Source: Archaeoglobaceae archaeon | Lineage (GTDB): Archaea; Halobacteriota; Archaeoglobi; Archaeoglobales; Archaeoglobaceae | Assembly: GCA_027064525.1 (NCBI GenBank) | Contig: JAMOPJ010000008.1 | Location: forward strand, 62,001-126,000 | Direction of reading: 5' to 3' | DNA length: 64,000 nt | In this document: in pieces, positions 1 through 64,000 of the stretch | How the letters are laid out: each line of letters begins with the position of its first letter | Position numbering within the stretch: position 1 is the stretch's first letter | Made by a program: the position numbers and the translations under genes | The notes under the pieces: model-generated | The model's database searches: none | Seen by the model: the letters and a program-made list of their open reading frames with translations, nothing else | What the model was told of the DNA's origin: nothing

Positions 1-770
1 AGGATTACGCATACGTCATATTCTACTGGGGGTGCGATGTTCACAACTCCATGCCGAGGCACATGTCGAGATACACTTACTATCCGAGAGGGAAGAAGAG
101 ACAGAGAGGATACGAAGAGGACAGGTTTTTGGTCGTTGTGGATGTTAGAAGAAGCCACACCGCAATGCTCGCTAAGAAGAATGCAGTCTTCATAAAAACG
201 GACGATGACAGAAAACTCGTTCGTGAATTCGTAACAGCTTTGGAAGGTGGAATAGCAAGCGGAGATGTTTTAAGAGTTGTCAAGGAGCTGAAGAAATCGG
301 ATTTTAACGTCATATTCGGTGGAGAGGGATTGATAAAAGGATTGGGCAACGAATTTGAAGAGTTCGTCAAACTCGTGAACAGCGTGGGCTACTTCATCCC
401 CGCGGACTATCGCACGAATTCGATGGGGTTCTTCAAAAGCATTTTCGAAGCTGGAATCTCTAAGGCGAACTTTGAGGATCTACTCATCGATGAGACTATA
501 GATACGGCAATCATCGTAGGTGACGACCCTCTGAACTCAATGCCTTTCGAGATCGCCAAAAGGCTTGTGAAGCTTAAATTGATAGTTATAGATCCCAAAG
601 TTAGCTTTACGTCAAAGATAGCAGATGTGGTAATTCCTTCGGCTATATCAGGAGTCGAATGTGGAGGAAAGATGCTTAGAAGTGATTTCGTGGAGGTTGA
701 GCTGAAACCCGTCTTTAAGTCGGAATGGGATGACGTTGAGATATTGAAGAGTATTTTGGAGGGATTGTGA
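1..770 (+). CDS. fwdB: Formylmethanofuran dehydrogenase subunit B, 3' part
   Basis: Partial gene: the reading frame is open from the window edge (codons in phase with base 3), so the upstream part lies outside. About 255 C-terminal residues remain. They start with an FYWGCDVHNSMPRHMSRY stretch typical of the molybdopterin-oxidoreductase fold of FwdB/FmdB and end in a GL tail at the stop codon. FwdB is the Mo/W active-site subunit of formylmethanofuran dehydrogenase, which reduces CO2 to formylmethanofuran or runs in reverse. The stop codon is 1 base before fwdD, which supports one transcript. Whether the metal is W or Mo cannot be judged because the Cys/Sec ligand region is missing. Confidence 0.9.
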   Translation, partial: DYAYVIFYWGCDVHNSMPRHMSRYTYYPRGKKRQRGYEEDRFLVVVDVRRSHTAMLAKKNAVFIKTDDDRKLVREFVTALEGGIASGDVLRVVKELKKSDFNVIFGGEGLIKGLGNEFEEFVKLVNSVGYFIPADYRTNSMGFFKSIFEAGISKANFEDLLIDETIDTAIIVGDDPLNSMPFEIAKRLVKLKLIVIDPKVSFTSKIADVVIPSAISGVECGGKMLRSDFVEVELKPVFKSEWDDVEILKSILEGL

Positions 771-771
771 A

Positions 772-1137
772 ATGCTGAGGTTCGCAAAATTTCTCAAGAA
801 GGTGGAGCTGAGGCTCATCACGTATAGAGACGGATTTCAGGTATCGGTTGCGAGAAAAGACAAGTTCAGCGACGAATTCATTGAAAAATCTGCGGTAATA
901 ATCGTTCATCCCGATACGGCAAAAACCTTTGGATTCAAGGATGGGCAGATAGTCAAAGTTTCCGCAAATGAGAGATCTGCAAATTTAAGGCTTAAAGTTA
1001 GCGAGATTGCTCCGGAGGACGGAGCATTGATGCCTAAAAGCATCTACTCGTGCTATCTGTTTTCGGACAAGATAACCATCGAACCGACGGATGGCGAAAT
1101 TACGACGCCGAACGAACTTCTCGAAGTATATACGTAG
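772..1137 (+). CDS. fwdD: Formylmethanofuran dehydrogenase subunit D
   Basis: A protein of 121 residues with the beta-barrel fold of the molybdopterin-dinucleotide-binding domain. Recognisable parts are the VHPDTAKTFGFKDGQIVKVS segment and the SIYSCYLFSD stretch. FwdD completes the pterin-cofactor site that FwdB begins, so the two act in one enzyme at the start of the methyl branch of the C1 pathway. The gene begins 1 base after the fwdB stop codon and ends before an AT-rich gap of about 117 bases that carries the cdh promoter. The length is normal for the family. Confidence 0.88.
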   Translation: MLRFAKFLKKVELRLITYRDGFQVSVARKDKFSDEFIEKSAVIIVHPDTAKTFGFKDGQIVKVSANERSANLRLKVSEIAPEDGALMPKSIYSCYLFSDKITIEPTDGEITTPNELLEVYT

Positions 1138-1221
1138 TTATTATTTAGTGTTAATAATCGATTAGACAATAATACTGTATAACCCATGATTTAAAATGAC
1201 AGATATTTCAAAAGAGAAAAG

Positions 1222-1229
1222 TATATAAT
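1222..1229 (+). promoter_or_regulatory. Probable TATA box of the cdh operon
   Basis: TATATAAT at 1222-1229 lies about 26-33 bases before the cdhA start codons (1255 or 1261), the usual archaeal spacing for a very short leader. The preceding gap (1138-1221) is AT-rich and contains an imperfect TTATTA/TTAATAA repeat after fwdD that may help end fwd transcription. The box is called by eye only. Confidence 0.5.
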
Positions 1230-1254
1230 CTATAATGTTAGATCTGGGGCGGGG

Positions 1255-3651
1255 ATGGTAATGGATCTCAGAGAGGGTTTTATCGTTCTCGATGACATGA
1301 GGAATGTCACGATTCGAATAGGGAAGATCGTCGAAGAGGATGAATGGGAACCGATGGGACCAACGCCGAGACCGCACATCCTCGACCTGAGATACTGGGA
1401 TCAAAAGCTCTTGGAGAGATACGAACCATTCTATGCTCCAATGCAAGATTTCTGTAACCTCTGCACGATGGGGCCTTGTGAGCTGTCGCACAACAAGGAA
1501 GGAGCCTGTGGTCTCGATCTGAAAACTCAGAAGGCAAGACTTGTGGTTTTAGCATGTTTAATCGGAGCATCATCTCATACCGCTCACGCGAGGCACTTGG
1601 TTCACTACTTAATTGAGAAATTTGGGCCAGATTATCCGATCGACTTGGGGAGCAACGTGAACATCGAAGCTCCAAACATAAGGCTCGTTTTCGGAATAAG
1701 GCCAAAGACGATCGGAGATTTAGAGCAGGTTTTGGATTACGTCGAGCAAGAGCTTGTCAGGGTTCTTCACACCACTCATACGGGCCAAGAGGAGAGCTAT
1801 CTGGACTATGAGTCCAAAGCCTTGCACGTCGGAATGCTCGACCACGTTGCCATGGAAGTGGCAGATATAGCTCAGATTGTGGCGTTCAACTATCCGAAGG
1901 GAGATCCTGACGCTCCGCTAATAGAGACCGGATTCGGAGTTCTCGACCCGAACAAGCCCGTAATTCTTGTGATCGGACACAACATCCTTCCAGCGAGGAA
2001 CATCGTTGACTATTTGGAGGAGCACGGTCTTGAGGATGTGGTTGAAGTTGCTGGGCTCTGTTGCACGGCCATAGACACTACGAGATACGATCCGAAGGCG
2101 AAGATCGTCGGAACTTTGAGCTTCGAGCTTAGGGCTATAAGATCTGGAATTCCCGATGTTGTGGTTACGGATGAGCAGTGCATAAGAGCGGACACGCTGA
2201 GAGAGTGCTCAAAGATGGGAATCCCGGTTGTAGCCACTTCGGAAGCTTCCGCGAGGGGATTGCTGGACAGAACCCATGAGAATCCAGATGTAATCATCGA
2301 AGACCTCGTGAGCGGGAAGGCTAAGGGAGTTCTGATAAAGGATCCGGATAAAGTGGGCGAGATAGCCGTTAGGGTTGCACTTGAAATTAGAAAGAGAAGG
2401 GGTAAGAAGGAGCTCTTCATGAGCGAGGAAGAGCTTAAGGCGGAGGTTCAGAAGTGCACAGGTTGTGCGAGATGTGTGTTCTCATGTCCGCACAACCTCC
2501 GCATAGACGTTGCGATGCAGCATGCCAAGAAGAACGGAGACTTCAGCAAATTCAAAGAGATCGAGCCGAGTTGCATAGCTTGCGGGAGGTGTGAGCAGAG
2601 CTGTCCCAAGGGAATTAGGATCGTTGACGTCATAATGAAGTCGAGCTTGGATCAGCTGAAAGCGAAAACTGGCAAGAGCAGAGCCGGAAGAGGGCCTATT
2701 CAAGATGTCGAGATCAGGAAGGTTGGTCAGCCCATTGTTATGGGAACGATTCCCGGAGTAATAGCTCCGATAGGTTGTCCGAACTATCCGAGGGCGAGGG
2801 AAGAGTTAGGTCAGATCATCGAGGAGTTTCTCAAGAGAAGATACATCGTCGTCACTTCTGGCTGTCACGCAATGGATCTTGGAATGTATAAGGATGAGGA
2901 GGGCAGGAGCCTATACGAGAAGTATCCCGGAGTCTTCGATGCTGGAGGGCTTGTGAACGTCGGTAGCTGTGTTGCAAATTCGCACATAAGTGGAGCGGCG
3001 ATAAAAATAGCTGCGATATTCGCGCAGAGGCCTTTGAGAGGTAACTATGCGGAGATAGCCGATTACATATTGAACAGAATAGGAGCCGTAGGTCTGGCTT
3101 GGGGTGCATATAGCCAGAAAGCTGCAAGCATCGCGACGGGATTCAACAGGTTGGGAATTCCTGCTGTGGTTGGGCCTCACTCAGCGAAATACAGGAGGGC
3201 ATATATCGGAAAGTTCTGGAAGAAGGAGAAGTGGTGGGTTTACGACATAAAGTCGAGAAAGAAGATGCCGGTTGAACCAGCTCCAGACGCTTTGCTCGTT
3301 TGTGCCGAAACGAAGGAGGAAGCAATAGTTCAGCTCGCGAGGCTGTGCATAAGGCCTGCCGACACATACTTGGGAAGACAGATCAAGCTCACCCACTACA
3401 TAGAGCTCAGCCAGAAGTATTTGGGTTGCTTGCCGGATGACTGGCACCTATATGTTAGGACGGAGGCAGATCTTCCTGTGAAGATGAGGGATCAGCTTTT
3501 GAAGATTCTTGAGGATGAGCACGGCTGGAAGATCGACTGGAAGAACAAGAAGATACTTGAAGGCCCGATAAGACCGTATGATGCCGGATTCAATCCAACG
3601 CTTGTCGAACACGTTTACGAGAAATACACGGGGGAGAAGATAGTGAGGTGA
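1255..3651 (+). CDS. cdhA: CO dehydrogenase/acetyl-CoA synthase alpha subunit (CdhA)
   Basis: Nickel CO dehydrogenase subunit of the archaeal CODH/ACS complex. It interconverts CO2 and CO at the Ni-Fe-S C-cluster and passes electrons to ferredoxin. The protein is 798 residues, the full family length. Cys67, Cys70, Cys75 and Cys85 form the N-terminal Fe-S motif. Two ferredoxin-type CxxCxxCxxxCP motifs follow at Cys401-411 and Cys440-450; these are present in archaeal CdhA but not in bacterial CooS. The VEVAGLCCTAID and GSCVANSHISGAA segments fit the C-cluster region. An in-frame ATG at 1261 is an alternative start. The gene overlaps the SD region of cdhB, so translation is probably coupled. 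Confidence 0.97.
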   Translation: MVMDLREGFIVLDDMRNVTIRIGKIVEEDEWEPMGPTPRPHILDLRYWDQKLLERYEPFYAPMQDFCNLCTMGPCELSHNKEGACGLDLKTQKARLVVLACLIGASSHTAHARHLVHYLIEKFGPDYPIDLGSNVNIEAPNIRLVFGIRPKTIGDLEQVLDYVEQELVRVLHTTHTGQEESYLDYESKALHVGMLDHVAMEVADIAQIVAFNYPKGDPDAPLIETGFGVLDPNKPVILVIGHNILPARNIVDYLEEHGLEDVVEVAGLCCTAIDTTRYDPKAKIVGTLSFELRAIRSGIPDVVVTDEQCIRADTLRECSKMGIPVVATSEASARGLLDRTHENPDVIIEDLVSGKAKGVLIKDPDKVGEIAVRVALEIRKRRGKKELFMSEEELKAEVQKCTGCARCVFSCPHNLRIDVAMQHAKKNGDFSKFKEIEPSCIACGRCEQSCPKGIRIVDVIMKSSLDQLKAKTGKSRAGRGPIQDVEIRKVGQPIVMGTIPGVIAPIGCPNYPRAREELGQIIEEFLKRRYIVVTSGCHAMDLGMYKDEEGRSLYEKYPGVFDAGGLVNVGSCVANSHISGAAIKIAAIFAQRPLRGNYAEIADYILNRIGAVGLAWGAYSQKAASIATGFNRLGIPAVVGPHSAKYRRAYIGKFWKKEKWWVYDIKSRKKMPVEPAPDALLVCAETKEEAIVQLARLCIRPADTYLGRQIKLTHYIELSQKYLGCLPDDWHLYVRTEADLPVKMRDQLLKILEDEHGWKIDWKNKKILEGPIRPYDAGFNPTLVEHVYEKYTGEKIVR

Positions 3652-3656
3652 TAATC

Positions 3657-4196
3657 ATGAGCCTTGATAAGGTGTTTGAGAAGGTTACGAGGATCTTCAA
3701 TCCAGCCGATGTCCAAGCGAGCAAGTGTGCGAGCATAATAAAGCCGAAAGTGGTTGCTACGATGATCAAAAAAGCTAAACGGCCGATACTCATAACTGGA
3801 GGTAAGCTTTTGGAGGATGAGAGGATCGTCGATTTTGTTGTTAAGCTTCACGAGAAGACCGGAATAGAGATATTGACAACCGGTGGCTCGAGCAAGCCTC
3901 TGATTGAGAGGGGAATAAAGCCTCTCGCTACTGTATTCACGCTCCACTACATCACCCAATACCTCCTCGATCCCAATTGGAAGGGATTCGATGGTAAAGG
4001 TAACTATGATCTGGCTGTGTTCGTTGGATTTACAACTCCATACTACCTTTCGAGGATGCTGTCAGCTTTGAAGCACTTCTCAAAGGTCAACACGATTTCG
4101 ATATGTGAATACTACCAGCCTCATGCCAAGTTTAGCTTTCCCAATCTAAATGAGGACATGTATTATGAGGCTCTGAACATGATATTAGAGGTGTGA
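3657..4196 (+). CDS. cdhB: CO dehydrogenase/acetyl-CoA synthase epsilon subunit (CdhB)
   Basis: Small non-metal subunit that binds CdhA in the alpha2-epsilon2 unit. In this family it is thought to help pass electrons to flavin or ferredoxin. About 180 residues with a DHS-like Rossmann fold: RPILITGGKLLEDERI, SSKPLIERG, and YLSRMLSALKHFS near the C-terminus. I chose the ATG at 3657 because GAGGTGAT (3645-3652) is a strong Shine-Dalgarno 4 bases upstream; a GTG at 3648 is also in frame and overlaps the cdhA stop. A divergent paralogue carrying a ferredoxin insertion lies at 26040-26756. Confidence 0.96.
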   Translation: MSLDKVFEKVTRIFNPADVQASKCASIIKPKVVATMIKKAKRPILITGGKLLEDERIVDFVVKLHEKTGIEILTTGGSSKPLIERGIKPLATVFTLHYITQYLLDPNWKGFDGKGNYDLAVFVGFTTPYYLSRMLSALKHFSKVNTISICEYYQPHAKFSFPNLNEDMYYEALNMILEV

Positions 4197-4199
4197 AGG

Positions 4200-5696
4200 A
4201 TGGTTGAGAGGAAGAAGATCGAGATTCCCGAAGGGAAGAAGGTCAAGGTCAGCGTTGGTGAAGAGGATTTCCCATTCGAGATATCACCGATGTTTGAGGG
4301 AGAGAGAATAAGGAAAGGAGACATGTTTGTAGAGTTAGCCGGCCCGAAGACGATGGGATTTGAACTCGTCATTTCACTTCCTCCCGATCAGGTTGAGGAC
4401 ATGAAAGCTACGCTCATCGGAATCGATCTCGATGAGATGGAAGAAGGGGGGAGATATCCGTTTGCGATGATATACTACATAGCTGGCGAAAAGATCGACC
4501 CTGACATAGAGCCGGTGGTTGAGAGGAGAAACCACGAGTTCCAGAACTACATCGAGGGCTACATGCACATAAATTCGAGGGACACGATTTGGATCAGAAT
4601 CGGCAAGAACGCCGTCAAGAAGGGTCTGAAGAGTCTGTTGCAGATAGCCAAAGCGACGATGATGCTTTACAAGAACGAGATGCCTTTCATCGAGAAGATC
4701 GAGGCTGTTTATATTACAGACAAGGAGCTTGTGGAGAAATTGCTGAACGAGCTCGCGAGGCCGATTTACGAGGAGAGAGATGCCAGAGTTGAGCAGTTGC
4801 ACGATGAGGATGTTGATGAATTTTACTCGTGCACCCTCTGCCAGAGCTTCGCTCCTACGAACGTCTGCATAATAAGCCCAGATAGACCTTCGTTGTGTGG
4901 TGCGATAACGTGGTTCGACGGAAGGGCTGCAGCGAAGGTAGATCCTGAGGGTCCTAATAGGCCAGTTCCGAAGGGAGAGTGCATAGATCCAATTGCTGGA
5001 GAATATACCGGCGTCAATGAGTTTGCGAAGCAGGAGAGTGGAGGAAGCGTGGAGAGAGTTAAGCTTCACAGCTTCTTCGATCATCCGCACACGTCATGTG
5101 GATGTTTCGAGGTCATAGGCTTCTACATGCCAGAAGTTGACGGAATAGGATTCGTTCACAGAGGTTACCCACATCCGGCCCCTAACGGGCTACCGTTCTC
5201 AACGATGGCAGGGCAGACGGGAGGAGGTAAGCAGGTAGTCGGATTCTTGGGCATAGGTATGGCATACTTCAGGAGCAAGAAGTTCCTCCAAGCGGACGGA
5301 GGATGGTATAGAGTTGTCTGGATGCCGAAGGAGCTTAAGGAAAAGGTTCTGAAATACATCCCGGAGGAGATGAGGGACAAGATCGCTACGGAGGAAGATG
5401 CGAAGACTATCGACGAGCTTAAGGAGTTTCTGAAGAGAGTGGATCATCCCGTTGTTAAGGGAGTCGTTAGGCCAGTTGACGGGAAGAAGATCACGGATGG
5501 CTGGGTTGAGGAGAAGGAAAAAGAGGTGATCGAAGAAAGAGTCGAGGAGGCACCAGCTGAAGAAGCTCCAGCCATTGCATTTCCGACGCAGATTCCACAG
5601 GTTTCCACAGCGCCGACCGTAAGGCTGATCATAAAGAACGCCAAGATCTACATCGATAAGGTGGTAGTCCGAAAGGTTGAAGAGATGAAACGCTGA
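4200..5696 (+). CDS. cdhC: Acetyl-CoA synthase beta subunit (CdhC)
   Basis: Catalyses assembly and cleavage of acetyl-CoA from CO, a corrinoid methyl group and CoA at the nickel A-cluster. The 498-residue form lacks the N-terminal CODH-binding domain of bacterial AcsB, as is normal for archaea. All A-cluster cysteines are visible: Cys211, Cys214, Cys223, Cys233 and the CGC pair Cys300/Cys302. A Glu/Ala/Pro-rich linker (about 435-470) leads to a short basic tail, VRLIIKNAKIYIDKVVVRK. The tail matches a separate 30-codon ORF that starts 9 bases downstream. The gene starts 3 bases after cdhB. Confidence 0.97.
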   Translation: MVERKKIEIPEGKKVKVSVGEEDFPFEISPMFEGERIRKGDMFVELAGPKTMGFELVISLPPDQVEDMKATLIGIDLDEMEEGGRYPFAMIYYIAGEKIDPDIEPVVERRNHEFQNYIEGYMHINSRDTIWIRIGKNAVKKGLKSLLQIAKATMMLYKNEMPFIEKIEAVYITDKELVEKLLNELARPIYEERDARVEQLHDEDVDEFYSCTLCQSFAPTNVCIISPDRPSLCGAITWFDGRAAAKVDPEGPNRPVPKGECIDPIAGEYTGVNEFAKQESGGSVERVKLHSFFDHPHTSCGCFEVIGFYMPEVDGIGFVHRGYPHPAPNGLPFSTMAGQTGGGKQVVGFLGIGMAYFRSKKFLQADGGWYRVVWMPKELKEKVLKYIPEEMRDKIATEEDAKTIDELKEFLKRVDHPVVKGVVRPVDGKKITDGWVEEKEKEVIEERVEEAPAEEAPAIAFPTQIPQVSTAPTVRLIIKNAKIYIDKVVVRKVEEMKR

Positions 5697-5705
5697 ACTG
5701 GGGCT

Positions 5706-5798
5706 ATGAAAGAAGATAAGCAAGATTCTGGGAAGTTCAAGATAATCCTCAAGGGTGCCAAGATATACATAGAGAAGGTCAAGTTCGAAGAGGAGTAG
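5706..5798 (+). CDS. CdhC tail-like microprotein (30 aa)
   Basis: A 30-codon ORF exactly fills the space between cdhC (9 bases before) and cooC (1 base after). The core FKIILKGAKIYIEKV closely repeats the extreme C-terminus of CdhC (RLIIKNAKIYIDKV): hydrophobic-lysine pattern, AKIYI, then acidic residue plus KV. The end is acidic (FEEE) and its GAAGAGGAG codons may also act as the ribosome-binding site of cooC. I infer a tandem duplicate of the CdhC tail module that could occupy the same docking site. It may instead be a translated remnant. There is no strong Shine-Dalgarno of its own, so expression would rely on coupling to cdhC. Confidence 0.55.
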   Translation: MKEDKQDSGKFKIILKGAKIYIEKVKFEEE

Positions 5799-5799
5799 T

Positions 5800-6558
5800 A
5801 TGGTCGTGATAGCCGTGACGGGGAAGGGAGGAACAGGAAAGACTGCGGTGGCTGCTTTGTTAGTCAAGTTTATCTCCGAAATAACTTCAAACGTTTTAGC
5901 CGTCGACGCTGATCCGGATTCGAATCTGCCAGATGCTTTGGGTGTAGAAGTCGATAAGACGCTTGGAGATGTCCGAGAGTTATTTCAGGTTACGAGAGAA
6001 TCGTTAGGGACGGTTGACAAGGAATCTTGGCTCGAAGGAAAGATATTCGAGGTCATACATGAGTTCGACAACTTCGATCTCCTTGTGATGGGTCGGCCTG
6101 AGGGGGAAGGCTGTTACTGCTTCGTGAACAACCTGCTCAGAGGTATTTTGAAGAAGTTTATGAGACATTACGATTACGTTATAGTCGATTGCGAGGCCGG
6201 ACTTGAGCATTTCAGCAGGAAAACCATAGAGAGTGCCGATTACATAATAGTGGTCACCGACACATCGAGGAAGGGCTTAAAGACGGCCAAGAAGATAAGA
6301 GAATTAGCCAAAGAGTTGAATCTAAAATTTAAGGAAATTTTTCTTGTTGGGAACAAAATAGTCGGGGATGAGGCGAAGGAAATCATAAAGGATTTCGCTA
6401 AGAAGGAGAATTTCGTTCTGCTTGATCTCCTGCCTTACGATGAAAAGGTTGTCGAGCTCGATCTGAAAGGAGAGCCGATAATTAATCTGCCTGAAGATTC
6501 CGAATTTGCGAAGAAGGTTAGATTTATAGCAGAAGTTTTAACGAGGTGGGGCTCGTGA
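5800..6558 (+). CDS. cooC: CODH nickel-insertion accessory ATPase (CooC-like)
   Basis: MinD/SIMIBI-class P-loop ATPase of 252 residues, the maturation factor thought to load nickel into CODH or ACS. The deviant Walker A is GKGGTGKT (about residues 8-15) and the DADPDSNLPDALG stretch is typical of CooC. GRPEGEGCYCFVNNLLR contains the Cys-x-Cys pair that binds metal at the CooC dimer interface. The gene lies inside the cdh operon between the CdhC tail-like ORF and cdhD. Its stop overlaps the GTG start of cdhD (GTGA), which supports coupled translation. Confidence 0.93.
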   Translation: MVVIAVTGKGGTGKTAVAALLVKFISEITSNVLAVDADPDSNLPDALGVEVDKTLGDVRELFQVTRESLGTVDKESWLEGKIFEVIHEFDNFDLLVMGRPEGEGCYCFVNNLLRGILKKFMRHYDYVIVDCEAGLEHFSRKTIESADYIIVVTDTSRKGLKTAKKIRELAKELNLKFKEIFLVGNKIVGDEAKEIIKDFAKKENFVLLDLLPYDEKVVELDLKGEPIINLPEDSEFAKKVRFIAEVLTRWGS

Positions 6559-7850
6559 AGATAGACGATTTTTTCAAGCTGTTGAAGAAGTATAACGTTG
6601 AGGAGCTTGAGGGTGTGCGTATCGAGGGTGATATCGAGATAGAGATCGAATCTGGAGCGAATCTGCTTCCCATCATTCAGGCTTTGGCTCAGGAGCTTGG
6701 AATGGCGGCTTATCATCTTGCGAGAGCTTCGAAGATTTTGGGATTCCCTGTTGAGCAGCTGTTCGGCGGTGAACTCAAAGAGGTGATGGAAAAAAAATTG
6801 GAGAAGAAAGAAGAGCTACCGCAAGAACTGGTTAAAGCTGAGTTTAAGCCTTACAAGGCAAAATTTCCCGGAAAGATAAACGAGGTGACTTTGGGAGCTA
6901 CACCTAAAGAGGGTGGAACGAGAAAATACACGATCACTGTTGGGGGTGAAAAAAGTTTACCGTTCTACTTCTTCGATGCCGAGCAACCTCATTTGCCGGT
7001 GATCACGATAGACGTTTTTGATAAGCCTGTTCCCTTCCCGAAGGCCGTTAGGGAGCACTATGAGGATGTGATGGACAACCCTGCGGAATGGGCTAAGAAG
7101 GTTGTAAAGGATTTCGGAGCCGACATGATCACGATCCATCTGATCAGCACCGATCCTCTGCTCGACGACACACCCATTCACGAAGCAGTCAAAACTGTGG
7201 AGGATATTTTGCAGGCGGTTAAGTGTCCGATAGTCGTTGGAGGGAGTGGAAACAAGGAGAAGGATCCACTTTTGCTTGAAAAGGTTGCCGAAGTTGCTGA
7301 AGGAGAGAGGGTTTTGCTCGCATCAGCCACGCTCGATACCGACTGGGAGAGAATAGCGAATGCGGCGAAGAGGCACAATCAGGTTGTATTAGCTTGGACA
7401 CAGCTCGACATAAACTCCCAGAAGACTCTGAACAGATATCTGCTCAAAAAGGCTGGATTATCGCCAGACAGCTTGGTTATGGATCCTACAACCGCTCCAT
7501 TGGGCTACGGATTGGACTATGCATTCTCTAACATGGAAAGGATCAGACTTGCCGCTTTGAAGGGAGATGCCGATTTGGCCTTCCCGATTTCGAGCGGAAC
7601 CACCAATGCTTGGGGTGCGAGGGAAGCGTGGATGAAGGAGTCCCCGATTTCCGGAGATACCTCTTGGGGGCCGAGAGAGCTGAGAGGACCGCTCTGGGAG
7701 ATCTTAACTGGACTCACGCTCGCTTTGGCAGGTGTGGATATATTCATGATGCTTCATCCTGCGAGTGTTGCGGTTCTTAAGGATGTTATAAGCATGCTCG
7801 GTGGTAAATCGAAAGAGAGTGTGGATAAGGACTGGCTGGTGGTAGCATGA
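6555..7850 (+). CDS. cdhD: CODH/ACS delta subunit (CdhD)
   Basis: Small subunit of the corrinoid iron-sulfur protein that carries the methyl group between tetrahydrosarcinapterin and the ACS A-cluster. It has a TIM-barrel-like fold with PIVVGGSGNKEKDP, LLASATLD and MDPTTAPLGYGLDYAFS segments typical of CdhD/AcsD. I chose GTG at 6555 (431 aa): it overlaps the cooC stop as GTGA and has GAGGTG (6543-6548) upstream. A GTG at 6546 would add three residues. CdhE follows with a 4-base overlap, so the two halves of the corrinoid protein are co-translated. Confidence 0.96.
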   Translation: MKIDDFFKLLKKYNVEELEGVRIEGDIEIEIESGANLLPIIQALAQELGMAAYHLARASKILGFPVEQLFGGELKEVMEKKLEKKEELPQELVKAEFKPYKAKFPGKINEVTLGATPKEGGTRKYTITVGGEKSLPFYFFDAEQPHLPVITIDVFDKPVPFPKAVREHYEDVMDNPAEWAKKVVKDFGADMITIHLISTDPLLDDTPIHEAVKTVEDILQAVKCPIVVGGSGNKEKDPLLLEKVAEVAEGERVLLASATLDTDWERIANAAKRHNQVVLAWTQLDINSQKTLNRYLLKKAGLSPDSLVMDPTTAPLGYGLDYAFSNMERIRLAALKGDADLAFPISSGTTNAWGAREAWMKESPISGDTSWGPRELRGPLWEILTGLTLALAGVDIFMMLHPASVAVLKDVISMLGGKSKESVDKDWLVVA

Positions 7851-9268
7851 AGGCTAAGAGTCCGCTTGAGATTTACAAATTTCTTCCGCAAACGAACTGT
7901 GGAGAGTGTGGATTCGACACGTGCATGAGCTTCGCAGCTCATCTCTTGGATAGATCCGCAAAACCGACTCAATGCAAGCCTTTGGTCGAGCAAGCGAAGA
8001 AGGACGAAAAAGCTAAGAAAAAGCTTCAGCAGATTGAGGAGCTCGTTGCTCCTGAGATAGCGGAAGTCGTGATTGGAACTGGAGATTACGCAGTCAAGAT
8101 CGGTGGTGAGGATGTTCTCCATAGGCACGAGCTTACGTTCTTCAATCCCACAGCTTTCTTCTACGATATACCCGATTCTCTCGACGATAAAGAGATAGAC
8201 GAGCGATGTAGCAAGGTGGTTGAATACAAGAAGTTCTACGTCGGAAAGTTTCTGACGATCGAAGGAATGGCAGTCCGATGCGTCTCCGGTGATGCAAAGA
8301 GGTTTAGAGAGGTCGTTAAGAGGGTTGCAGGCTATGGAAGGCCGATGATACTCGTTTCGCTTGATGCAAATTGCATGAAATCCGCTTTGGAAGTTGTTGC
8401 GGACAAGAGACCTCTGATATATGCGGCAACCGAAGACAACTGGAGGGAGTTTCTAAAATTGGCGTTGGAATTTAAGGTTCCTGTCGTTGTAAGATCTAAG
8501 GATCTCAATACCCTTAAGAGCTTGGCCGTCACTTTCAGAAAGGCTGGAATTAAAGATATAGTTCTGGATCCGGTTACCGAGCCGATGGGAGAAGGGCTGA
8601 GAAGGACGTTCGAGAGGGTTATCCAGCTAAGGAGAACTGCTATCCACGAGGACAAGGATGTAGCGTATCCGATAATGGTAACGCCCATATCGGCATGGGT
8701 TATCGAAGGTGACGATGTCGCTAAAGCTTACTGGGAGAGTGTTATCGGCGCGATATTCATTGTGAAGTATGCTGACGTGATGATATTCAAGAGCTTGGAG
8801 CCTTGGACTGTGATGCCGCTCGTGATCTTGAGACAGAACATATACACCGATCCGAGAGTGCCCGTTCAGGTGGAGCCCGGCTTGAGGAAAATCGGAAACC
8901 CAGATGAAAATTCGCCGGTTATGATCACAACAAACTTCGCCCTAACGTATTACACCGTAGAGAGTGATTTAACGAGTGCCAAAATAGATTGCTGGTTGCT
9001 CGTGCTCGACACCGGCGGAATATGCGTTGAAGCGGCGGTAGCTGGTGGCCAATTTAACGCGAACGGTGTTAAAGAGTTAATGAAGCAGACGAAGATCGAG
9101 GAGAAGGTAAAGCACCGCTACCTCATAATCCCCGGTTTGGCGGCGAGGCTGAAGGGTGCAATAGAGGATGAGACCGGCTGGAAGGTTTTGGTTGGGCCAA
9201 TCGATTCGGGTAGGATTAAGGGCTGGCTCGAACAGAACTGGCCTCCTAAGAACGGAGATAAACCTTAA
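7847..9268 (+). CDS. cdhE: CODH/ACS gamma subunit, corrinoid Fe-S protein (CdhE)
   Basis: Large subunit of the corrinoid iron-sulfur protein; binds the cobamide that carries the methyl group and the low-potential [4Fe-4S] cluster that re-reduces cobalt. 473 residues. The N-terminal cluster motif has Cys18, Cys21, Cys26 and Cys43 (NCGECGFDTC...TQC). A TIM-barrel follows (LDPVTEPMGEGL), and the C-terminal cobamide domain carries LVLDTGGICVEAAVAGGQF. It is the last gene of the cdh operon, converging on ribL with a 12-base gap. The corrinoid domain fits the usual CdhE layout. Confidence 0.96.
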   Translation: MKAKSPLEIYKFLPQTNCGECGFDTCMSFAAHLLDRSAKPTQCKPLVEQAKKDEKAKKKLQQIEELVAPEIAEVVIGTGDYAVKIGGEDVLHRHELTFFNPTAFFYDIPDSLDDKEIDERCSKVVEYKKFYVGKFLTIEGMAVRCVSGDAKRFREVVKRVAGYGRPMILVSLDANCMKSALEVVADKRPLIYAATEDNWREFLKLALEFKVPVVVRSKDLNTLKSLAVTFRKAGIKDIVLDPVTEPMGEGLRRTFERVIQLRRTAIHEDKDVAYPIMVTPISAWVIEGDDVAKAYWESVIGAIFIVKYADVMIFKSLEPWTVMPLVILRQNIYTDPRVPVQVEPGLRKIGNPDENSPVMITTNFALTYYTVESDLTSAKIDCWLLVLDTGGICVEAAVAGGQFNANGVKELMKQTKIEEKVKHRYLIIPGLAARLKGAIEDETGWKVLVGPIDSGRIKGWLEQNWPPKNGDKP

Positions 9269-9280
9269 ATTTTTGAAAGG

Positions 9281-9748
9281 TTATTCGATTCCTCTCCTCC
9301 TAAAGAACTCTTCATACTCCTTTAACCTACTCTTAACGACATCGACTATCCTCTTGATTATTCTCGTGCTCGAACAGAACTCGCACTCCTCTTTCACCTT
9401 TATTCTCACGACCTTGGTGTTTAGTCCTCTCTTCCTCAGCTCCTCCTCAAGCCTCTTCTCGTCAAAGTGTTGATCGTAGCCTAACACTATTATGTCCGGC
9501 TTGAGCTCCATGATGGGTTTGAACATGTCGTGCTCGTCGCCCAATATAGCTCTATCGACCGGCTTTAGTGCCTCTACGACCCTTCTTCTCTGCTCCTCTG
9601 GAATTATCGGTTTTGGTTTGTGCCGGACGTTCTTCTCTCTCGCAACGATGACTATGAGCTCGTCACCCAACTTCTTTGCCTCCTCTAAGAATCTGATGTG
9701 ACCGGGATGTATTATGTCGAAGGTTCCGGTTGCGACGACTCTAACCAT
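9281..9748 (-). CDS. ribL: Archaeal FAD synthetase (RibL)
   Basis: Nucleotidyltransferase of the HIGH superfamily, 155 residues, that transfers AMP from ATP to FMN to make FAD in archaea. The N-terminus has GTFDIIHPGH, the ATP-binding motif; SSTRIIKR near the end is the second nucleotide motif. Two cysteines in EECEFCSSTR are typical of archaeal RibL. The related glycerol-3-phosphate cytidylyltransferases share the fold, but the cysteine pair and length favour RibL. Other flavin genes here are ribB and ribK (52451-53820). It is the last gene in a minus-strand series. Confidence 0.88.
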   Translation of the reverse strand: MVRVVATGTFDIIHPGHIRFLEEAKKLGDELIVIVAREKNVRHKPKPIIPEEQRRRVVEALKPVDRAILGDEHDMFKPIMELKPDIIVLGYDQHFDEKRLEEELRKRGLNTKVVRIKVKEECEFCSSTRIIKRIVDVVKSRLKEYEEFFRRRGIE

Positions 9749-9784
9749 GCAATCCGCATCGATGAGTTTTGAATAAAAGCTTTC

Positions 9785-10591
9785 CTAAGGTTTTAGGAGG
9801 TATCTAAAAGCCAACGTGAAAACTACGACGGCGAGTATTATCCTTATCATCCTCTCCGGCATGTATCTCTGAACTCTCGCCCCGCAGTATATCCCGGCCA
9901 AGCCACCCATTCCAAATAGGATCGCAACCTCCAAATTTGGCGGGTATCCCATTAGAGTGTAGGTTGCCACTCCAACAGCTGAGGATACAAATGTGCTCAG
10001 CAGAGTTGCGCTTGCAGTGACATAAATGGGAAGTCCGAACGTCGTTACGAGTATCGGAGTTATAAGGGCTCCTCCTCCGACACCGTAGGCACCGCCCACC
10101 ATTCCTACGACGAAAGAGATTGCGGAGATTGCCAACGTCGGAAAATCGAACGTTTTACCTCCGAATTCGAATTCCACTCGAAATATATCAGCTCGCTTGA
10201 TTGTAATCTCTCCGACCACGTTTGACTTCTTTTTAGCTGTTACGAGCCTGATCCCGAAGTATAGCAGAACAAGACCGACGAACCGCTTAAAAGTCTCTTC
10301 GGGCATGAACTCCACTCTGATAAATGAGCCTAAGATCATGCCCGGAATCGATCCGGCAAGTATGGATAGGGCTAAGGCCGGAATAAATCTCTTTTCTGCT
10401 CTGTATCTGTAGATTCCGCTCGGAATCGCTATCAGGTTGTATGCCAAGTTCGTAGAGCTTGCGATTGGAGATGCAATGTTGAGAAGTGAGATCTGAATGG
10501 GTAGGAGTAGGAAGGCTCCAGATATTCCAGCTTGAGAGGTGAAAAAGGACACGACGAAAGCTATTATCGGCAGAAGTTCGAGCATAACCAT
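9785..10591 (-). CDS. TauE/SafE-family permease
   Basis: Polytopic membrane protein of 268 residues with the two-repeat TauE/SafE layout. The GISGAFLLLPIQ segment in the first half and GGAYGVGGGALITPILV in the second are the paired glycine-rich motifs of the family. Members export sulfite, sulfoacetate or other organosulfur anions, or import sulfur compounds, but substrate cannot be predicted here. About 7-8 hydrophobic segments are visible. Its first base coincides with the end of the upstream TrmO-dUTPase gene, so both are probably on one transcript. Confidence 0.85.
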   Translation of the reverse strand: MVMLELLPIIAFVVSFFTSQAGISGAFLLLPIQISLLNIASPIASSTNLAYNLIAIPSGIYRYRAEKRFIPALALSILAGSIPGMILGSFIRVEFMPEETFKRFVGLVLLYFGIRLVTAKKKSNVVGEITIKRADIFRVEFEFGGKTFDFPTLAISAISFVVGMVGGAYGVGGGALITPILVTTFGLPIYVTASATLLSTFVSSAVGVATYTLMGYPPNLEVAILFGMGGLAGIYCGARVQRYMPERMIRIILAVVVFTLAFRYLLKP

Positions 10592-11442
10592 CAGATATTT
10601 TCGTGTTGGTAGCTTCCGGCGTAGGGCTCTGCTTCACCGCTCAGCTTTACGAAAACCAATTGCATTATTCTCGCATTCTTTTTAAGCCATATTCCGTTTT
10701 CGTTGTAAACGACCAATCCCACCTCGCTCCTTCCCTTATATCCAGCATCCCACACGGCTGTAAGGATGTTCGCCCCAGCCCTCACGAGGGTTGAGCGAGG
10801 TCGCCCGAACGCCATTAGATTCCTCGGCAGATTTACGATCTCGTTTAGATACGCTCTGTAAAACCCCTTCGGCAGAAAGATCCATCCGTCTTTGTTGAAG
10901 TCCAGCTCCTCAACTTCTGGCAGTTCCTTCGAATGAAAATCGATCTTAGCTACTCCTTTCACGCGAGCGATCTTTCTAAGGGTGCAGTCGAACCCGTTCG
11001 GCTGGAGTTGAATATCCAAGTCGATGTAGTCCTCTATGAGCCTGTCGTGGATTATCCTCTTTCTAATATCCTCCTTGCATAGAACACTCCCAAACGGCAG
11101 GTCGAACACCTCCGCGAACGGCTTTATATCTATAACGGGTGAGCCCTCAATCGCATCAAGTCCCTGAACTATAAGCCTTCTTCCTTCAACCTTCAAAAGC
11201 CTGACGGCAGTCATTCCAATCCTGTTCGGTCTTCTTGGAGATCTCGTAGCGAAGGCTCCGCAGATCTTCGTCTTGTCACCGTGAGGATGAACGAGTAAAG
11301 CCTCATCGGCTTCATGGAAGTGATAGAGGATCCAGAGAAGTTCGTGCTTCTCGACATCCTTCAAAGCTTGCTCGAACTCCGGAAGAATCTCTACGACGTT
11401 TTTCTTGACCACGTAACCTATCGGTTTTAGCTTGATCTCCAT
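10591..11442 (-). CDS. TrmO-like tRNA methyltransferase fused to dUTPase/Dcd-like domain
   Basis: One continuous frame encodes two enzymes that are usually separate. Residues 1-about 140 are a TrmO/TsaA (UPF0066) domain: KPIGYV start, HEADEALLVHPHGD, FATRSPRRPNRIGMTAV and EGSPVIDIKPF, which bind SAM and methylate the N6-threonylcarbamoyl group of tRNA A37. From about residue 150, LCKEDIRKRI looks like the start of a dUTPase/dCTP-deaminase protein. It is followed by QLQPNGFD, FGRPRSTLVRAG, WDAGYKG and ARIMQLVFVKL, the trimeric dUTPase motifs. ATG at 11442 is preferred: a TATA-like TCTTTATTT lies about 26 bases upstream. A longer in-frame extension to 11511 is unlikely. Confidence 0.83.
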   Translation of the reverse strand: MEIKLKPIGYVVKKNVVEILPEFEQALKDVEKHELLWILYHFHEADEALLVHPHGDKTKICGAFATRSPRRPNRIGMTAVRLLKVEGRRLIVQGLDAIEGSPVIDIKPFAEVFDLPFGSVLCKEDIRKRIIHDRLIEDYIDLDIQLQPNGFDCTLRKIARVKGVAKIDFHSKELPEVEELDFNKDGWIFLPKGFYRAYLNEIVNLPRNLMAFGRPRSTLVRAGANILTAVWDAGYKGRSEVGLVVYNENGIWLKKNARIMQLVFVKLSGEAEPYAGSYQHENI

Positions 11443-11529
11443 GTGTGACGATGGTGGAACATACAAATAAAGATTTTTTATTATTTTATTAAAGTTTATT
11501 AAGACCGTCAAAAGTCGTTGAGTTAACCC

Positions 11530-12138
11530 TCAGCAGTCCTGCTCAATCTCAAGACCGTCCATTATGTAATTTGGATCCGTATATCGCCTGATCAATCTTT
11601 TAAGCCAATGCTCTGCTCTTTTAACGTCGGCACCGAGCAATTCGAAGAACTCCAATATCTGCCTCTTCGGACGTAGCTCGTAGAATCTGGATGCTCCAGA
11701 CGTTAGAACGAAGGGTGTGTCAAACTTCTTTATGATTCGAATGAGGTCGACCGTTTCTTCTATCAGCCTAAGTCTCTTCAATCCTTCGGAGTTCAGAAAT
11801 TTCGAGAGGGATATCTCGATCGCAACATCCTTCTCCTTCGCCATCTTAACGGTCACGTAGTCCATCTCTCTTTCTGGAAAATCCAAGATCAAATCGACCC
11901 TCCTCCTCATTATGGCATTCCTGATAACTTTTAGATCTCCCATGACGCCGACGAACCAGTCGTCCTTTGCCCTTCTGAGCTTTGGGATGAGTTCCTTTCC
12001 ACTCTCAGCCTTCACGAGGTATCCCTTGAGAACGAAATTCGGCAGGTTCGATGGATTTTCCGAGAACACTACGAAGCGATCGAATCCCAAACCGTAAGCT
12101 CTCGAATCTGGAACGAATCGGATGAAATCGACGATCAT
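11530..12138 (-). CDS. rnp3: Ribonuclease P protein component 3 (Rpp30)
   Basis: Protein of 202 residues with the TIM-barrel fold of the archaeal/eukaryotic Rpp30 subunit of RNase P, which matures the 5' ends of tRNAs. Recognisable parts are the short N-terminal DFIRFVPDS strand, MRRRVDLILDFPE, KDVAIEISLS, and the TPFVLTSGASRFYELRP segment near the C-terminus. The gene starts at the last base of the upstream RNA-binding protein gene (TGATG overlap). That pairing is common in euryarchaeal operons for ribosome and RNA processing, which supports the call. Confidence 0.88.
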   Translation of the reverse strand: MIVDFIRFVPDSRAYGLGFDRFVVFSENPSNLPNFVLKGYLVKAESGKELIPKLRRAKDDWFVGVMGDLKVIRNAIMRRRVDLILDFPEREMDYVTVKMAKEKDVAIEISLSKFLNSEGLKRLRLIEETVDLIRIIKKFDTPFVLTSGASRFYELRPKRQILEFFELLGADVKRAEHWLKRLIRRYTDPNYIMDGLEIEQDC

Positions 12139-12578
12139 CAGTATCCCTTCTCTATCAGCTGTTTGGCAACTTCTATGATCTTCTCCCTCTTCGCCGGATA
12201 TGTGACGATCTTCGTTTTTACTACTATCGCATCTCCTCCTTCAGTTAGTTCAACCTCACCTAAGTATGCCTTCTGCTTGTCGATGCGGATGTGAAGAACT
12301 CCTTGATCGTCTATCTTCTCCTCAAGTAGATTTATCAGGAACCTCCTTTGCTCACCCAAAAGCTCCATTAAATGGTTCCAAAATTCCTTTATCTGCCTTT
12401 TCTTGCTGATTTCTACCTCCAAATAGAGGAGAGGGTTTCCGTAGTGCCCCTTAGCTTCGCTCACCATTATCTCGAATTCGAAGGGGAATAAGGTTGCCAT
12501 GGCTTCGCCGACCTTTTCTCTATCCTCAGTCGAGTAAACTACGGCTGAAACGATGATCCTCTCGATTTTGAAGTTCAT
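12138..12578 (-). CDS. RNA-binding protein, COG1325-type (predicted exosome-associated)
   Basis: About 146 residues from MNFKIERIIVSAVVYSTED, matching the small archaeal RNA-binding family (COG1325, related to the RPL5-like fold) predicted to work with the exosome or RNase P. Features are FEFEIMVSEAKGHYGNPL, an internal helix rich in basic residues, and EGGDAIVVKTKIVTYP near the end. I chose ATG 12578 rather than the longer frame to 12605, because CGTATATCTT (12603-12612) is a TATA-like box spaced for a leaderless transcript at 12578. The downstream gene is Rpp30. No enzymatic motif is visible. Confidence 0.78.
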   Translation of the reverse strand: MNFKIERIIVSAVVYSTEDREKVGEAMATLFPFEFEIMVSEAKGHYGNPLLYLEVEISKKRQIKEFWNHLMELLGEQRRFLINLLEEKIDDQGVLHIRIDKQKAYLGEVELTEGGDAIVVKTKIVTYPAKREKIIEVAKQLIEKGY

Positions 12579-12653
12579 GGTAAGATTATCTAAAATTGAA
12601 GGCAAGATATACGTTTCGCAAAACGTTATTGAATTCGCTGATTAGTGTGGTAT

Positions 12654-13169
12654 ATGCCGAAAATACCACTCGTAGTCGGCAACATCGTATCCATCAGTAT
12701 GCTCATCATCGCCATCCTAACCGCTCGGCATGCTTATCTACTCGGTCAACCCCTCAGACTCATCGTCCTGCTGATCTGCTGGTTTACAATGCTCTACTTC
12801 TCCCACTGCCTCGCTCACTACATAGTGGGCAGAGCTCTCGGAATCGGGTTCAGATATTACTTCCTCTCCAAATCCATGCTTTCCAAGGCCGGCAATCCAC
12901 TTCTGTCGAAGCTCTTCTCCGCAAAAGTGTTTCTGACTCTGAAGCTCGCGAAGAAGCCGAGGGGATGGAGAGGCTTTGCGATGTTCATCGCTGGACCTTT
13001 GGCTTCTATGTTCTCTCCTCTTCTAATCGTGTGGATATCGAGCTACGATCCCACCTCCTCCACCCTTCTGCTCGCCCTAACAATAGGGAATGCCCTATTC
13101 ACTGGCTACTTCAGCCTCAAGCATGGATGCATTAGGAAGGCTTTGGACTGCCTAAGATCGACAAATTAG
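12654..13169 (+). CDS. M50-like membrane protein with altered active-site motif
   Basis: Membrane protein of about 171 residues with at least four hydrophobic segments. Two stretches resemble site-2 proteases of family M50: SHCLAHYIVGRALGIGF sits where HExxH and the following Gly would be, and FAMFIAGPLASMFSPL resembles the GPLANL segment. The catalytic Glu is missing (HCLAH for HExxH), and no N-x-x-P-x-x-x-DGG is seen; GNALFTGYFSLKHG occupies its place. I infer a non-proteolytic relative, but the match is by eye and short. A start at 12645 would add three residues. The function is unknown. Confidence 0.6.
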   Translation: MPKIPLVVGNIVSISMLIIAILTARHAYLLGQPLRLIVLLICWFTMLYFSHCLAHYIVGRALGIGFRYYFLSKSMLSKAGNPLLSKLFSAKVFLTLKLAKKPRGWRGFAMFIAGPLASMFSPLLIVWISSYDPTSSTLLLALTIGNALFTGYFSLKHGCIRKALDCLRSTN

Positions 13170-13195
13170 TTAATCCAATCGCTCAACTCGGTAGC

Positions 13196-14221
13196 ATGAT
13201 AATCGTTGAGGAACAGCTGAAGGGGAAGAGGGGCGAGATCAAGCTCATTCCCGAGAATTTGGATGATCTCTGGCACCTCAAGTTCATAATAGAGCCCGGC
13301 GACATCGTCTTCGCTTGGACGAAGAGGATTAAGGAGAGCTCGGACAAGCTGAGGAGCGACAAGGAAAAGGTGACGGTTCGCTTGGGCATAGAGGTGGAGA
13401 GGGTGGAGTTCCACAGGTTCGCGAATAGATTGCGGATTACCGGCAGGATAGTCGCTGGCGTTGAGGATTCGGGATATCACACGATAAACGTCCCCGTTGG
13501 GAAGGAGATAAGCCTGATCAAGGAGGAGTGGAAGGAAGAACAGCTCAGAAGGATCAGGGAAGCTGAAGAGGCTTCGAAGAGGCCGGAAGTTGTTATAGTA
13601 ACGATAGAGGAGGGCGAAGCCATAATCGGAGCGGTTAGGCAGTGGGGAGTGGAAGAGGTTGCGGACGTTCGGATGAGCTACGGGAAGGAGAGCTCAGCCA
13701 GAATCGAGTTCTTCCACGAGGTGATGAGACAGCTCGAAGGCTTGGAGTTCAAGTATCTCGTCATAGCTGGCCCGGGGTTCACGAAAGAGGACTTCGCTCG
13801 ATTCCTGAAGGAGAACAAGCCCGATTGGAACGTCATAACCTGCGATGCTTCTGCAATAGGCACGAGAGGATTCTTAGAAGTCTTAAAGCGAGGAGTTCTC
13901 AACAAAATCGTCGGAGAGATAAGGCTTGCAGAAGAGGCTGAATACATCGACATCCTTCTTGAGAGAATAGCGAAGGACGATAGAGTTGCCTACGGGCTTG
14001 AAGATGTAAGGAGGGCATACGACTACGGAGCAATTGAAGTTCTACTCATTGCAGACGAATTTCTGAGGGAGCAAAGGGAGAAATGGAACATAGACGATTT
14101 TCTGAGGAACGTTGAGGCTATGAAGGGTAAGGTAGTAATAATGAGCACGGAATTTGAACCGGGACAGAGGCTGATGTCCTTAGGCGGGATAGCCGCTTTG
14201 CTGAGGTTTCCGATCGACTAA
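13196..14221 (+). CDS. pelA: mRNA surveillance protein Pelota
   Basis: aPelota of 341 residues, the eRF1 paralogue that with aEF1A rescues ribosomes stalled on defective mRNA. The N-terminal Sm-like domain is clear (GEIKLIPENLDDLWHLKFII, GDIVFAWTKR, RLGIEVERVEFHRF). The central domain carries VIAGPGFTKEDFARFLKE, and the C-terminal eL30-like domain carries YGLEDVRRAYDYGAIEVLLIAD and FEPGQRLMSLGGIAALLRFPI. There is no GGQ, which separates it from release factor aRF1. It is transcribed on the plus strand ahead of a small phosphoesterase gene. Confidence 0.95.
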   Translation: MIIVEEQLKGKRGEIKLIPENLDDLWHLKFIIEPGDIVFAWTKRIKESSDKLRSDKEKVTVRLGIEVERVEFHRFANRLRITGRIVAGVEDSGYHTINVPVGKEISLIKEEWKEEQLRRIREAEEASKRPEVVIVTIEEGEAIIGAVRQWGVEEVADVRMSYGKESSARIEFFHEVMRQLEGLEFKYLVIAGPGFTKEDFARFLKENKPDWNVITCDASAIGTRGFLEVLKRGVLNKIVGEIRLAEEAEYIDILLERIAKDDRVAYGLEDVRRAYDYGAIEVLLIADEFLREQREKWNIDDFLRNVEAMKGKVVIMSTEFEPGQRLMSLGGIAALLRFPID

Positions 14222-14253
14222 AAGTTTAAATTTTGCGCTGAATATTTTGGACT

Positions 14254-14862
14254 ATGAGAATTTTGGTCGTTGCGGATCTGCACGAAACTGCAGTAAGAAT
14301 TCCGCAAGATGTAGATGCGGTATTCATAGCCGGAGACTTCACGAACGCTGGATCCTTGAACTTTGTCAAGGACGTTTTAGACTCGATAAAGACGAGGGTT
14401 TTTGCCGTCTCTGGAAACATGGACAGAAAGGAAGTCTTAGATCTGCTTGAGGAGAGAGGAGTTTCCATTCATAGAAAGGTGATAGATTTCAACGGATTCA
14501 AGGTCTTCGGGTTTGGAGGTAGCTCTATAACTCCTTTCGGAACACCCTTCGAGTTCGATGACGAGCAGATCGAGGAGATGATCGCTGGCTATAAGGCGGA
14601 CATCGCCGTGTTTCACGACACACCATACGGATTCTTCGATTGGGTTGGAGGGAAGTCCGTCGGTAGTATGGCCATAAAGAGGTGGATCGAGAACACGAAG
14701 CCGAAGTTGGTCTTCTGCGCCCACATTCACGAGCACAAAGGCGTAGCAAAGTTCAACGAGACGTTGATCGTGAAGGTTCCTCCGGCTTGTAAGAAGGAGG
14801 GCGTTCTCGTAGAATTCGAGGACTTGAACAACATCATCGTGAGGTTCATTCGATTAGATTGA
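14254..14862 (+). CDS. Calcineurin-like metallophosphoesterase
   Basis: About 202 residues with the ordered metal-binding motifs of small YfcE-type phosphoesterases: VVADLHE (Asp and His), FIAGDFTN (GD), VSGNMDRKE (GNxD), VFHDTPYG and CAHIHEHKG (H-x-H). Such proteins are metal-dependent phosphodiesterases or nucleotidases; the physiological substrate is not known here. The 3' end overlaps the convergent membrane-protein gene by 17 bases. Start ATG at 14254 follows a TTTAAATT element (14224-14231) spaced for a nearly leaderless transcript. Confidence 0.85.
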   Translation: MRILVVADLHETAVRIPQDVDAVFIAGDFTNAGSLNFVKDVLDSIKTRVFAVSGNMDRKEVLDLLEERGVSIHRKVIDFNGFKVFGFGGSSITPFGTPFEFDDEQIEEMIAGYKADIAVFHDTPYGFFDWVGGKSVGSMAIKRWIENTKPKLVFCAHIHEHKGVAKFNETLIVKVPPACKKEGVLVEFEDLNNIIVRFIRLD

Positions 14863-15547
14863 AGTTTTGCAGATTCGTTTGTCCATTTTTAAGCTGAAGG
14901 TATGCGTTGACGAATGCCGAGTAGCTCCAAGCTCTGAAGACTGCAGTTATCGGGGCTTGAACGAACACGCCAACTTCAACATATTTTCCAAACGTAACCA
15001 TCGACAGAGCTGAAGAGATGAGGGCGTTTATCAGAGTGGAAAATAGCCCTATTATTATTAAGAGTAGAAACGTAGCCCACCAATTTCCCTTAGCGATTCT
15101 CCAGCTCGTCTTCAGCGATGAGATCACACCTTTCCCGTCTATGAGTATGGCATCGATGAAGTAGTATAGCCTAACTGCAAGATATATTCCGGGGATTATC
15201 AAAGCTATCGATCCCAAAGCTAAGAGAAGCACGTAGATTACCGTGGCTATCAAAACCACGGGATATTTCTTTAATGCGAAAATAAAGGCTTCAAAAGACT
15301 TAGAATACGCCAACCGGACGACAACGGAATCGAAATATATGGCTACGAGAACGACTGCAAGCGTAATTTTGAGTAAAAGGATGGCCTCATTCGGGCTGAT
15401 ATTTCCCTTTGGATTCAGCTTCACATACTGGTAGAATAGATAGGAGAAGAGCAGGGAAGAAATAAATGATGGAACCAATATGGCTGGCTTGTTGAATATA
15501 GTTCTGAAACCTTCTGCAAGGGCTATTTCGATATCGAGCTTTCTCAT
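14846..15547 (-). CDS. Membrane protein, glycerophosphodiesterase-membrane-domain-like
   Basis: Polytopic protein of 233 residues with about five to six hydrophobic segments. The segment LIIPGIYLAVRLYYFIDAIL followed by SSLKTSWRIAKGNWW is the signature of a widespread integral membrane domain found alone or on membrane-bound glycerophosphodiester phosphodiesterases. No catalytic domain is attached. The gene follows TBP with no gap (15547/15548), so both may be on one transcript. No function is established for stand-alone members. Confidence 0.65.
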   Translation of the reverse strand: MRKLDIEIALAEGFRTIFNKPAILVPSFISSLLFSYLFYQYVKLNPKGNISPNEAILLLKITLAVVLVAIYFDSVVVRLAYSKSFEAFIFALKKYPVVLIATVIYVLLLALGSIALIIPGIYLAVRLYYFIDAILIDGKGVISSLKTSWRIAKGNWWATFLLLIIIGLFSTLINALISSALSMVTFGKYVEVGVFVQAPITAVFRAWSYSAFVNAYLQLKNGQTNLQNFNLIE

Positions 15548-16102
15548 TTACATCAGACCCAGAGCTTCCAACTCCTCGGCAATCCTCTCAACCGCCTTTC
15601 TCGCATCCTCTGGATCTTTTCCTCCAGTTACCACCATCTTCCCAGAACCGAAGATGAGAACAACAACTCTCGGCTTGTCGAGCCTATAGACCAATCCGGG
15701 GAACTGCTCCGGCTCGTATTCTATGTTTTCCAATCCCAAACCTATCGCTATCGCATTTAGATTTAAATCGACACCCAAATCGGCCGAAGCGACTATGTTC
15801 TGAACCTTAACGTCTGGATCTTCAATAACAGGGATTCCCAAGCCTCCGATTATCTTCACAACCTGCTTAACTGCCCTTCTCGCATCTTCAACGGACTTAG
15901 AGCCTGTGCAAACAACCTTACCGCTCCTGAAAACTAAAGCAGCAGCTTTGGGCTCTTTAGTTCTCAAAACCAATCCCGGAAACTGTTTCGGCTTGTATTC
16001 TGCATCTTTAATTTCCCTCGCTATTTTGTTGAGGTCTATGTTCTCTCCAATCTGTGTAGAAGCTACAACATTCTCGATCTTTATCTTAAAATCTCTTTTC
16101 AT
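15548..16102 (-). CDS. tbp: TATA-box-binding protein
   Basis: General transcription factor of 184 residues made of two direct repeats (about 5-95 and 96-184). Each repeat has the pattern of an N-terminal IENVVAS or VQNIVAS strand and a [13 protein letters not shown] or [13 protein letters not shown] segment, followed by a basic KVVCTG or KMVVTG turn. The repeats form the saddle that bends the TATA box before TFB joins. The promoter faces the divergent DUF1405 gene. It is the only TBP seen in the window. Confidence 0.97.
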
Positions 16103-16158
16103 TACCTTTCACCCTTTTAAATAGAGTTTATAAACCCTATATATACCTTTGCTTGGTC

Positions 16159-16746
16159 ATGACGAGAATGCTTAGACTGTTTGAAAAGCCGAACAGATGG
16201 ATATGGCTGGTAGTATTCATAAACTTCGGCGGTGTCATCTACGGCTGGTATTACTACGAGTATCAGCTACTTTCGAGCCCCATTTACCTCTGGATATTTA
16301 TAGCAGATTGTCCGAATGCTGCGCTCATGGTCGCTATAGCTCTAATTCTGATGCTAAAAAATCGGAAAAACGATTTTGTGAGCTTCTTTGCATCTTGCAA
16401 TGCCCTAAAATACGGAATCTGGACATGCTTCGTGATTCTGCTTTATTGCGATTACTTTCTTAGCCCTGAAAGACGTTTGCTTTACTCATGTATGTTTGTC
16501 TCTCACGCCTTACTCGCTCTCGAAGCTATTCCTTTGGCATACACGGTCGAATTCGATCAGAGCTGTTTTATGGTTTTATTATGGCTCTTGCTAAACGATT
16601 TCATGGATTACGTTGTCGGAACTCATCCATACATGCCTTTGAGCAAACTAAAGCTTGTAGCGGGTTTTACGGTGTTCTTGAGCTTTTTCTCATTCTGTGT
16701 ATGTTATTCGATCTCAAGAAAGAAGAGAGCCGCCGCCGGGATTTGA
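16159..16746 (+). CDS. DUF1405 family membrane protein
   Basis: About 195 residues with five to six membrane segments and the DUF1405 pattern: NFGGVIYGWYYYEYQL near the start, FIADCPNAALM, CNALKYGIWTCFV, and NDFMDYVVGTHPYMP near the end. Function is unknown. ATG at 16159 is preferred over TTG at 16153. The gene runs into the tRNA-Thr gene on the other strand: its last six codons (RAAAGI-stop region, 16728-16746) are the complement of the tRNA 3' end. Transcripts from the two strands must therefore overlap there. Confidence 0.82.
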   Translation: MTRMLRLFEKPNRWIWLVVFINFGGVIYGWYYYEYQLLSSPIYLWIFIADCPNAALMVAIALILMLKNRKNDFVSFFASCNALKYGIWTCFVILLYCDYFLSPERRLLYSCMFVSHALLALEAIPLAYTVEFDQSCFMVLLWLLLNDFMDYVVGTHPYMPLSKLKLVAGFTVFLSFFSFCVCYSISRKKRAAAGI

Positions 16747-16801
16747 ACCCGGGACCTGGTGATTACAAGTCACCCGCTCTACCAGGCTAAGCCACGGCGG
16801 C
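16728..16801 (-). tRNA. tRNA-Thr (anticodon UGU)
   Basis: Minus-strand cloverleaf of 74 bases. Acceptor arms GCCGCCG and CGGCGGC pair fully, with U as discriminator. The anticodon arm is GGTGA-CTTGTAA-TCACC, giving UGU (threonine). The T arm is CCGGG-TTCAAAT-CCCGG. No intron is present and CCA is not encoded. AT-rich sequence 25-55 bases upstream on the minus strand (for example around 16825-16835) supplies the likely promoter. The 3' end overlaps the end of the opposing DUF1405 gene. Confidence 0.96.
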
Positions 16802-16882
16802 TTAAATCTCTGAAGCTCGATTTTGAATTTAAGAATTTTGGTTTGAACAAGAGTTATAAACAAAAGCCGTGACTGTCGGACG

Positions 16883-17647
16883 ATGGCAGAATTAACAGCC
16901 ACTGAGATCGCAGAGATACTGTTGGGTATTAGGAGAAAGTTGTTCAGAATAGTCGCGATAATAGTCACGGTTTGGGCAATATCCTTCACATTCATAACGG
17001 ATCGGATAATTGAGAAGGTTAAGGCCGATCTCCTTCCGAAGGGGGCGCATCTGATATACCAGTATCCCCTCGAACCTTTGATGCTCAAGCTCAGAATTTC
17101 TCTTTATTTGGGGATCGCCGTCGCTATGCCGTATATCGCCCATACGATCTACAAAACGCTGAAGGAGAGAACTGAACTGCTAAACAACGTTCAAATCAGC
17201 AAATCGAGGGCTATAAAGTATCTGATAGTCGGATCGATTCTTTTCGCATGTGGAGTTGCTTATGGCTACGTCATAATGCTTCCGATATTCATGGAATTTC
17301 TCTATAGCTTGGCCGTTCAGCAGGGAGCTCTGGCATATTACTCCATTTCCGATTTCGTAGGCTTTGTAGTTTTGATGCTCGTAGTGTTTGGCTTCGTCTT
17401 TGAAATGCCCTTGATAATGTGCATATTGGTGGGGAATGGAATGGTGAGGTATGTAACTTTGAAGTATTACAGGAGACACTTTTACGTTGCGTTCTTCGTG
17501 ATAGGTGCAGCGATAACACCGCCCGATGTTTTTACACAGCTGATGGTTGCTGTTCCCATGTTACTGTTCTTCGAAATAAGTCTGATTGTAATCAGGATGA
17601 TATACCGAGATCAGATAAAACGGGAAAGCTTATATGAGAGCTCTTGA
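16883..17647 (+). CDS. tatC: Sec-independent protein translocase TatC
   Basis: Twin-arginine translocase core of 254 residues, which binds signal peptides of folded exported proteins. The fold shows six membrane segments; YPLEPLMLKLRISLYLGIAVAMP and FVFEMPLIMC are typical, with the conserved Glu in the FEMPL segment and the AAITPPDVFTQ loop between the last helices. TTATAAA (about 16853-16859) sits 25 bases upstream, giving a leaderless transcript. No tatA gene is adjacent, so the partner must be encoded elsewhere. Archaemetzincin follows 9 bases later. Confidence 0.93.
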   Translation: MAELTATEIAEILLGIRRKLFRIVAIIVTVWAISFTFITDRIIEKVKADLLPKGAHLIYQYPLEPLMLKLRISLYLGIAVAMPYIAHTIYKTLKERTELLNNVQISKSRAIKYLIVGSILFACGVAYGYVIMLPIFMEFLYSLAVQQGALAYYSISDFVGFVVLMLVVFGFVFEMPLIMCILVGNGMVRYVTLKYYRRHFYVAFFVIGAAITPPDVFTQLMVAVPMLLFFEISLIVIRMIYRDQIKRESLYESS

Positions 17648-17656
17648 GGTGGTTGC

Positions 17657-18184
17657 ATGGATTTATGCATAAGACCGATCGGTGAAGTCGATGAGGACGT
17701 TTTAACGTTCCTTAAAGATAAGCTCAAGCGCGTTTTCGGTTGTTGTAAGATTCTAATTCCAATGGAAGTTCCTATGGAAGCTTTCAATCCAGAAAGAAAT
17801 CAGTTCAACTCTACTGCAATTCTTCTCAAAATAACCCCACTCTGCGAGATCGTGCTCGGAGTTACCGAAGTGGATCTATACGCAGATAGGCTGAACTTCG
17901 TTTTTGGCGAAGCTGAAGTTGGAGGTAATCGAGCCATAATATCTCTAAAGCGTTTGAGACCGGAATTCTATGGTGATGAACCGAATGACGCATTGCTAAA
18001 GCTTAGAGCGCTTAAGGAAGCTATGCATGAAATAGGGCATGTTTTGGGGCTCTTACACTGCAATGATCCGAAGTGTGTCATGCACTTCTCAAACTCGATA
18101 ATAGACACGGACATAAAGGATTGGAGGTACTGCGCGAGGTGTAAGACAGTTTTGGAGAGAAAGGGGATTACGGTTAACCTGTGA
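17657..18184 (+). CDS. amzA: Archaemetzincin
   Basis: Zinc metalloprotease of the archaemetzincin family, 175 residues. The active-site motif HEIGHVLGLLHC (His124, Glu125, His128, His134, Cys135) is followed by CVMHFSNSI and a CARC pair. This gives the family pattern HExxHxxGxxHC-x4-CxM-x17-CxxC, with the second zinc site formed by the cysteines. The physiological substrate is unknown. SD-like GAGGTGG precedes the start. It converges on the DHQS gene across an AT-rich gap (18185-18257). Confidence 0.93.
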   Translation: MDLCIRPIGEVDEDVLTFLKDKLKRVFGCCKILIPMEVPMEAFNPERNQFNSTAILLKITPLCEIVLGVTEVDLYADRLNFVFGEAEVGGNRAIISLKRLRPEFYGDEPNDALLKLRALKEAMHEIGHVLGLLHCNDPKCVMHFSNSIIDTDIKDWRYCARCKTVLERKGITVNL

Positions 18185-18257
18185 CTTAATGGTCGTGACT
18201 CTGGTGACATTAGTCATTACTACTTTCAAAATAATAAATAAAAATAAAATAATAAAA

Positions 18258-19274
18258 TTAGCGCTCGATTATAAACTCCTTGACTCCAACTCCGAAGTGT
18301 CTCGCCTTTTCTCCGATCCAAACCAAAACCTCATCTCCGGGTTTGAGCACTGAAACTGAAACGTGCTTACCTTCTGGATTTACGAGCTTGATCGTTTCGG
18401 CATTTTGCAGAATTACAGTTCCTTCTTCTCCATTGGCAACGGCTTTAATCAGCATGAGCGGTCTCTTCTCGATCTTGACCCTTCCGACATAGCTTCTCCT
18501 TGTGCTTCCATCATACCTGACTATCTCGACCTCATCTCCAGCCTTCAGCTCGGCTAAATACTTCGTCTTATCTCCGACCTTTATGTATGCGTTCACACTA
18601 CCAGCGTTTACTCTAAACGGCCTTGAGGAAACGTATTCCGATTCCTCGCTCTCGCTCGCAATTAGGAACATAAATCCAGCTCTGTTTCCTACAAGCATTC
18701 CCTCACCGACTTCCATCAGTGTTACGGTGTCTATGCAGACCCTATCTCCAACACCCAACGGCTTGATTTCGGTGATCTTGGCTCTCTTCAATTCGACGTA
18801 ACCCTTCTCCCCACTTGCGAGCTCGTGGTATTGCCTTAAAACTTCTCTTCTGTCCTCTCTAACAGCTATTCCATCCGCACCTTTCTCAAGCGTGGTAAGG
18901 ACTACTTTTGCATCCTCCAGCGAATTCACAACGGCTATGAGCTTAGCTTTCTTCTTCATTGCGATGAGGTTTTCGAGCGGGATTATCTTCCAGTCTGAGA
19001 ACGAGAGGAACAGGTAATCAACCTCTTCAGATAGCTTGATAGCCTTCTCCTGATCTTCGGCCGAGGATATGTCGATGAACACGGCTTTTTCTCCATCAGC
19101 TTCAGCTTCTCCGTTTTTCTTTGCGAAAACCTTGAGTCTCCCCAACTTCTTAGCCTTATCTGCGAACTCCTCTCTTACGACGACTCCGGTGTATCCAATC
19201 TCTATTGCATCCTTGATCTTTTCCTTTTCTTCCTCCCAATCTTCTCCATCAGCTAAGAGCCAAGCTTCCTTCAT
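18258..19274 (-). CDS. aroB': 3-dehydroquinate synthase II (AroB')
   Basis: Archaeal-type dehydroquinate synthase of 338 residues. It converts 2-amino-3,7-dideoxy-hept-6-ulosonate to 3-dehydroquinate with NAD, replacing the E4P-based route. The N-terminal half has TIM-barrel-like strands ([19 protein letters not shown]). The C-terminal half carries [23 protein letters not shown] and [16 protein letters not shown]. Its start overlaps the upstream ADH synthase gene by 26 bases, as expected for the two consecutive steps. Length is normal for the family. Confidence 0.94.
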
Positions 19275-20040
19275 ACAAAACCCCCTTTACATCTTCAACG
19301 TCCGCTCCATCATGAATAATCATTCTTAAAGCTTTTGCGATTAGCTCGGGCTTTCTGTGCTGGAATACGTTTCTGCCGATTGCAACGCCAATAGCTCCAG
19401 CTAAAATCGCATCCCTAACGTCCTTAAGCAGTTTTAACTCGTCCGTCTTTGAACCTCCAGCCACCACAACCGGGATCTCCGCAACATCGATAACTTCTGC
19501 AAAGGTCTCGGGATGGCCTGTGTAGTTGGTCTTAACGATGTCTGCACCTATTTCGTAGCCAACCCTTACAGCATGCTTAACCATCTCAGGATCCTTCTCG
19601 TTTATGCCTTCACCCCTCGGGTAAATCATAGCAAGCAGAGGCATTCCCCAAGAGTCACAGAGTTCGGCAATTCTTCCAGCCTCTTCGATTTGTCTTCCTT
19701 CGGTTTTCGATCCAATGTTTACGTGAATGCTCACCGCATCCGCTCCAAGCTCTATGGCCTTCTCTACGGAAGTGACTATCCTTTTGTCGTTCGGATCGAC
19801 CAAGCATGTAGATGCACTCAGATGGATAATCAGACCCATCTCCATCTCTGCAACGAACTTAGAACGCTTCACGACTCCTTTATGCAGGACGACGGCATCA
19901 ACGATTCCATCTATCTTTCTCAGAACGCTGTCTATGTTTTCCAAGCCTTTCATCGGTTTCGAAATTCCGTGATCCATCGGAACTATCAGGGTTTTGCCGT
20001 TTTTGACGATCCTTCCCAACCGCCTCATTTTGCCGACCAT
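19249..20040 (-). CDS. aroA': 2-amino-3,7-dideoxy-D-threo-hept-6-ulosonate synthase (AroA')
   Basis: Class I fructose-bisphosphate-aldolase-like lyase/transaldolase of 263 residues. It joins aspartate semialdehyde and 6-deoxy-5-ketofructose phosphate, the first step of archaeal aromatic amino acid synthesis. Motifs: LIVPMDHGIS, DAVVLHKGVVK, SIHVNIGSKTE, LLAMIYPRG, KTNYTGHPE (Schiff-base Lys), VVVAGGSKTDE and GAIGVAIGRNVFQH. ATG at 20040 is used, and ATG 20028 is an alternative. The 5' region has a paired 9-base repeat at 20103-20123. Confidence 0.92.
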   Translation of the reverse strand: MVGKMRRLGRIVKNGKTLIVPMDHGISKPMKGLENIDSVLRKIDGIVDAVVLHKGVVKRSKFVAEMEMGLIIHLSASTCLVDPNDKRIVTSVEKAIELGADAVSIHVNIGSKTEGRQIEEAGRIAELCDSWGMPLLAMIYPRGEGINEKDPEMVKHAVRVGYEIGADIVKTNYTGHPETFAEVIDVAEIPVVVAGGSKTDELKLLKDVRDAILAGAIGVAIGRNVFQHRKPELIAKALRMIIHDGADVEDVKGVLYEGSLALS

Positions 20041-20102
20041 AAAGACACCCCCAATGGGAAAACAACAAAGACACGAAAAGATCGGCTCAGTTACTGATAG
20101 CT

Positions 20103-20123
20103 AAACCAAAATCCAAACCAAAA
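20103..20123. repeat. Direct repeat of 9 bases upstream of aroA'
   Basis: AAACCAAAA occurs twice with a 3-base spacer (20103-20111 and 20115-20123), 62-83 bases before the aroA' start. The 12-base period is close to one helical turn, which would suit a regulator binding to one face of DNA. A regulatory role is inferred. The rest of the gap 20041-20319 shows no gene or RNA that I can support. Confidence 0.3.
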
Positions 20124-20285
20124 GAGTTCGTAGACAGCCTTACCTTTAAGCAACTTAGGCATTGGTTGATGTTGGACTGTGTGGTATTTAAACTTTTCGC
20201 ATAATTAAAGATCATACCCAAGATCTGTGCAAGATTCCATAATATAGGACTAAAATAAAATTATTGTAAAGATTTAAGGAAAAGG

Positions 20286-20293
20286 GATATATA
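20286..20293 (+). promoter_or_regulatory. TATA box of small basic ORF
   Basis: GATATATA at 20286-20293 is followed 27 bases later by an ATG at 20320. The spacing suits a leaderless mRNA and supports the small ORF as a real gene. Confidence 0.5.
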
Positions 20294-20319
20294 CCTTCAT
20301 TTTAAATTCTGCCTAAGAG

Positions 20320-20481
20320 ATGAGACCGAAAAGATCGAGGAAAGTAGAGGAGTTACTGGATTTAAAGCCCGTCACTGATGAGGAATTTGAGGAATTACTC
20401 AATGATAAGCCTAAAAAGAATAATAGAAGAAAGGAAAGTAGAAAGAAGAAAAAGAAGAGTAAGTTTGAAGAGTTCTTCTGA
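20320..20481 (+). CDS. Small basic protein, 53 aa, function unknown
   Basis: ORF of 53 codons that I do not recognise. The N-terminal half (MRPKRSRKVEELLDLKPVTDEEF) looks like a short amphipathic helical segment. The second half is very rich in Lys and Arg (KKNNRRKESRKKKKKSK), ending FEEFF. Such a tail suggests binding of RNA, DNA or the ribosome, but that is inference. A TATA box is spaced for a leaderless start at the ATG. The minus-strand frame through the same bases is a Leu/Phe-rich shadow. tRNA-Arg follows 48 bases downstream. Confidence 0.5.
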   Translation: MRPKRSRKVEELLDLKPVTDEEFEELLNDKPKKNNRRKESRKKKKKSKFEEFF

Positions 20482-20528
20482 TTTTTTTTAACCATAATAT
20501 TTTATATCTCATGATCGAATATCTTTTG

Positions 20529-20601
20529 GCCCCGGTAGGGTAGCTGGATATCCTTGGGGGCTGCGGACTCCCAGACCCGGGTTCGAATCCCGGCCGGGGC
20601 A
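20529..20601 (+). tRNA. tRNA-Arg (anticodon GCG)
   Basis: Cloverleaf of 73 bases. The acceptor stem is GCCCCGG/CCGGGGC with discriminator A. The anticodon loop CTGCGGA gives GCG (arginine, CGC/CGU codons), closed by GGGGG/CTCCC with one G-U pair. The T arm is CCGGG-TTCGAAT-CCCGG. No intron and no encoded CCA. TTTTATAT at about 20500-20507 is a plausible TATA box, and a T-run (20603-20610) follows as a terminator. Confidence 0.95.
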
Positions 20602-20763
20602 CTTTTTGTTTGAGTTCGGATAGTTTTAGATTGTAATTTAGTCAGACGCCTCAATTAATTGGTGGCTTGAAGATATTTAGAACTCTCAGAGAATTAATCA
20701 CTTTGATTTCCTCAGTAGCTTATGCAAGAAAGTATACTTTTTGAACACTTGTAGAAGATAGAG

Positions 20764-20868
20764 ATGAAGCTTGAACTTTTTGCTAGGATAGGCTTTGAAG
20801 AACTTAGCGGGGGAGAACTTGACGAAATTGAGGCTGAGATGGAGATGCACTCCTTTGAAGACAAATGA
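20764..20868 (+). CDS. Possible 34-aa acidic ORF upstream of vapB
   Basis: ORF of 34 codons starting MKLELFARIGFEELSGG and ending in an acidic EAEMEMHSFEDK helix. I recognise no family. Support is that AGTATACTTT (20731-20740) is a TATA-like box about 26 bases before the ATG, the spacing seen for the neighbouring genes. Its stop codon sits where the vapB TATA box begins. It may be a real small protein, or a remnant of a toxin-antitoxin or regulator gene. No Shine-Dalgarno is present. Confidence 0.3.
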   Translation: MKLELFARIGFEELSGGELDEIEAEMEMHSFEDK

Positions 20869-20896
20869 TATATACCATTTGGTCTGTTTACATAAT

Positions 20897-21118
20897 ATGT
20901 CAACAACAGTTTATAGTATCCGAATTCCGAAGGAGATTCGTGAAGCGATGGAGAAGATGAAGGATATTGACTGGCAGGATGAGATACGCAAGATGATAAT
21001 AGAAAGGGTTCGGAAGGAGTTGAAAAAGAAGTTTCTTGAAGAAGCGAAAGAGTTGAGGAGCAAGATGAAGAGTTCGAACATCTCCGATATGATAAGGGAG
21101 GATAGAGATGCCAGATAA
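20897..21118 (+). CDS. vapB: VapB-type antitoxin
   Basis: A 73-residue protein. The N-terminus (TTVYSIRIPKEIREAMEKM) is a ribbon-helix-helix DNA-binding region, followed by a charged helical tail that would wrap the toxin. The ATG at 20897 is chosen because ATATATACC (20868-20876) is a TATA box about 25 bases upstream; an in-frame extension to 20795 lacks a promoter and any family similarity. The 3' end overlaps the vapC start. RHH antitoxins usually repress their own operon. Confidence 0.85.
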   Translation: MSTTVYSIRIPKEIREAMEKMKDIDWQDEIRKMIIERVRKELKKKFLEEAKELRSKMKSSNISDMIREDRDAR

Positions 21119-21527
21119 GGTCGTTCTTGATTCTAACGTTATAGCAGCCGTATTCTTTAGAGAAGATGGAGTTTCCGAAAAAGCTGAGCAAATTATTGAC
21201 AAATATGATGTCCTTTATACCGTCGACTTTGCTATTGCAGAGATAACAAATGTTGCATGGAAGAAGATAGTTTTCGAAAAAGAACCCACAGAAATCGTTA
21301 AATCCGGGCTTAAGATGTGTATCGAATTCATTACCTCCGTGTGTGAGGTTATCGATTCGACTGAACTTTACGACCTCGCTTTCAAGATCGCAGTTGAAAA
21401 GAAAATCACAGCTTACGACGCATTTTTCGTTGCCGCATCCACAAAATACGACGCACCCCTCGCTACAGCAGACAAAAAACTGTTCCAAAAAATCAATAAT
21501 GCCATTCTGGTCAGAGCTGAAAGGTAA
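21108..21527 (+). CDS. vapC: VapC-type PIN-domain toxin
   Basis: PIN-domain ribonuclease of 139 residues. Acidic residues of the Mg-binding site are all visible: Asp8 (VVLDSN), Glu45 (AEITNVAW), Asp104 (TAYDAFFVAA) and Asp122 (LATADKKL). VapC toxins cleave tRNA or rRNA when free of antitoxin. The start ATG overlaps vapB by 11 bases, typical of a co-translated module. The locus lies 0.5 kb after tRNA-Arg, but I found no repeat of the tRNA 3' end that would mark an integration event. Confidence 0.9.
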   Translation: MPDKVVLDSNVIAAVFFREDGVSEKAEQIIDKYDVLYTVDFAIAEITNVAWKKIVFEKEPTEIVKSGLKMCIEFITSVCEVIDSTELYDLAFKIAVEKKITAYDAFFVAASTKYDAPLATADKKLFQKINNAILVRAER

Positions 21528-21680
21528 TTTTCCATTTATACCTTATTCTACGATCTTTCCGCAGAGGATGCAATCATACGAGGCATCTCGAATTGATGAT
21601 GAATTTGTCGAGGATATCAATTTGAATAATAAAAGTTTTCAGAGATATGTTGCTTGGGGAAAAGATGATTGTAAAATCGA

Positions 21681-22679
21681 TCATACAAGATCGTTCAACG
21701 CCACCAAAACATCCTTGGCCTTAACAATCTCTTCAATCGCAATTCTCTCCATTTCGGTGTGGCAGTAGCGTAGCTCTCCCGGTCCAAAGACCACGACATC
21801 CCATCCTGCTTTCTTAAGATTTATTGCATCTGTCCAAGATGGCATCTCCCCGTATTCAACGTTAAATCCTGCCTTTCTCACCGCATTTTCGAGCAAATTG
21901 GTAACATCACCGCTGATGAACCCCTCATCCTCTTCAATGATCCTAACTTCTGCATCGCCTAGCATTTCAAACACATCACCCTTCAACTCTGAAAGGGAGA
22001 TTCGAGGCGGAAAAACGAAGTCTATTCTAACAGAACACCTGTCGGGAATCGCGTATTCGTCCCATCCACCTTTGATCTCCTGAACGAAAAACTTGATCGG
22101 ACTTTTAACGAATTCTCTAAGCCTCAAAATAGCATCTACAGCCAAATCTATCGCATTCTTACCACATTCCGGCATAGAACCATGGGCTGAGATGCCCTTA
22201 AACTCGGCAACGATTTCGAGTGATCCGTAGTGAACGTTGGCGATTTTAAGCGATGTGGGCTCCATGACTACAGCCTTCTTTGGTTCAAAGGATTCTACGA
22301 AAATCCTCGACCCCATCCCACCTTCTTCTTCATCTGAAAGCAGAGCAATTCCAAGACTGAGCTCTTTGATCTCATTTAAAGCGAGTAGAATCGCCGTAAT
22401 ACTTCCTTTGGTATCACACACTCCCGTTCCGTAGGCGTATTTACCGTCGAAGCTGAAATTCCTCTTGATCGGAACGGTGTCGAGATGAGTTATAACCCAA
22501 ACTTCTGCTAACGGGTTGATCACTATATTCTTAATACCTTTCTTCTCCAGCAAAACAGGGTCATATTCCATCTCTTTAAGCAAATTCATTAGATAATCTA
22601 CGAGTTCGTCCTCTCTGCCAGATGGAGAGGGAATCTCTACGAGATTTCTCAACGTTTCGAGAACATCCATTATCGTCAA
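21681..22679 (-). CDS. M20-family metallopeptidase/deacylase
   Basis: Protein of 332 residues in the ArgE/DapE/LysK branch of peptidase family M20. Zinc ligands and catalytic residues lie in VITHLDTVPI (His, Asp), GTGVCDTKGSITA (bridging Asp), LLSDEEEGGMGSR (Glu-Glu) and VMEPTSL, with a C-terminal YCHTEME histidine. The SAHGSMPECGKNAIDLA segment is the usual dimerisation domain. Substrates in this branch include LysW-linked or acetylated amino acids; I cannot assign one. An alternative start is MDVLET, 3 codons in. Confidence 0.83.
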   Translation of the reverse strand: MTIMDVLETLRNLVEIPSPSGREDELVDYLMNLLKEMEYDPVLLEKKGIKNIVINPLAEVWVITHLDTVPIKRNFSFDGKYAYGTGVCDTKGSITAILLALNEIKELSLGIALLSDEEEGGMGSRIFVESFEPKKAVVMEPTSLKIANVHYGSLEIVAEFKGISAHGSMPECGKNAIDLAVDAILRLREFVKSPIKFFVQEIKGGWDEYAIPDRCSVRIDFVFPPRISLSELKGDVFEMLGDAEVRIIEEDEGFISGDVTNLLENAVRKAGFNVEYGEMPSWTDAINLKKAGWDVVVFGPGELRYCHTEMERIAIEEIVKAKDVLVALNDLV

Positions 22680-22710
22680 ATTTTAAAAACGAGAATAAAA
22701 ATGTATCTGT

Positions 22711-23175
22711 GTGCAACTTAAGATTAGAAACGTAACGAGCGACGATTTGAATGCTTTCGTCGAGATATATAAGCAAGCCTATAAAGGACTTGAGGAATAC
22801 GCATACACGAAGACGAAAGACATCAAGTATTATTTTAGATGGTTGATGAATAGGGATAGGGACGGCTTTTTCGTCGCCGAAGTTGGTGACAAACCTGTTG
22901 GCTTCGTCGCTTGTGATGCCAATTGGATCAGCTTTTTCGAAAACGAGGAGGTTGGGGAAATTCACGAAATCTTTGTTCATCCCAAGTGGCAGGGTAGAGG
23001 AATCGGCTCCGAACTTCTTCTCAAGGCGTTGGATTACGCTAAGGAGAGAGGCAGAAAGATCGCGGAACTATGGGTTGGAATCGGAAACGTGAAGGCGAAG
23101 AGGTTCTACGAGAAGTTCGGATTTAGGGAGAGCGGTAGCTGGGGCAGATGGCTTAGAATGATCAAGGAGATTTAG
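22711..23175 (+). CDS. GNAT-family N-acetyltransferase
   Basis: A 154-residue acetyltransferase with the acetyl-CoA-binding motif VHPKWQGRGIGSELLLKALDYA (the R/QxxGxG/A signature) and the C-terminal NVKAKRFYEKFGFRE segment. It resembles RimI-type GNAT enzymes in layout but lacks enough to assign a protein-N-terminus role. GTG at 22711 is the start supported by the frame. The gene ends at the convergent AIM24-like gene with a 4-base overlap. Confidence 0.82.
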   Translation: MQLKIRNVTSDDLNAFVEIYKQAYKGLEEYAYTKTKDIKYYFRWLMNRDRDGFFVAEVGDKPVGFVACDANWISFFENEEVGEIHEIFVHPKWQGRGIGSELLLKALDYAKERGRKIAELWVGIGNVKAKRFYEKFGFRESGSWGRWLRMIKEI

Positions 23176-23831
23176 TCTCTCTTAGGTAAGAGCGAAGCTA
23201 ACCAGCCGATGTATTCTCCAACAGATCTCGTCTGAATCCAAACCTTTCCTTGCCCTCTAAACTCTGCTACGAGCCCCTCTCCACTCAGCAAAGTCGCTTT
23301 CAACCCGCCGACCTTTCTAACGTCGAAATCTAAGCTATCCTCGAATGCTACGATGTGACCGGTGTCCACTATAAGACTTCCATCGACTTCAATCTCCTCT
23401 ACACCACCAAAAGACGATAGGAACACGTCACCATCCCCTTCGAGCTTTAGCAGAAATAAGCCTTCTCCGGCAAAGAACGTCCTTCCACCACCCCACTTCG
23501 TGTCTATCTCTATGTCGGGTGTTGAAGCTAAGAACGCTCCACTTTGGGCAAACAGCCTGCCTCTAACTGGAATATGAGCAATGTCTCCGTTATACTTGGG
23601 AGCTAAGCCGAGCAACCCCTCACCCCTCGCAACGAATCGATTTATGAAGAATGATTCACCTCCAAGCAGAGCCCTCTTAAGTCCGCCGAAAAGTCCCCCT
23701 TTTACTTCCGTCTTGAGTTCGACGTTCTTCATATAAACCATTGCACCGGCTTCCGCAATTACCTCCTCTCCATCTCTAAGCTTAAGCTCAAGAAGGCTGT
23801 AACTTGGCCTACATACTATTCTATACTCCAT
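23172..23831 (-). CDS. AIM24/TIGR00266 family protein
   Basis: A beta-rich protein of 219 residues. The hallmarks are VIAEAGAMVYMKNVELKTEVKGG near the N-terminus, LGGESFFINRF, a GREG/LAPKYNGDI turn, and SGEGLVAEFRGQGKVWIQTR close to the C-terminus. Members of this family, including mitochondrial AIM24, are widespread, but their biochemical role is not known. No catalytic motif is visible. Confidence 0.85.
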   Translation of the reverse strand: MEYRIVCRPSYSLLELKLRDGEEVIAEAGAMVYMKNVELKTEVKGGLFGGLKRALLGGESFFINRFVARGEGLLGLAPKYNGDIAHIPVRGRLFAQSGAFLASTPDIEIDTKWGGGRTFFAGEGLFLLKLEGDGDVFLSSFGGVEEIEVDGSLIVDTGHIVAFEDSLDFDVRKVGGLKATLLSGEGLVAEFRGQGKVWIQTRSVGEYIGWLASLLPKRD

Positions 23832-23904
23832 GTTATTTTTTACGTGTAAATCTATTTATGACTTTCCGCAAGCGTTATATCTTAGCTAAAGAAACTCTAA
23901 GCGT

Positions 23905-25212
23905 ATGGCGCTGGAAGCTTTGAAAGATGTAATAAAGAAGATTACACGATCATCCACGATCGACAAAAAGTTTGTTGAGGAGATAGTTAGAGATATTCAA
24001 AGAGCTTTGATTAAAGCTGACGTTAACGTTAGGCACGTTAAAGAGATAACCGATGCGATAAAGAAGAGAGCTTTGAGCGAGGATATAATCCATGGATTAA
24101 ATCCGAGGGAGCACATAATCAAGATCGTTTACGAAGAGTTGATGCGTGGGATCGGCGAGGGACTCGAAATCCCGCTGAAGAAATCGAAGATCATGCTCGT
24201 TGGACTTCAGGGGAGTGGTAAAACCACTACAACTGCAAAGCTGGCCAAATACTTCAAAGATAAGGGTTTGAGAACAGCCGTAGTGTGTGCGGACACTTGG
24301 AGACCAGCCGCTTACGAACAGCTGAGGCAGTTGGCCGAAGCTTACAAGATAGCGTTCTACGGCGAGAAGGAGACAAAGGATGCAGTTCAAATAGTCAAAA
24401 ACGCCCTCCAAAATCTCAGGGATTACGACATGATAATAATCGACACCGCCGGAAGGCACGCCTTGGAGAAGGAGCTCATAGACGAGATGATTGAGATAGC
24501 GAAGGTTGCGAATCCCGATTACAAGCTTCTGGTTTTGGACGCTGCGATAGGTCAACTTGCGAGTAAGCAGGCTAAGGCCTTCCACGAGGCGATAGGCATA
24601 GACGGCATAATCATAACGAAGTTCGATGGAACCGCTAAGGGTGGTGGCGCTCTTTCAGCTGCAAGGGAGATCGGAATTCCCATAGCGTTCATCGGAACCG
24701 GTGAGAAGGTCGAAGACTTCGAAAAGTTCGATCCTGCAGGATTCGTTTCAAGGCTGTTGGGAATGGGAGACATAAGGGCGTTGCTTGAAAAGATCGAGAG
24801 GGTAACGAAGGAGGATGAATTGGATCCGGAAAAGTTCCTCAAGGGGACATTCACGCTCAAGGATATCTACAAGCAGATAGAAGCTATGCAGAAGATGGGC
24901 CCGATTAGCAAAATCTTCGAGCTACTTCCGTTCGGTTTAAGCCTGAAGGTGGATGAGAACGTCATGGAGATGACTCAAGAGAAGATGAAGAAGTTCAAGG
25001 TTATAATGGATTCCATGACCGAGGAGGAGTTGCTTAACCCCAAGATAATCGACTCCTCGAGGATAAGGAGAATAGCGATAGGGAGCGGAACTACTCCGCA
25101 AGATGTGAAGGAATTGCTGAGATACTACAAGACGATGAAGAACGTCATGAAAAAGATGAAGAAGCTTGAAAAGGGAAGATTGCCCTTCAAGTTGCCAAAG
25201 TTAGGGTTCTGA
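23905..25212 (+). CDS. srp54: Signal recognition particle 54 kDa protein
   Basis: GTPase subunit of SRP, 435 residues. The N domain is helical (about 1-95). G1 is GLQGSGKTT (100-108), DTAGR is G3, TKFDGTAKGGGALS is G4 and G5-side, and FIGTGEKVEDFEKFDP follows. The methionine-rich M domain (about 300-435) ends in a basic tail KKMKKLEKGRLPFKLPK. It binds signal peptides and 7S RNA and docks to FtsY. A TATA-like TTATATCTT (about 23874-23882) lies about 25 bases before the ATG. The next gene overlaps it by one base. Confidence 0.97.
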   Translation: MALEALKDVIKKITRSSTIDKKFVEEIVRDIQRALIKADVNVRHVKEITDAIKKRALSEDIIHGLNPREHIIKIVYEELMRGIGEGLEIPLKKSKIMLVGLQGSGKTTTTAKLAKYFKDKGLRTAVVCADTWRPAAYEQLRQLAEAYKIAFYGEKETKDAVQIVKNALQNLRDYDMIIIDTAGRHALEKELIDEMIEIAKVANPDYKLLVLDAAIGQLASKQAKAFHEAIGIDGIIITKFDGTAKGGGALSAAREIGIPIAFIGTGEKVEDFEKFDPAGFVSRLLGMGDIRALLEKIERVTKEDELDPEKFLKGTFTLKDIYKQIEAMQKMGPISKIFELLPFGLSLKVDENVMEMTQEKMKKFKVIMDSMTEEELLNPKIIDSSRIRRIAIGSGTTPQDVKELLRYYKTMKNVMKKMKKLEKGRLPFKLPKLGF

Positions 25213-26045
25213 TGAAGGTTCTTATAGTCGGATTGCTACCCTTCGACTCGGGCAAGACCAGCTTGGCACTCTCTTTGATCGCCGAAGCTTTGGATAGAGG
25301 AATAGATATCGGCGTAGTCAAGCCAATAACGGCATTCAGCGGGTGGTATCAATATTCGAGCGTTCAGAGAAGCATGAAATTCGGAAAGCTCGTTGGAGAA
25401 GACATATACAGACTTCACAGCCATGCCAGAAGTGAAGATCCGATAGAGCTCGAAAGTCCCGTCGTTCTGATGCACATGCCACCTGATCCCGATAGGGTCG
25501 ACTGGCAGAGCTCGTTTTATACAGCCCTCAATCTGAATGAGCAGATAATAACCCTGAGAATTACCGATCCTAACGGAACGAATCACTACTACCTTCCGGC
25601 AAACCTGGGAAGACTTACGGGTGTTATGAGAGATCTGGCGTTAAAACTGATAGAATCACTTAAGCCTGCTCCAAAGGAGATCCACGACGTAGACGACATC
25701 CTTCTTAACTTGGGCAAGTTCGCCGACGGTAGCGTAGAGTTGATCTCTTCCAACCACGAGATAACAATCGTAGAATCCTACAACAACGCATCTGCTCCAA
25801 CTCAGAGCTCCCTAAAAGCAGATATAGTTCTGATGGTAGCCCCCTCCAAAGTTGCGATATACAACGGAGAGAGATACAGAAAAGCTGTTGAACTTCTTCT
25901 AAAACCTCCTTGGCTGATTTCAAGCGAGGAAGTTGCGTCTTTGCTCAAACCGATAAAGACCATTGAAACTAAGCCAACAATAGATAAGAGTGGAGCTTGG
26001 GCTGAAGGTTTGCTCGATGAGACGTTGAGGTTTGGGAAGTTATAG
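25212..26045 (+). CDS. P-loop NTPase of unknown role
   Basis: A 277-residue protein starting VLIVGLLPFDSGKTSLALSLI, a P-loop-like GxxxxxSGKTS with an insertion that looks like the archaeal predicted ATPase/GTPase family linked to KTI12 or dethiobiotin-synthetase-like folds. The GIDIGVVKPITAFSGW stretch resembles the substrate-binding loop after Walker A in that fold. No reliable function is known. The ATG overlaps the srp54 stop (TGATG), and the gene converges with the CdhB paralogue by 6 bases. Confidence 0.6.
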   Translation: MKVLIVGLLPFDSGKTSLALSLIAEALDRGIDIGVVKPITAFSGWYQYSSVQRSMKFGKLVGEDIYRLHSHARSEDPIELESPVVLMHMPPDPDRVDWQSSFYTALNLNEQIITLRITDPNGTNHYYLPANLGRLTGVMRDLALKLIESLKPAPKEIHDVDDILLNLGKFADGSVELISSNHEITIVESYNNASAPTQSSLKADIVLMVAPSKVAIYNGERYRKAVELLLKPPWLISSEEVASLLKPIKTIETKPTIDKSGAWAEGLLDETLRFGKL

Positions 26046-26756
26046 ATTCTCCAATACTTCTTCCAACGCTTTGTAGTATATCTCCCCGCCCTTTTTGAAC
26101 TCTATCGCATCGTATGGGCAGGAATCCGCACAGAAAACGTATTCACATTCCCTACAAAATCTCGCATCGACTACGAGCTTTCTTCCGTTGCTAACTATGG
26201 ACTGACACTCTATCGCATTATAGGGGCAGACTATGACACAGTTTCCGCATCCAATGCAAAGCTCTTCTCTAACGATCAGAGCGAAGTCTGTAAGGCTATA
26301 TTTGGCGTTCGGCTGATAGAACTCGTCTATGCTAACTGTGGTAATATCTGAGAAGTGCTTCAATGCTGAGAGCATTCTCGAAAGGTAAGCTGGCGTAAAT
26401 CCCATGAAAAGGACGAGATCATAACTACCTCTCCCATCGAATCCCATCCAAGACTCATCCAGTAGATACTGGGTCAGATAGTGAAGAGATCTTGAAGCAA
26501 AGATCGGCTTGGCACCATTCTCAATTAGTGGCTTGCTCGAAGCTCCGGTGGCGATGATCGGAATCCCCTTTTTTTGGAATCTAATGGCATAATGGACCAG
26601 TTTCCCATCTTCAAGTAGCTTACCGCCAGTGATTAAAACGGGTCTCCTCGCCGACCTTATCAGATCCGCGATGACCTTGGGTTCAACAGCAAATCCCTCT
26701 CTACACTGCCTATCCGATATTTCGTGCTTGGGAATGTAATACACTGTTTCGATCAT
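26040..26756 (-). CDS. CdhB-like protein with inserted 2[4Fe-4S] ferredoxin domain
   Basis: Protein of 238 residues. Residues about 28-158 follow the CdhB of this genome closely (RPVLITGGKLLEDG, SSKPLIENGAKP, YLTQYLLD, YLSRMLSALKHFS, then DEFYQPNAKYS). At residue 159 about 64 residues of a bacterial-type ferredoxin are inserted: Cys167-170-173-177 (CIGCGNCVIVCP) and Cys201-204-209-213. The CdhB C-terminal helix (YYKALEEVLENL) then resumes. The insertion is therefore internal, not a fused tail. No cdhA is adjacent. I infer an electron-transfer partner for a CODH or another Ni/Fe oxidoreductase. Confidence 0.82.
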   Translation of the reverse strand: MIETVYYIPKHEISDRQCREGFAVEPKVIADLIRSARRPVLITGGKLLEDGKLVHYAIRFQKKGIPIIATGASSKPLIENGAKPIFASRSLHYLTQYLLDESWMGFDGRGSYDLVLFMGFTPAYLSRMLSALKHFSDITTVSIDEFYQPNAKYSLTDFALIVREELCIGCGNCVIVCPYNAIECQSIVSNGRKLVVDARFCRECEYVFCADSCPYDAIEFKKGGEIYYKALEEVLENL

Positions 26757-26882
26757 TCACAACCCCTCTTACTGAATCGATCTGCAGTCACACCATTTGA
26801 TATCGATATTCGGAATCTTAGTTAAATTTCTTGATTAATCATTGACAAAAATCAAAATAAAAACCTTTCGGAGAGTCTAAAA

Positions 26883-27446
26883 GTGTGGTTCGATTTTAAA
26901 AGGAGAAAACTCGAAGGCTACATCAAAGCAAAAGAGCGTGGGGAAGTGGATGAAGACATAATTCCGTTGCTCGATCTCATAAATTCGTTCGAATGTTACG
27001 TAACCCTTTCGAGCTGTTCTGGAAGGATTGCCGTTATGGACATGCCAGAGTTTGGAGATAAGGTTGAATCGGTATTCTTGGGTAAATGGCATCGTTGCGT
27101 GAGCTTTGAGGAAGTTTTTGAGGCTGTGAAATTGGGAAAACAGACCACTTGGCTCATAATGTTCCCTCCGATCATCCACGTAGCTTGTAGGGACTTAGAA
27201 TCTGCAGAAAGGCTAATGAAAGTTGCAAACAACTCTGGACTAAGAAGGAGCGGTTTGATATCGCTCAGGCATAACGTCGTAGAGATAAACGCCCTCGAAA
27301 GGCTTGAGGCGCCGGTAGCTGTAAAAGGAAGGCTTGTAGTTGGGATTGAGGGACTTAGGGTTATGGTCGATTTTGCAAACAAGAAGCTTGAAAGGAGTAA
27401 GGATAAGCTCAGGAGGTTTTACGACTCGCTTCGAGAGCTTCGATGA
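26883..27446 (+). CDS. taw3: tRNA wybutosine-synthesis methyltransferase Taw3
   Basis: A 187-residue member of the TYW3/Taw3 family, which N4-methylates the imG precursor on tRNA-Phe G37. Typical segments are the N-terminal FDFKRRKLEGYIKAKERGEVDE, the TLSSCSGRIAVMDMPEFGDK block, FPPIIHVACRDLESAERLM and LRRSGLISLRHNVVEIN. The GTG at 26883 is the frame-supported start. It overlaps the convergent M50-CBS gene by 38 bases. The wyosine enzyme Taw1 is encoded at 45379. Confidence 0.9.
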   Translation: MWFDFKRRKLEGYIKAKERGEVDEDIIPLLDLINSFECYVTLSSCSGRIAVMDMPEFGDKVESVFLGKWHRCVSFEEVFEAVKLGKQTTWLIMFPPIIHVACRDLESAERLMKVANNSGLRRSGLISLRHNVVEINALERLEAPVAVKGRLVVGIEGLRVMVDFANKKLERSKDKLRRFYDSLRELR

Positions 27447-28473
27447 TCTCAAGAACTCTGACGACATCACTTCTTGAAACTATCCCTACTAGTCTACCGT
27501 TCTCAACAACTGGCAGTCTTCCGATTCCTTTTTCGCTCATGATTTTCAGGGCTTTGAATGCGTTCTCGTCTGGGGATATCGTAACGATTCTCCTACTCAT
27601 CACTCTCTCGACAATCTCATCCCCGTTGGCGTTTATGACATCTTTCAGTGTTACTATGCCAACGAGAACGCCATCCTTAACCACAGGATAACCGAGATGC
27701 TTGTGCTTCAGCATCAGAGCGATTATGTCTCTAACCTTGGTTTCGGGAGTTACGTAGATCGGATTCGGAGTCATTATGTCCCTGACTTTAAATCTCGCAA
27801 GCAAACCTTCGATTGTGATGAGCTTTTCCTCTTCGCTGGCTCCGATGTATATGAATAGCGCGATTAGAATCAGCCACCAGCTTACGAATATTCCAAAGAT
27901 GGCCATTAAGATGGCCAAAAACTTTCCTATTTCAGCGGAAACCTTCGTCGCTTTGACGAAACCCATTTTCCGAGCGAGAATACTTCTCAGAATCCTTCCA
28001 CCGTCCATGGGGAATGCGGGGATGAGGTTGAACAGACCCAGTATGAGGTTGAAGTATCCCAAGAGAAAGAAGAACTGTTTGTGCAATGGTGTGGCCAAAA
28101 AACTGATCAAAGCGATGGACAAACTTGCCATAGGTCCAGCTAAAGCCATTAAAAACTCCTTCTTCGGTTCTCTGGGTATGTTTTCGATTAAAGCAACACC
28201 TCCGAATATGAAAAGAACTATTCCTCTAACCTTCGCCCCAAACCTCATCGCAACGAGAGAATGGCTGAGCTCATGAATGAGGATGCAAACAAAGACCAGA
28301 ATAGCTGTTAATATCGATAGGACGATCCTCTCAACACCCACCAAGTTCGAAAATCCGAAGGGAGGGGGATTCACATAAAGGGCATAGGTTAGAAAGGCTA
28401 AGATGAACAGCAGGCTGAAGTGGACGCTGATGTCGATTCCGAAGATTTTGCAGATCTTAAAAGATTGCTTCAT
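27409..28473 (-). CDS. Site-2 protease (M50) with paired CBS domains
   Basis: Intramembrane zinc metalloprotease of 354 residues. HELSHSLVAMRFG carries HExxH (about residues 65-80), and AFPMDGGRILRS has the third zinc ligand Asp. The N-terminal half has about five to six membrane segments. The last 130 residues are two CBS domains (VRDIMTPNPIYVTPETKVRD and VERVMSRRIVTISPDENA), likely sensing adenine nucleotides. Similar archaeal S2P proteins cleave regulators in the membrane. It is divergent from the methyltransferase at 28522. Confidence 0.9.
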   Translation of the reverse strand: MKQSFKICKIFGIDISVHFSLLFILAFLTYALYVNPPPFGFSNLVGVERIVLSILTAILVFVCILIHELSHSLVAMRFGAKVRGIVLFIFGGVALIENIPREPKKEFLMALAGPMASLSIALISFLATPLHKQFFFLLGYFNLILGLFNLIPAFPMDGGRILRSILARKMGFVKATKVSAEIGKFLAILMAIFGIFVSWWLILIALFIYIGASEEEKLITIEGLLARFKVRDIMTPNPIYVTPETKVRDIIALMLKHKHLGYPVVKDGVLVGIVTLKDVINANGDEIVERVMSRRIVTISPDENAFKALKIMSEKGIGRLPVVENGRLVGIVSRSDVVRVLEIIEALEASRKTS

Positions 28474-28521
28474 AATCTCATGTTCTCGCTAAAAACTTAA
28501 ATTTGACGACCTAAATTCTCT

Positions 28522-29046
28522 ATGCCCCACAGATTCGATCCCAAACACTGGCGAATCCTCGAATCGGAATGGAGGAAAAAGATTTTGCCAGTCGAACCTC
28601 TTATAAAGAAGCTTGAGAGCTTGCCAAAGAGGGACGTTGCGTTCGATATAGGAGCCGGAACCGGATACTTCACAGTTCACTTGGCAAAGCTTTTCAGAAA
28701 GGTGTATGCGGTGGAGGTTAATCTGGAGATGGCTAAGATCTTGGCATCTAAGGGTTTGAAGAATGTGGGGATAATAATTTCCGAAAAACCTCCTGAAATT
28801 GACTTCAAAATAGACTTCGTTCTGTTTGCCGACTCACTGCATGAAATCGATTGTAGGGAGGAATACGTTGAGTGGTGCTGTAAGCATGCAGACAGCGTTG
28901 CTGTAATCGATTGGAAAAAGGATTGCGAGTTCGGCCCACCCGATAGGCTCGATGAAGGATACGTGAAGAGTTTGCTCGAAAGGTGCTTTGATGTTGAGAA
29001 TATAGATGCCTACGAGTGCCACTTCTTCTTATTCGGAACCCGATAG
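28522..29046 (+). CDS. Class I SAM-dependent methyltransferase
   Basis: A 174-residue protein with motif I VAFDIGAGTGYFTVHLAKLF (about 39-58), VYAVEVNLEMAKIL (motif II acid) and DFVLFADSLHEIDC. Small members of this type include Menaquinone/UbiE-like and toxic-metal methyltransferases; the target is not clear. The N-terminus PHRFDPKHWRILESEWRKK resembles archaeal members that start with a short basic segment. The 3' end overlaps the frameshifted Fe-S gene by 18 bases. Confidence 0.8.
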   Translation: MPHRFDPKHWRILESEWRKKILPVEPLIKKLESLPKRDVAFDIGAGTGYFTVHLAKLFRKVYAVEVNLEMAKILASKGLKNVGIIISEKPPEIDFKIDFVLFADSLHEIDCREEYVEWCCKHADSVAVIDWKKDCEFGPPDRLDEGYVKSLLERCFDVENIDAYECHFFLFGTR

Positions 29047-29569
29047 GAATCTCCCAATGAACTCAGGATCTCTTCTCCAAACCGGTTTTATTCCGTAATC
29101 CCTCCTAAGCCTCAGCGGAACGCAACAACACGGACAGCAGTTACATATGACGTAAACGTCACCTCTACACTTGATAAGGGTCTGAATTAGCCCTCTCTTG
29201 CTACACTCGTCTATTATCTGCTTAGCTTTTTCTCTGTCTATTTCAACGTATTCGTCTTTCCGTGAATATATCGTATCCAACTCCAATGACTATGTCCGTC
29301 CTTATGGGATTGTCGCAGTTTCTGAAGACCTTTCTACACTTGCAATCTCCCACGGCGATCTTGTCAACGGCGTCCAATATCATCTTCGCCTCATCCGGCG
29401 TCAATATGTATGCGTAATGCTGGGTCGTTGCGAACCAGTTTATGAACGCCTTTACAAATCTGCCAACGACTGGAATCTTCGTAAGTTTTGCTCCGAACAT
29501 GTAGAACCGGACGACAAACTCCTGCTTTGAGCTGTAAAACCTCAGTGCGTGATGCATGGCTATCGCCAC
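29029..29569 (-). pseudogene. Fe-S cluster protein split by a frameshift
   Basis: Two minus-strand frames overlap at 29243-29286 and appear to be one broken gene. The first (29243-29569) encodes 108 residues ending GDCKCRKVFRNCDNPIRTD, VIGVGYDIFT, and then runs into another frame. The second (29029-29286) continues with KDEYVEIDREKAKQIIDEC, GLIQTLIKCRGDVYVICNCC and PCCCVPLRLRRDYGI. The halves make a coherent protein if one or two bases near GGAAAGACGAA (about 29255-29266) are restored. Possibilities are a real mutation, an assembly error or a programmed frameshift. It is the last gene of the Mrp-type operon. Confidence 0.7.
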
Positions 29570-29590
29570 GAGTTCTGATGAGAAAATAAA

Positions 29591-30358
29591 TTATAGGGGG
29601 AAGAATTCGAAGTAATCCAAATCGTAAGCTTCTATCTTCCCCGAATCCGCAAGCTTTGTCAGATTCGGATCGATCGGGATTTCGACGAAGAACGGGATCC
29701 TATACTTTGCTGAGAGCTCTCCTCCCTTACCTTTTCCGAAGATGTATTCTCTATGCCCACACTGGGGACATTCGTAGTAACTCATGTTTTCTACAAGCCC
29801 AACAACCGCTGTTTCGAGGCTTTCAGCCATCTTTATCGACTTCTCTACAATCATCGCCGTCAAATCTTGTGGTGCTGTCACAACAACAACACCCTCAGGC
29901 TTAACTTCCTGAAGGACGGTCAGCGGAGCATCTCCAGTTCCGGGTGGGAGGTCGAATAGCAAATAGTCAAGCTCGCCCCAGTCCGTTCTGCCCAAGAAGT
30001 CTCTCATAACTCCCGCAATTAGCGGACCTCTCCAGATTACCGGGCTCTCTCTGGAGGGCAGGAAGAACTGAATGGACATTATCCTTATCCCGTATCTATC
30101 ACTATAGACGGGCTCGATGCCCTCTTCTCTGAGCATCGGTCTCTTTCTCTCAACGCCGAATATCTTTGGAATGCTTGGCCCCAAGAAGTCCGCATCGAAG
30201 ATTCCAACGCTGTGTCCTTTCTTAGCGAAGTGTATCGCGAGCAGAGCCGTTACAGTGCTCTTTCCTACTCCTCCCTTTCCACTCATTATCGCAAGCTTGC
30301 ACTTTATCTTTTCGAGCCTCTTCTTGATGTCCTCATCCGTAACCCTCTGTTTCATCAT
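29591..30358 (-). CDS. Mrp/ApbC-type P-loop ATPase
   Basis: Fe-S cluster carrier ATPase of about 255 residues. CKLAIMSGKGGVGKSTVTALLAIHF is the deviant Walker A, DADFLGPSIPKIFG and DLPPGTGDAPLTVLQ are the Mrp/NBP35 signatures, and the C-terminal region has the CPQCGH pair that bridges a [4Fe-4S] cluster in the dimer. It would deliver clusters to apo-proteins. I chose ATG 30358, giving the ATGA overlap with the upstream gene; ATG 30364 is also possible. It belongs to a minus-strand operon starting with a NifX-like gene. Confidence 0.88.
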   Translation of the reverse strand: MMKQRVTDEDIKKRLEKIKCKLAIMSGKGGVGKSTVTALLAIHFAKKGHSVGIFDADFLGPSIPKIFGVERKRPMLREEGIEPVYSDRYGIRIMSIQFFLPSRESPVIWRGPLIAGVMRDFLGRTDWGELDYLLFDLPPGTGDAPLTVLQEVKPEGVVVVTAPQDLTAMIVEKSIKMAESLETAVVGLVENMSYYECPQCGHREYIFGKGKGGELSAKYRIPFFVEIPIDPNLTKLADSGKIEAYDLDYFEFFPL

Positions 30359-31200
30359 AACCATCCCTCCTCCAAGTTTTTCCAAATTCTCACTATCTCT
30401 TCCCCAGCCTTTCCCTTAAAAGGAAGCTTGAGCTGGGCTATCTGCTTCGGTATATCCTCATCGAACGGAATCCTTCCGACTATTTCAATGTTGTTGCTTT
30501 CGCAGAACTCTTCGATCTTGGCTGTAACATCCAAATTAAGATCGAACTTGTTTATCGCAACGAGCGGTTCAATTTTGAAGTGCCTTGCGAGCTCAATCAC
30601 TCTAACCATGTCGTTCAAACCGGAGAGAGTTGGCTCAGCAACGACCAAAGCGATACTCGCTCCCGCGAGGGAAGCTATTACCGGACAGCCTATTCCAGCC
30701 GCTCCGTCTAAGATGAGCAGATCAATTCCATTCTCCTCAGCAATTTTCTTTGCGATATTCCTAACCTCATTGACGAGCTTACCGCTGTTTTCCTCTCCGG
30801 GATAGAGCAAAGCATAGACAAAATCTCCGAATTTTGTCTTCGTGATGTATATCTCTCCCCTCTTTTCCGCAACCATCTCAATAGCCTTCTCCGGACAGGC
30901 TCTGTAGCAGAATCCGCAGCCCTCACACCTTACCTCGTCGATTTTGAAATCTTTTATCGCATCGAACCTGCAGAGATCCTCGCAGAGTCCGCACTGACTG
31001 CATTTCTCTTCGATTATCTTGGCCTTTTTCATCCCTTCGAACGGAATCGTTTCCACTATTTCGGGCTTTAGCAGTATGTGCAGATTCGGAGCGTCGACAT
31101 CGCAGTCCGCTACGACTGCATTTGCAAGAGTTGCGAACATCGCTGTGACCGTCGTTTTCCCTGCTCCTCCCTTACCGCTTATAACCGTAACCTGCTTCAT
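30355..31200 (-). CDS. MinD-type ATPase with inserted ferredoxin domain (copy A)
   Basis: A 281-residue SIMIBI ATPase. Walker A is ISGKGGAGKTTVTAMFA at the N-terminus. Two Cys clusters follow (CSQCGLCEDLCRF and CEGCGFCYRACPEKAIEM, about residues 63-110), a ferredoxin-like insertion inside the ATPase fold. The DGAAGIGCPVIASLAGA segment and VAINKFDL close the nucleotide site. Paralogues occur next to Mrp and radical or nitrogenase-cofactor proteins. The physiological partner is unknown. It overlaps genes on both sides, so translation is coupled. Confidence 0.87.
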   Translation of the reverse strand: MKQVTVISGKGGAGKTTVTAMFATLANAVVADCDVDAPNLHILLKPEIVETIPFEGMKKAKIIEEKCSQCGLCEDLCRFDAIKDFKIDEVRCEGCGFCYRACPEKAIEMVAEKRGEIYITKTKFGDFVYALLYPGEENSGKLVNEVRNIAKKIAEENGIDLLILDGAAGIGCPVIASLAGASIALVVAEPTLSGLNDMVRVIELARHFKIEPLVAINKFDLNLDVTAKIEEFCESNNIEIVGRIPFDEDIPKQIAQLKLPFKGKAGEEIVRIWKNLEEGWL

Positions 31201-31985
31201 AGCGACACCGCCCTATCGTAGATCTCCTTAAACAAATCCTCGTAATCAAACAACAGCTCTCCTCTTGAATATTTCTCCGCGATCTCCCTGCTGAACGGTA
31301 TCTTACCCAGAATCGGTGCTTGGATCTTGCTCTCGATGTCGAAAGGCAATCCGTGCTTGTTTATCACGACTCCAAACTTTTTGTCGAGCTTCTTCATAAC
31401 CCCCATCGCAAGCTTCAGATCGTGATAGCTGAAAGGTGTAGGCTCGCATACGAGTATGCATACATCCGCATCGAGCACGCTCTCGACGAAGGGGCATGAT
31501 GTTCCGGGCGGGCAGTCGATTATTGCCTTCTTGCCCATCTTCCTCTTTACGGCCCTCATCAGCGGAGTGGGCATAGCCTCGCCAATCTCAAGCAGACCGT
31601 AGGTGAGCTTTATGTCGGAGCTAATTTCCACAATCTTTCCAATCGGCTTATCAACCTCTTCAATCGCATTTCTTGGACAGAAGTATGAGCAAGCTCCACA
31701 GCTGTGGCAGAGCTCTGGGAAGGTGTATGCCTTATCCTTTAGCACGACTATCGCGTTGTATTCACAAACGTCTCTGCAGATCCCGCAGAAGTCGCACTTC
31801 TCTTCATCTATCTTTGGAATTTTTCTGTAAACTGTCTCCTCCTTGCTTTCGCCTTTTATGAAGATGTGATCGTTTGGCTCTTCTACATCCAAATCGAAGA
31901 GGTCTATGCCATTGAAGTAGGCCAAATTTACTGCCACAGTCGTCTTTCCAGTTCCACCTTTGCCCGAAGCCACCGCAATCCTCAT
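31197..31985 (-). CDS. MinD-type ATPase with inserted ferredoxin domain (copy B)
   Basis: A 262-residue paralogue of the next gene. VASGKGGTGKTTVAVNLAYF is the Walker A; CDFCGICRDVCEYNAI and CHSCGACSYFCPRNAIEE are the two ferredoxin motifs at about 60-110; DCPPGTSCPFVESVLDA marks the ATPase DxxPG region. The two copies probably form a heteromeric pair whose clusters face each other, by analogy with Mrp/NBP35 dimers; that is inference. The start ATG overlaps the upstream NifX-like gene by 4 bases. Confidence 0.87.
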   Translation of the reverse strand: MRIAVASGKGGTGKTTVAVNLAYFNGIDLFDLDVEEPNDHIFIKGESKEETVYRKIPKIDEEKCDFCGICRDVCEYNAIVVLKDKAYTFPELCHSCGACSYFCPRNAIEEVDKPIGKIVEISSDIKLTYGLLEIGEAMPTPLMRAVKRKMGKKAIIDCPPGTSCPFVESVLDADVCILVCEPTPFSYHDLKLAMGVMKKLDKKFGVVINKHGLPFDIESKIQAPILGKIPFSREIAEKYSRGELLFDYEDLFKEIYDRAVSL

Positions 31986-32365
31986 ACCGACCTCCTGTGT
32001 CTTCCAAACTTCGGATCTCCCGGAACCAAGATCTGCTCGAGCTCTCCCTTCAGAAACTTCTCTATCGCCTCGCTAACCTTCATACCACCAGCTCTGTAGA
32101 CCTTTATGCCAGCTGAGTTGAGAACCGAGAGAGCGTTCGGCCCAACGTTTCCCGTCAAAACGACCTCTACACCCTTGTCAGCCAAAAACTGCGAAACTGC
32201 TATTCCAGCTCCTCCACCTCTAACAGCATAATCGTTCCTCACTACTTCGATGGATTTTATCTCTCCATCTTCCACATCCACTATCGTGAAACTCACAGCC
32301 CTTCCAAAGACCTCCGAAACCTTGTCATCAAGCCCTCCGTTTGTCGTAGAGACTGCAATTCTCAT
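31982..32365 (-). CDS. NifX/NafY-like dinitrogenase iron-molybdenum cofactor-binding protein
   Basis: A 127-residue member of the DiNase_FeMo-co family (NifX, NafY, NifB C-terminal type). The N-terminus RIAVSTTNGGLDDKVSEVFGRA and the DKGVEVVLTGNVGPNALSVLNSAG stretch are characteristic. In organisms without nitrogenase, members bind Fe-S or metal clusters and often travel with MinD-Fd ATPases, as here. It is the first gene of the operon. A TATA-like ATTTAAAT (32389-32396) gives a nearly leaderless start, with a palindrome just upstream. Confidence 0.86.
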   Translation of the reverse strand: MRIAVSTTNGGLDDKVSEVFGRAVSFTIVDVEDGEIKSIEVVRNDYAVRGGGAGIAVSQFLADKGVEVVLTGNVGPNALSVLNSAGIKVYRAGGMKVSEAIEKFLKGELEQILVPGDPKFGRHRRSV

Positions 32366-32396
32366 GAAATCGAATAAGCTGGGACGATATTTAAAT

Positions 32397-32412
32397 TTTA
32401 GGCAAGCCTAAA
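32397..32412. promoter_or_regulatory. Palindromic operator-like site between divergent genes
   Basis: TTTAGGC-AA-GCCTAAA (32397-32412) has perfect 7-base arms and a 2-base spacer. It lies directly upstream of the minus-strand TATA-like element of the NifX operon (32389-32396) and upstream of a plus-strand TATA-like AGTTTAAAATT before the ACT gene. Its position suits a repressor or activator that controls one or both genes; the binding protein is unknown. Confidence 0.45.
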
Positions 32413-32456
32413 GTTTGCATAAGTTTAAAATTCTGAAAGGTTGAACGGTTTAGGCT

Positions 32457-33116
32457 ATGCTGAGAGCGATCCAAATAATAGCGAAGAACGAGATAGGTGT
32501 GCTTAGAGACATTACGACGATAATTGCAAAGCACAGCGGGAACATAACTTACGCTCAAACGTTCATAATAAAGCACGGTGAGCACGCTGGAAACGCCCTC
32601 ATTTACTTAGAGATCGAAGGAGGAGACTTCGAGGCTATGCTCGAAGAGATCAGAAAGCTTGAAACGGTAATCGAGGTTGAGGAGGAGAAGCCGTTCGAGC
32701 AAGTTTTCGGTAAGAGGGTGCTCATATTCGGTGGAGGAGCTTTGGTATCTCAAGTGGCGCTTGGAGCTATAAGCGAAGCGGACAGACACAATCTGAGGGG
32801 AGAGCGCATCAGTGTGGATACGATGCCGATAGTTGGGGAGGAGGAGTTGGCTGAAGCTGTTAGAGCTGTGGCAAGGTTGCACAGAGCTGAGGTGCTCGTT
32901 TTGGCTGGTGGTCTCATGGGTGGGAAGATTGCTGAGGAGGTAAAGAAGTTGAGGAAGCAGGGGATTCCGGTTATATCGCTCAACATGTTTGGTAGTGTGC
33001 CTAAGGTTTCCGATTTGGTCGTTAGCGATCCCGTTATGGCCGGAACCCTCGCCGTAATGCATGTCAGCGAGAAGGCGAAGTTCGACATGGAGAGGGTGAG
33101 AGGAAGGAGGATTTAA
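32457..33116 (+). CDS. ACT-domain protein with DUF5612 region
   Basis: A 219-residue protein. Residues about 1-75 form an ACT domain (IIAKNEIGVLRDITTIIAKHSGNITYAQ), the usual small-molecule sensor. The rest is a Rossmann-like archaeal domain (RVLIFGGGALVSQVALGAI, SVDTMPIVGEEELAEAV, VLVLAGGLMGGKIAEEV, VVSDPVMAGTLAVM). No ligand is established. It diverges from the Fe-S operon at 32365. It ends 2 bases before the converging lipoprotein gene. Confidence 0.85.
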   Translation: MLRAIQIIAKNEIGVLRDITTIIAKHSGNITYAQTFIIKHGEHAGNALIYLEIEGGDFEAMLEEIRKLETVIEVEEEKPFEQVFGKRVLIFGGGALVSQVALGAISEADRHNLRGERISVDTMPIVGEEELAEAVRAVARLHRAEVLVLAGGLMGGKIAEEVKKLRKQGIPVISLNMFGSVPKVSDLVVSDPVMAGTLAVMHVSEKAKFDMERVRGRRI

Positions 33117-33118
33117 TG

Positions 33119-34102
33119 CTATCTCGTTGGGCTTTCATTCGTTACTATGCATCTCGTGTGAGCGTTGACCGTGCACACCTTGGATTTTCCGTTCGGGAGT
33201 GTTACATCTATTGTCCACGTATAGTTCAGGAAAGACGAAACGCTCACCTCCACATACCTCACCGGTTCGTCGGTGTAACACTTGAACACCTTGCCAACAT
33301 CGCAACTTGAAACGATGTAGTTGCACGTGTAACCTCCGTTCCTCCACCACTTATCAGGCAGATGTTTGTTTATCGCTATCCCAAGATATCTCGCATACAC
33401 ATCGTTCGTCTTCAGAATCTTAACAGTAACCGCATACTTCTTCGGCTTAACCTCTGGCGGATGCTCGATAGGTGAAAGGCTGGACATAATTTCAACGTTC
33501 TTCGGCACTCTGAACAGCTCGTCGCTCAAACCGGTATTTATCTTCAGATTTTCGAACTCCACGATCATGGTGGCGTTTCCGAAAGGTGTCGTCTTCGTTT
33601 CGATTATCTTTACGGGATACCAGATGCTCTTGCTTATCCAAACTCTCGCCGTTCCGTTTTTCCCTACGAACTCGATGACGTAATAATCACCCTCACCGCT
33701 AACGAGCTTGGGTGTGCAATTTCCATAATTCTTCTTGATATATTTCATCGGATCTACAAGATTCTTCTCCTTAGAAGCTTGTTCTTTGTTCATCGAAGCG
33801 TTCAATGGTAAAGCGTAATTTCCAAGAATTACGAAAGCTTTTGAACCATTTTCTATCATCGTAAAATTCAGGAAACCTTTGTTGCTAATTCTAAACTTAT
33901 CCGGTTTTTTTACTGCGAATTCGAACTTCATCGAAGCGTTTACACCCAAATACTGCATTGTAATTCTGCAAATACCGCTCACATCCTCTATGCTTTTCGA
34001 TTTTTCGTCGACCTTCTTCAGAACATCTTCTGCACTCATCTGCTGAGCACAACAGGATAGGATAAATACGAGACTTACGAATCCAACTATCAGCTTTTTC
34101 AT
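33119..34102 (-). CDS. LolA-like lipoprotein with an extra C-terminal domain
   Basis: A secreted protein of about 327 residues. The N-terminus is a lipoprotein signal peptide: KKLIVGFVSLVFILSCCAQQ, with the lipobox Cys in LSCC. The next 190 residues look like the LolA/RseB-type lipid-binding half-barrel (DVLKKVDEKSKSIEDVSG, KFEFAVKKPDKFRI, VRVWISKSIWYPVKI). The last 120 residues (from about 210) form a separate domain with paired cysteines (GYTCNYIVSSC, KVFKCYTD, SKVCTVN, TRCIVT) that I do not recognise. Start at 34102 matches the signal peptide better than 34117. Confidence 0.75.
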   Translation of the reverse strand: MKKLIVGFVSLVFILSCCAQQMSAEDVLKKVDEKSKSIEDVSGICRITMQYLGVNASMKFEFAVKKPDKFRISNKGFLNFTMIENGSKAFVILGNYALPLNASMNKEQASKEKNLVDPMKYIKKNYGNCTPKLVSGEGDYYVIEFVGKNGTARVWISKSIWYPVKIIETKTTPFGNATMIVEFENLKINTGLSDELFRVPKNVEIMSSLSPIEHPPEVKPKKYAVTVKILKTNDVYARYLGIAINKHLPDKWWRNGGYTCNYIVSSCDVGKVFKCYTDEPVRYVEVSVSSFLNYTWTIDVTLPNGKSKVCTVNAHTRCIVTNESPTR

Positions 34103-34272
34103 TAAATGTCTTAACAATTTTGATCGATATAAAACTAACGATTCTAAAGAATATAAATTGAAAATTATAAATTGACGTTAGAAACCTTTATCTTTGGTGT
34201 ATTCTAATCTGACAGACCTCTATAAGATAGGCAAATCGAAACATTGATCTATCTTGAATTCCACGAACTTCT

Positions 34273-35130
34273 GTGCCCGACGTGAGATCTTTCGCTGAGG
34301 TGATAAAGCCGAAGCAGACGATGCTTCTCATGGTAACATGTATAGTCTCGTATCTCGTTGCGTCTGGCAAGGTTCTCCATTTAAGCCACTTCATAATAAC
34401 TTGCACTGCCACAACCCTCGCAATAGCTGGAACTACCGCTTTGAACATGTGGCTCGACAGTGACATCGACGCTCTTATGAGCAGAACGAGGGAGAGGCCG
34501 GTTCCATCTGGAAGGTTGAGCCCCAAGGGTTGTGCGATCTACGGCTCAACTCTCTTCTTGCTCGGCTTCCTCTTGGGATTCCTCGTAAACGTCTATCTCG
34601 CGATCGTCCTATTTTTGGGACTATTCTTCGATATAATCATATACACGATTTTGCTCAAGAGGAGGAGCCCATACTCGATCATCTTAGGCGGTTTTGCTGG
34701 AGCCATGCCGGCCTTAGCTGGCTGGGTTGCGGTGAAGGGTGCTGACGTTTTGGGCGGGTTGATCTTAGCGACGATAGTTCTGCTTTGGATTCCCGCTCAC
34801 ATCTGGTATATCACGATGCACTACGAGGATGATTATAGGAACGCGAGGATTCCGATGTTTCCGCTCGTCGTTGGAATGGAGAAGGCTTCATGGGCCATAG
34901 TTCTGAGCACGGTTTTGATGATGTTCCTCATTCCCTCGCTATACATAGTTGCAGACCTTAATCCCGTTTATCTCGTAATCTCAATGTTGATAACAGGCTA
35001 TTTCCTATGCAGAGCTATAAGGTTTGCCAAATCGCCGAGCAGAGAAAAGGCAAAGGTTATGTATAAATTGGCAAGTATGATGCTTGGAATAGTTTATATC
35101 TCACTTCTCATTGGATCTCTTCTCAGCTAA
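34273..35130 (+). CDS. UbiA-family prenyltransferase, heme O synthase-like
   Basis: A 285-residue membrane enzyme of the UbiA family with nine hydrophobic segments. The first aspartate-rich motif is LNMWLDSDIDALMSRTRERPVPSG, as in protoheme IX farnesyltransferase (CtaB/CyoE); the second is HYEDDYRNARIPMFP. This pair matches CtaB more than geranylgeranylglyceryl phosphate synthase relatives. The start is GTG 34273; GTG 34282 is also possible. It overlaps the RsbRD-like gene convergently by 30 bases. A role in heme O or A supply is expected, but a quinone role cannot be excluded. Confidence 0.85.
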   Translation: MPDVRSFAEVIKPKQTMLLMVTCIVSYLVASGKVLHLSHFIITCTATTLAIAGTTALNMWLDSDIDALMSRTRERPVPSGRLSPKGCAIYGSTLFLLGFLLGFLVNVYLAIVLFLGLFFDIIIYTILLKRRSPYSIILGGFAGAMPALAGWVAVKGADVLGGLILATIVLLWIPAHIWYITMHYEDDYRNARIPMFPLVVGMEKASWAIVLSTVLMMFLIPSLYIVADLNPVYLVISMLITGYFLCRAIRFAKSPSREKAKVMYKLASMMLGIVYISLLIGSLLS

Positions 35131-35670
35131 TCTCTTGTCTATCTCCTCCATTGGCAGATCCCAAGGCTCTATACCAAGTTCTTTAGCCTTCTGAATGTAT
35201 GGGCATCTCTTCATACAGAACTCGTAGGCCTTCATCTCCATTCTGAGCCAATACTCCTTTTCCTTGTATTTGAGTTCGAACAGCTTCTCCCTCGAAGCCA
35301 TGTATGCGTCGAAAGCCTTACAGATGAGAACATCTACAGCTTCGCTCAGTCTTATGAAATCCTCCTTGCTCATGTTCGGAAATACGTCCAAGAAGATCTT
35401 CTTGAGATAGAAGATGGATGCCATGCTTCCTCCGGCTGAAAGCTTCGTGTCGCTCGCGAGGTATCTCATAAGATTATCTAAAGGCTCTTCCACTCCTTTA
35501 AAAGAGCCTCCGTTGTAGAAATCTACCAACTTGTCGAGAATTCCAGAGAGACACTCCTCCAAATAATCCGTAATCTCTATGGGAGGTTTAATAGGATATC
35601 TATCTAAAAAATATTTTTGCCAGGCCTTGAGTATATCCTTTCTTTTCTTGGTTATGTCGAGAGCTACCAT
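35101..35670 (-). CDS. RsbRD N-terminal-like all-helical protein
   Basis: A 189-residue helical protein. WQKYFLDRYPIKPP near the start, YLASDTKLSAGGSMASIFYLKKIFLDVF, SEAVDVLICKAFDAYMASREKLFELKYKE in the centre and CMKRCPYI near the end suggest the RsbRD/RsbR N-terminal domain, found alone in sulfate-reducing organisms next to redox complexes. The match is by pattern only. It follows the CGGC gene with a 7-base overlap. Function is unknown. Confidence 0.5.
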   Translation of the reverse strand: MVALDITKKRKDILKAWQKYFLDRYPIKPPIEITDYLEECLSGILDKLVDFYNGGSFKGVEEPLDNLMRYLASDTKLSAGGSMASIFYLKKIFLDVFPNMSKEDFIRLSEAVDVLICKAFDAYMASREKLFELKYKEKEYWLRMEMKAYEFCMKRCPYIQKAKELGIEPWDLPMEEIDKRLAEKRSNEK

Positions 35671-36014
35671 GGGTGGGTCCCTACTATTACCTCCTTACCG
35701 GTCAGCTTTTTAACGTTTTCCACTATCTTATCGAGATCGAGCGGACAACCGCCCAAGTTTATCGCCGCCTTTATACAGTTTCCGATGAAAACGACATCGT
35801 AGTCGTCGAATCCGTCGATCCACTTGTTGAACAGCTTTAATCTCGGAACAATATAGCCGGGACAACCTCCACAGCTGACAATTCCAACGATATCCACCTT
35901 GTCGAACTTCTCGAACTCACCCTTCCTCTCTCTTGCAGCTGTCAAACACCTCTCGCAACCTATGCAAAATCTATCCCTGATGTTGTTACAACACAAAATA
36001 ATTGCCTTTACCAT
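35664..36014 (-). CDS. CGGC-domain (metal-binding) protein
   Basis: A protein of about 116 residues with the CGGC-domain layout: KAIILCCNNIRDRFCIGCERCLTAARE, IVGIVSCGGCPGYIV, and FIGNCIKAAINLGGCPLD. The multiple cysteines suggest binding of a metal ion or an Fe-S cluster; no function is established for the family. I chose ATG 36014 because the extra 23 residues of the longer frame (to 36083) do not resemble the family. Divergent from the TetR gene; a TetR-type site lies between them. Confidence 0.78.
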   Translation of the reverse strand: MVKAIILCCNNIRDRFCIGCERCLTAARERKGEFEKFDKVDIVGIVSCGGCPGYIVPRLKLFNKWIDGFDDYDVVFIGNCIKAAINLGGCPLDLDKIVENVKKLTGKEVIVGTHPW

Positions 36015-36102
36015 CTCCACCACCGATCTCAGTAGAGAAGAGAAACTATTTGAGTTTTTCGTTTTTTGTAGAATTAGATTCAACCAAAAAGATTTAATAA
36101 TT

Positions 36103-36116
36103 TGACCAACCAGTCA
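36103..36116. promoter_or_regulatory. TetR-type operator, probably autoregulatory
   Basis: TGAC-CAACCA-GTCA is an inverted repeat of 4-base arms with a 6-base spacer, and the wider sequence (TTGACCAACCAGTCAGTC) resembles operators of TetR-family repressors. It sits between a TATA-like TTTAATAA (36093-36100) and the regulator start codon at 36124, so a bound protein would block the transcription start. This is inferred; no footprint data are used. Confidence 0.45.
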
Positions 36117-36123
36117 GTCTATA

Positions 36124-36630
36124 ATGAGAAAGGAAGAATTATTGGAAGCAGCTTTGAGAGTTTATCTGAGAAATCCAAAGGCTACGGTTCATGAAGTAGC
36201 GGAAGAAGCCGGAATTTCGAAGAGCACGATCTTTTACTACTTTAAGAATAAGAACGGCCTTGAAAGGGAGCTACTTCTTTACACCATCAAGAAGTTCTCT
36301 CCGTGGAACGAAAGTGGACTTGAGAATGCGATCAAAAAGAGGTTCGAAATAATGAAGAATACCCCCGGCCTCGCGAGAATGATATATACTCTGCTCGACA
36401 ACCTCAGCAAGACAGATCCGAAGTTCATAGACGAGTTGCGGAGTAAGTCATTCGAGAGGATAGCCAAACTATTGGAGAAGGAGGGATATGAGAATAGCAA
36501 GGACCTCGCAATACTCTTACTCGCATTTTTGGACGGTTTGGCGATGTATTCGATTTACATGGACATAGACTATTCCAAATATGAAGATCTCGTTTTGAAA
36601 GCTTTTAGGAGGCTAAAGAATGAACTTTAA
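36124..36630 (+). CDS. TetR/AcrR-family regulator
   Basis: A 168-residue repressor. Residues 1-50 hold the HTH: LLEAALRVYLRNPKATVHEVAEEAGISKSTIFYYFKNKNGLERE matches the TetR consensus with the recognition helix GISKSTIFYYF. The remaining helical domain, which binds the ligand, is unusually short and shows no clear family. It starts the operon of three transporter genes and likely controls it and itself through the repeat at 36103-36116. A 4-11 base overlap links it to the next gene. Confidence 0.9.
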   Translation: MRKEELLEAALRVYLRNPKATVHEVAEEAGISKSTIFYYFKNKNGLERELLLYTIKKFSPWNESGLENAIKKRFEIMKNTPGLARMIYTLLDNLSKTDPKFIDELRSKSFERIAKLLEKEGYENSKDLAILLLAFLDGLAMYSIYMDIDYSKYEDLVLKAFRRLKNEL

Positions 36631-38017
36631 ACCCTTATTTATTCTACTCTTCTTCATTCTAATAATCGTTCAAAGCGTCAATGCGGTTGTGATCTCCATC
36701 AAAACGCTCCCTGAGAAACCTACAACCGGTAATTTCGTGATCCACATCGACGTGTCATCTCAGAATTCTATTCAAAATGCAAATCTCTTTCTTTCCGGTT
36801 TGATAAGTGAGAGCTTGAGTTTGGGCGATTTTACGGGCAAGACTTCTGTTGAATTCGAAGCTCACGTCGATAAACCCGGGATTTATGAGCTTGAAGTTAG
36901 GTTGAGCTACATCGAGCTCGTGAATGGAACACCCGAAAGCGGATACCTGAGATGCAATCGTGAGATAGTAGTAATAGAGAAACCCCAGTTTGAGATTTTG
37001 GGAGCCGAAGGGAGCGTGAGACCGGGTGAAAACGGAAAAGTGGTTGTGAAAGTCGTGAACAAGGGAGGAGATGCCAAAGACGTCAAACTGAGCTTTGACG
37101 GAATGATCGCGAAAGATGTCGATAGGTTCTTCGACGTGTGGAAGAGTGAAGAAGTTAAGAGGCTCGAATTCATCGTATTCGCGGAAGACGATGCTGAGAT
37201 AGGAGAGCATGAAGTGAAGCTGGGCTTGGAGTGTAGAGATTTCTTAGGAAACACATACTCCCTCGAACTTCCGTTCAGCGTATCCGTAGTGGGGAGTCCT
37301 AAACTCATCATATCCGATTTCTCAGCTCCAAAGATTCATTCCGACTCCAATTTCACGCTAAAATTAGGAATCGAGAATGTTGGAGAGGAGAAGGCGAAGG
37401 ATGTTAGAATAAAGCTCAAGTTGCCGAAGGGATTCAGCGGGGAGAGCTCCGCATACTTGGGAGAGATTGGAAGGGACGAGACAAAGACTGCGGAGTTCGA
37501 GCTGAAGGTTGCGAAGAACGTTAGTGGGAGTTGCATCATTCCTGTGGTTATCTCTTGCGAGAACTGGAAATGGAGCGATAATTTGACGATCTACGTCTTC
37601 CCGCTTGAACCGATCCACATAGACATCGCGGGAGTATATACCATACCTAAGAGGCTTGAGAAAGGAAAACCCTTCACACTCAACTTGGCGATCGAGAACA
37701 GCGGTAAAGAGGTTGCTAAGGGTGTCAAGATAGAGCTCAAGTTGCCAAAAGATTTTGAAGGCAGGAATACTTATTTCGTCGGAACGCTCGAAAGTGGAGA
37801 TTCTGCAACATCGACGTTCGAACTCAAAGCTGGGAAAGCGGGAAGATACGAGATCTCCGCAATAATAACTTATCTCGATCCTACATTGCAGAGGCACACG
37901 ACAACTCAGAACTTTACGATCTACGTCTTTCCATCCCAAAACTACGCCCCGATAGCTTTAGCTGTGATCGTGGCCTTAGCGATCGGCTTAGCCCTCAAGA
38001 TGAGAAGGAGACCATGA
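36620..38017 (+). CDS. Secreted CARDB-repeat protein anchored at the C-terminus
   Basis: A 465-residue extracytoplasmic protein. The N-terminus is a signal peptide (FKPLFILLFFILIIVQSVNA). Two or three adhesin-type beta domains follow. FTLKLGIENVGEEKAKDVRIKLKLPKG and FTLNLAIENSGKEVAKGVKIELKLPKD are near-identical CARDB repeats about 120 residues apart. A final membrane helix (YAPIALAVIVALAIGLAL) and RRRP end the protein. The gene precedes and overlaps an ABC transporter (ATPase at 38014), so it is a likely periplasmic-face partner of the transporter. Confidence 0.75.
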   Translation: MNFKPLFILLFFILIIVQSVNAVVISIKTLPEKPTTGNFVIHIDVSSQNSIQNANLFLSGLISESLSLGDFTGKTSVEFEAHVDKPGIYELEVRLSYIELVNGTPESGYLRCNREIVVIEKPQFEILGAEGSVRPGENGKVVVKVVNKGGDAKDVKLSFDGMIAKDVDRFFDVWKSEEVKRLEFIVFAEDDAEIGEHEVKLGLECRDFLGNTYSLELPFSVSVVGSPKLIISDFSAPKIHSDSNFTLKLGIENVGEEKAKDVRIKLKLPKGFSGESSAYLGEIGRDETKTAEFELKVAKNVSGSCIIPVVISCENWKWSDNLTIYVFPLEPIHIDIAGVYTIPKRLEKGKPFTLNLAIENSGKEVAKGVKIELKLPKDFEGRNTYFVGTLESGDSATSTFELKAGKAGRYEISAIITYLDPTLQRHTTTQNFTIYVFPSQNYAPIALAVIVALAIGLALKMRRRP

Positions 38018-38715
38018 CGATCTTGAGATTCGAGGATGTGTGGAAGGTATACAGGATGGGTAAGGTGGAAGTCTATGCTTTGAGAGGAATTGACCTCAGC
38101 GTCGAGGAAGGGGAGTTTGTAGTCGTCTTGGGCCCTTCTGGAAGCGGAAAGACGACGATGCTCAACATAGCCGGAGGCATAGATAAGCCTACGAAGGGGA
38201 AGGTTTTCTTCAGAGATCTTGAGATTTCTTCATTCGATGAAAAGGAGCTGACGATTTTTCGCAGGAGGCATGTGGGCTTTGTCTTCCAGTTCTTCAACCT
38301 CATTCCTACCCTTACGGCGAGAGAAAACGTTCAGCTTGCGGCAGAGCTGGTCGAGAATCCGAGGAATGTCGATGAGGTTTTGGAGATAGTTGGCTTAAGG
38401 CATAGGGCTAACCATTTGCCGACGGAGATGAGCGGTGGAGAGCAGCAGAGAGTAGCTATCGCGAGAGCTTTGGTCAAAAATCCCGATCTAATACTTTGCG
38501 ACGAGCCAACTGGAAACTTGGACTTTGAAACTGGTAAAAGGGTTCTCAGAGTTATGAGAGATATAAATCGAGAAGAGGACAGGACTTTTCTCCTCGTTAC
38601 TCACAACGCGGTCATCGCAAATATGGCGGACAGAGTGATCCACTTTAGAGATGGAAGAGTCGTGAAGGAAGAGACAAATCCAGAACCTTTAGAGCCTGAG
38701 GAGCTGAGCTGGTGA
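38014..38715 (+). CDS. ABC transporter ATPase, LolD/MacB type
   Basis: A 233-residue ATPase with Walker A GPSGSGKTT, Q-loop FQFFNLIPTLTARENV, the LSGGQ variant MSGGEQQRVAIARAL and Walker B LILCDEPTGNLD, followed by HNAVIANM. The pattern is of the MacB/LolD/FtsE family, which drives FtsX-type permeases for lipoproteins, peptides or other extracytoplasmic substrates. It overlaps both its neighbours by 4 bases. Its permease is the next gene. Confidence 0.94.
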   Translation: MTILRFEDVWKVYRMGKVEVYALRGIDLSVEEGEFVVVLGPSGSGKTTMLNIAGGIDKPTKGKVFFRDLEISSFDEKELTIFRRRHVGFVFQFFNLIPTLTARENVQLAAELVENPRNVDEVLEIVGLRHRANHLPTEMSGGEQQRVAIARALVKNPDLILCDEPTGNLDFETGKRVLRVMRDINREEDRTFLLVTHNAVIANMADRVIHFRDGRVVKEETNPEPLEPEELSW

Positions 38716-40988
38716 TGAGAACTCTGCTCATAAAGGCGATCAGAGATTTAAAAGCTCAAAAATGGCAGTTCTTGGCCGTCTCATTCCTCGTCTTCTTAGG
38801 AGTGGCTCTGTTCAGCGGTCTCTATTCATCGTATCTAAACATAGAGGCGACCTACAAGAAGTTTTACACCCAGACGAACTTCGAAGATTTGGGAGTGGAG
38901 TTCAATCCCGCTCCGAAGGATCTGCTAAAGATGGTAAAGGCAATACCGGGAGTCAAGGCAGTAGTTGGAAGACTAACAGCATATGCGACGATGGAGATTG
39001 AAGGAAGGGAGATCAGACTGAAATTGGTCTCGATTCCTGAAGAGAACTCTAAGGTCAACAGCCTGTTCATCGTGGAAGGTGTGTATCCAAAGCATAACGA
39101 GGTTCTGATTCTAAAGAAGTTTGCGGATCTCAATGGTATAAGCGTTGGACAAGTGCTCCACGTCAGGCTGAACGGTAAGATATACGATCTCAGGGTATCC
39201 GGATCCGCTTACAGCCCCGAATATATTTTAATTTCTGAAAGAACGAACGTCCTTGCCTCACCAAAGGATATGGGCGTTCTGTTTGTCCCATACAATATGA
39301 TGGAAGAGATGACGGGCTTGAAGGGGAAGATAACGGAGGTTCATGTGAAGATATACGATGAAGATCGAGCGGACGAGATTCTGAACAAGGTTAAGTCGGA
39401 ATTCCGGCTGTATGGACTGAAGTCCTTCTATAAGAGGGAAGGTCAGCCGAGCTACAAGCTTTTGAAGATGGATTTAGAAGGCTTCAAGCATATAGCGTTC
39501 ATGTTTCCAAGTATGCTTCTGCTCATAGCCGTTTTGGCCGTCTACATACTCCTTTCAAGAATTGTGATTGAGCAGACGGGAATAATAGCTGTTCTTAGAG
39601 CTTTGGGATACTCGAAGAGAACGGTGATTTTCCATTTCCTCACGTATTCTATTCTGATAGGTTTGATAGGAACATCTCTTGGCGTTCTGGCTGGATACTA
39701 CATTTCCGCTGGGATGACATCATCATACGTGGATGTTCTAAACGTGCCCTACCACGTAACCGAAATTTATTCGAACGTTTTGCTCGCATCGGCTATAGCT
39801 GGACTTTTAGCACCTCTGATAGCCGGAATATTTACAACGAAGAGAATAGCCGAGATAGAGCCGGCAATAGCTATGAGAGGATTTAAAATAGAATATAAAG
39901 TTCTGGGCTTAGACAGACTGCTCAGAAGATTCTCGATTCTCACGAGGCTTGCGATAAGGAACATCTTCAGAAATCCTAAGAGGACTCTCTACACGCTCTT
40001 TGGAGTTGTTATGGGCGTCGTGCTGATTGCAACTTCTTTAGCGTTCGTCGATTCCGTTGACGAGATGCTGCATATACAGTTCGACAAAGTTCAAACTTTC
40101 GATTACAAGGTAGAATGCTCGAATCCGACGGACATTAAGAGGCTTGTGGGTGTTGAGGAAGCTTATCCACTCGTCGAGACTTGGATATTGTTGGAGAGAA
40201 ATGGAATCGCAAAATCGAGCGTTCTCATAGGGCTTCCGACTGGCCAGGATCTCTTCAACATCTATGATCTGAACGGAAGGAAGCACCATCCACCACCCAA
40301 GGGGATAATATTACCCAAATTCATAGCCGAAAACCTGAGTATAGCTAAGGGAGAGGAGATATATGCGTTCATTGAGATCGGGAAGGTTAGGCTTAAGGTT
40401 TACGACATCGTTGACCAGCCCCTCATACCGGCATGCTACGCCAGCTTGGAGGGGCTTGAGAGGTTAGGATTTAGGCCAAACGAGGTGATAGTGAAGGGTG
40501 GGGATGAAAACAAGCTCAAGAGGTTTGGAGCTGTGGTTTCGATGAAGAAGTTGAGGGAGAATATAGTTGAAATGATGAGCATGATGTCCGAGTTCTTTGC
40601 CTTCTCAGTCCTCTTCGGAGCTTCGCTGGCCTTTGCTGAAATATTCAACACCACGACGATAAACATCTTGGAAAGGAGAAGGGAGATTGCAACGTTGAGG
40701 ATGCTTGGTTACACCGTAAAAGAGATAGCGATTTCGATTCTCGTGGAGACATTTACCATAGGTTTGGTGGGGTTGCTGTTAGGATTTCCACTCGCAATTC
40801 TTACGCTCAAAGGGTTCGAGATGACCTACAAGAGCGAGATGTTTAACATGCCTTTCGTCATGTATCCGAGGACGATAGTTGTCACGGTTGTGGTGATAGT
40901 CCTAACGCTTTTAGCGTCGCTGATTCCGGGGATAAGGTTCGTGGCCAAAATGGAGATAGATAAGGTGACAAAAGAGGTCACAGGATGA
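38712..40988 (+). CDS. ABC transporter permease, FtsX/MacB family
   Basis: A large permease of 758 residues with two FtsX modules. The N-terminal membrane helix (WQFLAVSFLVFLGVALFSG) precedes a soluble region of about 230 residues. Helices then recur (LLLIAVLAVYILLSRIVIEQ; VFGVVMGVVLIATSLAFV; FFAFSVLFGASLAFAEIF; TFTIGLVGLLLGFP; VVVIVLTLLASLIPGIRF). The REIATLRMLGYT segment is the cytoplasmic coupling motif. The gene overlaps the converging arginine decarboxylase by 11 bases. Substrate unknown. Confidence 0.88.
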   Translation: MMRTLLIKAIRDLKAQKWQFLAVSFLVFLGVALFSGLYSSYLNIEATYKKFYTQTNFEDLGVEFNPAPKDLLKMVKAIPGVKAVVGRLTAYATMEIEGREIRLKLVSIPEENSKVNSLFIVEGVYPKHNEVLILKKFADLNGISVGQVLHVRLNGKIYDLRVSGSAYSPEYILISERTNVLASPKDMGVLFVPYNMMEEMTGLKGKITEVHVKIYDEDRADEILNKVKSEFRLYGLKSFYKREGQPSYKLLKMDLEGFKHIAFMFPSMLLLIAVLAVYILLSRIVIEQTGIIAVLRALGYSKRTVIFHFLTYSILIGLIGTSLGVLAGYYISAGMTSSYVDVLNVPYHVTEIYSNVLLASAIAGLLAPLIAGIFTTKRIAEIEPAIAMRGFKIEYKVLGLDRLLRRFSILTRLAIRNIFRNPKRTLYTLFGVVMGVVLIATSLAFVDSVDEMLHIQFDKVQTFDYKVECSNPTDIKRLVGVEEAYPLVETWILLERNGIAKSSVLIGLPTGQDLFNIYDLNGRKHHPPPKGIILPKFIAENLSIAKGEEIYAFIEIGKVRLKVYDIVDQPLIPACYASLEGLERLGFRPNEVIVKGGDENKLKRFGAVVSMKKLRENIVEMMSMMSEFFAFSVLFGASLAFAEIFNTTTINILERRREIATLRMLGYTVKEIAISILVETFTIGLVGLLLGFPLAILTLKGFEMTYKSEMFNMPFVMYPRTIVVTVVVIVLTLLASLIPGIRFVAKMEIDKVTKEVTG

Positions 40989-41472
40989 AAACGGCCGTTG
41001 CTACGACTGTGGTAAACTTCCCTTCTTCAACCTTTGCCTTCTTCGTCACGTTGAACTTCATCGCCGGATCTATGCCGAAGGCAGTTTTGAGCATGTATTC
41101 TGCTTTATCCTCGGCATACTTACCAACATCCTCATTTTCTTCGCAGTATCCGTAGTATTCTGTTAGGTAACCGTTCAAATTCTTGTCCTCTGGAATCGCC
41201 ACGCCTATACTTGCATATATCGTCTTTCCAGCCTCGTTGCTCGTCATCTTGGCCATGACGCAGAACACTATTTGCCCCGGACTCAGATGTTTTAGCCCCT
41301 CATCCCTCTCAACGATCTCACATCCCGGTGGAAATATGCTGCTCACGTAAACCAAGTTGAACTTCTCTATTCCCGCATCTCTCAAAGCTAACTCGAACGA
41401 GACGAGTGCATCCTCGTGATGTCCCACTCCGGCTGTGAAGAACACCTTTTTGGGAACCCAGATCTCTTTCAT
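40978..41472 (-). CDS. pdaD: Pyruvoyl-dependent arginine decarboxylase
   Basis: A 164-residue precursor that self-cleaves to make the pyruvoyl group. The cleavage serine lies in the VYVSSIFPPGCE segment; GVGHHEDALVSFELALRDAGI, KMTSNEAGKTIYASIGVAIP and GYLTEYYGYCEE are typical of the archaeal PvlArgDC family. It makes agmatine for polyamine and agmatidine synthesis. The end overlaps the converging permease gene. A TATA-like GCTTAAAT (minus strand, around 41500-41508) lies about 30 bases upstream. Confidence 0.93.
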   Translation of the reverse strand: MKEIWVPKKVFFTAGVGHHEDALVSFELALRDAGIEKFNLVYVSSIFPPGCEIVERDEGLKHLSPGQIVFCVMAKMTSNEAGKTIYASIGVAIPEDKNLNGYLTEYYGYCEENEDVGKYAEDKAEYMLKTAFGIDPAMKFNVTKKAKVEEGKFTTVVATAVFIL

Positions 41473-41537
41473 TTAGTTGCAACGTTTTTATAGTCGCTAT
41501 TTAAGCTTTACCCCCATCTCTGTGCTCTGACAAAGCA

Positions 41538-41543
41538 TATATA
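41538..41543 (+). promoter_or_regulatory. TATA box for the C/D RNA and AK6 gene
   Basis: TATATA at 41538-41543 in the context GCATATATACC. Transcription is expected to start about 26 bases later (near 41566), which is just before the C box of the guide RNA at 41569. One promoter would therefore serve the sRNA and the AK6 mRNA. Confidence 0.55.
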
Positions 41544-41568
41544 CCGCTCTCTCATACTCTCTAAGCCG

Positions 41569-41617
41569 ATGATGAAACGAGGGCGAGCTGATGGATGATG
41601 AATCCACCCGTTTCTGA
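41569..41617 (+). ncRNA. C/D-box guide sRNA overlapping the AK6 gene start
   Basis: The four boxes are in order and ideally spaced. C box ATGATGA lies at 41569-41575, a 12-base guide at 41576-41587, D' box CTGA at 41588-41591, a 3-base spacer, C' box ATGATGA at 41595-41601, a second 12-base guide at 41602-41613 and D box CTGA at 41614-41617. Sequences flanking the ends (AGCC and GGTT) can form a short terminal stem. Archaeal C/D sRNAs guide 2'-O-methylation of rRNA or tRNA at the nucleotide paired five bases before D or D'. A TATA box is placed to begin the RNA just before the C box. Targets not identified. Confidence 0.7.
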
Positions 41618-42158
41618 GGTTGTGGCCATAACCGGAACACCGGGGACTGGCAAAACTACGGTTGCGAATGTATTGCGAAGGAGAGGCTATAGAATCCTAT
41701 CTGTAAATGAGCTCGCGGAAAGGCTGGATTGCATAATCGGAGAGGAGGAGGGATGTAAAGTGGTTGATGTCGAAAAGCTTGCTGAAAGGGTTCGCTCGAT
41801 TCTGCCCAAAGGACTCGTGTTGTTGGAAGGTCATCTATCTCACCATCTCAATCCTGACAAAGTAATAGTCCTGCGTTGCAATCCGGTAGAGTTGAAGAGG
41901 AGACTCGAAGGCAAGGGATGGCCAGAGGAGAAGGTTTTGGAGAACGTTGAGGCGGAGATAGTGGATTCAATTCTAATAGAGGCTATAGAGAGCTGTGATG
42001 AAGTTTATGAGATAGACACGACTGAGATGTTGCCAGAAGAGGTTGCTGATGCAATAGAATTGTTAATCAGAGGTGAAGCAAAAGATAGATTCAAACCGGG
42101 TAAGATCGACTGGATATCCGTAGTCGGTGATAGGATAGAGGAATTTATGAGATTGTAA
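41595..42158 (+). CDS. AK6/Fap7-type adenylate kinase
   Basis: Small P-loop kinase of 187 residues in the AK6/hCINAP/Fap7 group, linked to small-subunit rRNA maturation and to adenylate kinase activity. AITGTPGTGKTTVANVLRRRGY is the P-loop; GLVLLEGHLSHHL, VIVLRCNPVELKRRLEGKGWPEEKV and ENVEAEIVDSILIEA are typical. Starts: ATG 41595 lies in the C' box of an overlapping sRNA and adds MMNPPVSE, which the family does not need; GTG 41622 would give the canonical start and is a real alternative. The C-terminal FKPGKIDWISVVGDRI is also typical. Confidence 0.88.
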   Translation: MMNPPVSEVVAITGTPGTGKTTVANVLRRRGYRILSVNELAERLDCIIGEEEGCKVVDVEKLAERVRSILPKGLVLLEGHLSHHLNPDKVIVLRCNPVELKRRLEGKGWPEEKVLENVEAEIVDSILIEAIESCDEVYEIDTTEMLPEEVADAIELLIRGEAKDRFKPGKIDWISVVGDRIEEFMRL

Positions 42159-42234
42159 CTTTATCTATAACATGCAATGTTTAACTGACTGTGGCACAAG
42201 GTTTTTATATCGTTGGGCTTAGATTCTATCGATT

Positions 42235-42338
42235 CCCGCCTTAGCTCAGTCTGGCAGAGCGCGGGCCTGTAGTTTGCCAGCCCCCAGTGGCTGGGGGCAG
42301 AGAGCCCGGGGTCCCCGGTTCAAATCCGGGAGGCGGGA
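42235..42338 (+). tRNA. tRNA-Tyr (GUA) with an intron
   Basis: A 104-base gene. Acceptor CCCGCCT/AGGCGGG has C1-G72, the archaeal tyrosine identity pair, with A as discriminator. The anticodon stem is CGGGC (42262-42266) and GCCCG (42304-42308), and the loop reads C-T-GTA-G (42267-42272) then A (42303). The 30-base insert at 42273-42302 is an intron after position 37. It carries a GCCCCCAG/CTGGGGGC hairpin that, with the anticodon stem, can present a bulge-helix-bulge to the splicing endonuclease. A TTTTATAT box precedes the gene. Confidence 0.96.
42273..42302 (+). other. Intron of tRNA-Tyr
   Basis: 30 bases inserted directly 3' of the anticodon-adjacent G37. A perfect 8-base stem (GCCCCCAG with CTGGGGGC, loop TGG) forms within it. 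Cutting on both sides would restore a 7-base anticodon loop CTGTAGA. Exact boundaries could shift by a base. Confidence 0.85.
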
Positions 42339-42384
42339 CTAATTCTATCCTTAACTTTCATAGAGCAATAGATCAAAAATAAGG

Positions 42385-43812
42385 TTATCTCTTCATCATC
42401 ACACCTCTGATTATTCCCGTGTATTCTTTAAGTGGCTTGCTTATCTTCAGACCCTCTCTCTCTTTGATATCCAGAACTCTGATCGACCTTTCATGGTTTC
42501 CGAATCTATTCTTAACTACCGATATCGTCTTTACGAGCTCTCCTTCTATCTCCATAAACCTTCCAAAAATCAGATAATCGGCATACGGGCTTATTCCCGA
42601 ACCGGTGAGACGAAACACACCCAAAGCCTCGGCAACCTCATCGATGCATATAAACACGGCACCCATATCTCTAAGCTGAACTCTTATCATTCTCAGAGTC
42701 TTTAGGAACTCCTTTGGCGTTAGGGCTATGTTGGTGAGGTAATTTATTGGATCTATCGCCACTATCTTTGGCTTGTGCATTTTAACGTCGTTCATGATCA
42801 TGCTGTAAAACTTACCCAAGCTCATTTTCGTCGAAACCTCCCTGATCACTATGTTCTTGGGTTCGTAGTTGAACAGTGTCCTCAGCCTGTGCATCAGCAA
42901 TTCCTTAGTTTCGTCGAACGTGTAGAGAATCCCCACGTCTCCTCTGATGTCGTTCTCCTTCAGAATCTGGAGGCAGATGTTCGTCTTACCAACACCACTC
43001 TTCCCGGCGATTATCACGCTCGAACCTTCGTAAATTCCACCACCGAGCATAATGTCGAGTTCATTGTTACCAGTTGAGAGCAACTTCCTGTCTTCAACAG
43101 CCTTCCGCTCGTTGATCATCGGAATGATTGGATAAACCACGATACCCCTCGGAGTAATGTCAAAGTAGTGCCTCCCCAAGTAGGCGTCTCCTCCTCTATA
43201 CTTCAAAACGTGCAGAATCCTTAGCATCTCACCGTCCTTTCTCTCCACCCTTTCCAAAACGAATTCGCCGCTTGTAATGTAGCTTATAATGTCTTTTCCG
43301 AACTCCGTCGTCATGTCGCACGACATAAGCGTCGTAGCCTTTATAGAGTTCAGGAAGCATGTGATCGAAACGAGAATTCTTCTCGAAATTATAGGATCCT
43401 TCGTGAGATCCCTTAAAGCTCCAATTCCGTCTATAAAAACTCTGTCGATGGCTTCCAGCTCTTTGATCTTAGTAATCGACTCTACGAAGCTTGCAATCTC
43501 CGCAGTTGTGTCGAAGTCGTAAAACACGATGTTACTGCTGATTATGTCAAGATCTCTGACCTTGTCGATTATGTGAGCTCCCTCAAGATTCCAGCCGAAT
43601 CCCTCAGCCTGCAACCTCACCTCCTCTGCTGTTTCGTCAAAAGATATGTAGGCACACTTTTCTCCTCGCTTCAAACCTTCGATCAAGAACTGGAGACCGA
43701 AGATAGTTTTTCCGCTTCCTGGTGTTCCTTTAACCAGATAAGTCCAGCCCTTCCTTAGGCCACCCTTTAGGATTTCATCGAACCCCGGGATGCCCGTAGG
43801 AACCTTTTCCAT
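42385..43812 (-). CDS. KaiC-like tandem RecA-fold ATPase
   Basis: A 475-residue protein of two KaiC/RadA-like domains. The first Walker A is VKGTPGSGKTIFGLQFLIEG, followed by VFIDGIGALRDL (Walker B); the second is IAGKSGVGKTNICLQIL with VAIDPINYLTN. KIGxxEC-type residues for phosphotransfer between subunits are not obvious. Archaeal KaiC-like proteins are probably signalling ATPases; one role in circadian timing cannot be assumed. The start ATG 43812 has GAGGTGA (43818-43824) 5 bases before it; a GTG at 43821 is possible. Confidence 0.85.
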   Translation of the reverse strand: MEKVPTGIPGFDEILKGGLRKGWTYLVKGTPGSGKTIFGLQFLIEGLKRGEKCAYISFDETAEEVRLQAEGFGWNLEGAHIIDKVRDLDIISSNIVFYDFDTTAEIASFVESITKIKELEAIDRVFIDGIGALRDLTKDPIISRRILVSITCFLNSIKATTLMSCDMTTEFGKDIISYITSGEFVLERVERKDGEMLRILHVLKYRGGDAYLGRHYFDITPRGIVVYPIIPMINERKAVEDRKLLSTGNNELDIMLGGGIYEGSSVIIAGKSGVGKTNICLQILKENDIRGDVGILYTFDETKELLMHRLRTLFNYEPKNIVIREVSTKMSLGKFYSMIMNDVKMHKPKIVAIDPINYLTNIALTPKEFLKTLRMIRVQLRDMGAVFICIDEVAEALGVFRLTGSGISPYADYLIFGRFMEIEGELVKTISVVKNRFGNHERSIRVLDIKEREGLKISKPLKEYTGIIRGVMMKR

Positions 43813-44096
43813 GATTTTCACCTCATCACAATAATAATCTCGATTATGATCAGGGTTGTTGGTAGTAAAGCGATGCTACTTAAAATTTTTGGTGTAGTTT
43901 TTTTATTAAAAACATCAAACAAAGAAGTATTAAATCGCATTGACTTAACAGACGATTTTAATTTTAGATTCAATGAGCAGAACGAAACCAACAACTTCAA
44001 CACCCCTCCGCAACCCTATCGCTATAATTCGGATTAGGAAGTATAAAAATCTTGTTACGAAGGATAAATTTAAAAGCACAAAATCATCGTAATACT

Positions 44097-44246
44097 ATGC
44101 AAGTAAAATTGATTGTTGACGGTAAGGAAATTCCGCTAAACCGCTACGTTCAATCGGTCTTCGCCAACGTTATCTCAGCTTTGATTTCGACGCTGAAAGG
44201 AGTTGATGAGAGTTGGAAGGTCGTAAGAATAGAGATCAAAAGATAA
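44097..44246 (+). CDS. Small conserved archaeal protein, 49 aa
   Basis: A protein of 49 residues that starts QVKLIVDGKEIPLNRYVQSVF and continues NVISALISTLKGVDESWKVVRIEIKR. The pattern of a short beta-hairpin followed by a helix resembles a small conserved family seen near many archaeal genes, with unknown function. I chose ATG 44097 because AAATTTAAA (44066-44074) lies about 25 bases upstream for a leaderless mRNA; the longer frame to 44052 has no such support. The region 43822-44096 otherwise shows only divergent promoters. Confidence 0.65.
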   Translation: MQVKLIVDGKEIPLNRYVQSVFANVISALISTLKGVDESWKVVRIEIKR

Positions 44247-44263
44247 CGGATAAACTAAGGGAG

Positions 44264-45319
44264 AATGTGAAGAAGATTCCCGAATATGTTCCGGGTAAGA
44301 GTATAGACGAAGTTAAGAGGTTATTTGGATTAAAGAAGGTCGTGAAGTTGGCTTCGAATGAGAATCCCTACGGACCGAGTCCGAAGGTTTTGGAGGTTCT
44401 GAGGAGCTTCGATAAATTCCATATATATCCGAGTCCCAGTGAGATGGAAGAGCTTATAGAACGGATATCCGAATATTTAGGCGTCGAAGGAGAAAGGATC
44501 GTAATCGGGGCTGGAATAGATGGGATTTTGGAGAATGTATTCAAGATGTTTGTAGATCCATTGGATGAGGTTGTGATTCCAATTCCATCCTTCCCATACT
44601 ACCACACCCTGACATCGGTGATGAACGGTAAGGAGATTAGGGTCAGAAGAAAAGGAAACTTTCAGATCGATGAAGAGGCAATCCTCAACTCTATAACGGA
44701 AAAAACCAAGATAATAATCGTCTGCTCACCTAACAACCCTACGGGAAACATTGAAGATGCTGATACTGTTAGAGCAATCGTGGAAAGCTGCAACGCATTG
44801 GTTTTCATAGACGAAGCATATGCAGAGTTTGCAAGCAGAGACCTACTGGAATTATCCGAATATGAGAACGTAGTAATCGCTAGAACGTTCTCGAAAGCCT
44901 TCGGATTGGCAAACCTCAGAATAGGCTACGCAGTCATGAGCTCCGAACTCAAAAAGGCTTACATGAAGGTTACGACGCCGTTTCCAGTCTCATCTATAGC
45001 GATATTGGCGGCGATAGCGTCGCTTGAAGATCTGAGGCACATGAGATCCTGCGTTGAAAAGATAAGAGCTGAGAGGGCAAGGCTCTATGCCGGGCTAAAG
45101 GATAGGGTGAAGGTTTGCCCTTCGGAAGCTAACTTCCTGTTCTTCGAGTCGCTTATGAAGGCCTCCGAGCTTGCTGAGGAGTTGATGAAGAGAGGAGTAA
45201 TAGTTAGAGACTGCTCGAAGTTCGTTGGTTGCAGTCCCTTCAGCGTTAGGGTGAGCATCGGCAGAAGAGAGGAAAACGACGAATTCCTGAAAGCGTTGGA
45301 TGAAGTCTTGAGGGGCTGA
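44264..45319 (+). CDS. hisC: Histidinol-phosphate aminotransferase
   Basis: A PLP enzyme of about 351 residues of the HisC class: YVPGKSIDEVKRLFGL, LASNENPYGPSPKVLEVL, CSPNNPTGN, FIDEAYAEFA, ARTFSKAFGLANLRIGYAV (PLP lysine). It converts imidazole-acetol phosphate and glutamate to histidinol phosphate. The start is uncertain. GTG 44264 with GGGAG a few bases before it fits the family, while the frame stays open back to a TTG at 44213 that overlaps the small gene. A tyrosine or phenylalanine aminotransferase role is possible in archaea. Confidence 0.88.
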   Translation, partial: NVKKIPEYVPGKSIDEVKRLFGLKKVVKLASNENPYGPSPKVLEVLRSFDKFHIYPSPSEMEELIERISEYLGVEGERIVIGAGIDGILENVFKMFVDPLDEVVIPIPSFPYYHTLTSVMNGKEIRVRRKGNFQIDEEAILNSITEKTKIIIVCSPNNPTGNIEDADTVRAIVESCNALVFIDEAYAEFASRDLLELSEYENVVIARTFSKAFGLANLRIGYAVMSSELKKAYMKVTTPFPVSSIAILAAIASLEDLRHMRSCVEKIRAERARLYAGLKDRVKVCPSEANFLFFESLMKASELAEELMKRGVIVRDCSKFVGCSPFSVRVSIGRREENDEFLKALDEVLRG

Positions 45320-45378
45320 AGATATGTCAAAATGGAGCTAACAACAGTTATATACTTATTCGCTCAAATCGTTGTGAT

Positions 45379-46266
45379 ATGGCGATTCCTAAGAAACTTC
45401 TGAGGGATCTTAAAGGATACGCTATCGTGGGTAGACATTCCGCCGTTAAGACTTGCTTCTGGCTTAAGAAGTCGCTGAAGAATGAGGGAGTTTGCTACAA
45501 GCAGAAGTTTTACGGAATAAGGTCTCACCGCTGTTTGCAGATGACCCCAGCTCTGATGTGCAATCAGCACTGCGTTTACTGCTGGCGTCCTCTCGAATTG
45601 CTCACTAAAGTAGAGGGCTGGGATTCCCCTGAATTCATAGTCGAGGAATCGATAAAAGCCCAGAGGAAGCTTTTGAGCGGATTCTGGGGCAATCCGGACG
45701 TAGATAGAAAGAAGCTTGAAGAAGCTCAGCATCCGAATCAGGCGGCGATAAGTCTAATCGGCGAACCAACACTGTATCCTTACCTACCGGAGCTCGTCGA
45801 AGAGTTCAAAAAGAGAGGTTTCACTACCTTCGTCGTTTCAAACGGAACTAATCCAGATATGATCGAAGCGATAGATCCAACCCAGCTATACATCAGTCTA
45901 ACCGCATACGACGAAAACAGCCATCTTAGGCTTAACAGACCCACCAAGAATTTCTGGGATAGAATAAATCAATCATTGAAGATCCTAAGCGAGAAGGATT
46001 GCAGAACCGTCATAAGGCTCACTCTCATAAGAGGATACAACATGTTCCCGGAGAAGTTCGCTCCGCTGATCGATAAGGCACAGCCGATGTTCGTTGAGGC
46101 GAAGGCATACATGTATTTGGGCTATTCGAGACTGAGACTTCCGCCGGATGCGATGCCGGATCACGAAGACGTAAGGCAGTTTGCTGAAGAGCTTGCGAAG
46201 CTTATTGGATACGAGATAGCCGACGAATCGGCTGTGAGCAGGGTCGTTCTGCTAAAGAAACCCTAA
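45379..46266 (+). CDS. taw1: tRNA 4-demethylwyosine synthase Taw1
   Basis: Radical SAM enzyme of 295 residues that joins pyruvate C2-C3 to m1G37 of tRNA-Phe to form imG-14. The radical SAM motif is CNQHCVYCWRP (Cys at about 60, 64, 67) and three further cysteines (CFW, CYK, CLQ) could hold the second cluster. GEPTLYPYLPELVEEF and FVVSNGTNPDMI follow the family. It is near Taw3 (26883) in this genome. TTATATACTT (45351-45360) lies about 25 bases upstream, giving a leaderless start. Confidence 0.93.
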   Translation: MAIPKKLLRDLKGYAIVGRHSAVKTCFWLKKSLKNEGVCYKQKFYGIRSHRCLQMTPALMCNQHCVYCWRPLELLTKVEGWDSPEFIVEESIKAQRKLLSGFWGNPDVDRKKLEEAQHPNQAAISLIGEPTLYPYLPELVEEFKKRGFTTFVVSNGTNPDMIEAIDPTQLYISLTAYDENSHLRLNRPTKNFWDRINQSLKILSEKDCRTVIRLTLIRGYNMFPEKFAPLIDKAQPMFVEAKAYMYLGYSRLRLPPDAMPDHEDVRQFAEELAKLIGYEIADESAVSRVVLLKKP

Positions 46267-46292
46267 AATATAGGTTTGATCATTGAAGGTTA

Positions 46293-47249
46293 ATGCTCAG
46301 CAGAATTAAATTCGACGAGATCGTCAATACTTTAAAAGAAAAGAATGCAAAGATCGTTGGAATACAACTGCCGGATGGTTTGAAATATAAGTGCGACGAA
46401 ATCGCCAAATGCTTGGAATCTCATGGCTTCAAAGTCATAATTTCTGGTTCCGGATGTTATGGTGCCTGCGATATAGATCTGGATCTCCTCAAAGAGGTTG
46501 ATGTTCTACTCCACTTTGCTCATACTCCCATTTTTGATTTGAAGGATGTCATATACGTTCCATATTTCATAGACTACGATCTGGAAGATTTCAAGCATTT
46601 AAAGATCGAAGAGAAGAAAATAGCGCTCATAGCTTCTGCACAATACGCTTGGAAGCTTGAGGACGTTAAGGCTGTTCTGGAGGAGAGAGGGTATGAGGTA
46701 GAGCTTAAGGAAGGTAGCAGCAGAGTTAAGATGCCCGGGCAAGTGTTGGGTTGCAACTACACCGTGCTTAGGGATTCGAGAGCTGAAGCGGTTCTGTTCA
46801 TCGGAGACGGTCTTTTCCATCCGATAGGAGCCAAGATATATACCGGCAAAAAGGTCTATAGATTTAGCCCACTCGATAAGGAGTTTGAAGAGGTGGAGGT
46901 TGAAGATTTTCTGAAGAGGAGGATGCTGAGCGTTTCAAAGGCGATGGAAGCTGATAAGGGGGCGATATTGGTCAGCAAGAAGATCGGGCAGAGGAGGATG
47001 AGCTTGGCTTTGAGGCTAAAGGAAGAAGCTGATAAAGCCGGAAAACGTGTTGATGTAATCTATTTGGACGAGATCACGCCGGAAAAGCTATCGAACTTTC
47101 TATACGGTTACTACGTGAATACGGCATGCCCGAGAATAAGCTACGACGACTTCGAGCTCTTCAAGGTTCCGATTCTAACCCCTCAGGAGTTCGAGATCTT
47201 GATCGGGCTGAGAGACTGGGAAAAATATGAAATGGACGAAATCGTTTGA
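46293..47249 (+). CDS. dph2: Diphthamide synthase subunit Dph2
   Basis: A 318-residue noncanonical radical SAM enzyme that transfers the 3-amino-3-carboxypropyl group of SAM to the diphthamide histidine of EF-2. Fe-S ligands are seen as Cys in SGSGCYGACDIDL, in GCNYTVLRDSR, and in NTACPRISYDDF. LHFAHTPIFDLKDVIYVPYF also matches. Archaeal Dph2 acts as a homodimer. Length is full. The gene ends at the convergent surface-protein gene. Confidence 0.92.
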   Translation: MLSRIKFDEIVNTLKEKNAKIVGIQLPDGLKYKCDEIAKCLESHGFKVIISGSGCYGACDIDLDLLKEVDVLLHFAHTPIFDLKDVIYVPYFIDYDLEDFKHLKIEEKKIALIASAQYAWKLEDVKAVLEERGYEVELKEGSSRVKMPGQVLGCNYTVLRDSRAEAVLFIGDGLFHPIGAKIYTGKKVYRFSPLDKEFEEVEVEDFLKRRMLSVSKAMEADKGAILVSKKIGQRRMSLALRLKEEADKAGKRVDVIYLDEITPEKLSNFLYGYYVNTACPRISYDDFELFKVPILTPQEFEILIGLRDWEKYEMDEIV

Positions 47250-47255
47250 TTGCGA

Positions 47256-48188
47256 TTATCTTTTTACTTTGGCTCTTCCACAGAGCAACGCGATCGTCAA
47301 CGCCATTAGGCAGGTTACGAATTCGAAGCCCGGAGCTTTCGTCTTGGGATACGGGATCGGCTCCGGAGTTCTGACGAATTCGCTAACCTCGAATTTAACT
47401 CTCTCCTCCTTTGCCTCCTTAGGAACCGTTTTCGTTGGAGCCAAGTTGAGATATTTAAGCCATGTTTTCAGCAGGGAGCCGTTTCTCCACACCTCAAGCT
47501 TCACTGCGTAGTTGTAGTCCTTCGGAACGGTCAGATTGCTTTCGATGATTAGCGTCTTTCCCTTTAGAATATTCATTTTCAACCAGCTTTCGTCAGCTAA
47601 GATGTTTGATTCCGCCTGTATCGCCTTTATGTGGAACGTGACATCGTCATAGTCTTCCATCGACTGGACGTAGAACCTCACCCTAACGTTAACGTCGTTA
47701 TCTTTCACTCCAACGACTTGAAAATCGACATCTTTCAGCGTCATCTTGAGCCTTTTATCTTTGGGGATTAGTGTATCCAAGCCCGATAGGGACAGAATTC
47801 TCGTATCGACGATCTTATTGTTCTTCAATATCTCGAACTTCAACCTGTAGCTCCTATCCTTCTCGAAAGACAGCGAAACATCGATCTCGTTCAGACCTTC
47901 GATCTGCTTTTCTGGAATTCTGACTTTATGCCTCTGGAGCAGTAAGTCGGTTATTTTATCGTAAACGTAGATGCAAAGCGTTGCGTTCTTCACGACTTCC
48001 GATCTGTCCACTGTAACTATAAAATTCAGCGTTGCATGGCTTTCGTTGACATCTTTCACCATCATATCGATGTTTCGTAAGTATATGAACTCCTGAGAAG
48101 GTTCTCCGTATGCTATTGCGAGAATTAATGCCGCCAATACCAGTCCAGCTATGACTATCCCTACCACAATCTTCATATCATTTTTCAT
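47256..48188 (-). CDS. Surface protein with PGF-type C-terminal sorting tail
   Basis: A 310-residue protein. The N-terminus is a single hydrophobic segment (IVVGIVIAGLVLAALILAIAY) followed by beta-rich repeats (LNFIVTVDRSEVVKNATLCIYVYD; VRVRFYVQSMEDYDDVTFHI). The C-terminus reads PKTKAPGFEFVTCLMALTIALLCGRAKVKR: a PGF motif, a short hydrophobic helix and a basic tail, the pattern recognised by archaeosortase-type PGF-CTERM processing. A lipid-anchored surface protein is the best inference. Many Asn-x-Ser/Thr sites are available for glycosylation. Confidence 0.7.
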   Translation of the reverse strand: MKNDMKIVVGIVIAGLVLAALILAIAYGEPSQEFIYLRNIDMMVKDVNESHATLNFIVTVDRSEVVKNATLCIYVYDKITDLLLQRHKVRIPEKQIEGLNEIDVSLSFEKDRSYRLKFEILKNNKIVDTRILSLSGLDTLIPKDKRLKMTLKDVDFQVVGVKDNDVNVRVRFYVQSMEDYDDVTFHIKAIQAESNILADESWLKMNILKGKTLIIESNLTVPKDYNYAVKLEVWRNGSLLKTWLKYLNLAPTKTVPKEAKEERVKFEVSEFVRTPEPIPYPKTKAPGFEFVTCLMALTIALLCGRAKVKR

Positions 48189-48408
48189 AATGGATTCTGA
48201 TATTTCTACTTAGTTTAAATTTTTTACCATATCCTCACATTGACATTCATTTTGACAGTTTTACCTCAATAAAAAATTTGAGTTAAAGTATAATTTATAA
48301 CTTAACAAAAATCTTTATACGTCTGCGTTGAAAGTCTTGAATATGAGATATCTCCAATTCTTCTGCTACTCTCCTTAGTGTTAGAATTTATCGACATTTA
48401 CAGAAGAG
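48189..48408. promoter_or_regulatory. AT-rich divergent promoter region
   Basis: A 220-base gap between the PGF-tailed gene (minus) and the hydrolase (plus). ATCTTTATAC (48311-48320) is a TATA-like box. At the expected start point lies an ATG (48343) in frame with the hydrolase but interrupted by TAG codons at 48376 and 48382. No RNA gene or larger ORF is seen. Confidence 0.4.
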
Positions 48409-48996
48409 ATGATCGGCTTTGCAGTAATGATTTATACGTTTGAGAGTTATTGGAGAAAGATGATAAGTGGGATTAGGGCAATCTACGAAAGGGCTGGAGA
48501 AAATGGAGCTTTGCTTTGTCCTCCGCATCCAGACTACGGCGGCAGTATGTTCGATGTCAGGCTTGAGAGGATAAGCAGAAAATTGGTGATGAACAGAATT
48601 TCAACGCTCAGATTCGATTACAGAAGTGTTGAAACGGCTTTGAAAGACGCCAGAATATGTTTCGACTGGTTGAAGAGGGAACACGATAGGGTTGCAGTGA
48701 TCGGCTATTCATTTGGCAGCGTTATTGCATCTAACATCTGTGGAGATGCTCTTGTTTTAATATCGCCTCTGAGGAGAATAGACGGGTTCGAACTTGGGGA
48801 TTGTGAAACTCCGAAGCTGTTAGTCATTGCAAAGAGAGATCAGATCGTCAGCTTAAGAGAATCGTTAGAAATTGCGAGAACTCTTTCCGAACCCAAAGAG
48901 ATTGCAATTCTCGATACGGATCATCTATACTCCGGGAAGTTCGACATTCTCGCCGAAAAAGTTTCTGAGTTTGTCGTGAGACTTATGAAATCCTAA
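48409..48996 (+). CDS. Alpha/beta-hydrolase fold protein
   Basis: A 195-residue serine hydrolase. The nucleophile elbow is VIGYSFGSVIASNI (GYSFG), the acid is in VIAKRDQIVSLRES and the histidine in ILDTDHLYSG, giving a full triad. LCPPHPDYGGSMFDVRLERI carries the oxyanion-hole region. Small archaeal members resemble dienelactone hydrolase-like esterases; the substrate is unknown. An in-frame ATG at 48427 is an alternative start. Confidence 0.72.
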   Translation: MIGFAVMIYTFESYWRKMISGIRAIYERAGENGALLCPPHPDYGGSMFDVRLERISRKLVMNRISTLRFDYRSVETALKDARICFDWLKREHDRVAVIGYSFGSVIASNICGDALVLISPLRRIDGFELGDCETPKLLVIAKRDQIVSLRESLEIARTLSEPKEIAILDTDHLYSGKFDILAEKVSEFVVRLMKS

Positions 48997-49300
48997 GAAT
49001 GCTGGAATTTACGATCGTGCACGATTTAGATAATATTATATTAAAAAGAAAATATCTATAACTGATCAATTAAATGTTGTTTATAATGTAAAGCAAAATT
49101 AAATTTTTATTATTTAAAAAATTTTTAGAATTATTCATTCCAACATTTGCATCGAATTCCCGCAAATTATCAAAAATCACGGGTTTTGTCTTTAATAGGT
49201 TGATATCTTCAAGAGAAACATTGTGAACGCAAAGATTCTCTGACCAAAATGTTTATATAGACATACTGATCCACACAAAATAGCACTGGAGGTGATAAGA
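48997..49300 (+). promoter_or_regulatory. AT-rich gap with the thermosome promoter and SD
   Basis: No ORF or RNA is supported in this 304-base stretch, which is strongly AT-rich. TTTATATAG (49252-49260) is the thermosome TATA box, and GGAGGTGAT (49288-49296) is a near-perfect Shine-Dalgarno 4 bases before the ATG at 49301. This differs from the leaderless genes elsewhere and fits high expression. I found no clear inverted CTAAC-N5-GTTAG-type heat-shock site. Confidence 0.55.
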
Positions 49301-50941
49301 ATGGCCACGTTGCAGGGAACCCCCGTTTTAATATTAAAGGAGGGAACGCAGAGGACGGTTGGAAGAGATGCGCAGAGGATGAACATAATGGCTGCGAGAG
49401 TTATCGCTGAGGCGGTAAGAACCACCTTGGGCCCAAGAGGTATGGACAAGATGCTCGTCGACAGCTTGGGTGACATCGTTATCACAAACGATGGAGTTAC
49501 GATCCTCAAGGAGATCGATGTAGAGCATCCAGCAGCTAAGATGATCATTGAAGTTGCTAAAGCTCAGGACAACGAGGTAGGAGATGGAACCACCACAGCG
49601 GTTGTTTTGGCTGGAGAGTTGCTCAAGAGGGCTGAGGAACTCCTCGACCAAGACATCCACCCGACGATAATCGCCAACGGTTACAGGATGGCTGCAAGGA
49701 AAGCCATCGAGGTGCTGGATGAGATCGCAATTCCGGTTGGCAGAGATGACGACGAGATTCTGAAGAAGATCGCGATGACCGCTATGACTGGAAAGGGCGC
49801 TGAGGTCGCTCTGGACAAACTTGCTGAAATAGCGGTTAAGGCCGTAAAGACGATCGCAGAGGAAGTTGACGGTAAGATAGTAGCCGACACTGACCACATA
49901 AAGATCGAGAAGAGGCAGGGTGGTGCTGTTGAAGACACCGAGCTTGTAGATGGTATTGTTCTCGACAAGGAGGTCGTTCATCCAGCCATGCCGAAGAGGG
50001 TTGAGAACGCGAAGATACTGCTGCTGAACTCCGCTCTCGAAGTTAAGGAGACTGAGATCGATGCTAAGATCAGAATAACCGATCCAGAGATGATGCAGAA
50101 GTTCATCGAGCAGGAGGAGAAGATGATCAAGGAGATGGTCGACAAGATCGTCGAAGCTGGAGCTAACGTAGTGTTCTGCCAGAAGGGTATCGACGACTTG
50201 GCTCAATACTACCTCGCCAAAGCGGGCATTCTTGCGGTGAGGAGGGTCAAGAAGAGTGACATCGAGAAGCTTGCCAGAGCTACCGGAGCTAAGATACTCA
50301 CCGACCTGAGAGATGTTAAGCCGGAGGATCTGGGAGAAGCTAAGCTCGTTGAAGAGAGAAAGGTTGGCGACGAGAAGATGGTGTTCGTAACAGGCTGCAA
50401 GAACCCGAAGGCGGTAACGATACTCGTAAGGGGTGGAACTGAGCACGTCGTTGAGGAGATCGCAAGAGGTATCGAGGACGCTGTGAGGGTCGTAGCCTGT
50501 GCCATTGAGGATGGTAAGGTAGTTGCCGGTGCTGGTGCTCCGGAGATCGAGATGAGCCTCAGAATCAGAGAGTGGGCGCCTACATTGGGCGGAAGAGAGC
50601 AGTTGGCTGCTGAAGCCTTTGCCTCAGCATTGGAGATCATTCCGAAGACCCTCGCAGAGAACGCTGGGCTGGATCCAATCGATGTCCTCGTAGAGCTCAA
50701 GGCTGCCCATGAGAAGGGCAACAAGTATGCTGGAGTCAACGTAGAAACGGGTAAGGTTGAGGACATGAAGGAGAAGGGTGTCCTCGAGCCGCTCAGGGTA
50801 AAGAAGCACGCCATCGAATCTGCAACGGAAGTTGCTGTGATGATCCTGAGAATCGACGATGTCATCGCCGCCAAGGGCTTGGAGAAGGAGAAAGAGAAGG
50901 GCGGTGAGGGCGGAGAAGAATTTGGAGGAGGTGAATTCTAA
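49301..50941 (+). CDS. thsA: Thermosome (group II chaperonin) subunit
   Basis: ATP-dependent chaperonin of 546 residues from ATG 49301. [40 protein letters not shown] and the [14 protein letters not shown] region are chaperonin signatures, and the C-terminus ends in a glycine- and glutamate-rich tail ([13 protein letters not shown]). Start choice: ATG 49301 rather than GTG 49292, because the SD GGAGGTGAT lies just upstream. The subunits form an eight-fold double ring. A T-rich terminator follows the gene. Confidence 0.97.
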
Positions 50942-50943
50942 CA

Positions 50944-50975
50944 TCTTTTAATTTATTTTTGTTTTGCGTCGTTTT
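50944..50975 (+). terminator. T-rich terminator after the thermosome gene
   Basis: Several T-runs (CTTTTAATTTATTTTTGTTTTG) directly follow the stop codon and then recur within about 30 bases. Archaeal termination at such U-tracts is common. It is not a hairpin-type terminator. Confidence 0.5.
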
Positions 50976-51036
50976 TGTCGTATCCTCGCTGTTCTGTTCT
51001 CTTAGAATTATGTTTCCGTAGATGTGAACGTGCAAT

Positions 51037-52413
51037 CTAGTGTCTTCTGATGAACGCATGAACTAAGATCAAGGCGATCGCCAAAGCAATTGCGGTGAGA
51101 ATCAGATAACTGTTTTCTTGTTTCTTGCCACCCCAGTCTTCCTCAAACTTTTTCGTGAGAAAATCCGCCACTTTGGCATCATAAACTATTATCCCAACTT
51201 CTCTGTTCAGCTTAAGACCGTATTTGTTCAGATTTGCCGACGTGATCAGCGCAACGTCATCGACAACTATCATCTTGCCGTGTAGGTTCTCCGTAGTCTT
51301 CACCTTGAGATTCAGATTCTCAGCTTTCGCAAGATCTTCCAAAAACTGTTTTGTTGCGATTTCGTCTTCGGATAAAATTATCCTCACTTCCGCGTGCTTC
51401 GATGCGTTGGTTATAGCGTCGAGCAATGGCCTATCATTCCAGAACCATTCGAAGTCCATGTATGGTGCTTGAATGATCACCCTCCTCTTTGCAGAAGAAA
51501 TCAGGTTGAATATCGGATTGCGATCTGGCAAAACGAAGACTTCAACTTTAGCGTTGAATCTTAGCTCGTCTCCTTTCTTCAAAGTCTTAAAGTTGTGCAT
51601 AGGCTTGCCAAACTCTACAATCTCAGTTTCGTAAATTCTATCGTGATTTAAAACGGATTTCAGGAAGTTTGCTATTTTGTCGCTTTCGAACTCGACTATG
51701 TATCCCCTCTTGTTCCACTTCCAATTTTCCGTCGTGATGACCACCTTGTCTTCATCGGCAATCGCGAATTTCCAGTGGAAATGCCTATACGAACTTGATT
51801 TCAAAAAATGCACATTTCCAGACAATATCATCTCGTTGATCGGAGCCCCACCCACAGGATTTCCATCCAAAAATATCGTTACGTTGTCGCAATCGATAAA
51901 GCTTGGGTCGGTTAGGGTATAGGAGGCTAAAACGAGAGAATCTGCCTTAATCTTATACTTCGTCGGAGATACGATTATCCTACCTGAAACGTAATCTTCA
52001 ACCGAGCTGAAATTCGTCCAGTCCTGATACTTGAAATCCCAGCCATTCTGGGTTCTGTAGTATATCAAACCTCTGTCAGCGTTCTTCCAGCCAAACTCGT
52101 CAACTATCTTACCATTTTGAATTATCCATATCCTCTCCCCGCCATTTGAAAGAGCAAACCGTCCCTTGAACTCATAATCTGGATAAATGCCAAAAGATTT
52201 GAAAAAGGCGGATTTATTTTTGGCAACGTAGAAAGTTCCAGATTCGTTTAGCGTTACGTTTCCCTCACCATCGCTCAACGTGCAGTTCGAATCGACGCTC
52301 ACCTTAACGAACTCTGCTTTGGCATCTATAGGATTCGGGCATACTTCAAGCAAATAGGAAGCCTCAGCTGGAGTTACAGCCAAGACTAATACCAATAACA
52401 GTAATTTTAACAT
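51037..52413 (-). CDS. Secreted phospholipase-D-like protein, membrane-anchored
   Basis: A 458-residue extracytoplasmic protein. It has a signal peptide (LKLLLLVLVLAVTPAEA), an N-terminal beta domain (about 20-130, lamin-tail-like), two HKD-type motifs (HFHWKFAIADEDKVVITTENW and LHGKMIVVDDVALITSANLN), and a C-terminal membrane helix (SYLILTAIALAIALILVHAFI). The second HKD ends SANLN, as in the family; the first lacks the usual Asp spacing but keeps His and Lys. Such proteins cleave phosphodiesters; whether the substrate is lipid, DNA or polymer is unknown. Confidence 0.75.
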   Translation of the reverse strand: MLKLLLLVLVLAVTPAEASYLLEVCPNPIDAKAEFVKVSVDSNCTLSDGEGNVTLNESGTFYVAKNKSAFFKSFGIYPDYEFKGRFALSNGGERIWIIQNGKIVDEFGWKNADRGLIYYRTQNGWDFKYQDWTNFSSVEDYVSGRIIVSPTKYKIKADSLVLASYTLTDPSFIDCDNVTIFLDGNPVGGAPINEMILSGNVHFLKSSSYRHFHWKFAIADEDKVVITTENWKWNKRGYIVEFESDKIANFLKSVLNHDRIYETEIVEFGKPMHNFKTLKKGDELRFNAKVEVFVLPDRNPIFNLISSAKRRVIIQAPYMDFEWFWNDRPLLDAITNASKHAEVRIILSEDEIATKQFLEDLAKAENLNLKVKTTENLHGKMIVVDDVALITSANLNKYGLKLNREVGIIVYDAKVADFLTKKFEEDWGGKKQENSYLILTAIALAIALILVHAFIRRH

Positions 52414-52450
52414 GCACTAAAAGTTGAACAAAAAATTAAATACTTTTTGG

Positions 52451-53158
52451 TCATTCGAAAATGTTCATTCTGATCTCCTTGAACTCCTTGTAATACTTAA
52501 CTATGTCCTTACCCTCCACAAACGGAATCCCCTTCTCTTCGGCATACTCCTTCGCTCTCTTCTTTGAAAGGGCTTTTCCACTTTCAGCATCGAGCATCTC
52601 GCAGATAGCAACAGCCGGAGCTATTCCGGCCATTTCAGCCAAAGCTACGCTGAGCTCTGTCTGGCCAACTCTGCTGTAAACTAAGTCGTCAGCAGCTCTG
52701 AGCAAAGCGACATGTCCGGGACTTCTGAACTCACTCCCAAAATCGAACCTCTTTCCGTTCAGCATTACGTAGTCCACCACTTCTCCTATCCTTCTGATCG
52801 TTAAAGCTCGATCTCTGTCCGTTATGCCGGTAAAGGTATTTCGGTGATTCACCCAAAGCGAAAAGGATGAGCGTGAATCGTATTTTATGTCGAAATCCGA
52901 AACCTTAACGAGCTCTGGCATCTTCTCGCTTGCGACCCTCAAAACATCGTGCATGAAGGGCAAGCCCAACTTTTCCGCCGCTACGGGATGAATCGCGACG
53001 CAGATCAAACCCCCTCCATCGATCCTCATCATGGCAATGTCTTTGGGAGTGACCGCTATAGCGGGAATCGCTATGTCAGTCTCACCCTCCCTATCGTCGA
53101 AATCGTATATGAGCACGGGCTTACCCATTCTGAATTGTTTAAGTGCCTCCTCAATCAT
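52451..53158 (-). CDS. ribB: 3,4-dihydroxy-2-butanone 4-phosphate synthase
   Basis: A 235-residue DHBP synthase that converts ribulose 5-phosphate to the four-carbon precursor of riboflavin and formate. DFDDREGETDIAIPA carries the catalytic acidic stretch; MMRIDGGGLICVAI, FTGITDRDRALTIRRIGE, FRSPGHVALLRAAD and LSVALAEMAGI are family signatures. No GTP cyclohydrolase II domain is fused. The start overlaps the ribK stop by 4 bases, so ribK and ribB are co-transcribed. Confidence 0.93.
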   Translation of the reverse strand: MIEEALKQFRMGKPVLIYDFDDREGETDIAIPAIAVTPKDIAMMRIDGGGLICVAIHPVAAEKLGLPFMHDVLRVASEKMPELVKVSDFDIKYDSRSSFSLWVNHRNTFTGITDRDRALTIRRIGEVVDYVMLNGKRFDFGSEFRSPGHVALLRAADDLVYSRVGQTELSVALAEMAGIAPAVAICEMLDAESGKALSKKRAKEYAEEKGIPFVEGKDIVKYYKEFKEIRMNIFE

Positions 53159-53820
53159 AGAACCACCTCCACCTCGACGTAATCACCATCTTTAAGCTTG
53201 AGAACTTCTCTAAGCTTCACGGGAGCTATAACCTCCAAAACATCCTCTGGATAGTGGGTTCTCTTCGGCATGACTATAGCTCCCTCTATACCTCCAACCT
53301 TACACTTGAACGCCTTGACCTCGCCGAACGTTCTGTCTGGTGTGGAAAACCCTTCGATAAGTATGCCATCCTCCTCGTCGAGCCTTCTCCTAAAGTAAAG
53401 TTGTTCCTTCGGAATTCTTAGATTGAGCGTGCCGGGGTAGGGATCAAACCCCAACTTCTCGATGAACTGCCTCCTGTAGCCTTCCAACGAAACGTAGTAT
53501 CTTCCCTCCCCAACTCCGCTGAAGACCTTTCCCTTGATTGTTATCGTTCCCTCGTCTTCGAAGATCTTCTTGTAGTCTAAATATTCTTTGTAGAGCATCT
53601 TTTTGCCCTTCTCCGTAATCACGATGAATTGTCCATCCCTCGTGAGCGTTCTCTCGATAAGACCTTCATCCTCAAGCTCCTTAAGCTTTCTCGCGGCAGT
53701 CTGCACACTCTGTCCGATCTTCTCAGCCAACTCCTTTGAGCTTATCTTAAGAACCTTCTTGGTAGCATTCATTAACGCCAGCTGTTTCAAGACTTCGAGC
53801 ATCTCATAATCGAGATGCAT
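53155..53820 (-). CDS. ribK: CTP-dependent riboflavin kinase with N-terminal HTH
   Basis: About 221 residues. The first 85 form a winged helix (LKQLALMNATKKVLKISSKELAEKIGQSVQTAARKLKELEDEGLI), the rest the archaeal RibK beta-barrel (GKVFSGVGEGRYYVSL; LGFDPYPGTLNLRIPKE; GAIVMPKRTHYPEDVLEVIAPVKLR). It uses CTP to phosphorylate riboflavin to FMN, and the HTH may let it repress rib genes. ATG 53820 follows GATGAG as SD; a 28-residue extension to 53904 is unlikely. It abuts tmk. Confidence 0.92.
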   Translation of the reverse strand: MHLDYEMLEVLKQLALMNATKKVLKISSKELAEKIGQSVQTAARKLKELEDEGLIERTLTRDGQFIVITEKGKKMLYKEYLDYKKIFEDEGTITIKGKVFSGVGEGRYYVSLEGYRRQFIEKLGFDPYPGTLNLRIPKEQLYFRRRLDEEDGILIEGFSTPDRTFGEVKAFKCKVGGIEGAIVMPKRTHYPEDVLEVIAPVKLREVLKLKDGDYVEVEVVL

Positions 53821-53821
53821 C

Positions 53822-54412
53822 TCATCTATGTAAACCTTTTGATATGTGTTTGAGAACGATATCCAAGACCTCCCTCTTAACTTCCTCGATCGGTCTTTCG
53901 GCATTCACGACGACGATGTTATTCTTCAGCGATAGGAATATCTCTCTAACTCGCTTGAGGTATTCAAGATCTTCAAATCTGTTCGGCACATCTCCCCTCT
54001 GCCTTATCCGTCTTATGGCCGTTTCGGGCTTTATGTCTAAGATTATCACCAAATCTGGTTTGGGGAACTTTTCGTTGAGCTTGCGAATTCTCTCGATATC
54101 TATGCCCCTCGCACCCTGATATGCGATGGTTGAGTAGTAGTAGCGATCCATGATCACGATCTTACCCGCTTTGAGCGATGGCAGAATGTTACGCTTAACG
54201 TTCCATTCCCTATCCTTCAAAAAAAGTTCGAGTTCATCTTCCGGCTTAAGAGATCGATCTTTGAAGGCTTGCCTGATCTTCCTACCCCATTCACTGTCTG
54301 TTGGTTCTTTAAACGTCACTACGTTATATCCTCTCTTCTTTAGCTCATCTTTGAGAAAATTGACGATCGTGGTCTTCCCTGCACCGTCTATACCCTCAAA
54401 TGCTATTAACAT
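53822..54412 (-). CDS. tmk: Thymidylate kinase
   Basis: A 196-residue dTMP kinase. The P-loop is AFEGIDGAGKTTIVNFLKDEL, the DR-x motif is VIMDRYYYSTIAYQGARG, and the LID region has AIRRIRQRGDVPNRFED. It makes dTDP from dTMP. The gene is upstream of ribK and ribB on the same strand with 1-base spacing to the ribK start, so it leads that operon. The promoter faces the divergent glycan locus at 54504. Confidence 0.93.
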   Translation of the reverse strand: MLIAFEGIDGAGKTTIVNFLKDELKKRGYNVVTFKEPTDSEWGRKIRQAFKDRSLKPEDELELFLKDREWNVKRNILPSLKAGKIVIMDRYYYSTIAYQGARGIDIERIRKLNEKFPKPDLVIILDIKPETAIRRIRQRGDVPNRFEDLEYLKRVREIFLSLKNNIVVVNAERPIEEVKREVLDIVLKHISKGLHR

Positions 54413-54503
54413 CTCTACCGACAGATTCGTATAAACTCAAAATGGTTTTTGTTTCTCGGTCATAAGAAAAGTTATATTCTACGCATATTGAAGTTGATCT
54501 AAA

Positions 54504-55427
54504 ATGAAAGTTAGCGTAATAGTCTGCACATACTCACCAAGAATGTTTAGTCACTTTGTGGAATGCATCGAAAGTTTGCTCCGTCAAACATACAAAGATG
54601 TGGAGATAATATGCATAGTGGATGGTAACAAAGAATATTACCGAATGATCAAAGAAAAAAAAGGAGATTTGTTCAGAGAATATGAAATAAAATTATATTT
54701 AAACGATAGAAATTTAGGTTTACTTGAAAGTCGTAATAGGGGTGTGAAGCTGTCGAGTGGTGATATCGTAGCATTTATAGACGATGACGCAATAGCTGAA
54801 AAGAATTGGATCGAAGAACTCGTTAAGATGTATAAAATGGGAGCCATCGCAGCCGGTGGGAAGCTCGTGCCGTTATGGATTGCAAAAAAACCCAGATGGT
54901 TCCCTGAAGAGTTTTACTGGTTAATAGGTGCAACACATCTTGGATTTCCGGAAGAGGTTACTGAAGTTAGAAATACATTTGGATCAAATTTAAGTTTTAG
55001 AAGGGACGTATTCCTTGAATTGGGTGGTTTTAACACGGAGATGGGTGGCATAAAGGGTAAGAAGATGTTGCAAGGTGGTGAAACAGAGCTTTGCGAGAGG
55101 ATGAGAAGAAGGTATGGCAAGGGGGTTATGTATAATCCGAATGCCATTGTATATCATAAAATATTTGAAAGAAGAATCAAAATTGACTTCCTTGTAAAAA
55201 GAGCTTTCTGGCAAGGTTACTCAAAAGCGGTGATGAAAAAACTTGTGGGTGGAATTGATGTAGAAACCAGTTTCCTTAAATATCTGCTTATTGATAGAAC
55301 TTCAGATAGACTGAAAAGTATTGTAAAAGGTTCAACAGATAATTTACCAAAATTGATGTTTATATGGTTATTGACTTTTTTTGTAGGTGTTGGTTATATC
55401 TATGGTAAAATTGTTACACAAGATTAA
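54504..55427 (+). CDS. Family 2 glycosyltransferase with a C-terminal membrane helix
   Basis: A GT-A fold enzyme of 307 residues. KVSVIVCTYS and the IEIICIVDGN segment begin the nucleotide-binding fold; IVAFIDDDAIAEKNWIEEL carries the DxD metal site. The NTFGSNLSFRRDVFLELGGF and GGETELCERM blocks follow the GT2 consensus. A single C-terminal hydrophobic helix (KLMFIWLLTFFVGVGYIYGKI) would anchor it. Codon use is AT-richer than the housekeeping genes upstream. It is the first gene of the glycan locus. Confidence 0.88.
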   Translation: MKVSVIVCTYSPRMFSHFVECIESLLRQTYKDVEIICIVDGNKEYYRMIKEKKGDLFREYEIKLYLNDRNLGLLESRNRGVKLSSGDIVAFIDDDAIAEKNWIEELVKMYKMGAIAAGGKLVPLWIAKKPRWFPEEFYWLIGATHLGFPEEVTEVRNTFGSNLSFRRDVFLELGGFNTEMGGIKGKKMLQGGETELCERMRRRYGKGVMYNPNAIVYHKIFERRIKIDFLVKRAFWQGYSKAVMKKLVGGIDVETSFLKYLLIDRTSDRLKSIVKGSTDNLPKLMFIWLLTFFVGVGYIYGKIVTQD

Positions 55428-55465
55428 CCAAAAATCTTAAACCGTCTATAATTGCCAGTATTCAT

Positions 55466-56734
55466 GTGAACATATCGATTGTAGGATCTGGCTACGTTGG
55501 ACTTGTTACTGGCATCGGTTTTGCAGAGTTAGGGAACAATGTTATTTTTGTAGATATTGATAAAAATAAGCTAGCTTACATAAATTCTGGAAAACCCCCA
55601 ATATTTGAGCCCGGACTTGAAGAGCTAATGCAAAAAAATAAAGGCAGATACTACGGAACAGAAAACTACACCGAAGCTATTCTGAATTCGCGGGTTACAT
55701 TTATATGTGTTGGAACTCCGTCAAATCGGGATGGCTCAATTAACTTGGACTATATTATATCGGCATCAAAAAAGATAGGTAAAGCTCTAAAAGTAAAGGA
55801 TGGGTTTCATGTGGTGGTTGTTAAAAGCACAGTTACGCCAGGTACTACAGAGGAGGTAGTAAAACCAATTTTAGAAGATTTGTCTGGAAAAAAAGCATTG
55901 ATCGATTTTGGTTTAGCTATGAATCCTGAATTTTTAAGAGAAGGTAGCGCCGTTAAAGATTTTTTCAATCCGGACAGGATAGTTATCGGAGTAAAAGACG
56001 ATAGATCCAAAAAGATAATGGATGAAATTTATTCAAAATTTAGCTGTCCTAAATTATTCGTTGACATTAAAACTGCAGAAATGATAAAATATGCTGCAAA
56101 TGCTTTTTTAGCAACTAAAATCTCATTCGCAAATGAGATAGGTAACATATGTAAGAGGCTTGGAATAGATGTCTATGAAGTATTTAAGGGAGTGGGGCTC
56201 GATCATAGGATAAATCCGTCGTTTTTCAGGGCTGGAATTGGATTCGGTGGTAGCTGTTTTCCAAAGGATATCAGGGCTCTGATAGCAAAGGCAAGAGAGC
56301 TTGGAGAGGACCCTAAGATATTGAAGGCTGTACTTGATGTGAATGAAGAACAACCTCTCAGACTAATACAGCTTCTTAAAAAGCATATTCCCGACTTAAA
56401 AGGTAAAAAAATAGGTGTGCTTGGACTGGCGTTTAAACCAAATACCGATGATGTTAGAGAAAGTAGAGCTATCCCGATAGTTAAAAAGCTCATAGAGGAA
56501 GGAGCGAAAGTGATCGCATATGACCCAATAGCTATCGATAACTTCAAAAGACTGTTCCCACAGATCGAATACGCTTCAAAGGCTGATGAAGTTCTTGATG
56601 CCGATGCTATTTTAATAGTCACAGAGTGGGAAGAATTTGAAAAGTTAGATTATACAGGTAAAATCGTTATTGATGGAAGACGGATTGAAAAGGCGAGGAG
56701 AGAGGCGGAGATTTATGAAGGTATATGCTGGTAG
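55466..56734 (+). CDS. ugd: UDP-glucose 6-dehydrogenase
   Basis: NAD-dependent four-electron dehydrogenase of 422 residues that makes UDP-glucuronate. The Rossmann motif is IVGSGYVGLVTGIGFAELG, the catalytic Cys lies in GIGFGGSCFPKDIRAL, and the second NAD domain has LGLAFKPNTDDVRESRAIP. The GTG at 55466 is used as start. AT-rich codon use. UDP-glucose comes from the next gene, galU, so the pair forms a UDP-GlcA module. Confidence 0.93.
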   Translation: MNISIVGSGYVGLVTGIGFAELGNNVIFVDIDKNKLAYINSGKPPIFEPGLEELMQKNKGRYYGTENYTEAILNSRVTFICVGTPSNRDGSINLDYIISASKKIGKALKVKDGFHVVVVKSTVTPGTTEEVVKPILEDLSGKKALIDFGLAMNPEFLREGSAVKDFFNPDRIVIGVKDDRSKKIMDEIYSKFSCPKLFVDIKTAEMIKYAANAFLATKISFANEIGNICKRLGIDVYEVFKGVGLDHRINPSFFRAGIGFGGSCFPKDIRALIAKARELGEDPKILKAVLDVNEEQPLRLIQLLKKHIPDLKGKKIGVLGLAFKPNTDDVRESRAIPIVKKLIEEGAKVIAYDPIAIDNFKRLFPQIEYASKADEVLDADAILIVTEWEEFEKLDYTGKIVIDGRRIEKARREAEIYEGICW

Positions 56735-56743
56735 GTGGGATGT

Positions 56744-57607
56744 ATGAAGATAACTAAGGCTGTTATTCCCGCAGCTGGATTAGGAACTAGGTTACTTCCT
56801 GCCACTAAGGCTCAACCAAAGGAAATGCTCCCCGTCGTTGACAAACCAGTTCTACATTACGTTGTTGAAGAAGCTGTAAAGTCTGGAATAGAAGACATAC
56901 TGATAATAACTGGGAGGGGTAAGAGGGCTATAGTTGACTACTTCGATGCCTATCCTGAGCTTGAACATCATCTGATGAAGAGTGGTAAGTATGACCTACT
57001 TGAAGAGATCCGTAAAGTGACAGAACTGGCAAACATCTACTATGTCAGACAGAAGAGTCCACGAGGACTTGGAGATGCGCTGCTTTATGCTGAAAGATTC
57101 GTCGGAGATGAACCTTTTGCGGTTTTACTCGGAGATGATATCGTCATATCCAATCCGCCATGCACGAAATCGCTGATAGAGTTGTATGAAGAGTATAAAA
57201 CGAATGTGATTGCGGTTGAAGAGGTCAGTAGGGAGGATGTCAGTAAATACGGTATCATCGATCCCGAGGAAGTTGCGGATGGAATATATAGAGTGAAAGA
57301 TATAATAGAAAAGCCAAAGATCGATGAAGCTCCATCCAATCTGGCCACAATGGGTAGATACGTCTTAACACCAAAAATTTTTGATTATTTAAAGAGAATT
57401 GGTCCAGGTTATGGAGGTGAAATACAGCTTACCGATGCACTTAGGGCAAGCTTAAAAGATTACGAGCTTTACGCCTTTCACTTTAGGGGTAAGAGATACG
57501 ATATTGGGGATAAGTTTGGCTTTATAAAGGCGAACATAGAACTCGCACTTGAAAGGGAAGACATAGGGAAAAAGGTTAGGGATTATTTAAAGAGTCTTAA
57601 GATATGA
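56744..57607 (+). CDS. galU: UTP-glucose-1-phosphate uridylyltransferase
   Basis: A 287-residue nucleotidyltransferase from ATG 56744. AVIPAAGLGTRLLPATKAQPKEMLPVVDKP is the GalU signature; LGDDIVISNP and TMGRYVLTPKIFDYL follow, with GGEIQLTDALRAS. It makes UDP-glucose for ugd (55466). A GTG at 56735 would add three residues. It ends in an ATGA overlap with the permuted glycosyltransferase. Confidence 0.92.
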   Translation: MKITKAVIPAAGLGTRLLPATKAQPKEMLPVVDKPVLHYVVEEAVKSGIEDILIITGRGKRAIVDYFDAYPELEHHLMKSGKYDLLEEIRKVTELANIYYVRQKSPRGLGDALLYAERFVGDEPFAVLLGDDIVISNPPCTKSLIELYEEYKTNVIAVEEVSREDVSKYGIIDPEEVADGIYRVKDIIEKPKIDEAPSNLATMGRYVLTPKIFDYLKRIGPGYGGEIQLTDALRASLKDYELYAFHFRGKRYDIGDKFGFIKANIELALEREDIGKKVRDYLKSLKI

Positions 57608-58695
57608 GGGTCATAGTAGTTCCCAACGGTGTGGACACGAATAGGTTCAGGCCCATCAACAGAGGGAAAGCCATAGATTGGTTTGAGCAGAAATTTTGCG
57701 AGCTTGATGATGATCTAAATATAATTTATGTTGGAAGGTTGTCTGAGGAGAAGGGTATAGTTTACCTGATCGAATCACTTAAGCATCTTGATGAAGGTAA
57801 GTTATTTTTGGCTGGTAAGGGCCCACAGGAGATGTTGCTAAGAAAGATAGCAGAAAAATTCGAAGGTAGAGTGGTATTCCTCGGTAAGGTCAGACACGAC
57901 GATCTACCTTTAATTCACAACGCTATGGATGTTTTCGTTCTACCCTCCATCGGCATGGAAGGTTTTTCAAACTCCATGCTCGAGGCTCTGGCTTGTGGAC
58001 TGCCTGTCGTAGCTACACCGGTTGGAGCTGCGCCCGAAGTTATCAAACCCGAGATGGGAATAATCGTTGAACCAAAAAATGCAAGAGCAATTGCAGATGG
58101 TATTGAAAAGGTCAGAGATCTAAACAGAAAAAGAATTCATAACATCGTCAAGTCTAATTATTCCTTTGAAGTCGTAGCAGATATCGTGTTTGACCTATAC
58201 CATAGAGTGGCAGGATATCCACCCGAAAGCTTATGTTTTGCTTCACTCTTCACCCCACCTTACGAGCTTTCTGGAGTAGGTATGCAGGTCTTTCAACTTT
58301 CTAAAACTTTGATCTCGATGAAGAAATGCAGGGTTGCGATACTGTGTGGTCTGGGTGGTGAAGGTATAATTGACGGTGTAAGATTGATTAAAGTTAGGTG
58401 TGTGGACGGATTACTTTCGAGACCAGTGTACTCGATAGCAGGAATTTTAAAAATTACTAATATTATTAAAAACTATAAATTTGATATTGTAGATGGGAGA
58501 AATTGGGAGGGTGGATTGATATCTGTGATGGCAAAGAGGGGTGGCTGTAAGGCAATAATGAGTTTGAGGGGTGAGGGGGCGGTTGGGGAGTCTCCATGGA
58601 AGAGATCGATCAATAAGTTTATAATGCAAAGAGTGGACTGTGTTACCGCTACGGACTCGAAAACTGCCAAGATGGCGGAGGAGTTATTCACATGA
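57604..58695 (+). CDS. Circularly permuted GT4 glycosyltransferase
   Basis: A 363-residue GT-B enzyme with its two domains in reverse order. The first 200 residues are the C-terminal nucleotide-binding half of a GT4: they start at VIVVPNGVDTNRFRP, normally at mid-protein, and hold IYVGRLSEEKGI and the EGFSNSMLE EX7E motif (Glu119, Glu127). From about residue 208 comes the normal N-terminal half: LCFASLFTPPYELSGVG through RVDCVTATDSKTAKMAEELF, where a GT4 would run on into the VPNGVD segment. Ends join in a natural order if circularised. ATGA overlaps link it to galU and the epimerase, so the frame is intact. Confidence 0.82.
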   Translation: MRVIVVPNGVDTNRFRPINRGKAIDWFEQKFCELDDDLNIIYVGRLSEEKGIVYLIESLKHLDEGKLFLAGKGPQEMLLRKIAEKFEGRVVFLGKVRHDDLPLIHNAMDVFVLPSIGMEGFSNSMLEALACGLPVVATPVGAAPEVIKPEMGIIVEPKNARAIADGIEKVRDLNRKRIHNIVKSNYSFEVVADIVFDLYHRVAGYPPESLCFASLFTPPYELSGVGMQVFQLSKTLISMKKCRVAILCGLGGEGIIDGVRLIKVRCVDGLLSRPVYSIAGILKITNIIKNYKFDIVDGRNWEGGLISVMAKRGGCKAIMSLRGEGAVGESPWKRSINKFIMQRVDCVTATDSKTAKMAEELFT

Positions 58696-59630
58696 AGGTG
58701 TTGGTGACGGGATGCGCAGGTTTTATAGGTTCACATCTCGTGGAGCGACTGCTCGATAAAGGATACGATGCCGTTGGAGTGGACTGCTTTACAGACTATT
58801 ATCCGAGAAAGATAAAGGAAAACAACATCGCCAACTTTGTCGATCAGATAGAGTTCATTGAGAAAGATATACTTGAGATGGATATAGATATTTTGAAGAA
58901 CGTGGACATCGTTTTTCATCTGGCCGCTCAAGCTGGGGTTAGAGCCAGTTGGGGTGAAAACTTTGAGATATACACTAGGAACAATATCCTCACCACTCAA
59001 CGATTGCTCGAAGGTTGTAAGAAGTATGGGGTTCAAAAGTTCGTTTACGCTTCGTCCTCCTCGGTCTACGGGAACGTGAACGAATTGCCGATGAGGGAGG
59101 ACATGTATCCGAGGCCCCACTCTCCTTACGGTGTTACTAAATTGGCTGGAGAGAACCTATGTGAGCTTTACAGAGCGAATTATGGAGTAAAGACAATTTC
59201 TTTAAGATATTTTACTGTATATGGCGAAAGACAGCGTCCGGATATGGCCTTTCATAAGTTCATAAGAGCAATTCTCGACGGTAGGCAGATTGTGGTGTAT
59301 GGGGATGGGAAACAAACGCGTGACTTCACTTACGTAGGGGATATAGTGGATGCAACGATCAAGGCTGCCGAAAGCGATGCAGTCGGTGTGTTTAACATCG
59401 GCGGTGGATCGAGAGTTGAGCTAATTGAAGCTATTAAAGTGATAGAACAAATTATCGGACAGGAAGCAAAGATAAAGTTTGAGGAGACAAAGAAGGGAGA
59501 CGTAAGGGATACTTATGCAGATATTAGCAAGGCCAGAAGAATCCTTGGGTATAAGCCAAAGGTTAGCTTAAAAGATGGATTGAAAAGGGAAGTAGAATGG
59601 ATTGAGGAGAATATAGATCTGCTAGCATGA
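58692..59630 (+). CDS. NAD-dependent UDP-sugar epimerase
   Basis: A 312-residue short-chain dehydrogenase. VTGCAGFIGSHLVERLLDKG is the NAD loop, FVYASSSSVYG the Ser, and YGVTKLAGENLCELY the Tyr-x3-Lys catalytic pair. VYGERQRPDMAFHKFIRAI is typical of UDP-glucuronate 4-epimerase/UDP-galacturonate types as well as UDP-glucose 4-epimerases. Given ugd and galU upstream, UDP-GlcA to UDP-GalA is a reasonable guess. Overlaps both neighbours by 4 bases. Confidence 0.88.
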   Translation: MKVLVTGCAGFIGSHLVERLLDKGYDAVGVDCFTDYYPRKIKENNIANFVDQIEFIEKDILEMDIDILKNVDIVFHLAAQAGVRASWGENFEIYTRNNILTTQRLLEGCKKYGVQKFVYASSSSVYGNVNELPMREDMYPRPHSPYGVTKLAGENLCELYRANYGVKTISLRYFTVYGERQRPDMAFHKFIRAILDGRQIVVYGDGKQTRDFTYVGDIVDATIKAAESDAVGVFNIGGGSRVELIEAIKVIEQIIGQEAKIKFEETKKGDVRDTYADISKARRILGYKPKVSLKDGLKREVEWIEENIDLLA

Positions 59631-60691
59631 GAGTGGGTATACTGGTGAAGGAGTTTCCCCCTGATGTGATAGGCGGAATGGAAATACAAACCATGCGAAT
59701 GGCAGAAAAGCTTAGTAGAAATCATGAAGTGATAGTTTTTACAAAAAAATATAAAAAGAGTGATGACAACAAATCATTAAAGTATACGATTGTTAGAATT
59801 CCGAATATCAGACTCAGTTCTTTCCTGAGCACACTCAGTTTTGTTTTGTTATCTATTATGTATATATTAAAATATAAAAAAAAGATAGATATCCTACAAT
59901 GTATGATGGTTTATCCAAGCGGTTTCGTTGGTCTGATCGTTAATAAGCTGGCTGGTATTCCATACTTTAGTTGGATCAGAGGAGGAGATTGGTATTTTGG
60001 AAGGAAAAATTTTCTCAAAAGGTTGTTGATCCGTAAAGTAATGAAGAATTCGAAATACCCAGTTCTTGTCCAAAGTGAAAGGATTAGGAAAGAGGTTCTA
60101 ATTTTTTGCCCCTCTGCAAATGTAAAGGTTGTTGGAAATGGTGTTAACATTCCCGCCAATCGGCAGAATGGCAAGTATGTATACTTTGTCGGAAACTTAA
60201 TCCCAAGAAAGGGGGTGGAGTTCCTAATAAAAGCATTTTCCGGAATTAACAGTAAGCTTGTAATTGTAGGTGATGGCCCCGAAAGAGATAGGCTATTGAA
60301 GCTATGTGCAAAATATTCTGTTAACTGTGAATTTAAAGGAAAAATCCCACCAGATAAAATCCAAGATGAGTTAAAAAATGCCAAAATTCTTGTGTTACCA
60401 GCAATAGAGGGTGAAGGTTTGCCTAACGTTATTCTTGAAGCTATGGCTTTGGGTATACCTGTCATAGCGACAGACCTAGCGGGAATACCCGATGTCGTGA
60501 AGGATGGCAAGAACGGCTTTATCGTGAAGCCAAGAGACGTTGAAAGTTTAAGAGACAAAATACTATTACTATTAAATAATGAAAAATTATATAAAAAATT
60601 ATCGAGGAATGCGAAAAAGACTGCCTTGAAATTTTCGTGGGAAAATATATTGAACAAATTAGAAGAGGTATATAGAGAATGTGTGGAATAG
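59627..60691 (+). CDS. GT4 glycosyltransferase
   Basis: A 354-residue GT-B enzyme in the normal domain order: [27 protein letters not shown] at the N-terminus, the hinge with [11 protein letters not shown] at about residue 165-175, [20 protein letters not shown], and [31 protein letters not shown] with the EX7E motif. It contrasts with the permuted GT4 two genes upstream. It ends with a 13-base overlap into the asparagine synthase gene. Confidence 0.9.
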
Positions 60692-62487
60692 CGGGAGTTT
60701 ACGGTTTGGAGGATAGGGATCTTATCAAAAGAATGGTTGAAAAAATTAAGCATAGAGGGCCCGATGAAGAAGGATATTATGTTGATGAAAAGGTCTCGAT
60801 AGGTATGTGTAGGCTGAGTATCATCGATCTTGAAGGTGGTTCACAGCCGATTTACAACGAAAACGGAGACATCGTAGTAATTCAAAATGGTGAAATATAC
60901 AATTACAGAGAACTTAGGAGGGAGTTGGAAAGTAAAGGTCATAGATTTTACACAAACTCCGATACCGAGGTAATTGTCCACGCCTATGAAGAGTATGGAT
61001 TAGATTTTCCAAAAAAGTTGAATGGAATGTTTGCAATAGCGATATGGGATGCCAGTGAGAAGAAGCTAATTCTTGTAAGGGATCGTCTTGGAGTTAAACC
61101 CCTATACTACACGATCGTAGATTCAAAGCTAATCTTTGCCTCGGAGATAAAAGCTATACTTGAGTATCCAGTAAAAAGAGTCGTTGATAGGGAAGCTTTG
61201 GCGAAGTATTTTGCGTTGAGGTATGTCCCTGCACCCCTCACAATCTTTAAGGGCATATGGAAACTGGAACCCGGTCACTACATCGTGGTAGATGAAAACG
61301 GTTTTAGGAAGGAAAGGTACTGGGAGCTAACCATCAATGAATTGAATGGTAATGAAAGTTATTTTCAAGAGAAGATCCTAAAGATGTTGAGAGAATCCGT
61401 CAAAAGACGATTAGTTTCGGATGTTCCGCTCGGTGCATTTCTTTCGGGAGGTGTAGATTCTTCAACCGTCGTCGCTTTAATGGCTGAGCTTATGGATGAA
61501 CCCGTGAAGACTTTTTCCGTTGGATTTATAGGCAAAGAATACGATGAAAGCAATTTTGCAAGACTGATAGCTGAAGAGTTTGGAACTGAGCATCATGAAA
61601 TCTTTATTGACATCGACAACATAGATATACTGCCAAAGGTGGTGTGGCATTTTGACGAGCCTATAGCCGATGCGGCAGCGATTCCCACGTATGCACTTTC
61701 GCAACTTGCTCGAAAAAAGGTTAAAGTCGTTTTGACCGGGGAAGGAGGTGACGAAATATTTGCCGGTTATGAGAGATACGTCAACGAACTTAAATATAGG
61801 TGGTTGAGATACTTCGGTTTCCTGTTAAAACCGTTGAGACTTGTCAAAGTTAGTCCCGAAGGTCGAGCTTACAGGTATCTGAAGTTTTTGAGTTCGAAGG
61901 GTAGTTTGGTTGATAGCTATGTAACAAGGCTTGAAGGTTACGACAACGTAAACGTTTTAGCTTACGAAATGGAGAATGGCATTAGAGATATGGTTAAGAG
62001 CACTTTCATCACTAAGGATTACCTGAAAAATATGACCTACTTCGACATCAAATATTGGTTGCCTGATGACCTACTAATGAAGGTTGATAAGATGACCATG
62101 GGCAACGCATTGGAAGCAAGAGAGCCGCTTTTAGATTACGAGCTTGTAGAGTTTGCATTTAACATCCCTTCGAAATACAAGATAAAGAACGGTGTTGAGA
62201 AGTACATATTTAAGAAGGCTGTAAGTAGAATTCTACCAAGGGAAATAGTAAAGAGAAAGAAGCACGGATTCAATGTTCCAATAAAGCAGTGGTTTAGAGA
62301 GTCGAAAGACATAATCGACCAGTATATGTCTAAGGAAATGCTAAAAAAGGTGGACTATATCGATGCTGAGAAGGTCATGAGGATATGGGAGAGACATAGA
62401 AATGGCTGGAATTATGAGTATTTATTATGGAAGGTTTTGAATTACGTTATATGGTGGGAGCAGTATTTGGGGGCAATAAGGGAATGA
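60679..62487 (+). CDS. AsnB-type glutamine-dependent amidotransferase
   Basis: A 602-residue class II glutamine amidotransferase. Cys2 (MCGIAGVYG) is the glutaminase nucleophile; [29 protein letters not shown] belongs to the same domain. The synthetase domain has [18 protein letters not shown] (ATP pyrophosphatase loop) and [14 protein letters not shown]. In glycan clusters such AsnB homologues amidate uronic acids. With ugd and the epimerase present, a uronamide sugar is plausible. A stand-alone asparagine synthetase role is possible. Confidence 0.88.
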
Positions 62488-62588
62488 AAACAGAAAATAA
62501 TAGAGCTTAGCTAGTAAAAATAGATCATGTAAAAACAATTAAAAACAATAATAAAATCTCAAAAAATGTGCTAGGGGTGACAGGGACA

Positions 62589-64000
62589 ATGGTAAAAAAC
62601 GTATTGGTTATTGGCTTAGATGGTGTCCCGTTTAAGCTGATAAATGTTTGGAAGAATAGGATCCCAATATTTCGTAAGATATTTTCAAGATGTGTTTATG
62701 CCATATTTAAATCAACAATTCCCTCACAAACTTCAATAGCCCTGCCATCTCTATTTACTGGTAAAAATCCAGGCAAAACTGGAGTATTTGACTTCGTAGA
62801 TGATTTTGAAAATCTCGTGCGGATTGATAGTATTAAGCATCCAAAATTATGGGATATTCTTGATAGCTACAATATAAAATCATTATTTTATAATACAAGA
62901 ATAATATATCCTTTACCAAAAACTAATAATTGTGTTTTCATAGATTCAGGCTTGTTCAGCAGGATAACACTATGTGAACCGAAAAAATATGCCAAATATC
63001 TCGGTAATTTTCCTAAAGAATGTGAGCTTATTGAGTTAAAATTGAAGAAAGGAGCATCTCAAGAAGAAATTGCAAACAAAGTTATTGAATTCATAGAATG
63101 TAAATATGATATTTTTAAAAATATTATTTTAGAAGAAAATTTTGAATTTATATTATATTGGATCGGAGAAACGGACATACTACACCATTATTGCTGGGAT
63201 AATGATAATTTGATATTAAAAGCTTATTCAAAGATATGGTCTCTTGTAAATAAAATTATAGAAGATTTTGAAGATTGGAATATTTTTATAGTATCAGATC
63301 ATGGTGCTGAAAGAAGACCAAGTGTAAACTTTTATATTGATAAATGGTTAGCGTCAAAAGGTTATTTAAAAATGAAAACAAATATGTATATATTTTCAGT
63401 TCTTTATTTGATTGCGAGAAAAGTATTACCATTTGAAATAAGGAATAGACTCGTTAAAAGAAATAGAAAGGATAGAAAGGAATATTCAAAAAATACAAAT
63501 ATGAAAAGATTTCATGGAATCGATTATGAAAAATCAATGGCTTATTATTCACGGAATTGGGGTATCTCAATTAATCGAGAGCTGGTAGGGTCAGAATATG
63601 AAAAATTAAGACAAAAACTTATAAGTGATTTAAAATCACTCGAATACAAAGGTAAAAAAGTCTTTAGAGAAGTTTTAAAAAGAGAAGAGATATATAATGG
63701 TGAATACATTAGCAAGGTTCCCGATATCGTTCTTAGAGCAAGTGAAGATTTTCAATTAAAGCCAGGACCAAGTTTTAAAATTTTTGGGAAATCTGAGAAA
63801 GATAGATATGGATACGTTGGATCCCATAATTGGGCAAGAGATGGGATATTTATAGCCTTCGGACCAGACATAAAGGATGATGGAAAATTCATTGGTGAAA
63901 TTCAAATATATGACCTAATGCCAACAATACTACATGTGTATGGAATTCCGATCCCCGATGATGTAGATGGAAGAGTTCTGACAGAAATATTTAGCGAAAG
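62589..64000 (+). CDS. Type I phosphodiesterase/alkaline-phosphatase-superfamily enzyme, 3' cut
   Basis: The frame is open from ATG 62589 to the window edge (about 470 residues), so the gene is partial. VLVIGLDGVPFKLI begins the metal-binding fold; the nucleophile is in PSQTSIALPSLFTG; metal ligands appear in IGETDILHHYCWD, VSDHGAE and GSHNWARDGIF. Such proteins hydrolyse or transfer phosphate diesters, pyrophosphates or sulfates in surface glycan assembly. A GGGGTGA SD precedes the ATG. The codon use is the most AT-rich in the window. The gap 62488-62588 shows no gene. Confidence 0.8.
   Translation, partial: MVKNVLVIGLDGVPFKLINVWKNRIPIFRKIFSRCVYAIFKSTIPSQTSIALPSLFTGKNPGKTGVFDFVDDFENLVRIDSIKHPKLWDILDSYNIKSLFYNTRIIYPLPKTNNCVFIDSGLFSRITLCEPKKYAKYLGNFPKECELIELKLKKGASQEEIANKVIEFIECKYDIFKNIILEENFEFILYWIGETDILHHYCWDNDNLILKAYSKIWSLVNKIIEDFEDWNIFIVSDHGAERRPSVNFYIDKWLASKGYLKMKTNMYIFSVLYLIARKVLPFEIRNRLVKRNRKDRKEYSKNTNMKRFHGIDYEKSMAYYSRNWGISINRELVGSEYEKLRQKLISDLKSLEYKGKKVFREVLKREEIYNGEYISKVPDIVLRASEDFQLKPGPSFKIFGKSEKDRYGYVGSHNWARDGIFIAFGPDIKDDGKFIGEIQIYDLMPTILHVYGIPIPDDVDGRVLTEIFSE

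Follow-up and report, generated by a model that had tools for sequence, protein, structure and literature searches.

An Archaeoglobaceae CODH epsilon-subunit variant with an inserted 2[4Fe-4S] ferredoxin, paired with a FwdB type

In the genome of an archaeon of the heat-loving family Archaeoglobaceae, a gene remote from cdhA encodes a protein, designated Fd-CdhB, which combines the fold of CdhB, the epsilon subunit of the ancient CO-converting enzyme CODH, with a 2[4Fe-4S] ferredoxin. The locus raises the question whether this ferredoxin lies inside the epsilon fold or is attached to its end, and which enzyme such a subunit would serve. The window, i.e. the whole stretch of DNA that was analysed, has a length of 64,000 nucleotides and contains the following features:

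26040..26756, minus strand: Fd-CdhB gene, CdhB/epsilon fold with inserted 2[4Fe-4S] ferredoxin, 238 aa (open reading frame, profile matches, homologues)
26286..26756, minus strand: Fd-CdhB residues 1-157, N-terminal leader and CdhB (Rossmann-like) core (TIGR00315 over 18-158, pLDDT)
26091..26285, minus strand: Fd-CdhB residues 158-222, inserted 2[4Fe-4S] ferredoxin with Cys 167/170/173/177 and 201/204/209/213 (Fer4/Fer4_7, invariant Cys)
26043..26090, minus strand: Fd-CdhB residues 223-238, returned CdhB C-terminal helix (tail scoring, AlphaFold models)
1255..3651, plus strand: cdhA, sole copy in the genome and presumed docking partner of Fd-CdhB (TIGR00314, 1328.9 bits)
3657..4196, plus strand: ordinary cdhB (epsilon) of the same genome, in the CODH/ACS operon (TIGR00315, 213.8 bits)
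4200..5696, plus strand: cdhC, the next CODH/ACS operon gene, which marks the cdhB-less site in G039, G040 and G043 (TIGR00316)

The Fd-CdhB frame starts with ATG and contains no internal stops. Residues 18-158 match TIGR00315 (cdhB) with 154 bits, against a cut-off of 101.2, and the PF02552 match agrees; the likeness to CdhB noted in the initial annotation is therefore retained, but it extends over about 140 residues instead of the 130 given there. The Fer4/Fer4_7 models match residues 161-217 and, together with the positions of the cysteines, bear out the 2[4Fe-4S] ferredoxin with eight Cys at 167-213 that had been proposed. As in 2[4Fe-4S] ferredoxins generally, the cysteines form two motifs of the CxxCxxCxxxC type, the second of which reads CxxCxxxxCxxxC in the genus of the window (g1) and CxxCxxCxxxC in genus g12 and in G020. 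Convergent with Fd-CdhB, and overlapping its 3′ end by 6 bp, lies a gene for a P-loop protein of 277 aa (25212-26045) without a Pfam or NCBIfam match, a homologue of which is found at the same place in all four other genomes of the window's genus.

Plain archaeoglobal CdhB ends in ...YQPHAKFSFTNLTKNKEMHYKMLEEVLENL (G021), and the corresponding part of Fd-CdhB reads ...YQPNAKYSLTDFALIV[ferredoxin]EFKKGGEIYYKALEEVLENL; the plain CdhB tails thus realign after the ferredoxin, and the Fd-CdhB tail EIYYKALEEVLENL matches the last helix of the plain proteins, e.g. EMHYKMLEEVLENL in G021. With a position-specific score built from 27 plain CdhB tails, the returned helix is the best-scoring place in all 12 Fd-CdhB homologues (shuffle p 5e-5 to 0.009, and below 0.0005 in ten of them), with 7.7-24.7 bits as compared with at most 0.4 bits in 63 other ferredoxin tails. 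An AlphaFold2 model of Fd-CdhB, built with 12 sequences, has a mean pLDDT of 74.6, with values of mostly 84-96 in the core (residue 21 to ~160), low values at residues 12-18 and about 90-96 in the last helix (225-237), while the inserted ferredoxin is poorly modelled (35-40). Using VIA-align, the model is superimposed on 1ytl_A with a Z-score of 23.5 and an rmsd of 1.7 over 154/158 residues (model 19-238 to chain 17-174), and on 3cf4_G and 9c0r_C with Z-scores of 23.3-23.4; as a replicate, an AlphaFold model of the G040 homologue aligns to 3cf4_G with a Z-score of 21.7 (chain 2-170, model 6-231). In both models the tail helix occupies the position of the last CdhB helix in the solved epsilon subunits. 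Because the models align over the whole epsilon fold around the insert, they place the ferredoxin in the loop ahead of its last helix, and the fold itself is complete. The tail score and the two models rule out a simple C-terminal ferredoxin fusion in a mis-called frame. They sustain the claim of the initial annotation, which had the C-terminal helix resume after the ferredoxin and had proposed a CdhB alignment, structure prediction and a genome search as checks.

The genome search, which covered 57 genomes of the order and, with profiles, 393 genomes of the phylum, recovers the complete arrangement in 12 genomes from three genera of the Archaeoglobaceae (the carriers), the only ones among the matches listed for the 393 genomes. 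These are all five genomes of g1, all six of g12, and G020, a complete single-contig genome of 1,901,943 bp. Among the matches listed for the 393 genomes, every other CdhB match stops short of the ferredoxin or a little way beyond its boundary, and the remaining loci checked in a contig scan for homologues are without the combined CdhB and ferredoxin architecture. All 12 homologues exceed the TIGR00315 cut-off, and the eight ferredoxin cysteines are invariant in them, contrary to the lack of conservation that had been named as a ground for abandoning the reading. Fd-CdhB is under strong purifying selection, with dN/dS values of 0.03-0.09 between g1 pairs and the closer g12 pairs (the remaining pairs being saturated) that are similar for the core and the ferredoxin; since it is conserved, it is a working protein. 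An artefact, be it a mis-called frame, an assembly join or a chance resemblance of the tail to CdhB, deserves practically no credence: nothing was found in its favour, and it is refuted by the recurrence of the architecture in 12 genomes, one of them complete and on a single contig, by the low dN/dS and by the invariant cysteines. In a tree of the CdhB domain, with the ferredoxin and tail left out and the CdhB-2 type as outgroup, Fd-CdhB forms one clade (100/98) among archaeoglobal CdhB, in which G020 adjoins g12. The architecture has a single origin. Fd-CdhB is a variant epsilon subunit, composed of known parts in a new arrangement; no description of an epsilon subunit with an inserted ferredoxin was found in the literature searched, the coverage of which is incomplete.

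The statement of the initial annotation that no cdhA lies nearby is right as regards the operon, cdhA and cdhB (1255-4196) being located 22 kb from Fd-CdhB on the opposite strand. Its suggestion that Fd-CdhB serves a second CODH finds no support and is ruled out by the presence of one cdhA per genome in all 12 carriers (in G044 it is present in two pieces, each at the end of a contig). G021 has, beside an intact cdhB, an additional cdhA interrupted by six internal stops (G021:C71:5803-8142), apparently a decaying CODH copy.

Ordinary cdhB has a different fate in carriers and non-carriers. In G039, G040 and G043, cdhA is followed by cdhC without cdhB, with 39-62 bp between the two genes, and a TIGR00315 search of these three genomes detects no ordinary cdhB elsewhere. 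The cdhB gene of G041 is internally deleted, that of G037 is truncated after about 107 codons, and the copies in G042 and G044 are short and fast-evolving. Deletion (3) or truncation (2) is thus counted in five of the 12 carriers and in none of 38 non-carriers, all with intact cdhB (Fisher p = 3.7e-4, a value that overstates independence because the carriers are related, the five losses representing by kinship at least three events, two in g12 and one in g1). The remaining non-carriers are G015, G016 and G034, which have no CODH, and four that were left out of this hand count owing to a contig end at the site or a partial gene. Most of the genomes are MAGs, G037, G039 and G043 being 81%, 76% and 68% complete, respectively. 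All CdhA cluster ligands, including those of the E/F domain, are kept in the cdhB-less genomes; a conserved CdhA signature of these genomes was considered and rejected, since the 29 columns that differ are mostly conservative. The simplest reading of the cdhB losses is that Fd-CdhB can stand in for CdhB. Because the carriers have a single cdhA and cdhB is lost or decayed only in carriers, Fd-CdhB probably replaces CdhB on CODH in some of them; as seven of the 12, including the genome of the window, retain ordinary cdhB, replacement is not general.

A second association concerns formylmethanofuran dehydrogenase. In seven genomes a FwdB gene adjoins Fd-CdhB on the same strand, at a distance of 11-101 bp. 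Orthologues of this type, FwdB2 (at least 65% identical), are found in exactly the 12 carriers and are absent from the other 45 genomes, where the next best match is 53%. In g1, FwdB2 is not adjacent to Fd-CdhB and forms a fwdD-fwdB pair elsewhere (L048, L049); in the genome of the window the two genes lie on different contigs. FwdB2 exceeds the TIGR03129 cut-off, with 588-627 bits, as a bona fide FwdB, and in it both the [4Fe-4S] motif and the metal-site Cys-His are preserved, residues which we take to have these roles from what is known of Fwd structures. The trees of Fd-CdhB and FwdB2 have the same shape, with the G020 copy grouping with g12 in both, whereas the plain CdhB of G020 groups with that of its genus mate G019; neither G018 nor G019, both genus mates, has the pair. 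Since the trees agree and the CdhB of G020 otherwise groups with its genus, both genes seem to have moved jointly. This close association with one type of FwdB fits the "other oxidoreductase" of the initial annotation, although FwdB was not named there.

The pairing could also mean that Fd-CdhB no longer belongs to CODH and now serves as a subunit of a formylmethanofuran dehydrogenase built on FwdB2, with its ferredoxin replacing FwdG, the 2[4Fe-4S] subunit adjoining FwdB, and its CdhB fold acting as a holder only. Adjacency in seven genomes, co-occurrence in all 12 and the seemingly joint move into G020 would be accounted for, as would the retention of ordinary cdhB in seven carriers and the location of Fd-CdhB outside the cdhA operon in 12 of 12. 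A profile over the Fd-CdhB ferredoxin does match 2[4Fe-4S] proteins that include FwdF and FwdG, but these no better than in a general 2[4Fe-4S] match. We consider this explanation unlikely, as it leaves the deletion or decay of cdhB only in carriers with intact cdhA unexplained, and as the complete epsilon fold is under purifying selection.

Two further links were examined and set aside. A connection with Mcr-based metabolism is ruled out, as mcrA has no match in any of the 12 carriers at E <= 1e-30; dsrA is matched in all 12 (partially in G044) and likewise in many non-carriers. The FwdF polyferredoxin has no or weak matches in g12 and one match in the window's genus, so that its loss shows no clear pattern. 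Concerning FwdB-related genes elsewhere, a FwdB/FwdD-like pair lies ahead of the CODH operon, together with a CdhE-type Fe-S plus ferredoxin protein (window, L052, L054, L055, L056, L064). The FwdB-like gene (51-1137) is cut by the window edge and has a full copy in a sister genome (L072:10532-11668). Its product keeps the N-terminal [4Fe-4S] motif but has lost the catalytic His, and the metal-ligand Cys is missing as well from both copies that were inspected in the window's genus (G036, G037); judged by these residues, it has the appearance of a catalytically dead FwdB that is retained alongside CODH.

In G020, a single region (G020:C1:953000-986000; L039 and L040) contains FwdA, FwdC, two FwdB, FwdD and Fd-CdhB, as well as HdrA2 with a MvhD-like domain, a polyferredoxin-FrhB protein, HdrB/C-like proteins and the CODH/ACS operon, and is possibly an electron-sharing cluster. 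With the HdrA2-MvhD-like fusion, the polyferredoxin-FrhB and HdrBC-like proteins and the CODH operon all inside a stretch of about 25 kb, it is conceivable that Fd-CdhB is an alternative epsilon handing its electrons to another acceptor (soluble ferredoxin or a HdrA2/FrhB-like protein), while the link to FwdB2 reflects shared descent only, since co-occurrence in two related genera could be one inheritance. An epsilon with such an acceptor would account for the loss of cdhB, but the linkage to FwdB2 would be left unexplained; the direct adjacency in seven genomes suggests that the pair moves as a unit, and the pair is found in G020 and not in its genus mates G018 and G019. We regard this alternative as distinctly improbable.

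In solved archaeal CODH complexes, epsilon covers and buries the D-cluster, and electrons are exchanged with the outside through the F-cluster of alpha, which lies exposed on the surface (PMC11474084). That CdhB itself moves electrons is therefore a weak premise; an epsilon with an invariant 2[4Fe-4S] domain is nevertheless most naturally read as the electron-outlet subunit that had been deduced from it. In Ca. Ethanoperedens, the 2[4Fe-4S] domain of CODH zeta is located at the alpha/epsilon intersection, takes electrons from the distal cluster of alpha and bridges it to F420 reductase, and the Fwd of this organism carries a similar module, FwdI (PMC11493965).

On balance we favour, with moderate confidence, the reading that Fd-CdhB is an alternative CODH epsilon subunit with a tethered electron outlet or inlet, the next station of which is most likely FwdB2. 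Its CdhB fold would dock on CdhA as ordinary CdhB does and, by analogy with zeta, the ferredoxin would be held close to the F-cluster port of CODH. Tethered near the exposed F-cluster of CdhA, it would substitute for a diffusing ferredoxin. The next electron station, proposed because of the genomic pairing, would be formylmethanofuran dehydrogenase via FwdB2, which would give the archaeal acetyl-CoA pathway a common electron route for its two CO2-handling enzymes; Fd-CdhB probably exchanges electrons with FwdB. We infer for this protein that it binds CdhA, transfers electrons and contacts FwdB2, and likewise its cluster content and the direction of flow. It is possible, but rather doubtful, that Fd-CdhB is a bifunctional adaptor which physically links CdhA to FwdB2, such that the carbonyl and methyl branches of the Wood-Ljungdahl pathway exchange electrons in one supercomplex.

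What the epsilon subunit does in CODH is not settled, and a natural cluster-bearing version, seemingly able to displace the ordinary one, makes this question directly testable. The apparent displacement in several carriers points to hard-wired instead of diffusing electron transfer, and Fd-CdhB would exemplify an electron carrier turned from a diffusing partner into a fixed wire by domain insertion. If Fd-CdhB does connect CODH with formylmethanofuran dehydrogenase, the two ends at which the archaeal acetyl-CoA pathway reduces CO2 would be in direct electrical contact, and this in archaea with genes for sulfite reductase (dsrA).

Among known systems, FwdG and FwdF (5T5M, 7BKB) have 2[4Fe-4S] units that are expected to face FwdB, and the Fd-CdhB gene adjoins a FwdB gene. 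However, Fd-CdhB is mostly CdhB fold and its ferredoxin is not specifically FwdG-like in sequence; with 238 aa, two thirds of which are CdhB fold, it is unlike a stand-alone FwdG, a 2[4Fe-4S] protein of ~80 aa. With the CODH zeta subunit of Ca. Ethanoperedens thermophilum Fd-CdhB would share a 2[4Fe-4S] bridge at the alpha/epsilon intersection, but zeta is a separate protein with the ferredoxin at the N-terminus of an F420 reductase, whereas the Fd-CdhB ferredoxin lies inside epsilon (PMC11493965); Fd-CdhB has no match to a FrhB-type F420-reductase domain. Compared with CdhB, the ACDS epsilon subunit (TIGR00315, PF02552; 1YTL, 3CF4, 9C0Q-T, 8RIU), which does not contain its set of eight cysteines, Fd-CdhB differs by the inserted 2[4Fe-4S] ferredoxin and the location of its gene remote from cdhA, but it shows the same whole fold, including the last helix, scores above the family cut-off and is nested among archaeoglobal CdhB in the tree.

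Follow-up and report, generated by a model that had tools for sequence, protein, structure and literature searches.

Can the same bases serve as a methylation guide RNA and as the beginning of a protein-coding gene? The question is raised by positions 41569-41617 of the stretch of DNA that was analysed (64,000 nucleotides, hereafter the window), where a sequence-only reading had noticed the boxes of a C/D box sRNA running into the gene for AK6/Fap7. As the best explanation of the whole, we hold with considerable confidence that this is a functional double-guide C/D box sRNA, which in this genus is fused to the 5' end of AK6/Fap7. The features concerned are the following:

41538-41543, + strand: TATA box TATATA; the ATATATA columns are invariant in the genus alignment
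41566-41619, + strand: predicted mature C/D box sRNA, including a 2-bp terminal stem of CC (41566-41567) with GG (41618-41619)
41569-41575, + strand: C box ATGATGA, by direct sequence reading
41576-41587, + strand: D' guide AACGAGGGCGAG, by direct reading; predicted target 16S C1303 (G001 numbering), E. coli 1324
41588-41591, + strand: D' box CTGA, whose TGA (41589-41591) is the in-frame stop directly upstream of AK6
41592-41594, + strand: spacer TGG, 3 nt, with letters that vary and a length that is the same in 9/9 orthologues
41595-41601, + strand: C' box ATGATGA, equal to AK6 codons 1-2 plus the first base of codon 3
41602-41613, + strand: D guide ATCCACCCGTTT, inside AK6 codons 3-7; predicted target 16S G916 (G001 numbering), E. 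coli 940
41614-41617, + strand: D box CTGA, by direct reading
41595-42158, + strand: AK6/Fap7 adenylate kinase ORF, 187 aa, with PDB and NCBIfam matches

The four boxes were found exactly as had been claimed, in the order C, D', C', D, enclosing two guides of 12 nt each and a spacer of 3 nt, at 41569-41617, and they agree with the RUGAUGA (C/C') and CUGA (D/D') of archaeal C/D box sRNAs. The strict four-box pattern occurred once in the 64-kb window and in none of 100 dinucleotide shuffles, on which ground a chance motif was rejected as the source of the box pattern. In a looser scan of the window the AK6 sRNA was the single hit with zero deviations, every other hit showing at least four, and all hits in 20 first-order Markov resamples had at least two. 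A TATA box at a fitting distance had also been proposed, and TATATA indeed lies some 26 nt upstream of where the RNA is expected to begin. The nucleotides CCG before the C box and GG after the D box were kept in 9/9 orthologues, four of these at other loci, and the short CC/GG pairing provides a terminal stem of the k-turn type, with no k-turn appearing there in the energy fold. The Rfam model snoPyro_CD matched over its full length (41565-41620, E 4.6e-6, 36.2 bits), which is under its 45-bit gathering cut-off, and at the gathering thresholds the AK6-linked sRNA was not listed in a curated family. Energy folding of the naked sRNA was no better than that of shuffles (z -0.93), and the predicted free-RNA fold pairs the D' guide with the D guide. 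Parts of the two guides are mutually complementary (AAACG..GG with CC..CGUUU; window 41574-41614), so that free RNA can hide both. A Shine-Dalgarno-like GAGG was seen at 41579-41582, inside the D' guide, and was given no weight.

Because the 16S of the genome itself is partial, in two pieces, and its 23S is absent from the assembly, target sites were taken from same-genus relatives, whose 16S and 23S were scanned. In all three full same-genus 16S genes (G001, G002 and G004) the D' guide forms 11 contiguous Watson-Crick pairs (CTCGCCCTCGT) and the D guide forms 10 (AACGGGTGGA), while the best guide runs in 23S were 8 (the one same-genus 23S found, from G002). The guides of about 12 nt are complementary to rRNA, as the sequence-only reading had expected of its two 12-mers, and both match the 16S of the same-genus relatives; the runs are of 11 and 10 nt, not of 12. 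At least 10 pairs were reached by 1.2% of shuffled guides in each case, and by both guides together in 5 of 20,000 shuffled pairs. As a control we used the 25 sRNAs that the strict pattern detects in this genome (the reversed pattern gives 0): 23 of their 50 guides reached at least nine pairs, versus 6.4% of shuffled guides.

By the fifth-nucleotide rule for the position next to D/D', as stated in the accessible text of PMC7994747, the predicted sites are C1303 and G916 of G001, which correspond to E. coli 1324 and 940 (MG1655 numbering). The predicted marks in 16S are Cm at E. coli 1324 and Gm at 940, and the small RNA very probably directs both of these 2'-O-methyl marks. The two sites are 387 nt apart and, by the E. 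coli numbering, both presumably lie within 16S domain III. In N. equitans, sR15 and sR17 pair with distant strands of 16S helices 28 and 30 in domain III and have been proposed as folding chaperones (PMC4644070, in the part available). Both target sites were present in all 13 16S genes examined. Seven of these genes come from genomes that gave no strong match to the sRNA, so conservation of the targets does not follow the presence of the sRNA; with targets identical in 13/13, co-evolution was rejected as evidence. Separately, locus L037 of G048 carries, mid-locus on the minus strand, another sRNA whose D guide (GTTCACCCGTTT) is similar and whose D box is CAGA; its D' guide is different, with an 11-nt pairing at another 16S site, near 1206 (G001 numbering).

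The overlap with the 5' end of AK6/Fap7 was confirmed, as the ORF 41595-42158 opens in the C' box. Its kinship to characterised AK6/Fap7 is evident from its best solved relatives, which are the putative adenylate kinase of PDB 4cvn (E 1.3e-33) and human AK6 5jzv (E 2.6e-12), and it reached 152.5 bits against NCBIfam NF003012 (cut-off 152). We take 4cvn to be Pyrococcus abyssi aFap7. A complex of Pyrococcus abyssi aFap7 is described in PMC4019466, in the portion of that paper available. The TGA of the D' box is the in-frame stop directly before the AK6 frame in 5/5 genus genomes, and in G003 and G002 there is no ATG, GTG or TTG from the C' box to the P-loop, so AK6 must begin in the C' box there. 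The suggestion that the AK6 start codon lies inside the C' box is thereby forced for G002 and G003 and, from the sequences, likely for the other three genomes. The sRNA and AK6 form a 5'-overlapping sRNA-ORF pair, with the ORF start codon within the sRNA.

It is nevertheless conceivable that the sRNA is real and that AK6 has a shorter transcript of its own or begins further downstream (at GTG 41622 or at a non-standard codon), the C' box being no start at all. Such starts exist, as GTG 41622 in the window or the GTG at codon 9 in G001 and G004 would yield the usual AK6 N-terminus, and one other in-frame link between an sRNA and a gene in this genome looks incidental. Among the 25 sRNAs, two have a same-strand ORF of at least 80 aa starting inside them, namely AK6 and an Lrp-like regulator; the latter follows a C/D sRNA at L121:1573-1621 (minus strand), where the C' box frame leads into the Lrp-like gene in G000, G001 and G004. 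The Lrp-like gene was rejected as a second genuine case, the C' frame being broken in G002 with a downstream ATG remaining. For AK6, however, the absence of any such start in G003 and G002 speaks against a downstream start, as do the frame through the C' box, open in 5/5 genomes, and the position upstream of the sRNA of the sole TATA box that is conspicuously conserved in the alignment. We consider a separate or downstream start unlikely, and retain the C' box as the start of AK6.

The sRNA unit was found at the AK6/Fap7 start in 5/5 genus genomes. The D guide is identical in all five and the D' guide in four, G002 differing at the last, unpaired position; G002 also has one C box change, and its C' box reads GTGATGA. 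The spacer letters are TGG, TGA, CGT, CGT and TGC, always of the same length. The AK6 extension peptide is invariant from residue 2 onward in the five genomes, and within codons 3-8 all six residue-invariant degenerate codons are identical, whereas in the remainder of the gene this holds for 15 of 112 comparable codons (Fisher p 1.6e-5, which is indicative only, given that the genomes share ancestry and adjacent codons do not vary independently). The longest run of identical codons is seven (codons 2-8), versus two elsewhere in the gene, and the upstream half of the sRNA, before the ORF, is conserved about as much as the coding half. Thus the boxes and guides are kept in relatives, as had been anticipated, and beyond what the coding sequence demands: coding-only conservation was rejected because synonymous positions are frozen in the overlap and the first half lies upstream of the ORF. 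The seven columns of ATATATA are likewise invariant in 5/5 genus genomes. By a motif check, arginine decarboxylase lies upstream in only one of the five genus loci, the window's own, so the conserved unit appears to comprise the TATA box, the sRNA and AK6. In the window this divergent neighbour (40978-41472) is a pyruvoyl-dependent arginine decarboxylase.

Additionally, we searched the family with a sequence model built from the five genus sRNAs and obtained strong matches (E < 1e-11) in 9/55 genomes: the five of the genus (g1), G019 and G021 (g4), and G027 and G028 (g7). The third g4 genome, G020 (72% complete), gave no match to the model. With gene names read from the ORFs, the g4 sRNA follows a methyltransferase-like gene and the g7 sRNA precedes an aminotransferase-like gene; these four orthologues at non-AK6 loci show the sRNA kept independently of its neighbour gene. 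Of the two g7 genomes, G028 likewise has a frame that starts in the C' box and runs into the aminotransferase, and G027 has none. Middle guide positions form the core of the duplex. Among the nine orthologues the guide changes fall at positions 1, 11 or 12, the duplex ends, with the exception of position 10 of the D guide of G021, which has an internal mismatch to the 16S site; both guides keep at least 10 pairs with 16S in 8/9 orthologues. A 16S tree covering 13 genomes unites the rows of g1, g4 and g7 in one group with 100/100 support, although within that group the branching is weakly supported and g1 does not come out as a single clade.

AK6 was detected in 52/55 family genomes. Upstream sequence was inspected at 25 of the 47 AK6 loci outside the genus, with 24 readable starts (L059 gave no motif match). 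Most of these genes start immediately ahead of (L/I/V)(I/V)A(L/I)TGTPG, with many overlapping the upstream gene; a few (e.g. L066, L068, L075) carry unrelated codons of their own upstream, and the MNPPVSE extension was absent from the inspected AK6 genes outside the genus. Because the sRNA lies at other loci in two sister genera, the AK6 link does not seem ancestral; with AK6 elsewhere lacking the extension, the guide gene appears older. The sRNA thus probably predates its link to AK6, and within g1 ancestry AK6 probably gained its start codon and N-terminus from the older guide gene, from which it probably also gained its promoter. Two further observations concern the surroundings of AK6. In three relatives the 16S gene is on the strand of AK6 and has AK6 some 340 to 1,015 nt upstream of it, which is another link of AK6 with small-subunit RNA (G027:C1:1403140-1405498, G029:C1:438174-440679 and G031:C1:397637-400665). 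In the window, AK6 is directly followed by a tRNA that appears to contain an intron (42235-42338), which Rfam detects and ARAGORN does not and whose anticodon looks like GUA.

The element could also be mainly an L7Ae-binding leader that controls AK6 translation, its guides being relics. There is a precedent in Sulfolobus acidocaldarius, where L7Ae represses its own mRNA via a 5' UTR k-turn (PMC5539422, as far as the text is accessible); yet the guide cores are kept where AK6 is not attached, and the retention of at least 10 pairs by both guides in eight of nine orthologues is not expected of relics, which makes this explanation very improbable. That there is no guide RNA at all, and that the boxes are only a leader and the conserved beginning of the coding sequence for an N-terminal extension of AK6, fits the coding second half and its peptide invariant from residue 2, but is already contradicted by the frozen synonymous positions, the about equal conservation of the first half upstream of the ORF, the same two-guide unit at non-AK6 loci in the sister genera and the 16S matches of both guides, and can be given practically no credence.

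With the double-guide sRNA fused to AK6 as the preferred reading, a course of events can be proposed. Transcription would proceed from the TATA box at 41538 and start at about 41566, the 5' end of the sRNA. The sRNA and AK6 may share one promoter and transcript, and the basis for this is that TATA box, because ATATATA is invariant in 5/5 genomes at a fitting distance. No other promoter-like element upstream of the sRNA and AK6 is conspicuously conserved, and a scan for bacterial-type promoters and terminators gave nothing relevant. From established C/D biology, the folded RNA would recruit L7Ae, Nop5 and fibrillarin, and the resulting sRNP would direct 2'-O-methylation at the two same-domain 16S sites (E. 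coli 940 and 1324) and perhaps also aid folding of the targeted region. Read-through transcripts would be the AK6 mRNA, translated from the ATG or GTG of the C' box, so that AK6 would bear an eight-residue extension dictated by the guide; the sRNA may be processed out of this mRNA. Since ribosome and sRNP would need the same bases, one molecule probably serves one role only.

A further and tentative possibility, to which we give clearly less weight, is that one transcript has two exclusive fates, in which binding of C/D proteins yields the 16S guide and binding of a ribosome at the C' box yields AK6/Fap7, the non-coding RNA having donated promoter, start codon and N-terminus. Abundant C/D machinery would then lower AK6 synthesis, and in this way the fusion would couple rRNA modification to small-subunit maturation. 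Such competition between sRNP and ribosome is speculative, with L7Ae k-turn leader control as its precedent (PMC5539422, in its available part).

The locus offers a clean natural case of the same bases being at once guide RNA and part of a coding sequence. The cost of this double use is visible in the frozen codons of five genomes, and the sister genera show the likely order, guide first and gene later. It raises the testable question whether archaeal methylation-guide assembly controls translation of a ribosome-assembly factor.

Our literature search, in which coverage of subscription journals was small, found no paper on an AK6-linked C/D sRNA. Eukaryotic snoRNAs in ribosome-related host genes are intronic, so one transcript can yield both products. 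The AK6 arrangement is similar in that guide and ribosome-related protein would be on one transcript, but differs in that the bases are shared. Compared with archaeal C/D sRNAs (N. equitans sR15/sR17; Rfam snoPyro_CD and sR), the boxes, the length of about 54 nt, the two guides and the terminal stem are the same, and the predicted 16S targets are likewise far apart in sequence and in one domain, whereas the second half of the AK6-linked sRNA is protein-coding, and its guide pair is not named in the accessible parts of their accounts. The L7Ae autoregulatory leaders also have a k-turn near the start codon, but as described in the available text of PMC5539422 they are not methylation guides, and comparable control of AK6 is speculative. 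According to the survey of Tripp et al. (2017), as summarised in the accessible part of PMC7994747, 7% of the C/D sRNA genes of archaea overlap the 5' end of a gene, and a TATA-like motif is present in 20%. The same text places the start codons of 5' overlaps most often in a guide or beyond the D box, and states that such an overlap reduces transcription of the (reporter) gene that follows. The AK6-linked sRNA resembles these in overlapping the start of the downstream ORF, and differs from them, as far as that source goes, in a start codon within the C' box, its presence across the genus and a TATA box at a suitable distance for initiating the sRNA. The AK6 fusion is a clear, conserved member of this known arrangement, in which a C/D sRNA lies over the start of an ORF.

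Follow-up and report, generated by a model that had tools for sequence, protein, structure and literature searches.

Gene content and domain order

The window analysed here is a stretch of 64,000 nucleotides from an Archaeoglobaceae archaeon, and the genes of interest follow one another on its + strand. The first encodes an AglG-like GT2 enzyme resembling glucosyl-dolichyl phosphate glucuronosyltransferase (54504..55427; NF041394, E 1e-119, 399 bits, below the cut-off of 440); next to it lie genes for an AglM-like UDP-glucose 6-dehydrogenase (55466..56734; NF041297, E 2e-158, below its cut-off, and TIGR03026, above it) and for GalU, a UTP-glucose-1-phosphate uridylyltransferase (56735..57607; TIGR01099, 390 bits, above the cut-off of 326.8). 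Then come the gene under study (57604..58695), a gene for a nucleotide-sugar epimerase of the GalE-like SDR type, possibly a UDP-glucose/UDP-glucuronate 4-epimerase (58692..59630; TIGR01179, E 2e-51, below the cut-off), a second GT4 glycosyltransferase gene (59627..60691) and a gene for an AsnB-like glutamine amidotransferase (60679..62487; TIGR01536, 551 bits, above the cut-off).

The gene at 57604..58695 is a complete open reading frame of 363 amino acids with an ATG start, and ATGA overlaps join it on one side to the end of galU (57607) and on the other to the start of the epimerase gene (58692). The first-pass annotation had described these overlaps and had proposed that the product is a GT4 enzyme with swapped halves; both statements hold, the latter at the levels of sequence, profile order, predicted structure and conservation. 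The usual architecture of GT4 enzymes, with the acceptor half N-terminal and the donor half C-terminal, is a matter of half order that lies outside the sequence-based CAZy definition of the family. In the present protein the donor (nucleotide-sugar) Rossmann half, C-terminal in a normal GT4, occupies residues 1-205 (57604..58218) and is recognised by the Pfam families Glycos_transf_1 (residues 35-175, E 5.7e-33, 114 bits for a cut-off of 26.4) and Glyco_trans_1_4 (residues 39-170). The acceptor Rossmann half, normally N-terminal, follows at residues 206-363 (58219..58692) and is recognised by Glyco_transf_4 (residues 223-360, E 7e-10); it is divergent, scoring 39.5 bits for a cut-off of 28.5. 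The domains are of the GT4 type, Glyco_tran_28 being absent from the Pfam matches of the protein. In matches to NCBIfam and PDB sequences, too, residues 1-203 correspond to the C-terminal half of full-length GT4 enzymes. The EX7E motif (E119-GFSNSML-E127; 57958..57984) lies in the first half, where it had been noticed originally, and a new linker, GYPPE (residues 204-208; 58213..58227), delimited by comparing the junction in seven permuted proteins and in the structural model, connects the ancestral C-terminal helix with the strand that opens the acceptor half. The neighbouring GT4 (59627..60691), which served as a control, has the normal Pfam order, N then C, as had been stated.

The annotation had further placed the breakpoint near residue 205, with the C-terminus continuous with the N-terminus, and had suggested splitting the protein there and exchanging the halves. 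For this purpose 43 normal GT4 proteins of archaeal loci, all with the donor domain second, were made into a GT4 profile of 389 positions. The native permuted protein gives two matches in reversed order, one of 199.7 bits (profile positions 176-385) and then one of 18.7 bits (6-168). After exchange of the halves in silico these become a single match of 236 bits covering positions 6-385. The same outcome was obtained for five permuted relatives tested alongside, while the reverse was seen when, as a control, the halves of a normal GT4 were exchanged. Judged from sequence, this is the signature of a circular permutation and not of two unrelated half-proteins, the outcome against which the original proposal had been set. 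A reading of the locus as two adjacent half-genes can be ruled out, as none of the seven intact copies that we compared has a stop within the frame (a frameshifted eighth copy, from G228, being set apart).

Distribution and conservation of the permuted family

Full-length permuted relatives with a common breakpoint were found in six other archaeal genomes, at 53-71% identity, and in all seven intact proteins the usual GT4 order is reversed. In the order to which the window belongs, the gene is present in 3 of 57 genomes, the window's own included; the other two are a Geoglobus MAG (G068/L040, 70% identical) and G028/L011 (61%). A sample of 394 genomes across the phylum added G244/L051, G306/L052 and G226/L053, together with the frameshifted copy (G228/L054), and the class of G226 added G447/L072. 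The gene is rare within the focused taxonomic groups: it occurs in 2 of 238 genomes of that class, in 1 of 112 of the family of G226 and in 2 of 53 of the order of G244. No record in the plasmid and phage collections covers 80% of the gene, and no full-length relative was found in the plasmid, phage and viral collections. Outside this archaeal phylum the search consisted of a peptide-pattern scan of genome contigs, which detects close relatives only. As to the copy in G228 (L054:1277-2391), its frameshift falls about midway through the donor half and may be either an error of a draft assembly or the mark of a decaying gene.

For a single odd gene in a draft genome (the window's assembly has 53 contigs), an assembly artefact would be likely from the outset, as would a rearrangement of recent date in which the parts of a normal GT4 gene were locally reshuffled. 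The first-pass annotation thought misassembly unlikely because of the overlaps on both sides, and named rearranged reads as the observation that would speak for it. The answer comes from the six intact relatives, which keep the same order, the same breakpoint and conserved gene neighbours in separately assembled genomes, so that neither chance nor assembly error accounts for the arrangement and the probability left to such an artefact is negligible.

VxPNGV at the start, TATDxxTA at the end, the EX7E motif and the junction are common to the seven intact proteins, and in trees of either half the permuted proteins are monophyletic, with supports of 0.98-1.0. The least saturated pair, G244 and G306, has dN/dS values of about 0.12 (donor half) and about 0.09 (acceptor half), which show strong purifying selection on both halves. 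The divergence of the acceptor half could be taken to mean that the protein is a relic, GT4-like and non-catalytic or regulatory, that transfers no sugar; but the EX7E motif, the GRLSxEKG region and the glycine and arginine motifs on the acceptor side are invariant among the aligned permuted proteins, and this, added to the low dN/dS of both halves, makes a relic very improbable. All these comparisons describe a small conserved archaeal family, located in putative N-glycosylation clusters, and not an isolated oddity.

Predicted fold and known reverse-order enzymes

The alignment supplied to AlphaFold2 combined the permuted relatives with normal acceptor halves, its rows being partly unpaired; only acceptor halves were taken from normal enzymes, because joint addition of normal donor and acceptor halves misplaced the acceptor ones. 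In its native order the protein was predicted confidently, with a mean pLDDT of 93.7 and a pTM of 0.90; closure of the GT-B fold, which the first-pass annotation had suggested looking for in a predicted structure, is inferred from the pTM and is thus a prediction. The order of elements in the model is a rotation of that in the model of the normal neighbour (pTM 0.89). From the junction onwards, strand 209-216 of the permuted protein corresponds to strand 2-6 of the neighbour, helix 225-238 to helix 17-29, strand 243-250 to strand 34-40, strand 259-263 to strand 54-58, helix 272-290 to helix 65-82, strand 295-299 to strand 89-92, helix 300-312 to helix 95-109, strand 316-321 to strand 113-117, helix 331-341 to helix 129-141, strand 346-349 to strand 146-148 and helix 352-362 to helix 151-160. 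The junction is preceded in the model by a helix (188-203), which is the counterpart of the C-terminal helix of GT4 enzymes. In GT-B enzymes this helix runs back onto the N-terminal domain, a course that would ease the new connection geometrically.

Foldseek alignments require sequence order. With the permuted model, the best solved GT4 was aligned over about 209 columns only (TM 0.49), whereas the best PDB matches of the normal neighbour are full length (TM 0.83-0.87). There was no GT-B structure of reverse order among the 50 PDB matches listed, and BFVD folds gave partial or distorted matches only. The relation to GT4 enzymes such as PimB', MshA, BshA and PimA is a double one. The Pfam halves, the EX7E motif and the predicted secondary structure of GT-B type are the same, and the GT4 profile is matched at full length once the halves have been exchanged in silico; however, the half order is opposite, and no more than half of any solved GT4 listed can be aligned well when sequence order is kept. 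Its descent makes the protein a GT4, while its architecture departs from the order usual in that family.

Few glycosyltransferase families are as large as GT4, and the order of its two domains has been treated as fixed. Our literature search for naturally permuted enzymes of the GT-B or GT4 type, which was incomplete and leaves priority uncertain, found no description of a permuted GT4. To the statement of the first-pass annotation that few permuted GT-B enzymes are known we can add the single precedent that we found for a reverse-order GT-B, the fusions between Alg13 and Alg14 in Entamoeba histolytica and Dictyostelium discoideum, which have been explained by a gene split and an inverted re-fusion (PMC8993221). 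As in the permuted GT4, the donor-binding half comes first in a GT-B enzyme of N-glycan assembly; but those fusions are MurG/GT28-like, eukaryotic and attributed to a split stage, whereas the present family is archaeal and no split stage was seen. Natural circular permutation with retention of catalytic motifs is also known from GH70 glucansucrases, as compared with GH13, and from MalS (PMC11046441, PMC10223318), but these are barrels of the glycoside-hydrolase type and not GT-B transferases. The Kdo transferases GT99 and GT107 were considered as further permuted enzymes and ruled out, their published folds being modified GT-B folds of normal order.

On balance we think it probable that a natural circular permutation of a GT4 is described here for the first time, in a retaining GT-B enzyme that is competent in catalysis and has its donor half first, and that would have arisen once in archaea and been kept for the assembly of a lipid-linked N-glycan. 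If so, the hinge of a GT-B enzyme can be cut and its ends rejoined with function preserved. A stably inherited permuted GT4 would mean that this hinge and the C-terminal cross-over helix can be rewired, and that a very large enzyme family tolerates reordering of its halves. It would offer a natural template for the engineering of permuted or split transferases and, beside Alg13-Alg14, a second case for studying how GT-B domain order evolves. A practical consequence is that such genes may be wrongly described, or marked as fragments, by tools which presuppose a domain order.

Origin and putative role in N-glycan assembly

The order of the domains, the shared breakpoint, the grouping in one clade, the purifying selection and the confident predicted fold are the observations behind the explanation that we hold with considerable confidence, namely that the gene encodes a working glycosyltransferase, derived from a normal GT4 by a circular permutation that took place once, and acting in an N-glycan pathway. 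The old C-terminus would have been joined to the old N-terminus through the short linker, and the new ends opened in the interdomain hinge, immediately before the VIPNGVD strand. Going by the model and by what is known of the family, the two Rossmann halves would pack as a closed GT-B enzyme like any GT4, the first half (with GRLSxEKG and EX7E) presumably binding the nucleotide sugar and the second the acceptor. The simplest route to such a protein would be a partial deletion in a tandem GT4 pair that joined the C-half of the first gene to the N-half of the second. An arrangement that could give rise to the permuted gene is seen in G254 (L091:898-3231), where two normal GT4 genes lie in one frame with a single stop codon between them, and where the permuted profile spans that stop.

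The existence of such a tandem would also suit a chimera, in which only the inner halves of two different adjacent GT4 genes were retained, the first contributing its donor half and the second the acceptor half fused to it. In G244 a normal GT4 gene does lie directly 3′ of the permuted one, and the two halves have different sister groups in the trees (the donor half groups with L021, the acceptor half with L030 and with L004, the normal neighbour). But these sister groups are weakly supported and the distances saturated, L055 is the top profile match for both halves, and we consider a chimera unlikely; either event would in any case give an enzyme of the same reversed order. Used alone as a query in the window's order, the acceptor half retrieved only permuted copies and no normal-order GT4, and a search for repeats flanking the permuted gene gave only short matches at chance level.

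The usual core across relatives consists of the AglG-like GT2, the permuted GT4 and AsnB, the first and last being conserved partners found at the same position in other loci. An AsnB-like gene follows the permuted GT4 directly or one to two genes on in the relatives examined there, except G244. UDP-glucose dehydrogenase and epimerase genes are adjacent in the members from Archaeoglobales only. Five Archaeoglobaceae have an AglG-like gene and no permuted GT4; in two of them, G027 and G064, the next gene encodes a different glycosyltransferase of normal order. The permuted enzyme therefore seems to occupy a slot that varies between genomes and serves the addition of the next sugar. In genomes with an AglG-like gene and no permuted GT4 this slot holds a divergent glycosyltransferase of normal order (L087:8392-9459 and L088:8514-9563).

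In Haloferax, AglF is a glucose-1-phosphate uridylyltransferase, AglM a UDP-glucose dehydrogenase, and AglG the enzyme that places the second sugar on dolichol phosphate (PMC3871713, PMC8674786). Sugars three and four are added there by AglI and AglE, and of the agl pathway (AglF, AglM, AglG, AglI, AglE, AglB) the window shares AglG-like, AglM-like and uridylyltransferase genes (PMC3871713). The gene context thus points to the permuted GT4 most likely adding a sugar, and most likely the third, to a lipid-linked N-glycan: it would be a cytoplasmic retaining transferase acting on a dolichol-phosphate-linked glycan begun by the adjoining AglG-like GT2. Its donor would probably be UDP-linked and supplied by three enzymes of the operon (GalU, UDP-glucose dehydrogenase and the epimerase), UDP-hexuronate or UDP-hexose being our best guess, and the AsnB-like enzyme may then convert a uronic acid in the glycan to its amide before AglB transfers the glycan to protein. 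To our knowledge, neither a permuted GT4 nor an AsnB-like step has been described for the Haloferax agl pathway.

Since aglB was not recognised within the 20 kb examined around the window's gene, and since exopolysaccharide clusters also contain AsnB-like and other glycosyltransferase genes, a working permuted GT4 could instead serve another surface glycan (S-layer or exopolysaccharide) that does not depend on AglB. This is rather improbable, because the GT2 partner is AglG-like and aglB accompanies the genes of four permuted relatives: it (TIGR04154) adjoins the cluster in G306, G226 and G447, and in G068 it lies beside AglG-UGD genes on another contig. By eye, a pair of small genes, nucleotidyltransferase-like and HEPN-type, was seen between the permuted GT4 and asnB in G447 (L072:2623-3427). 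Also by eye, genes resembling those of nonulosonic acid synthesis (NeuA-, NeuB- and NeuC-like) were found downstream of AsnB in G226 and G028 (L068:3577-6543, L070:610-6320), which suggests that this glycan includes an acidic sugar of nine carbons.
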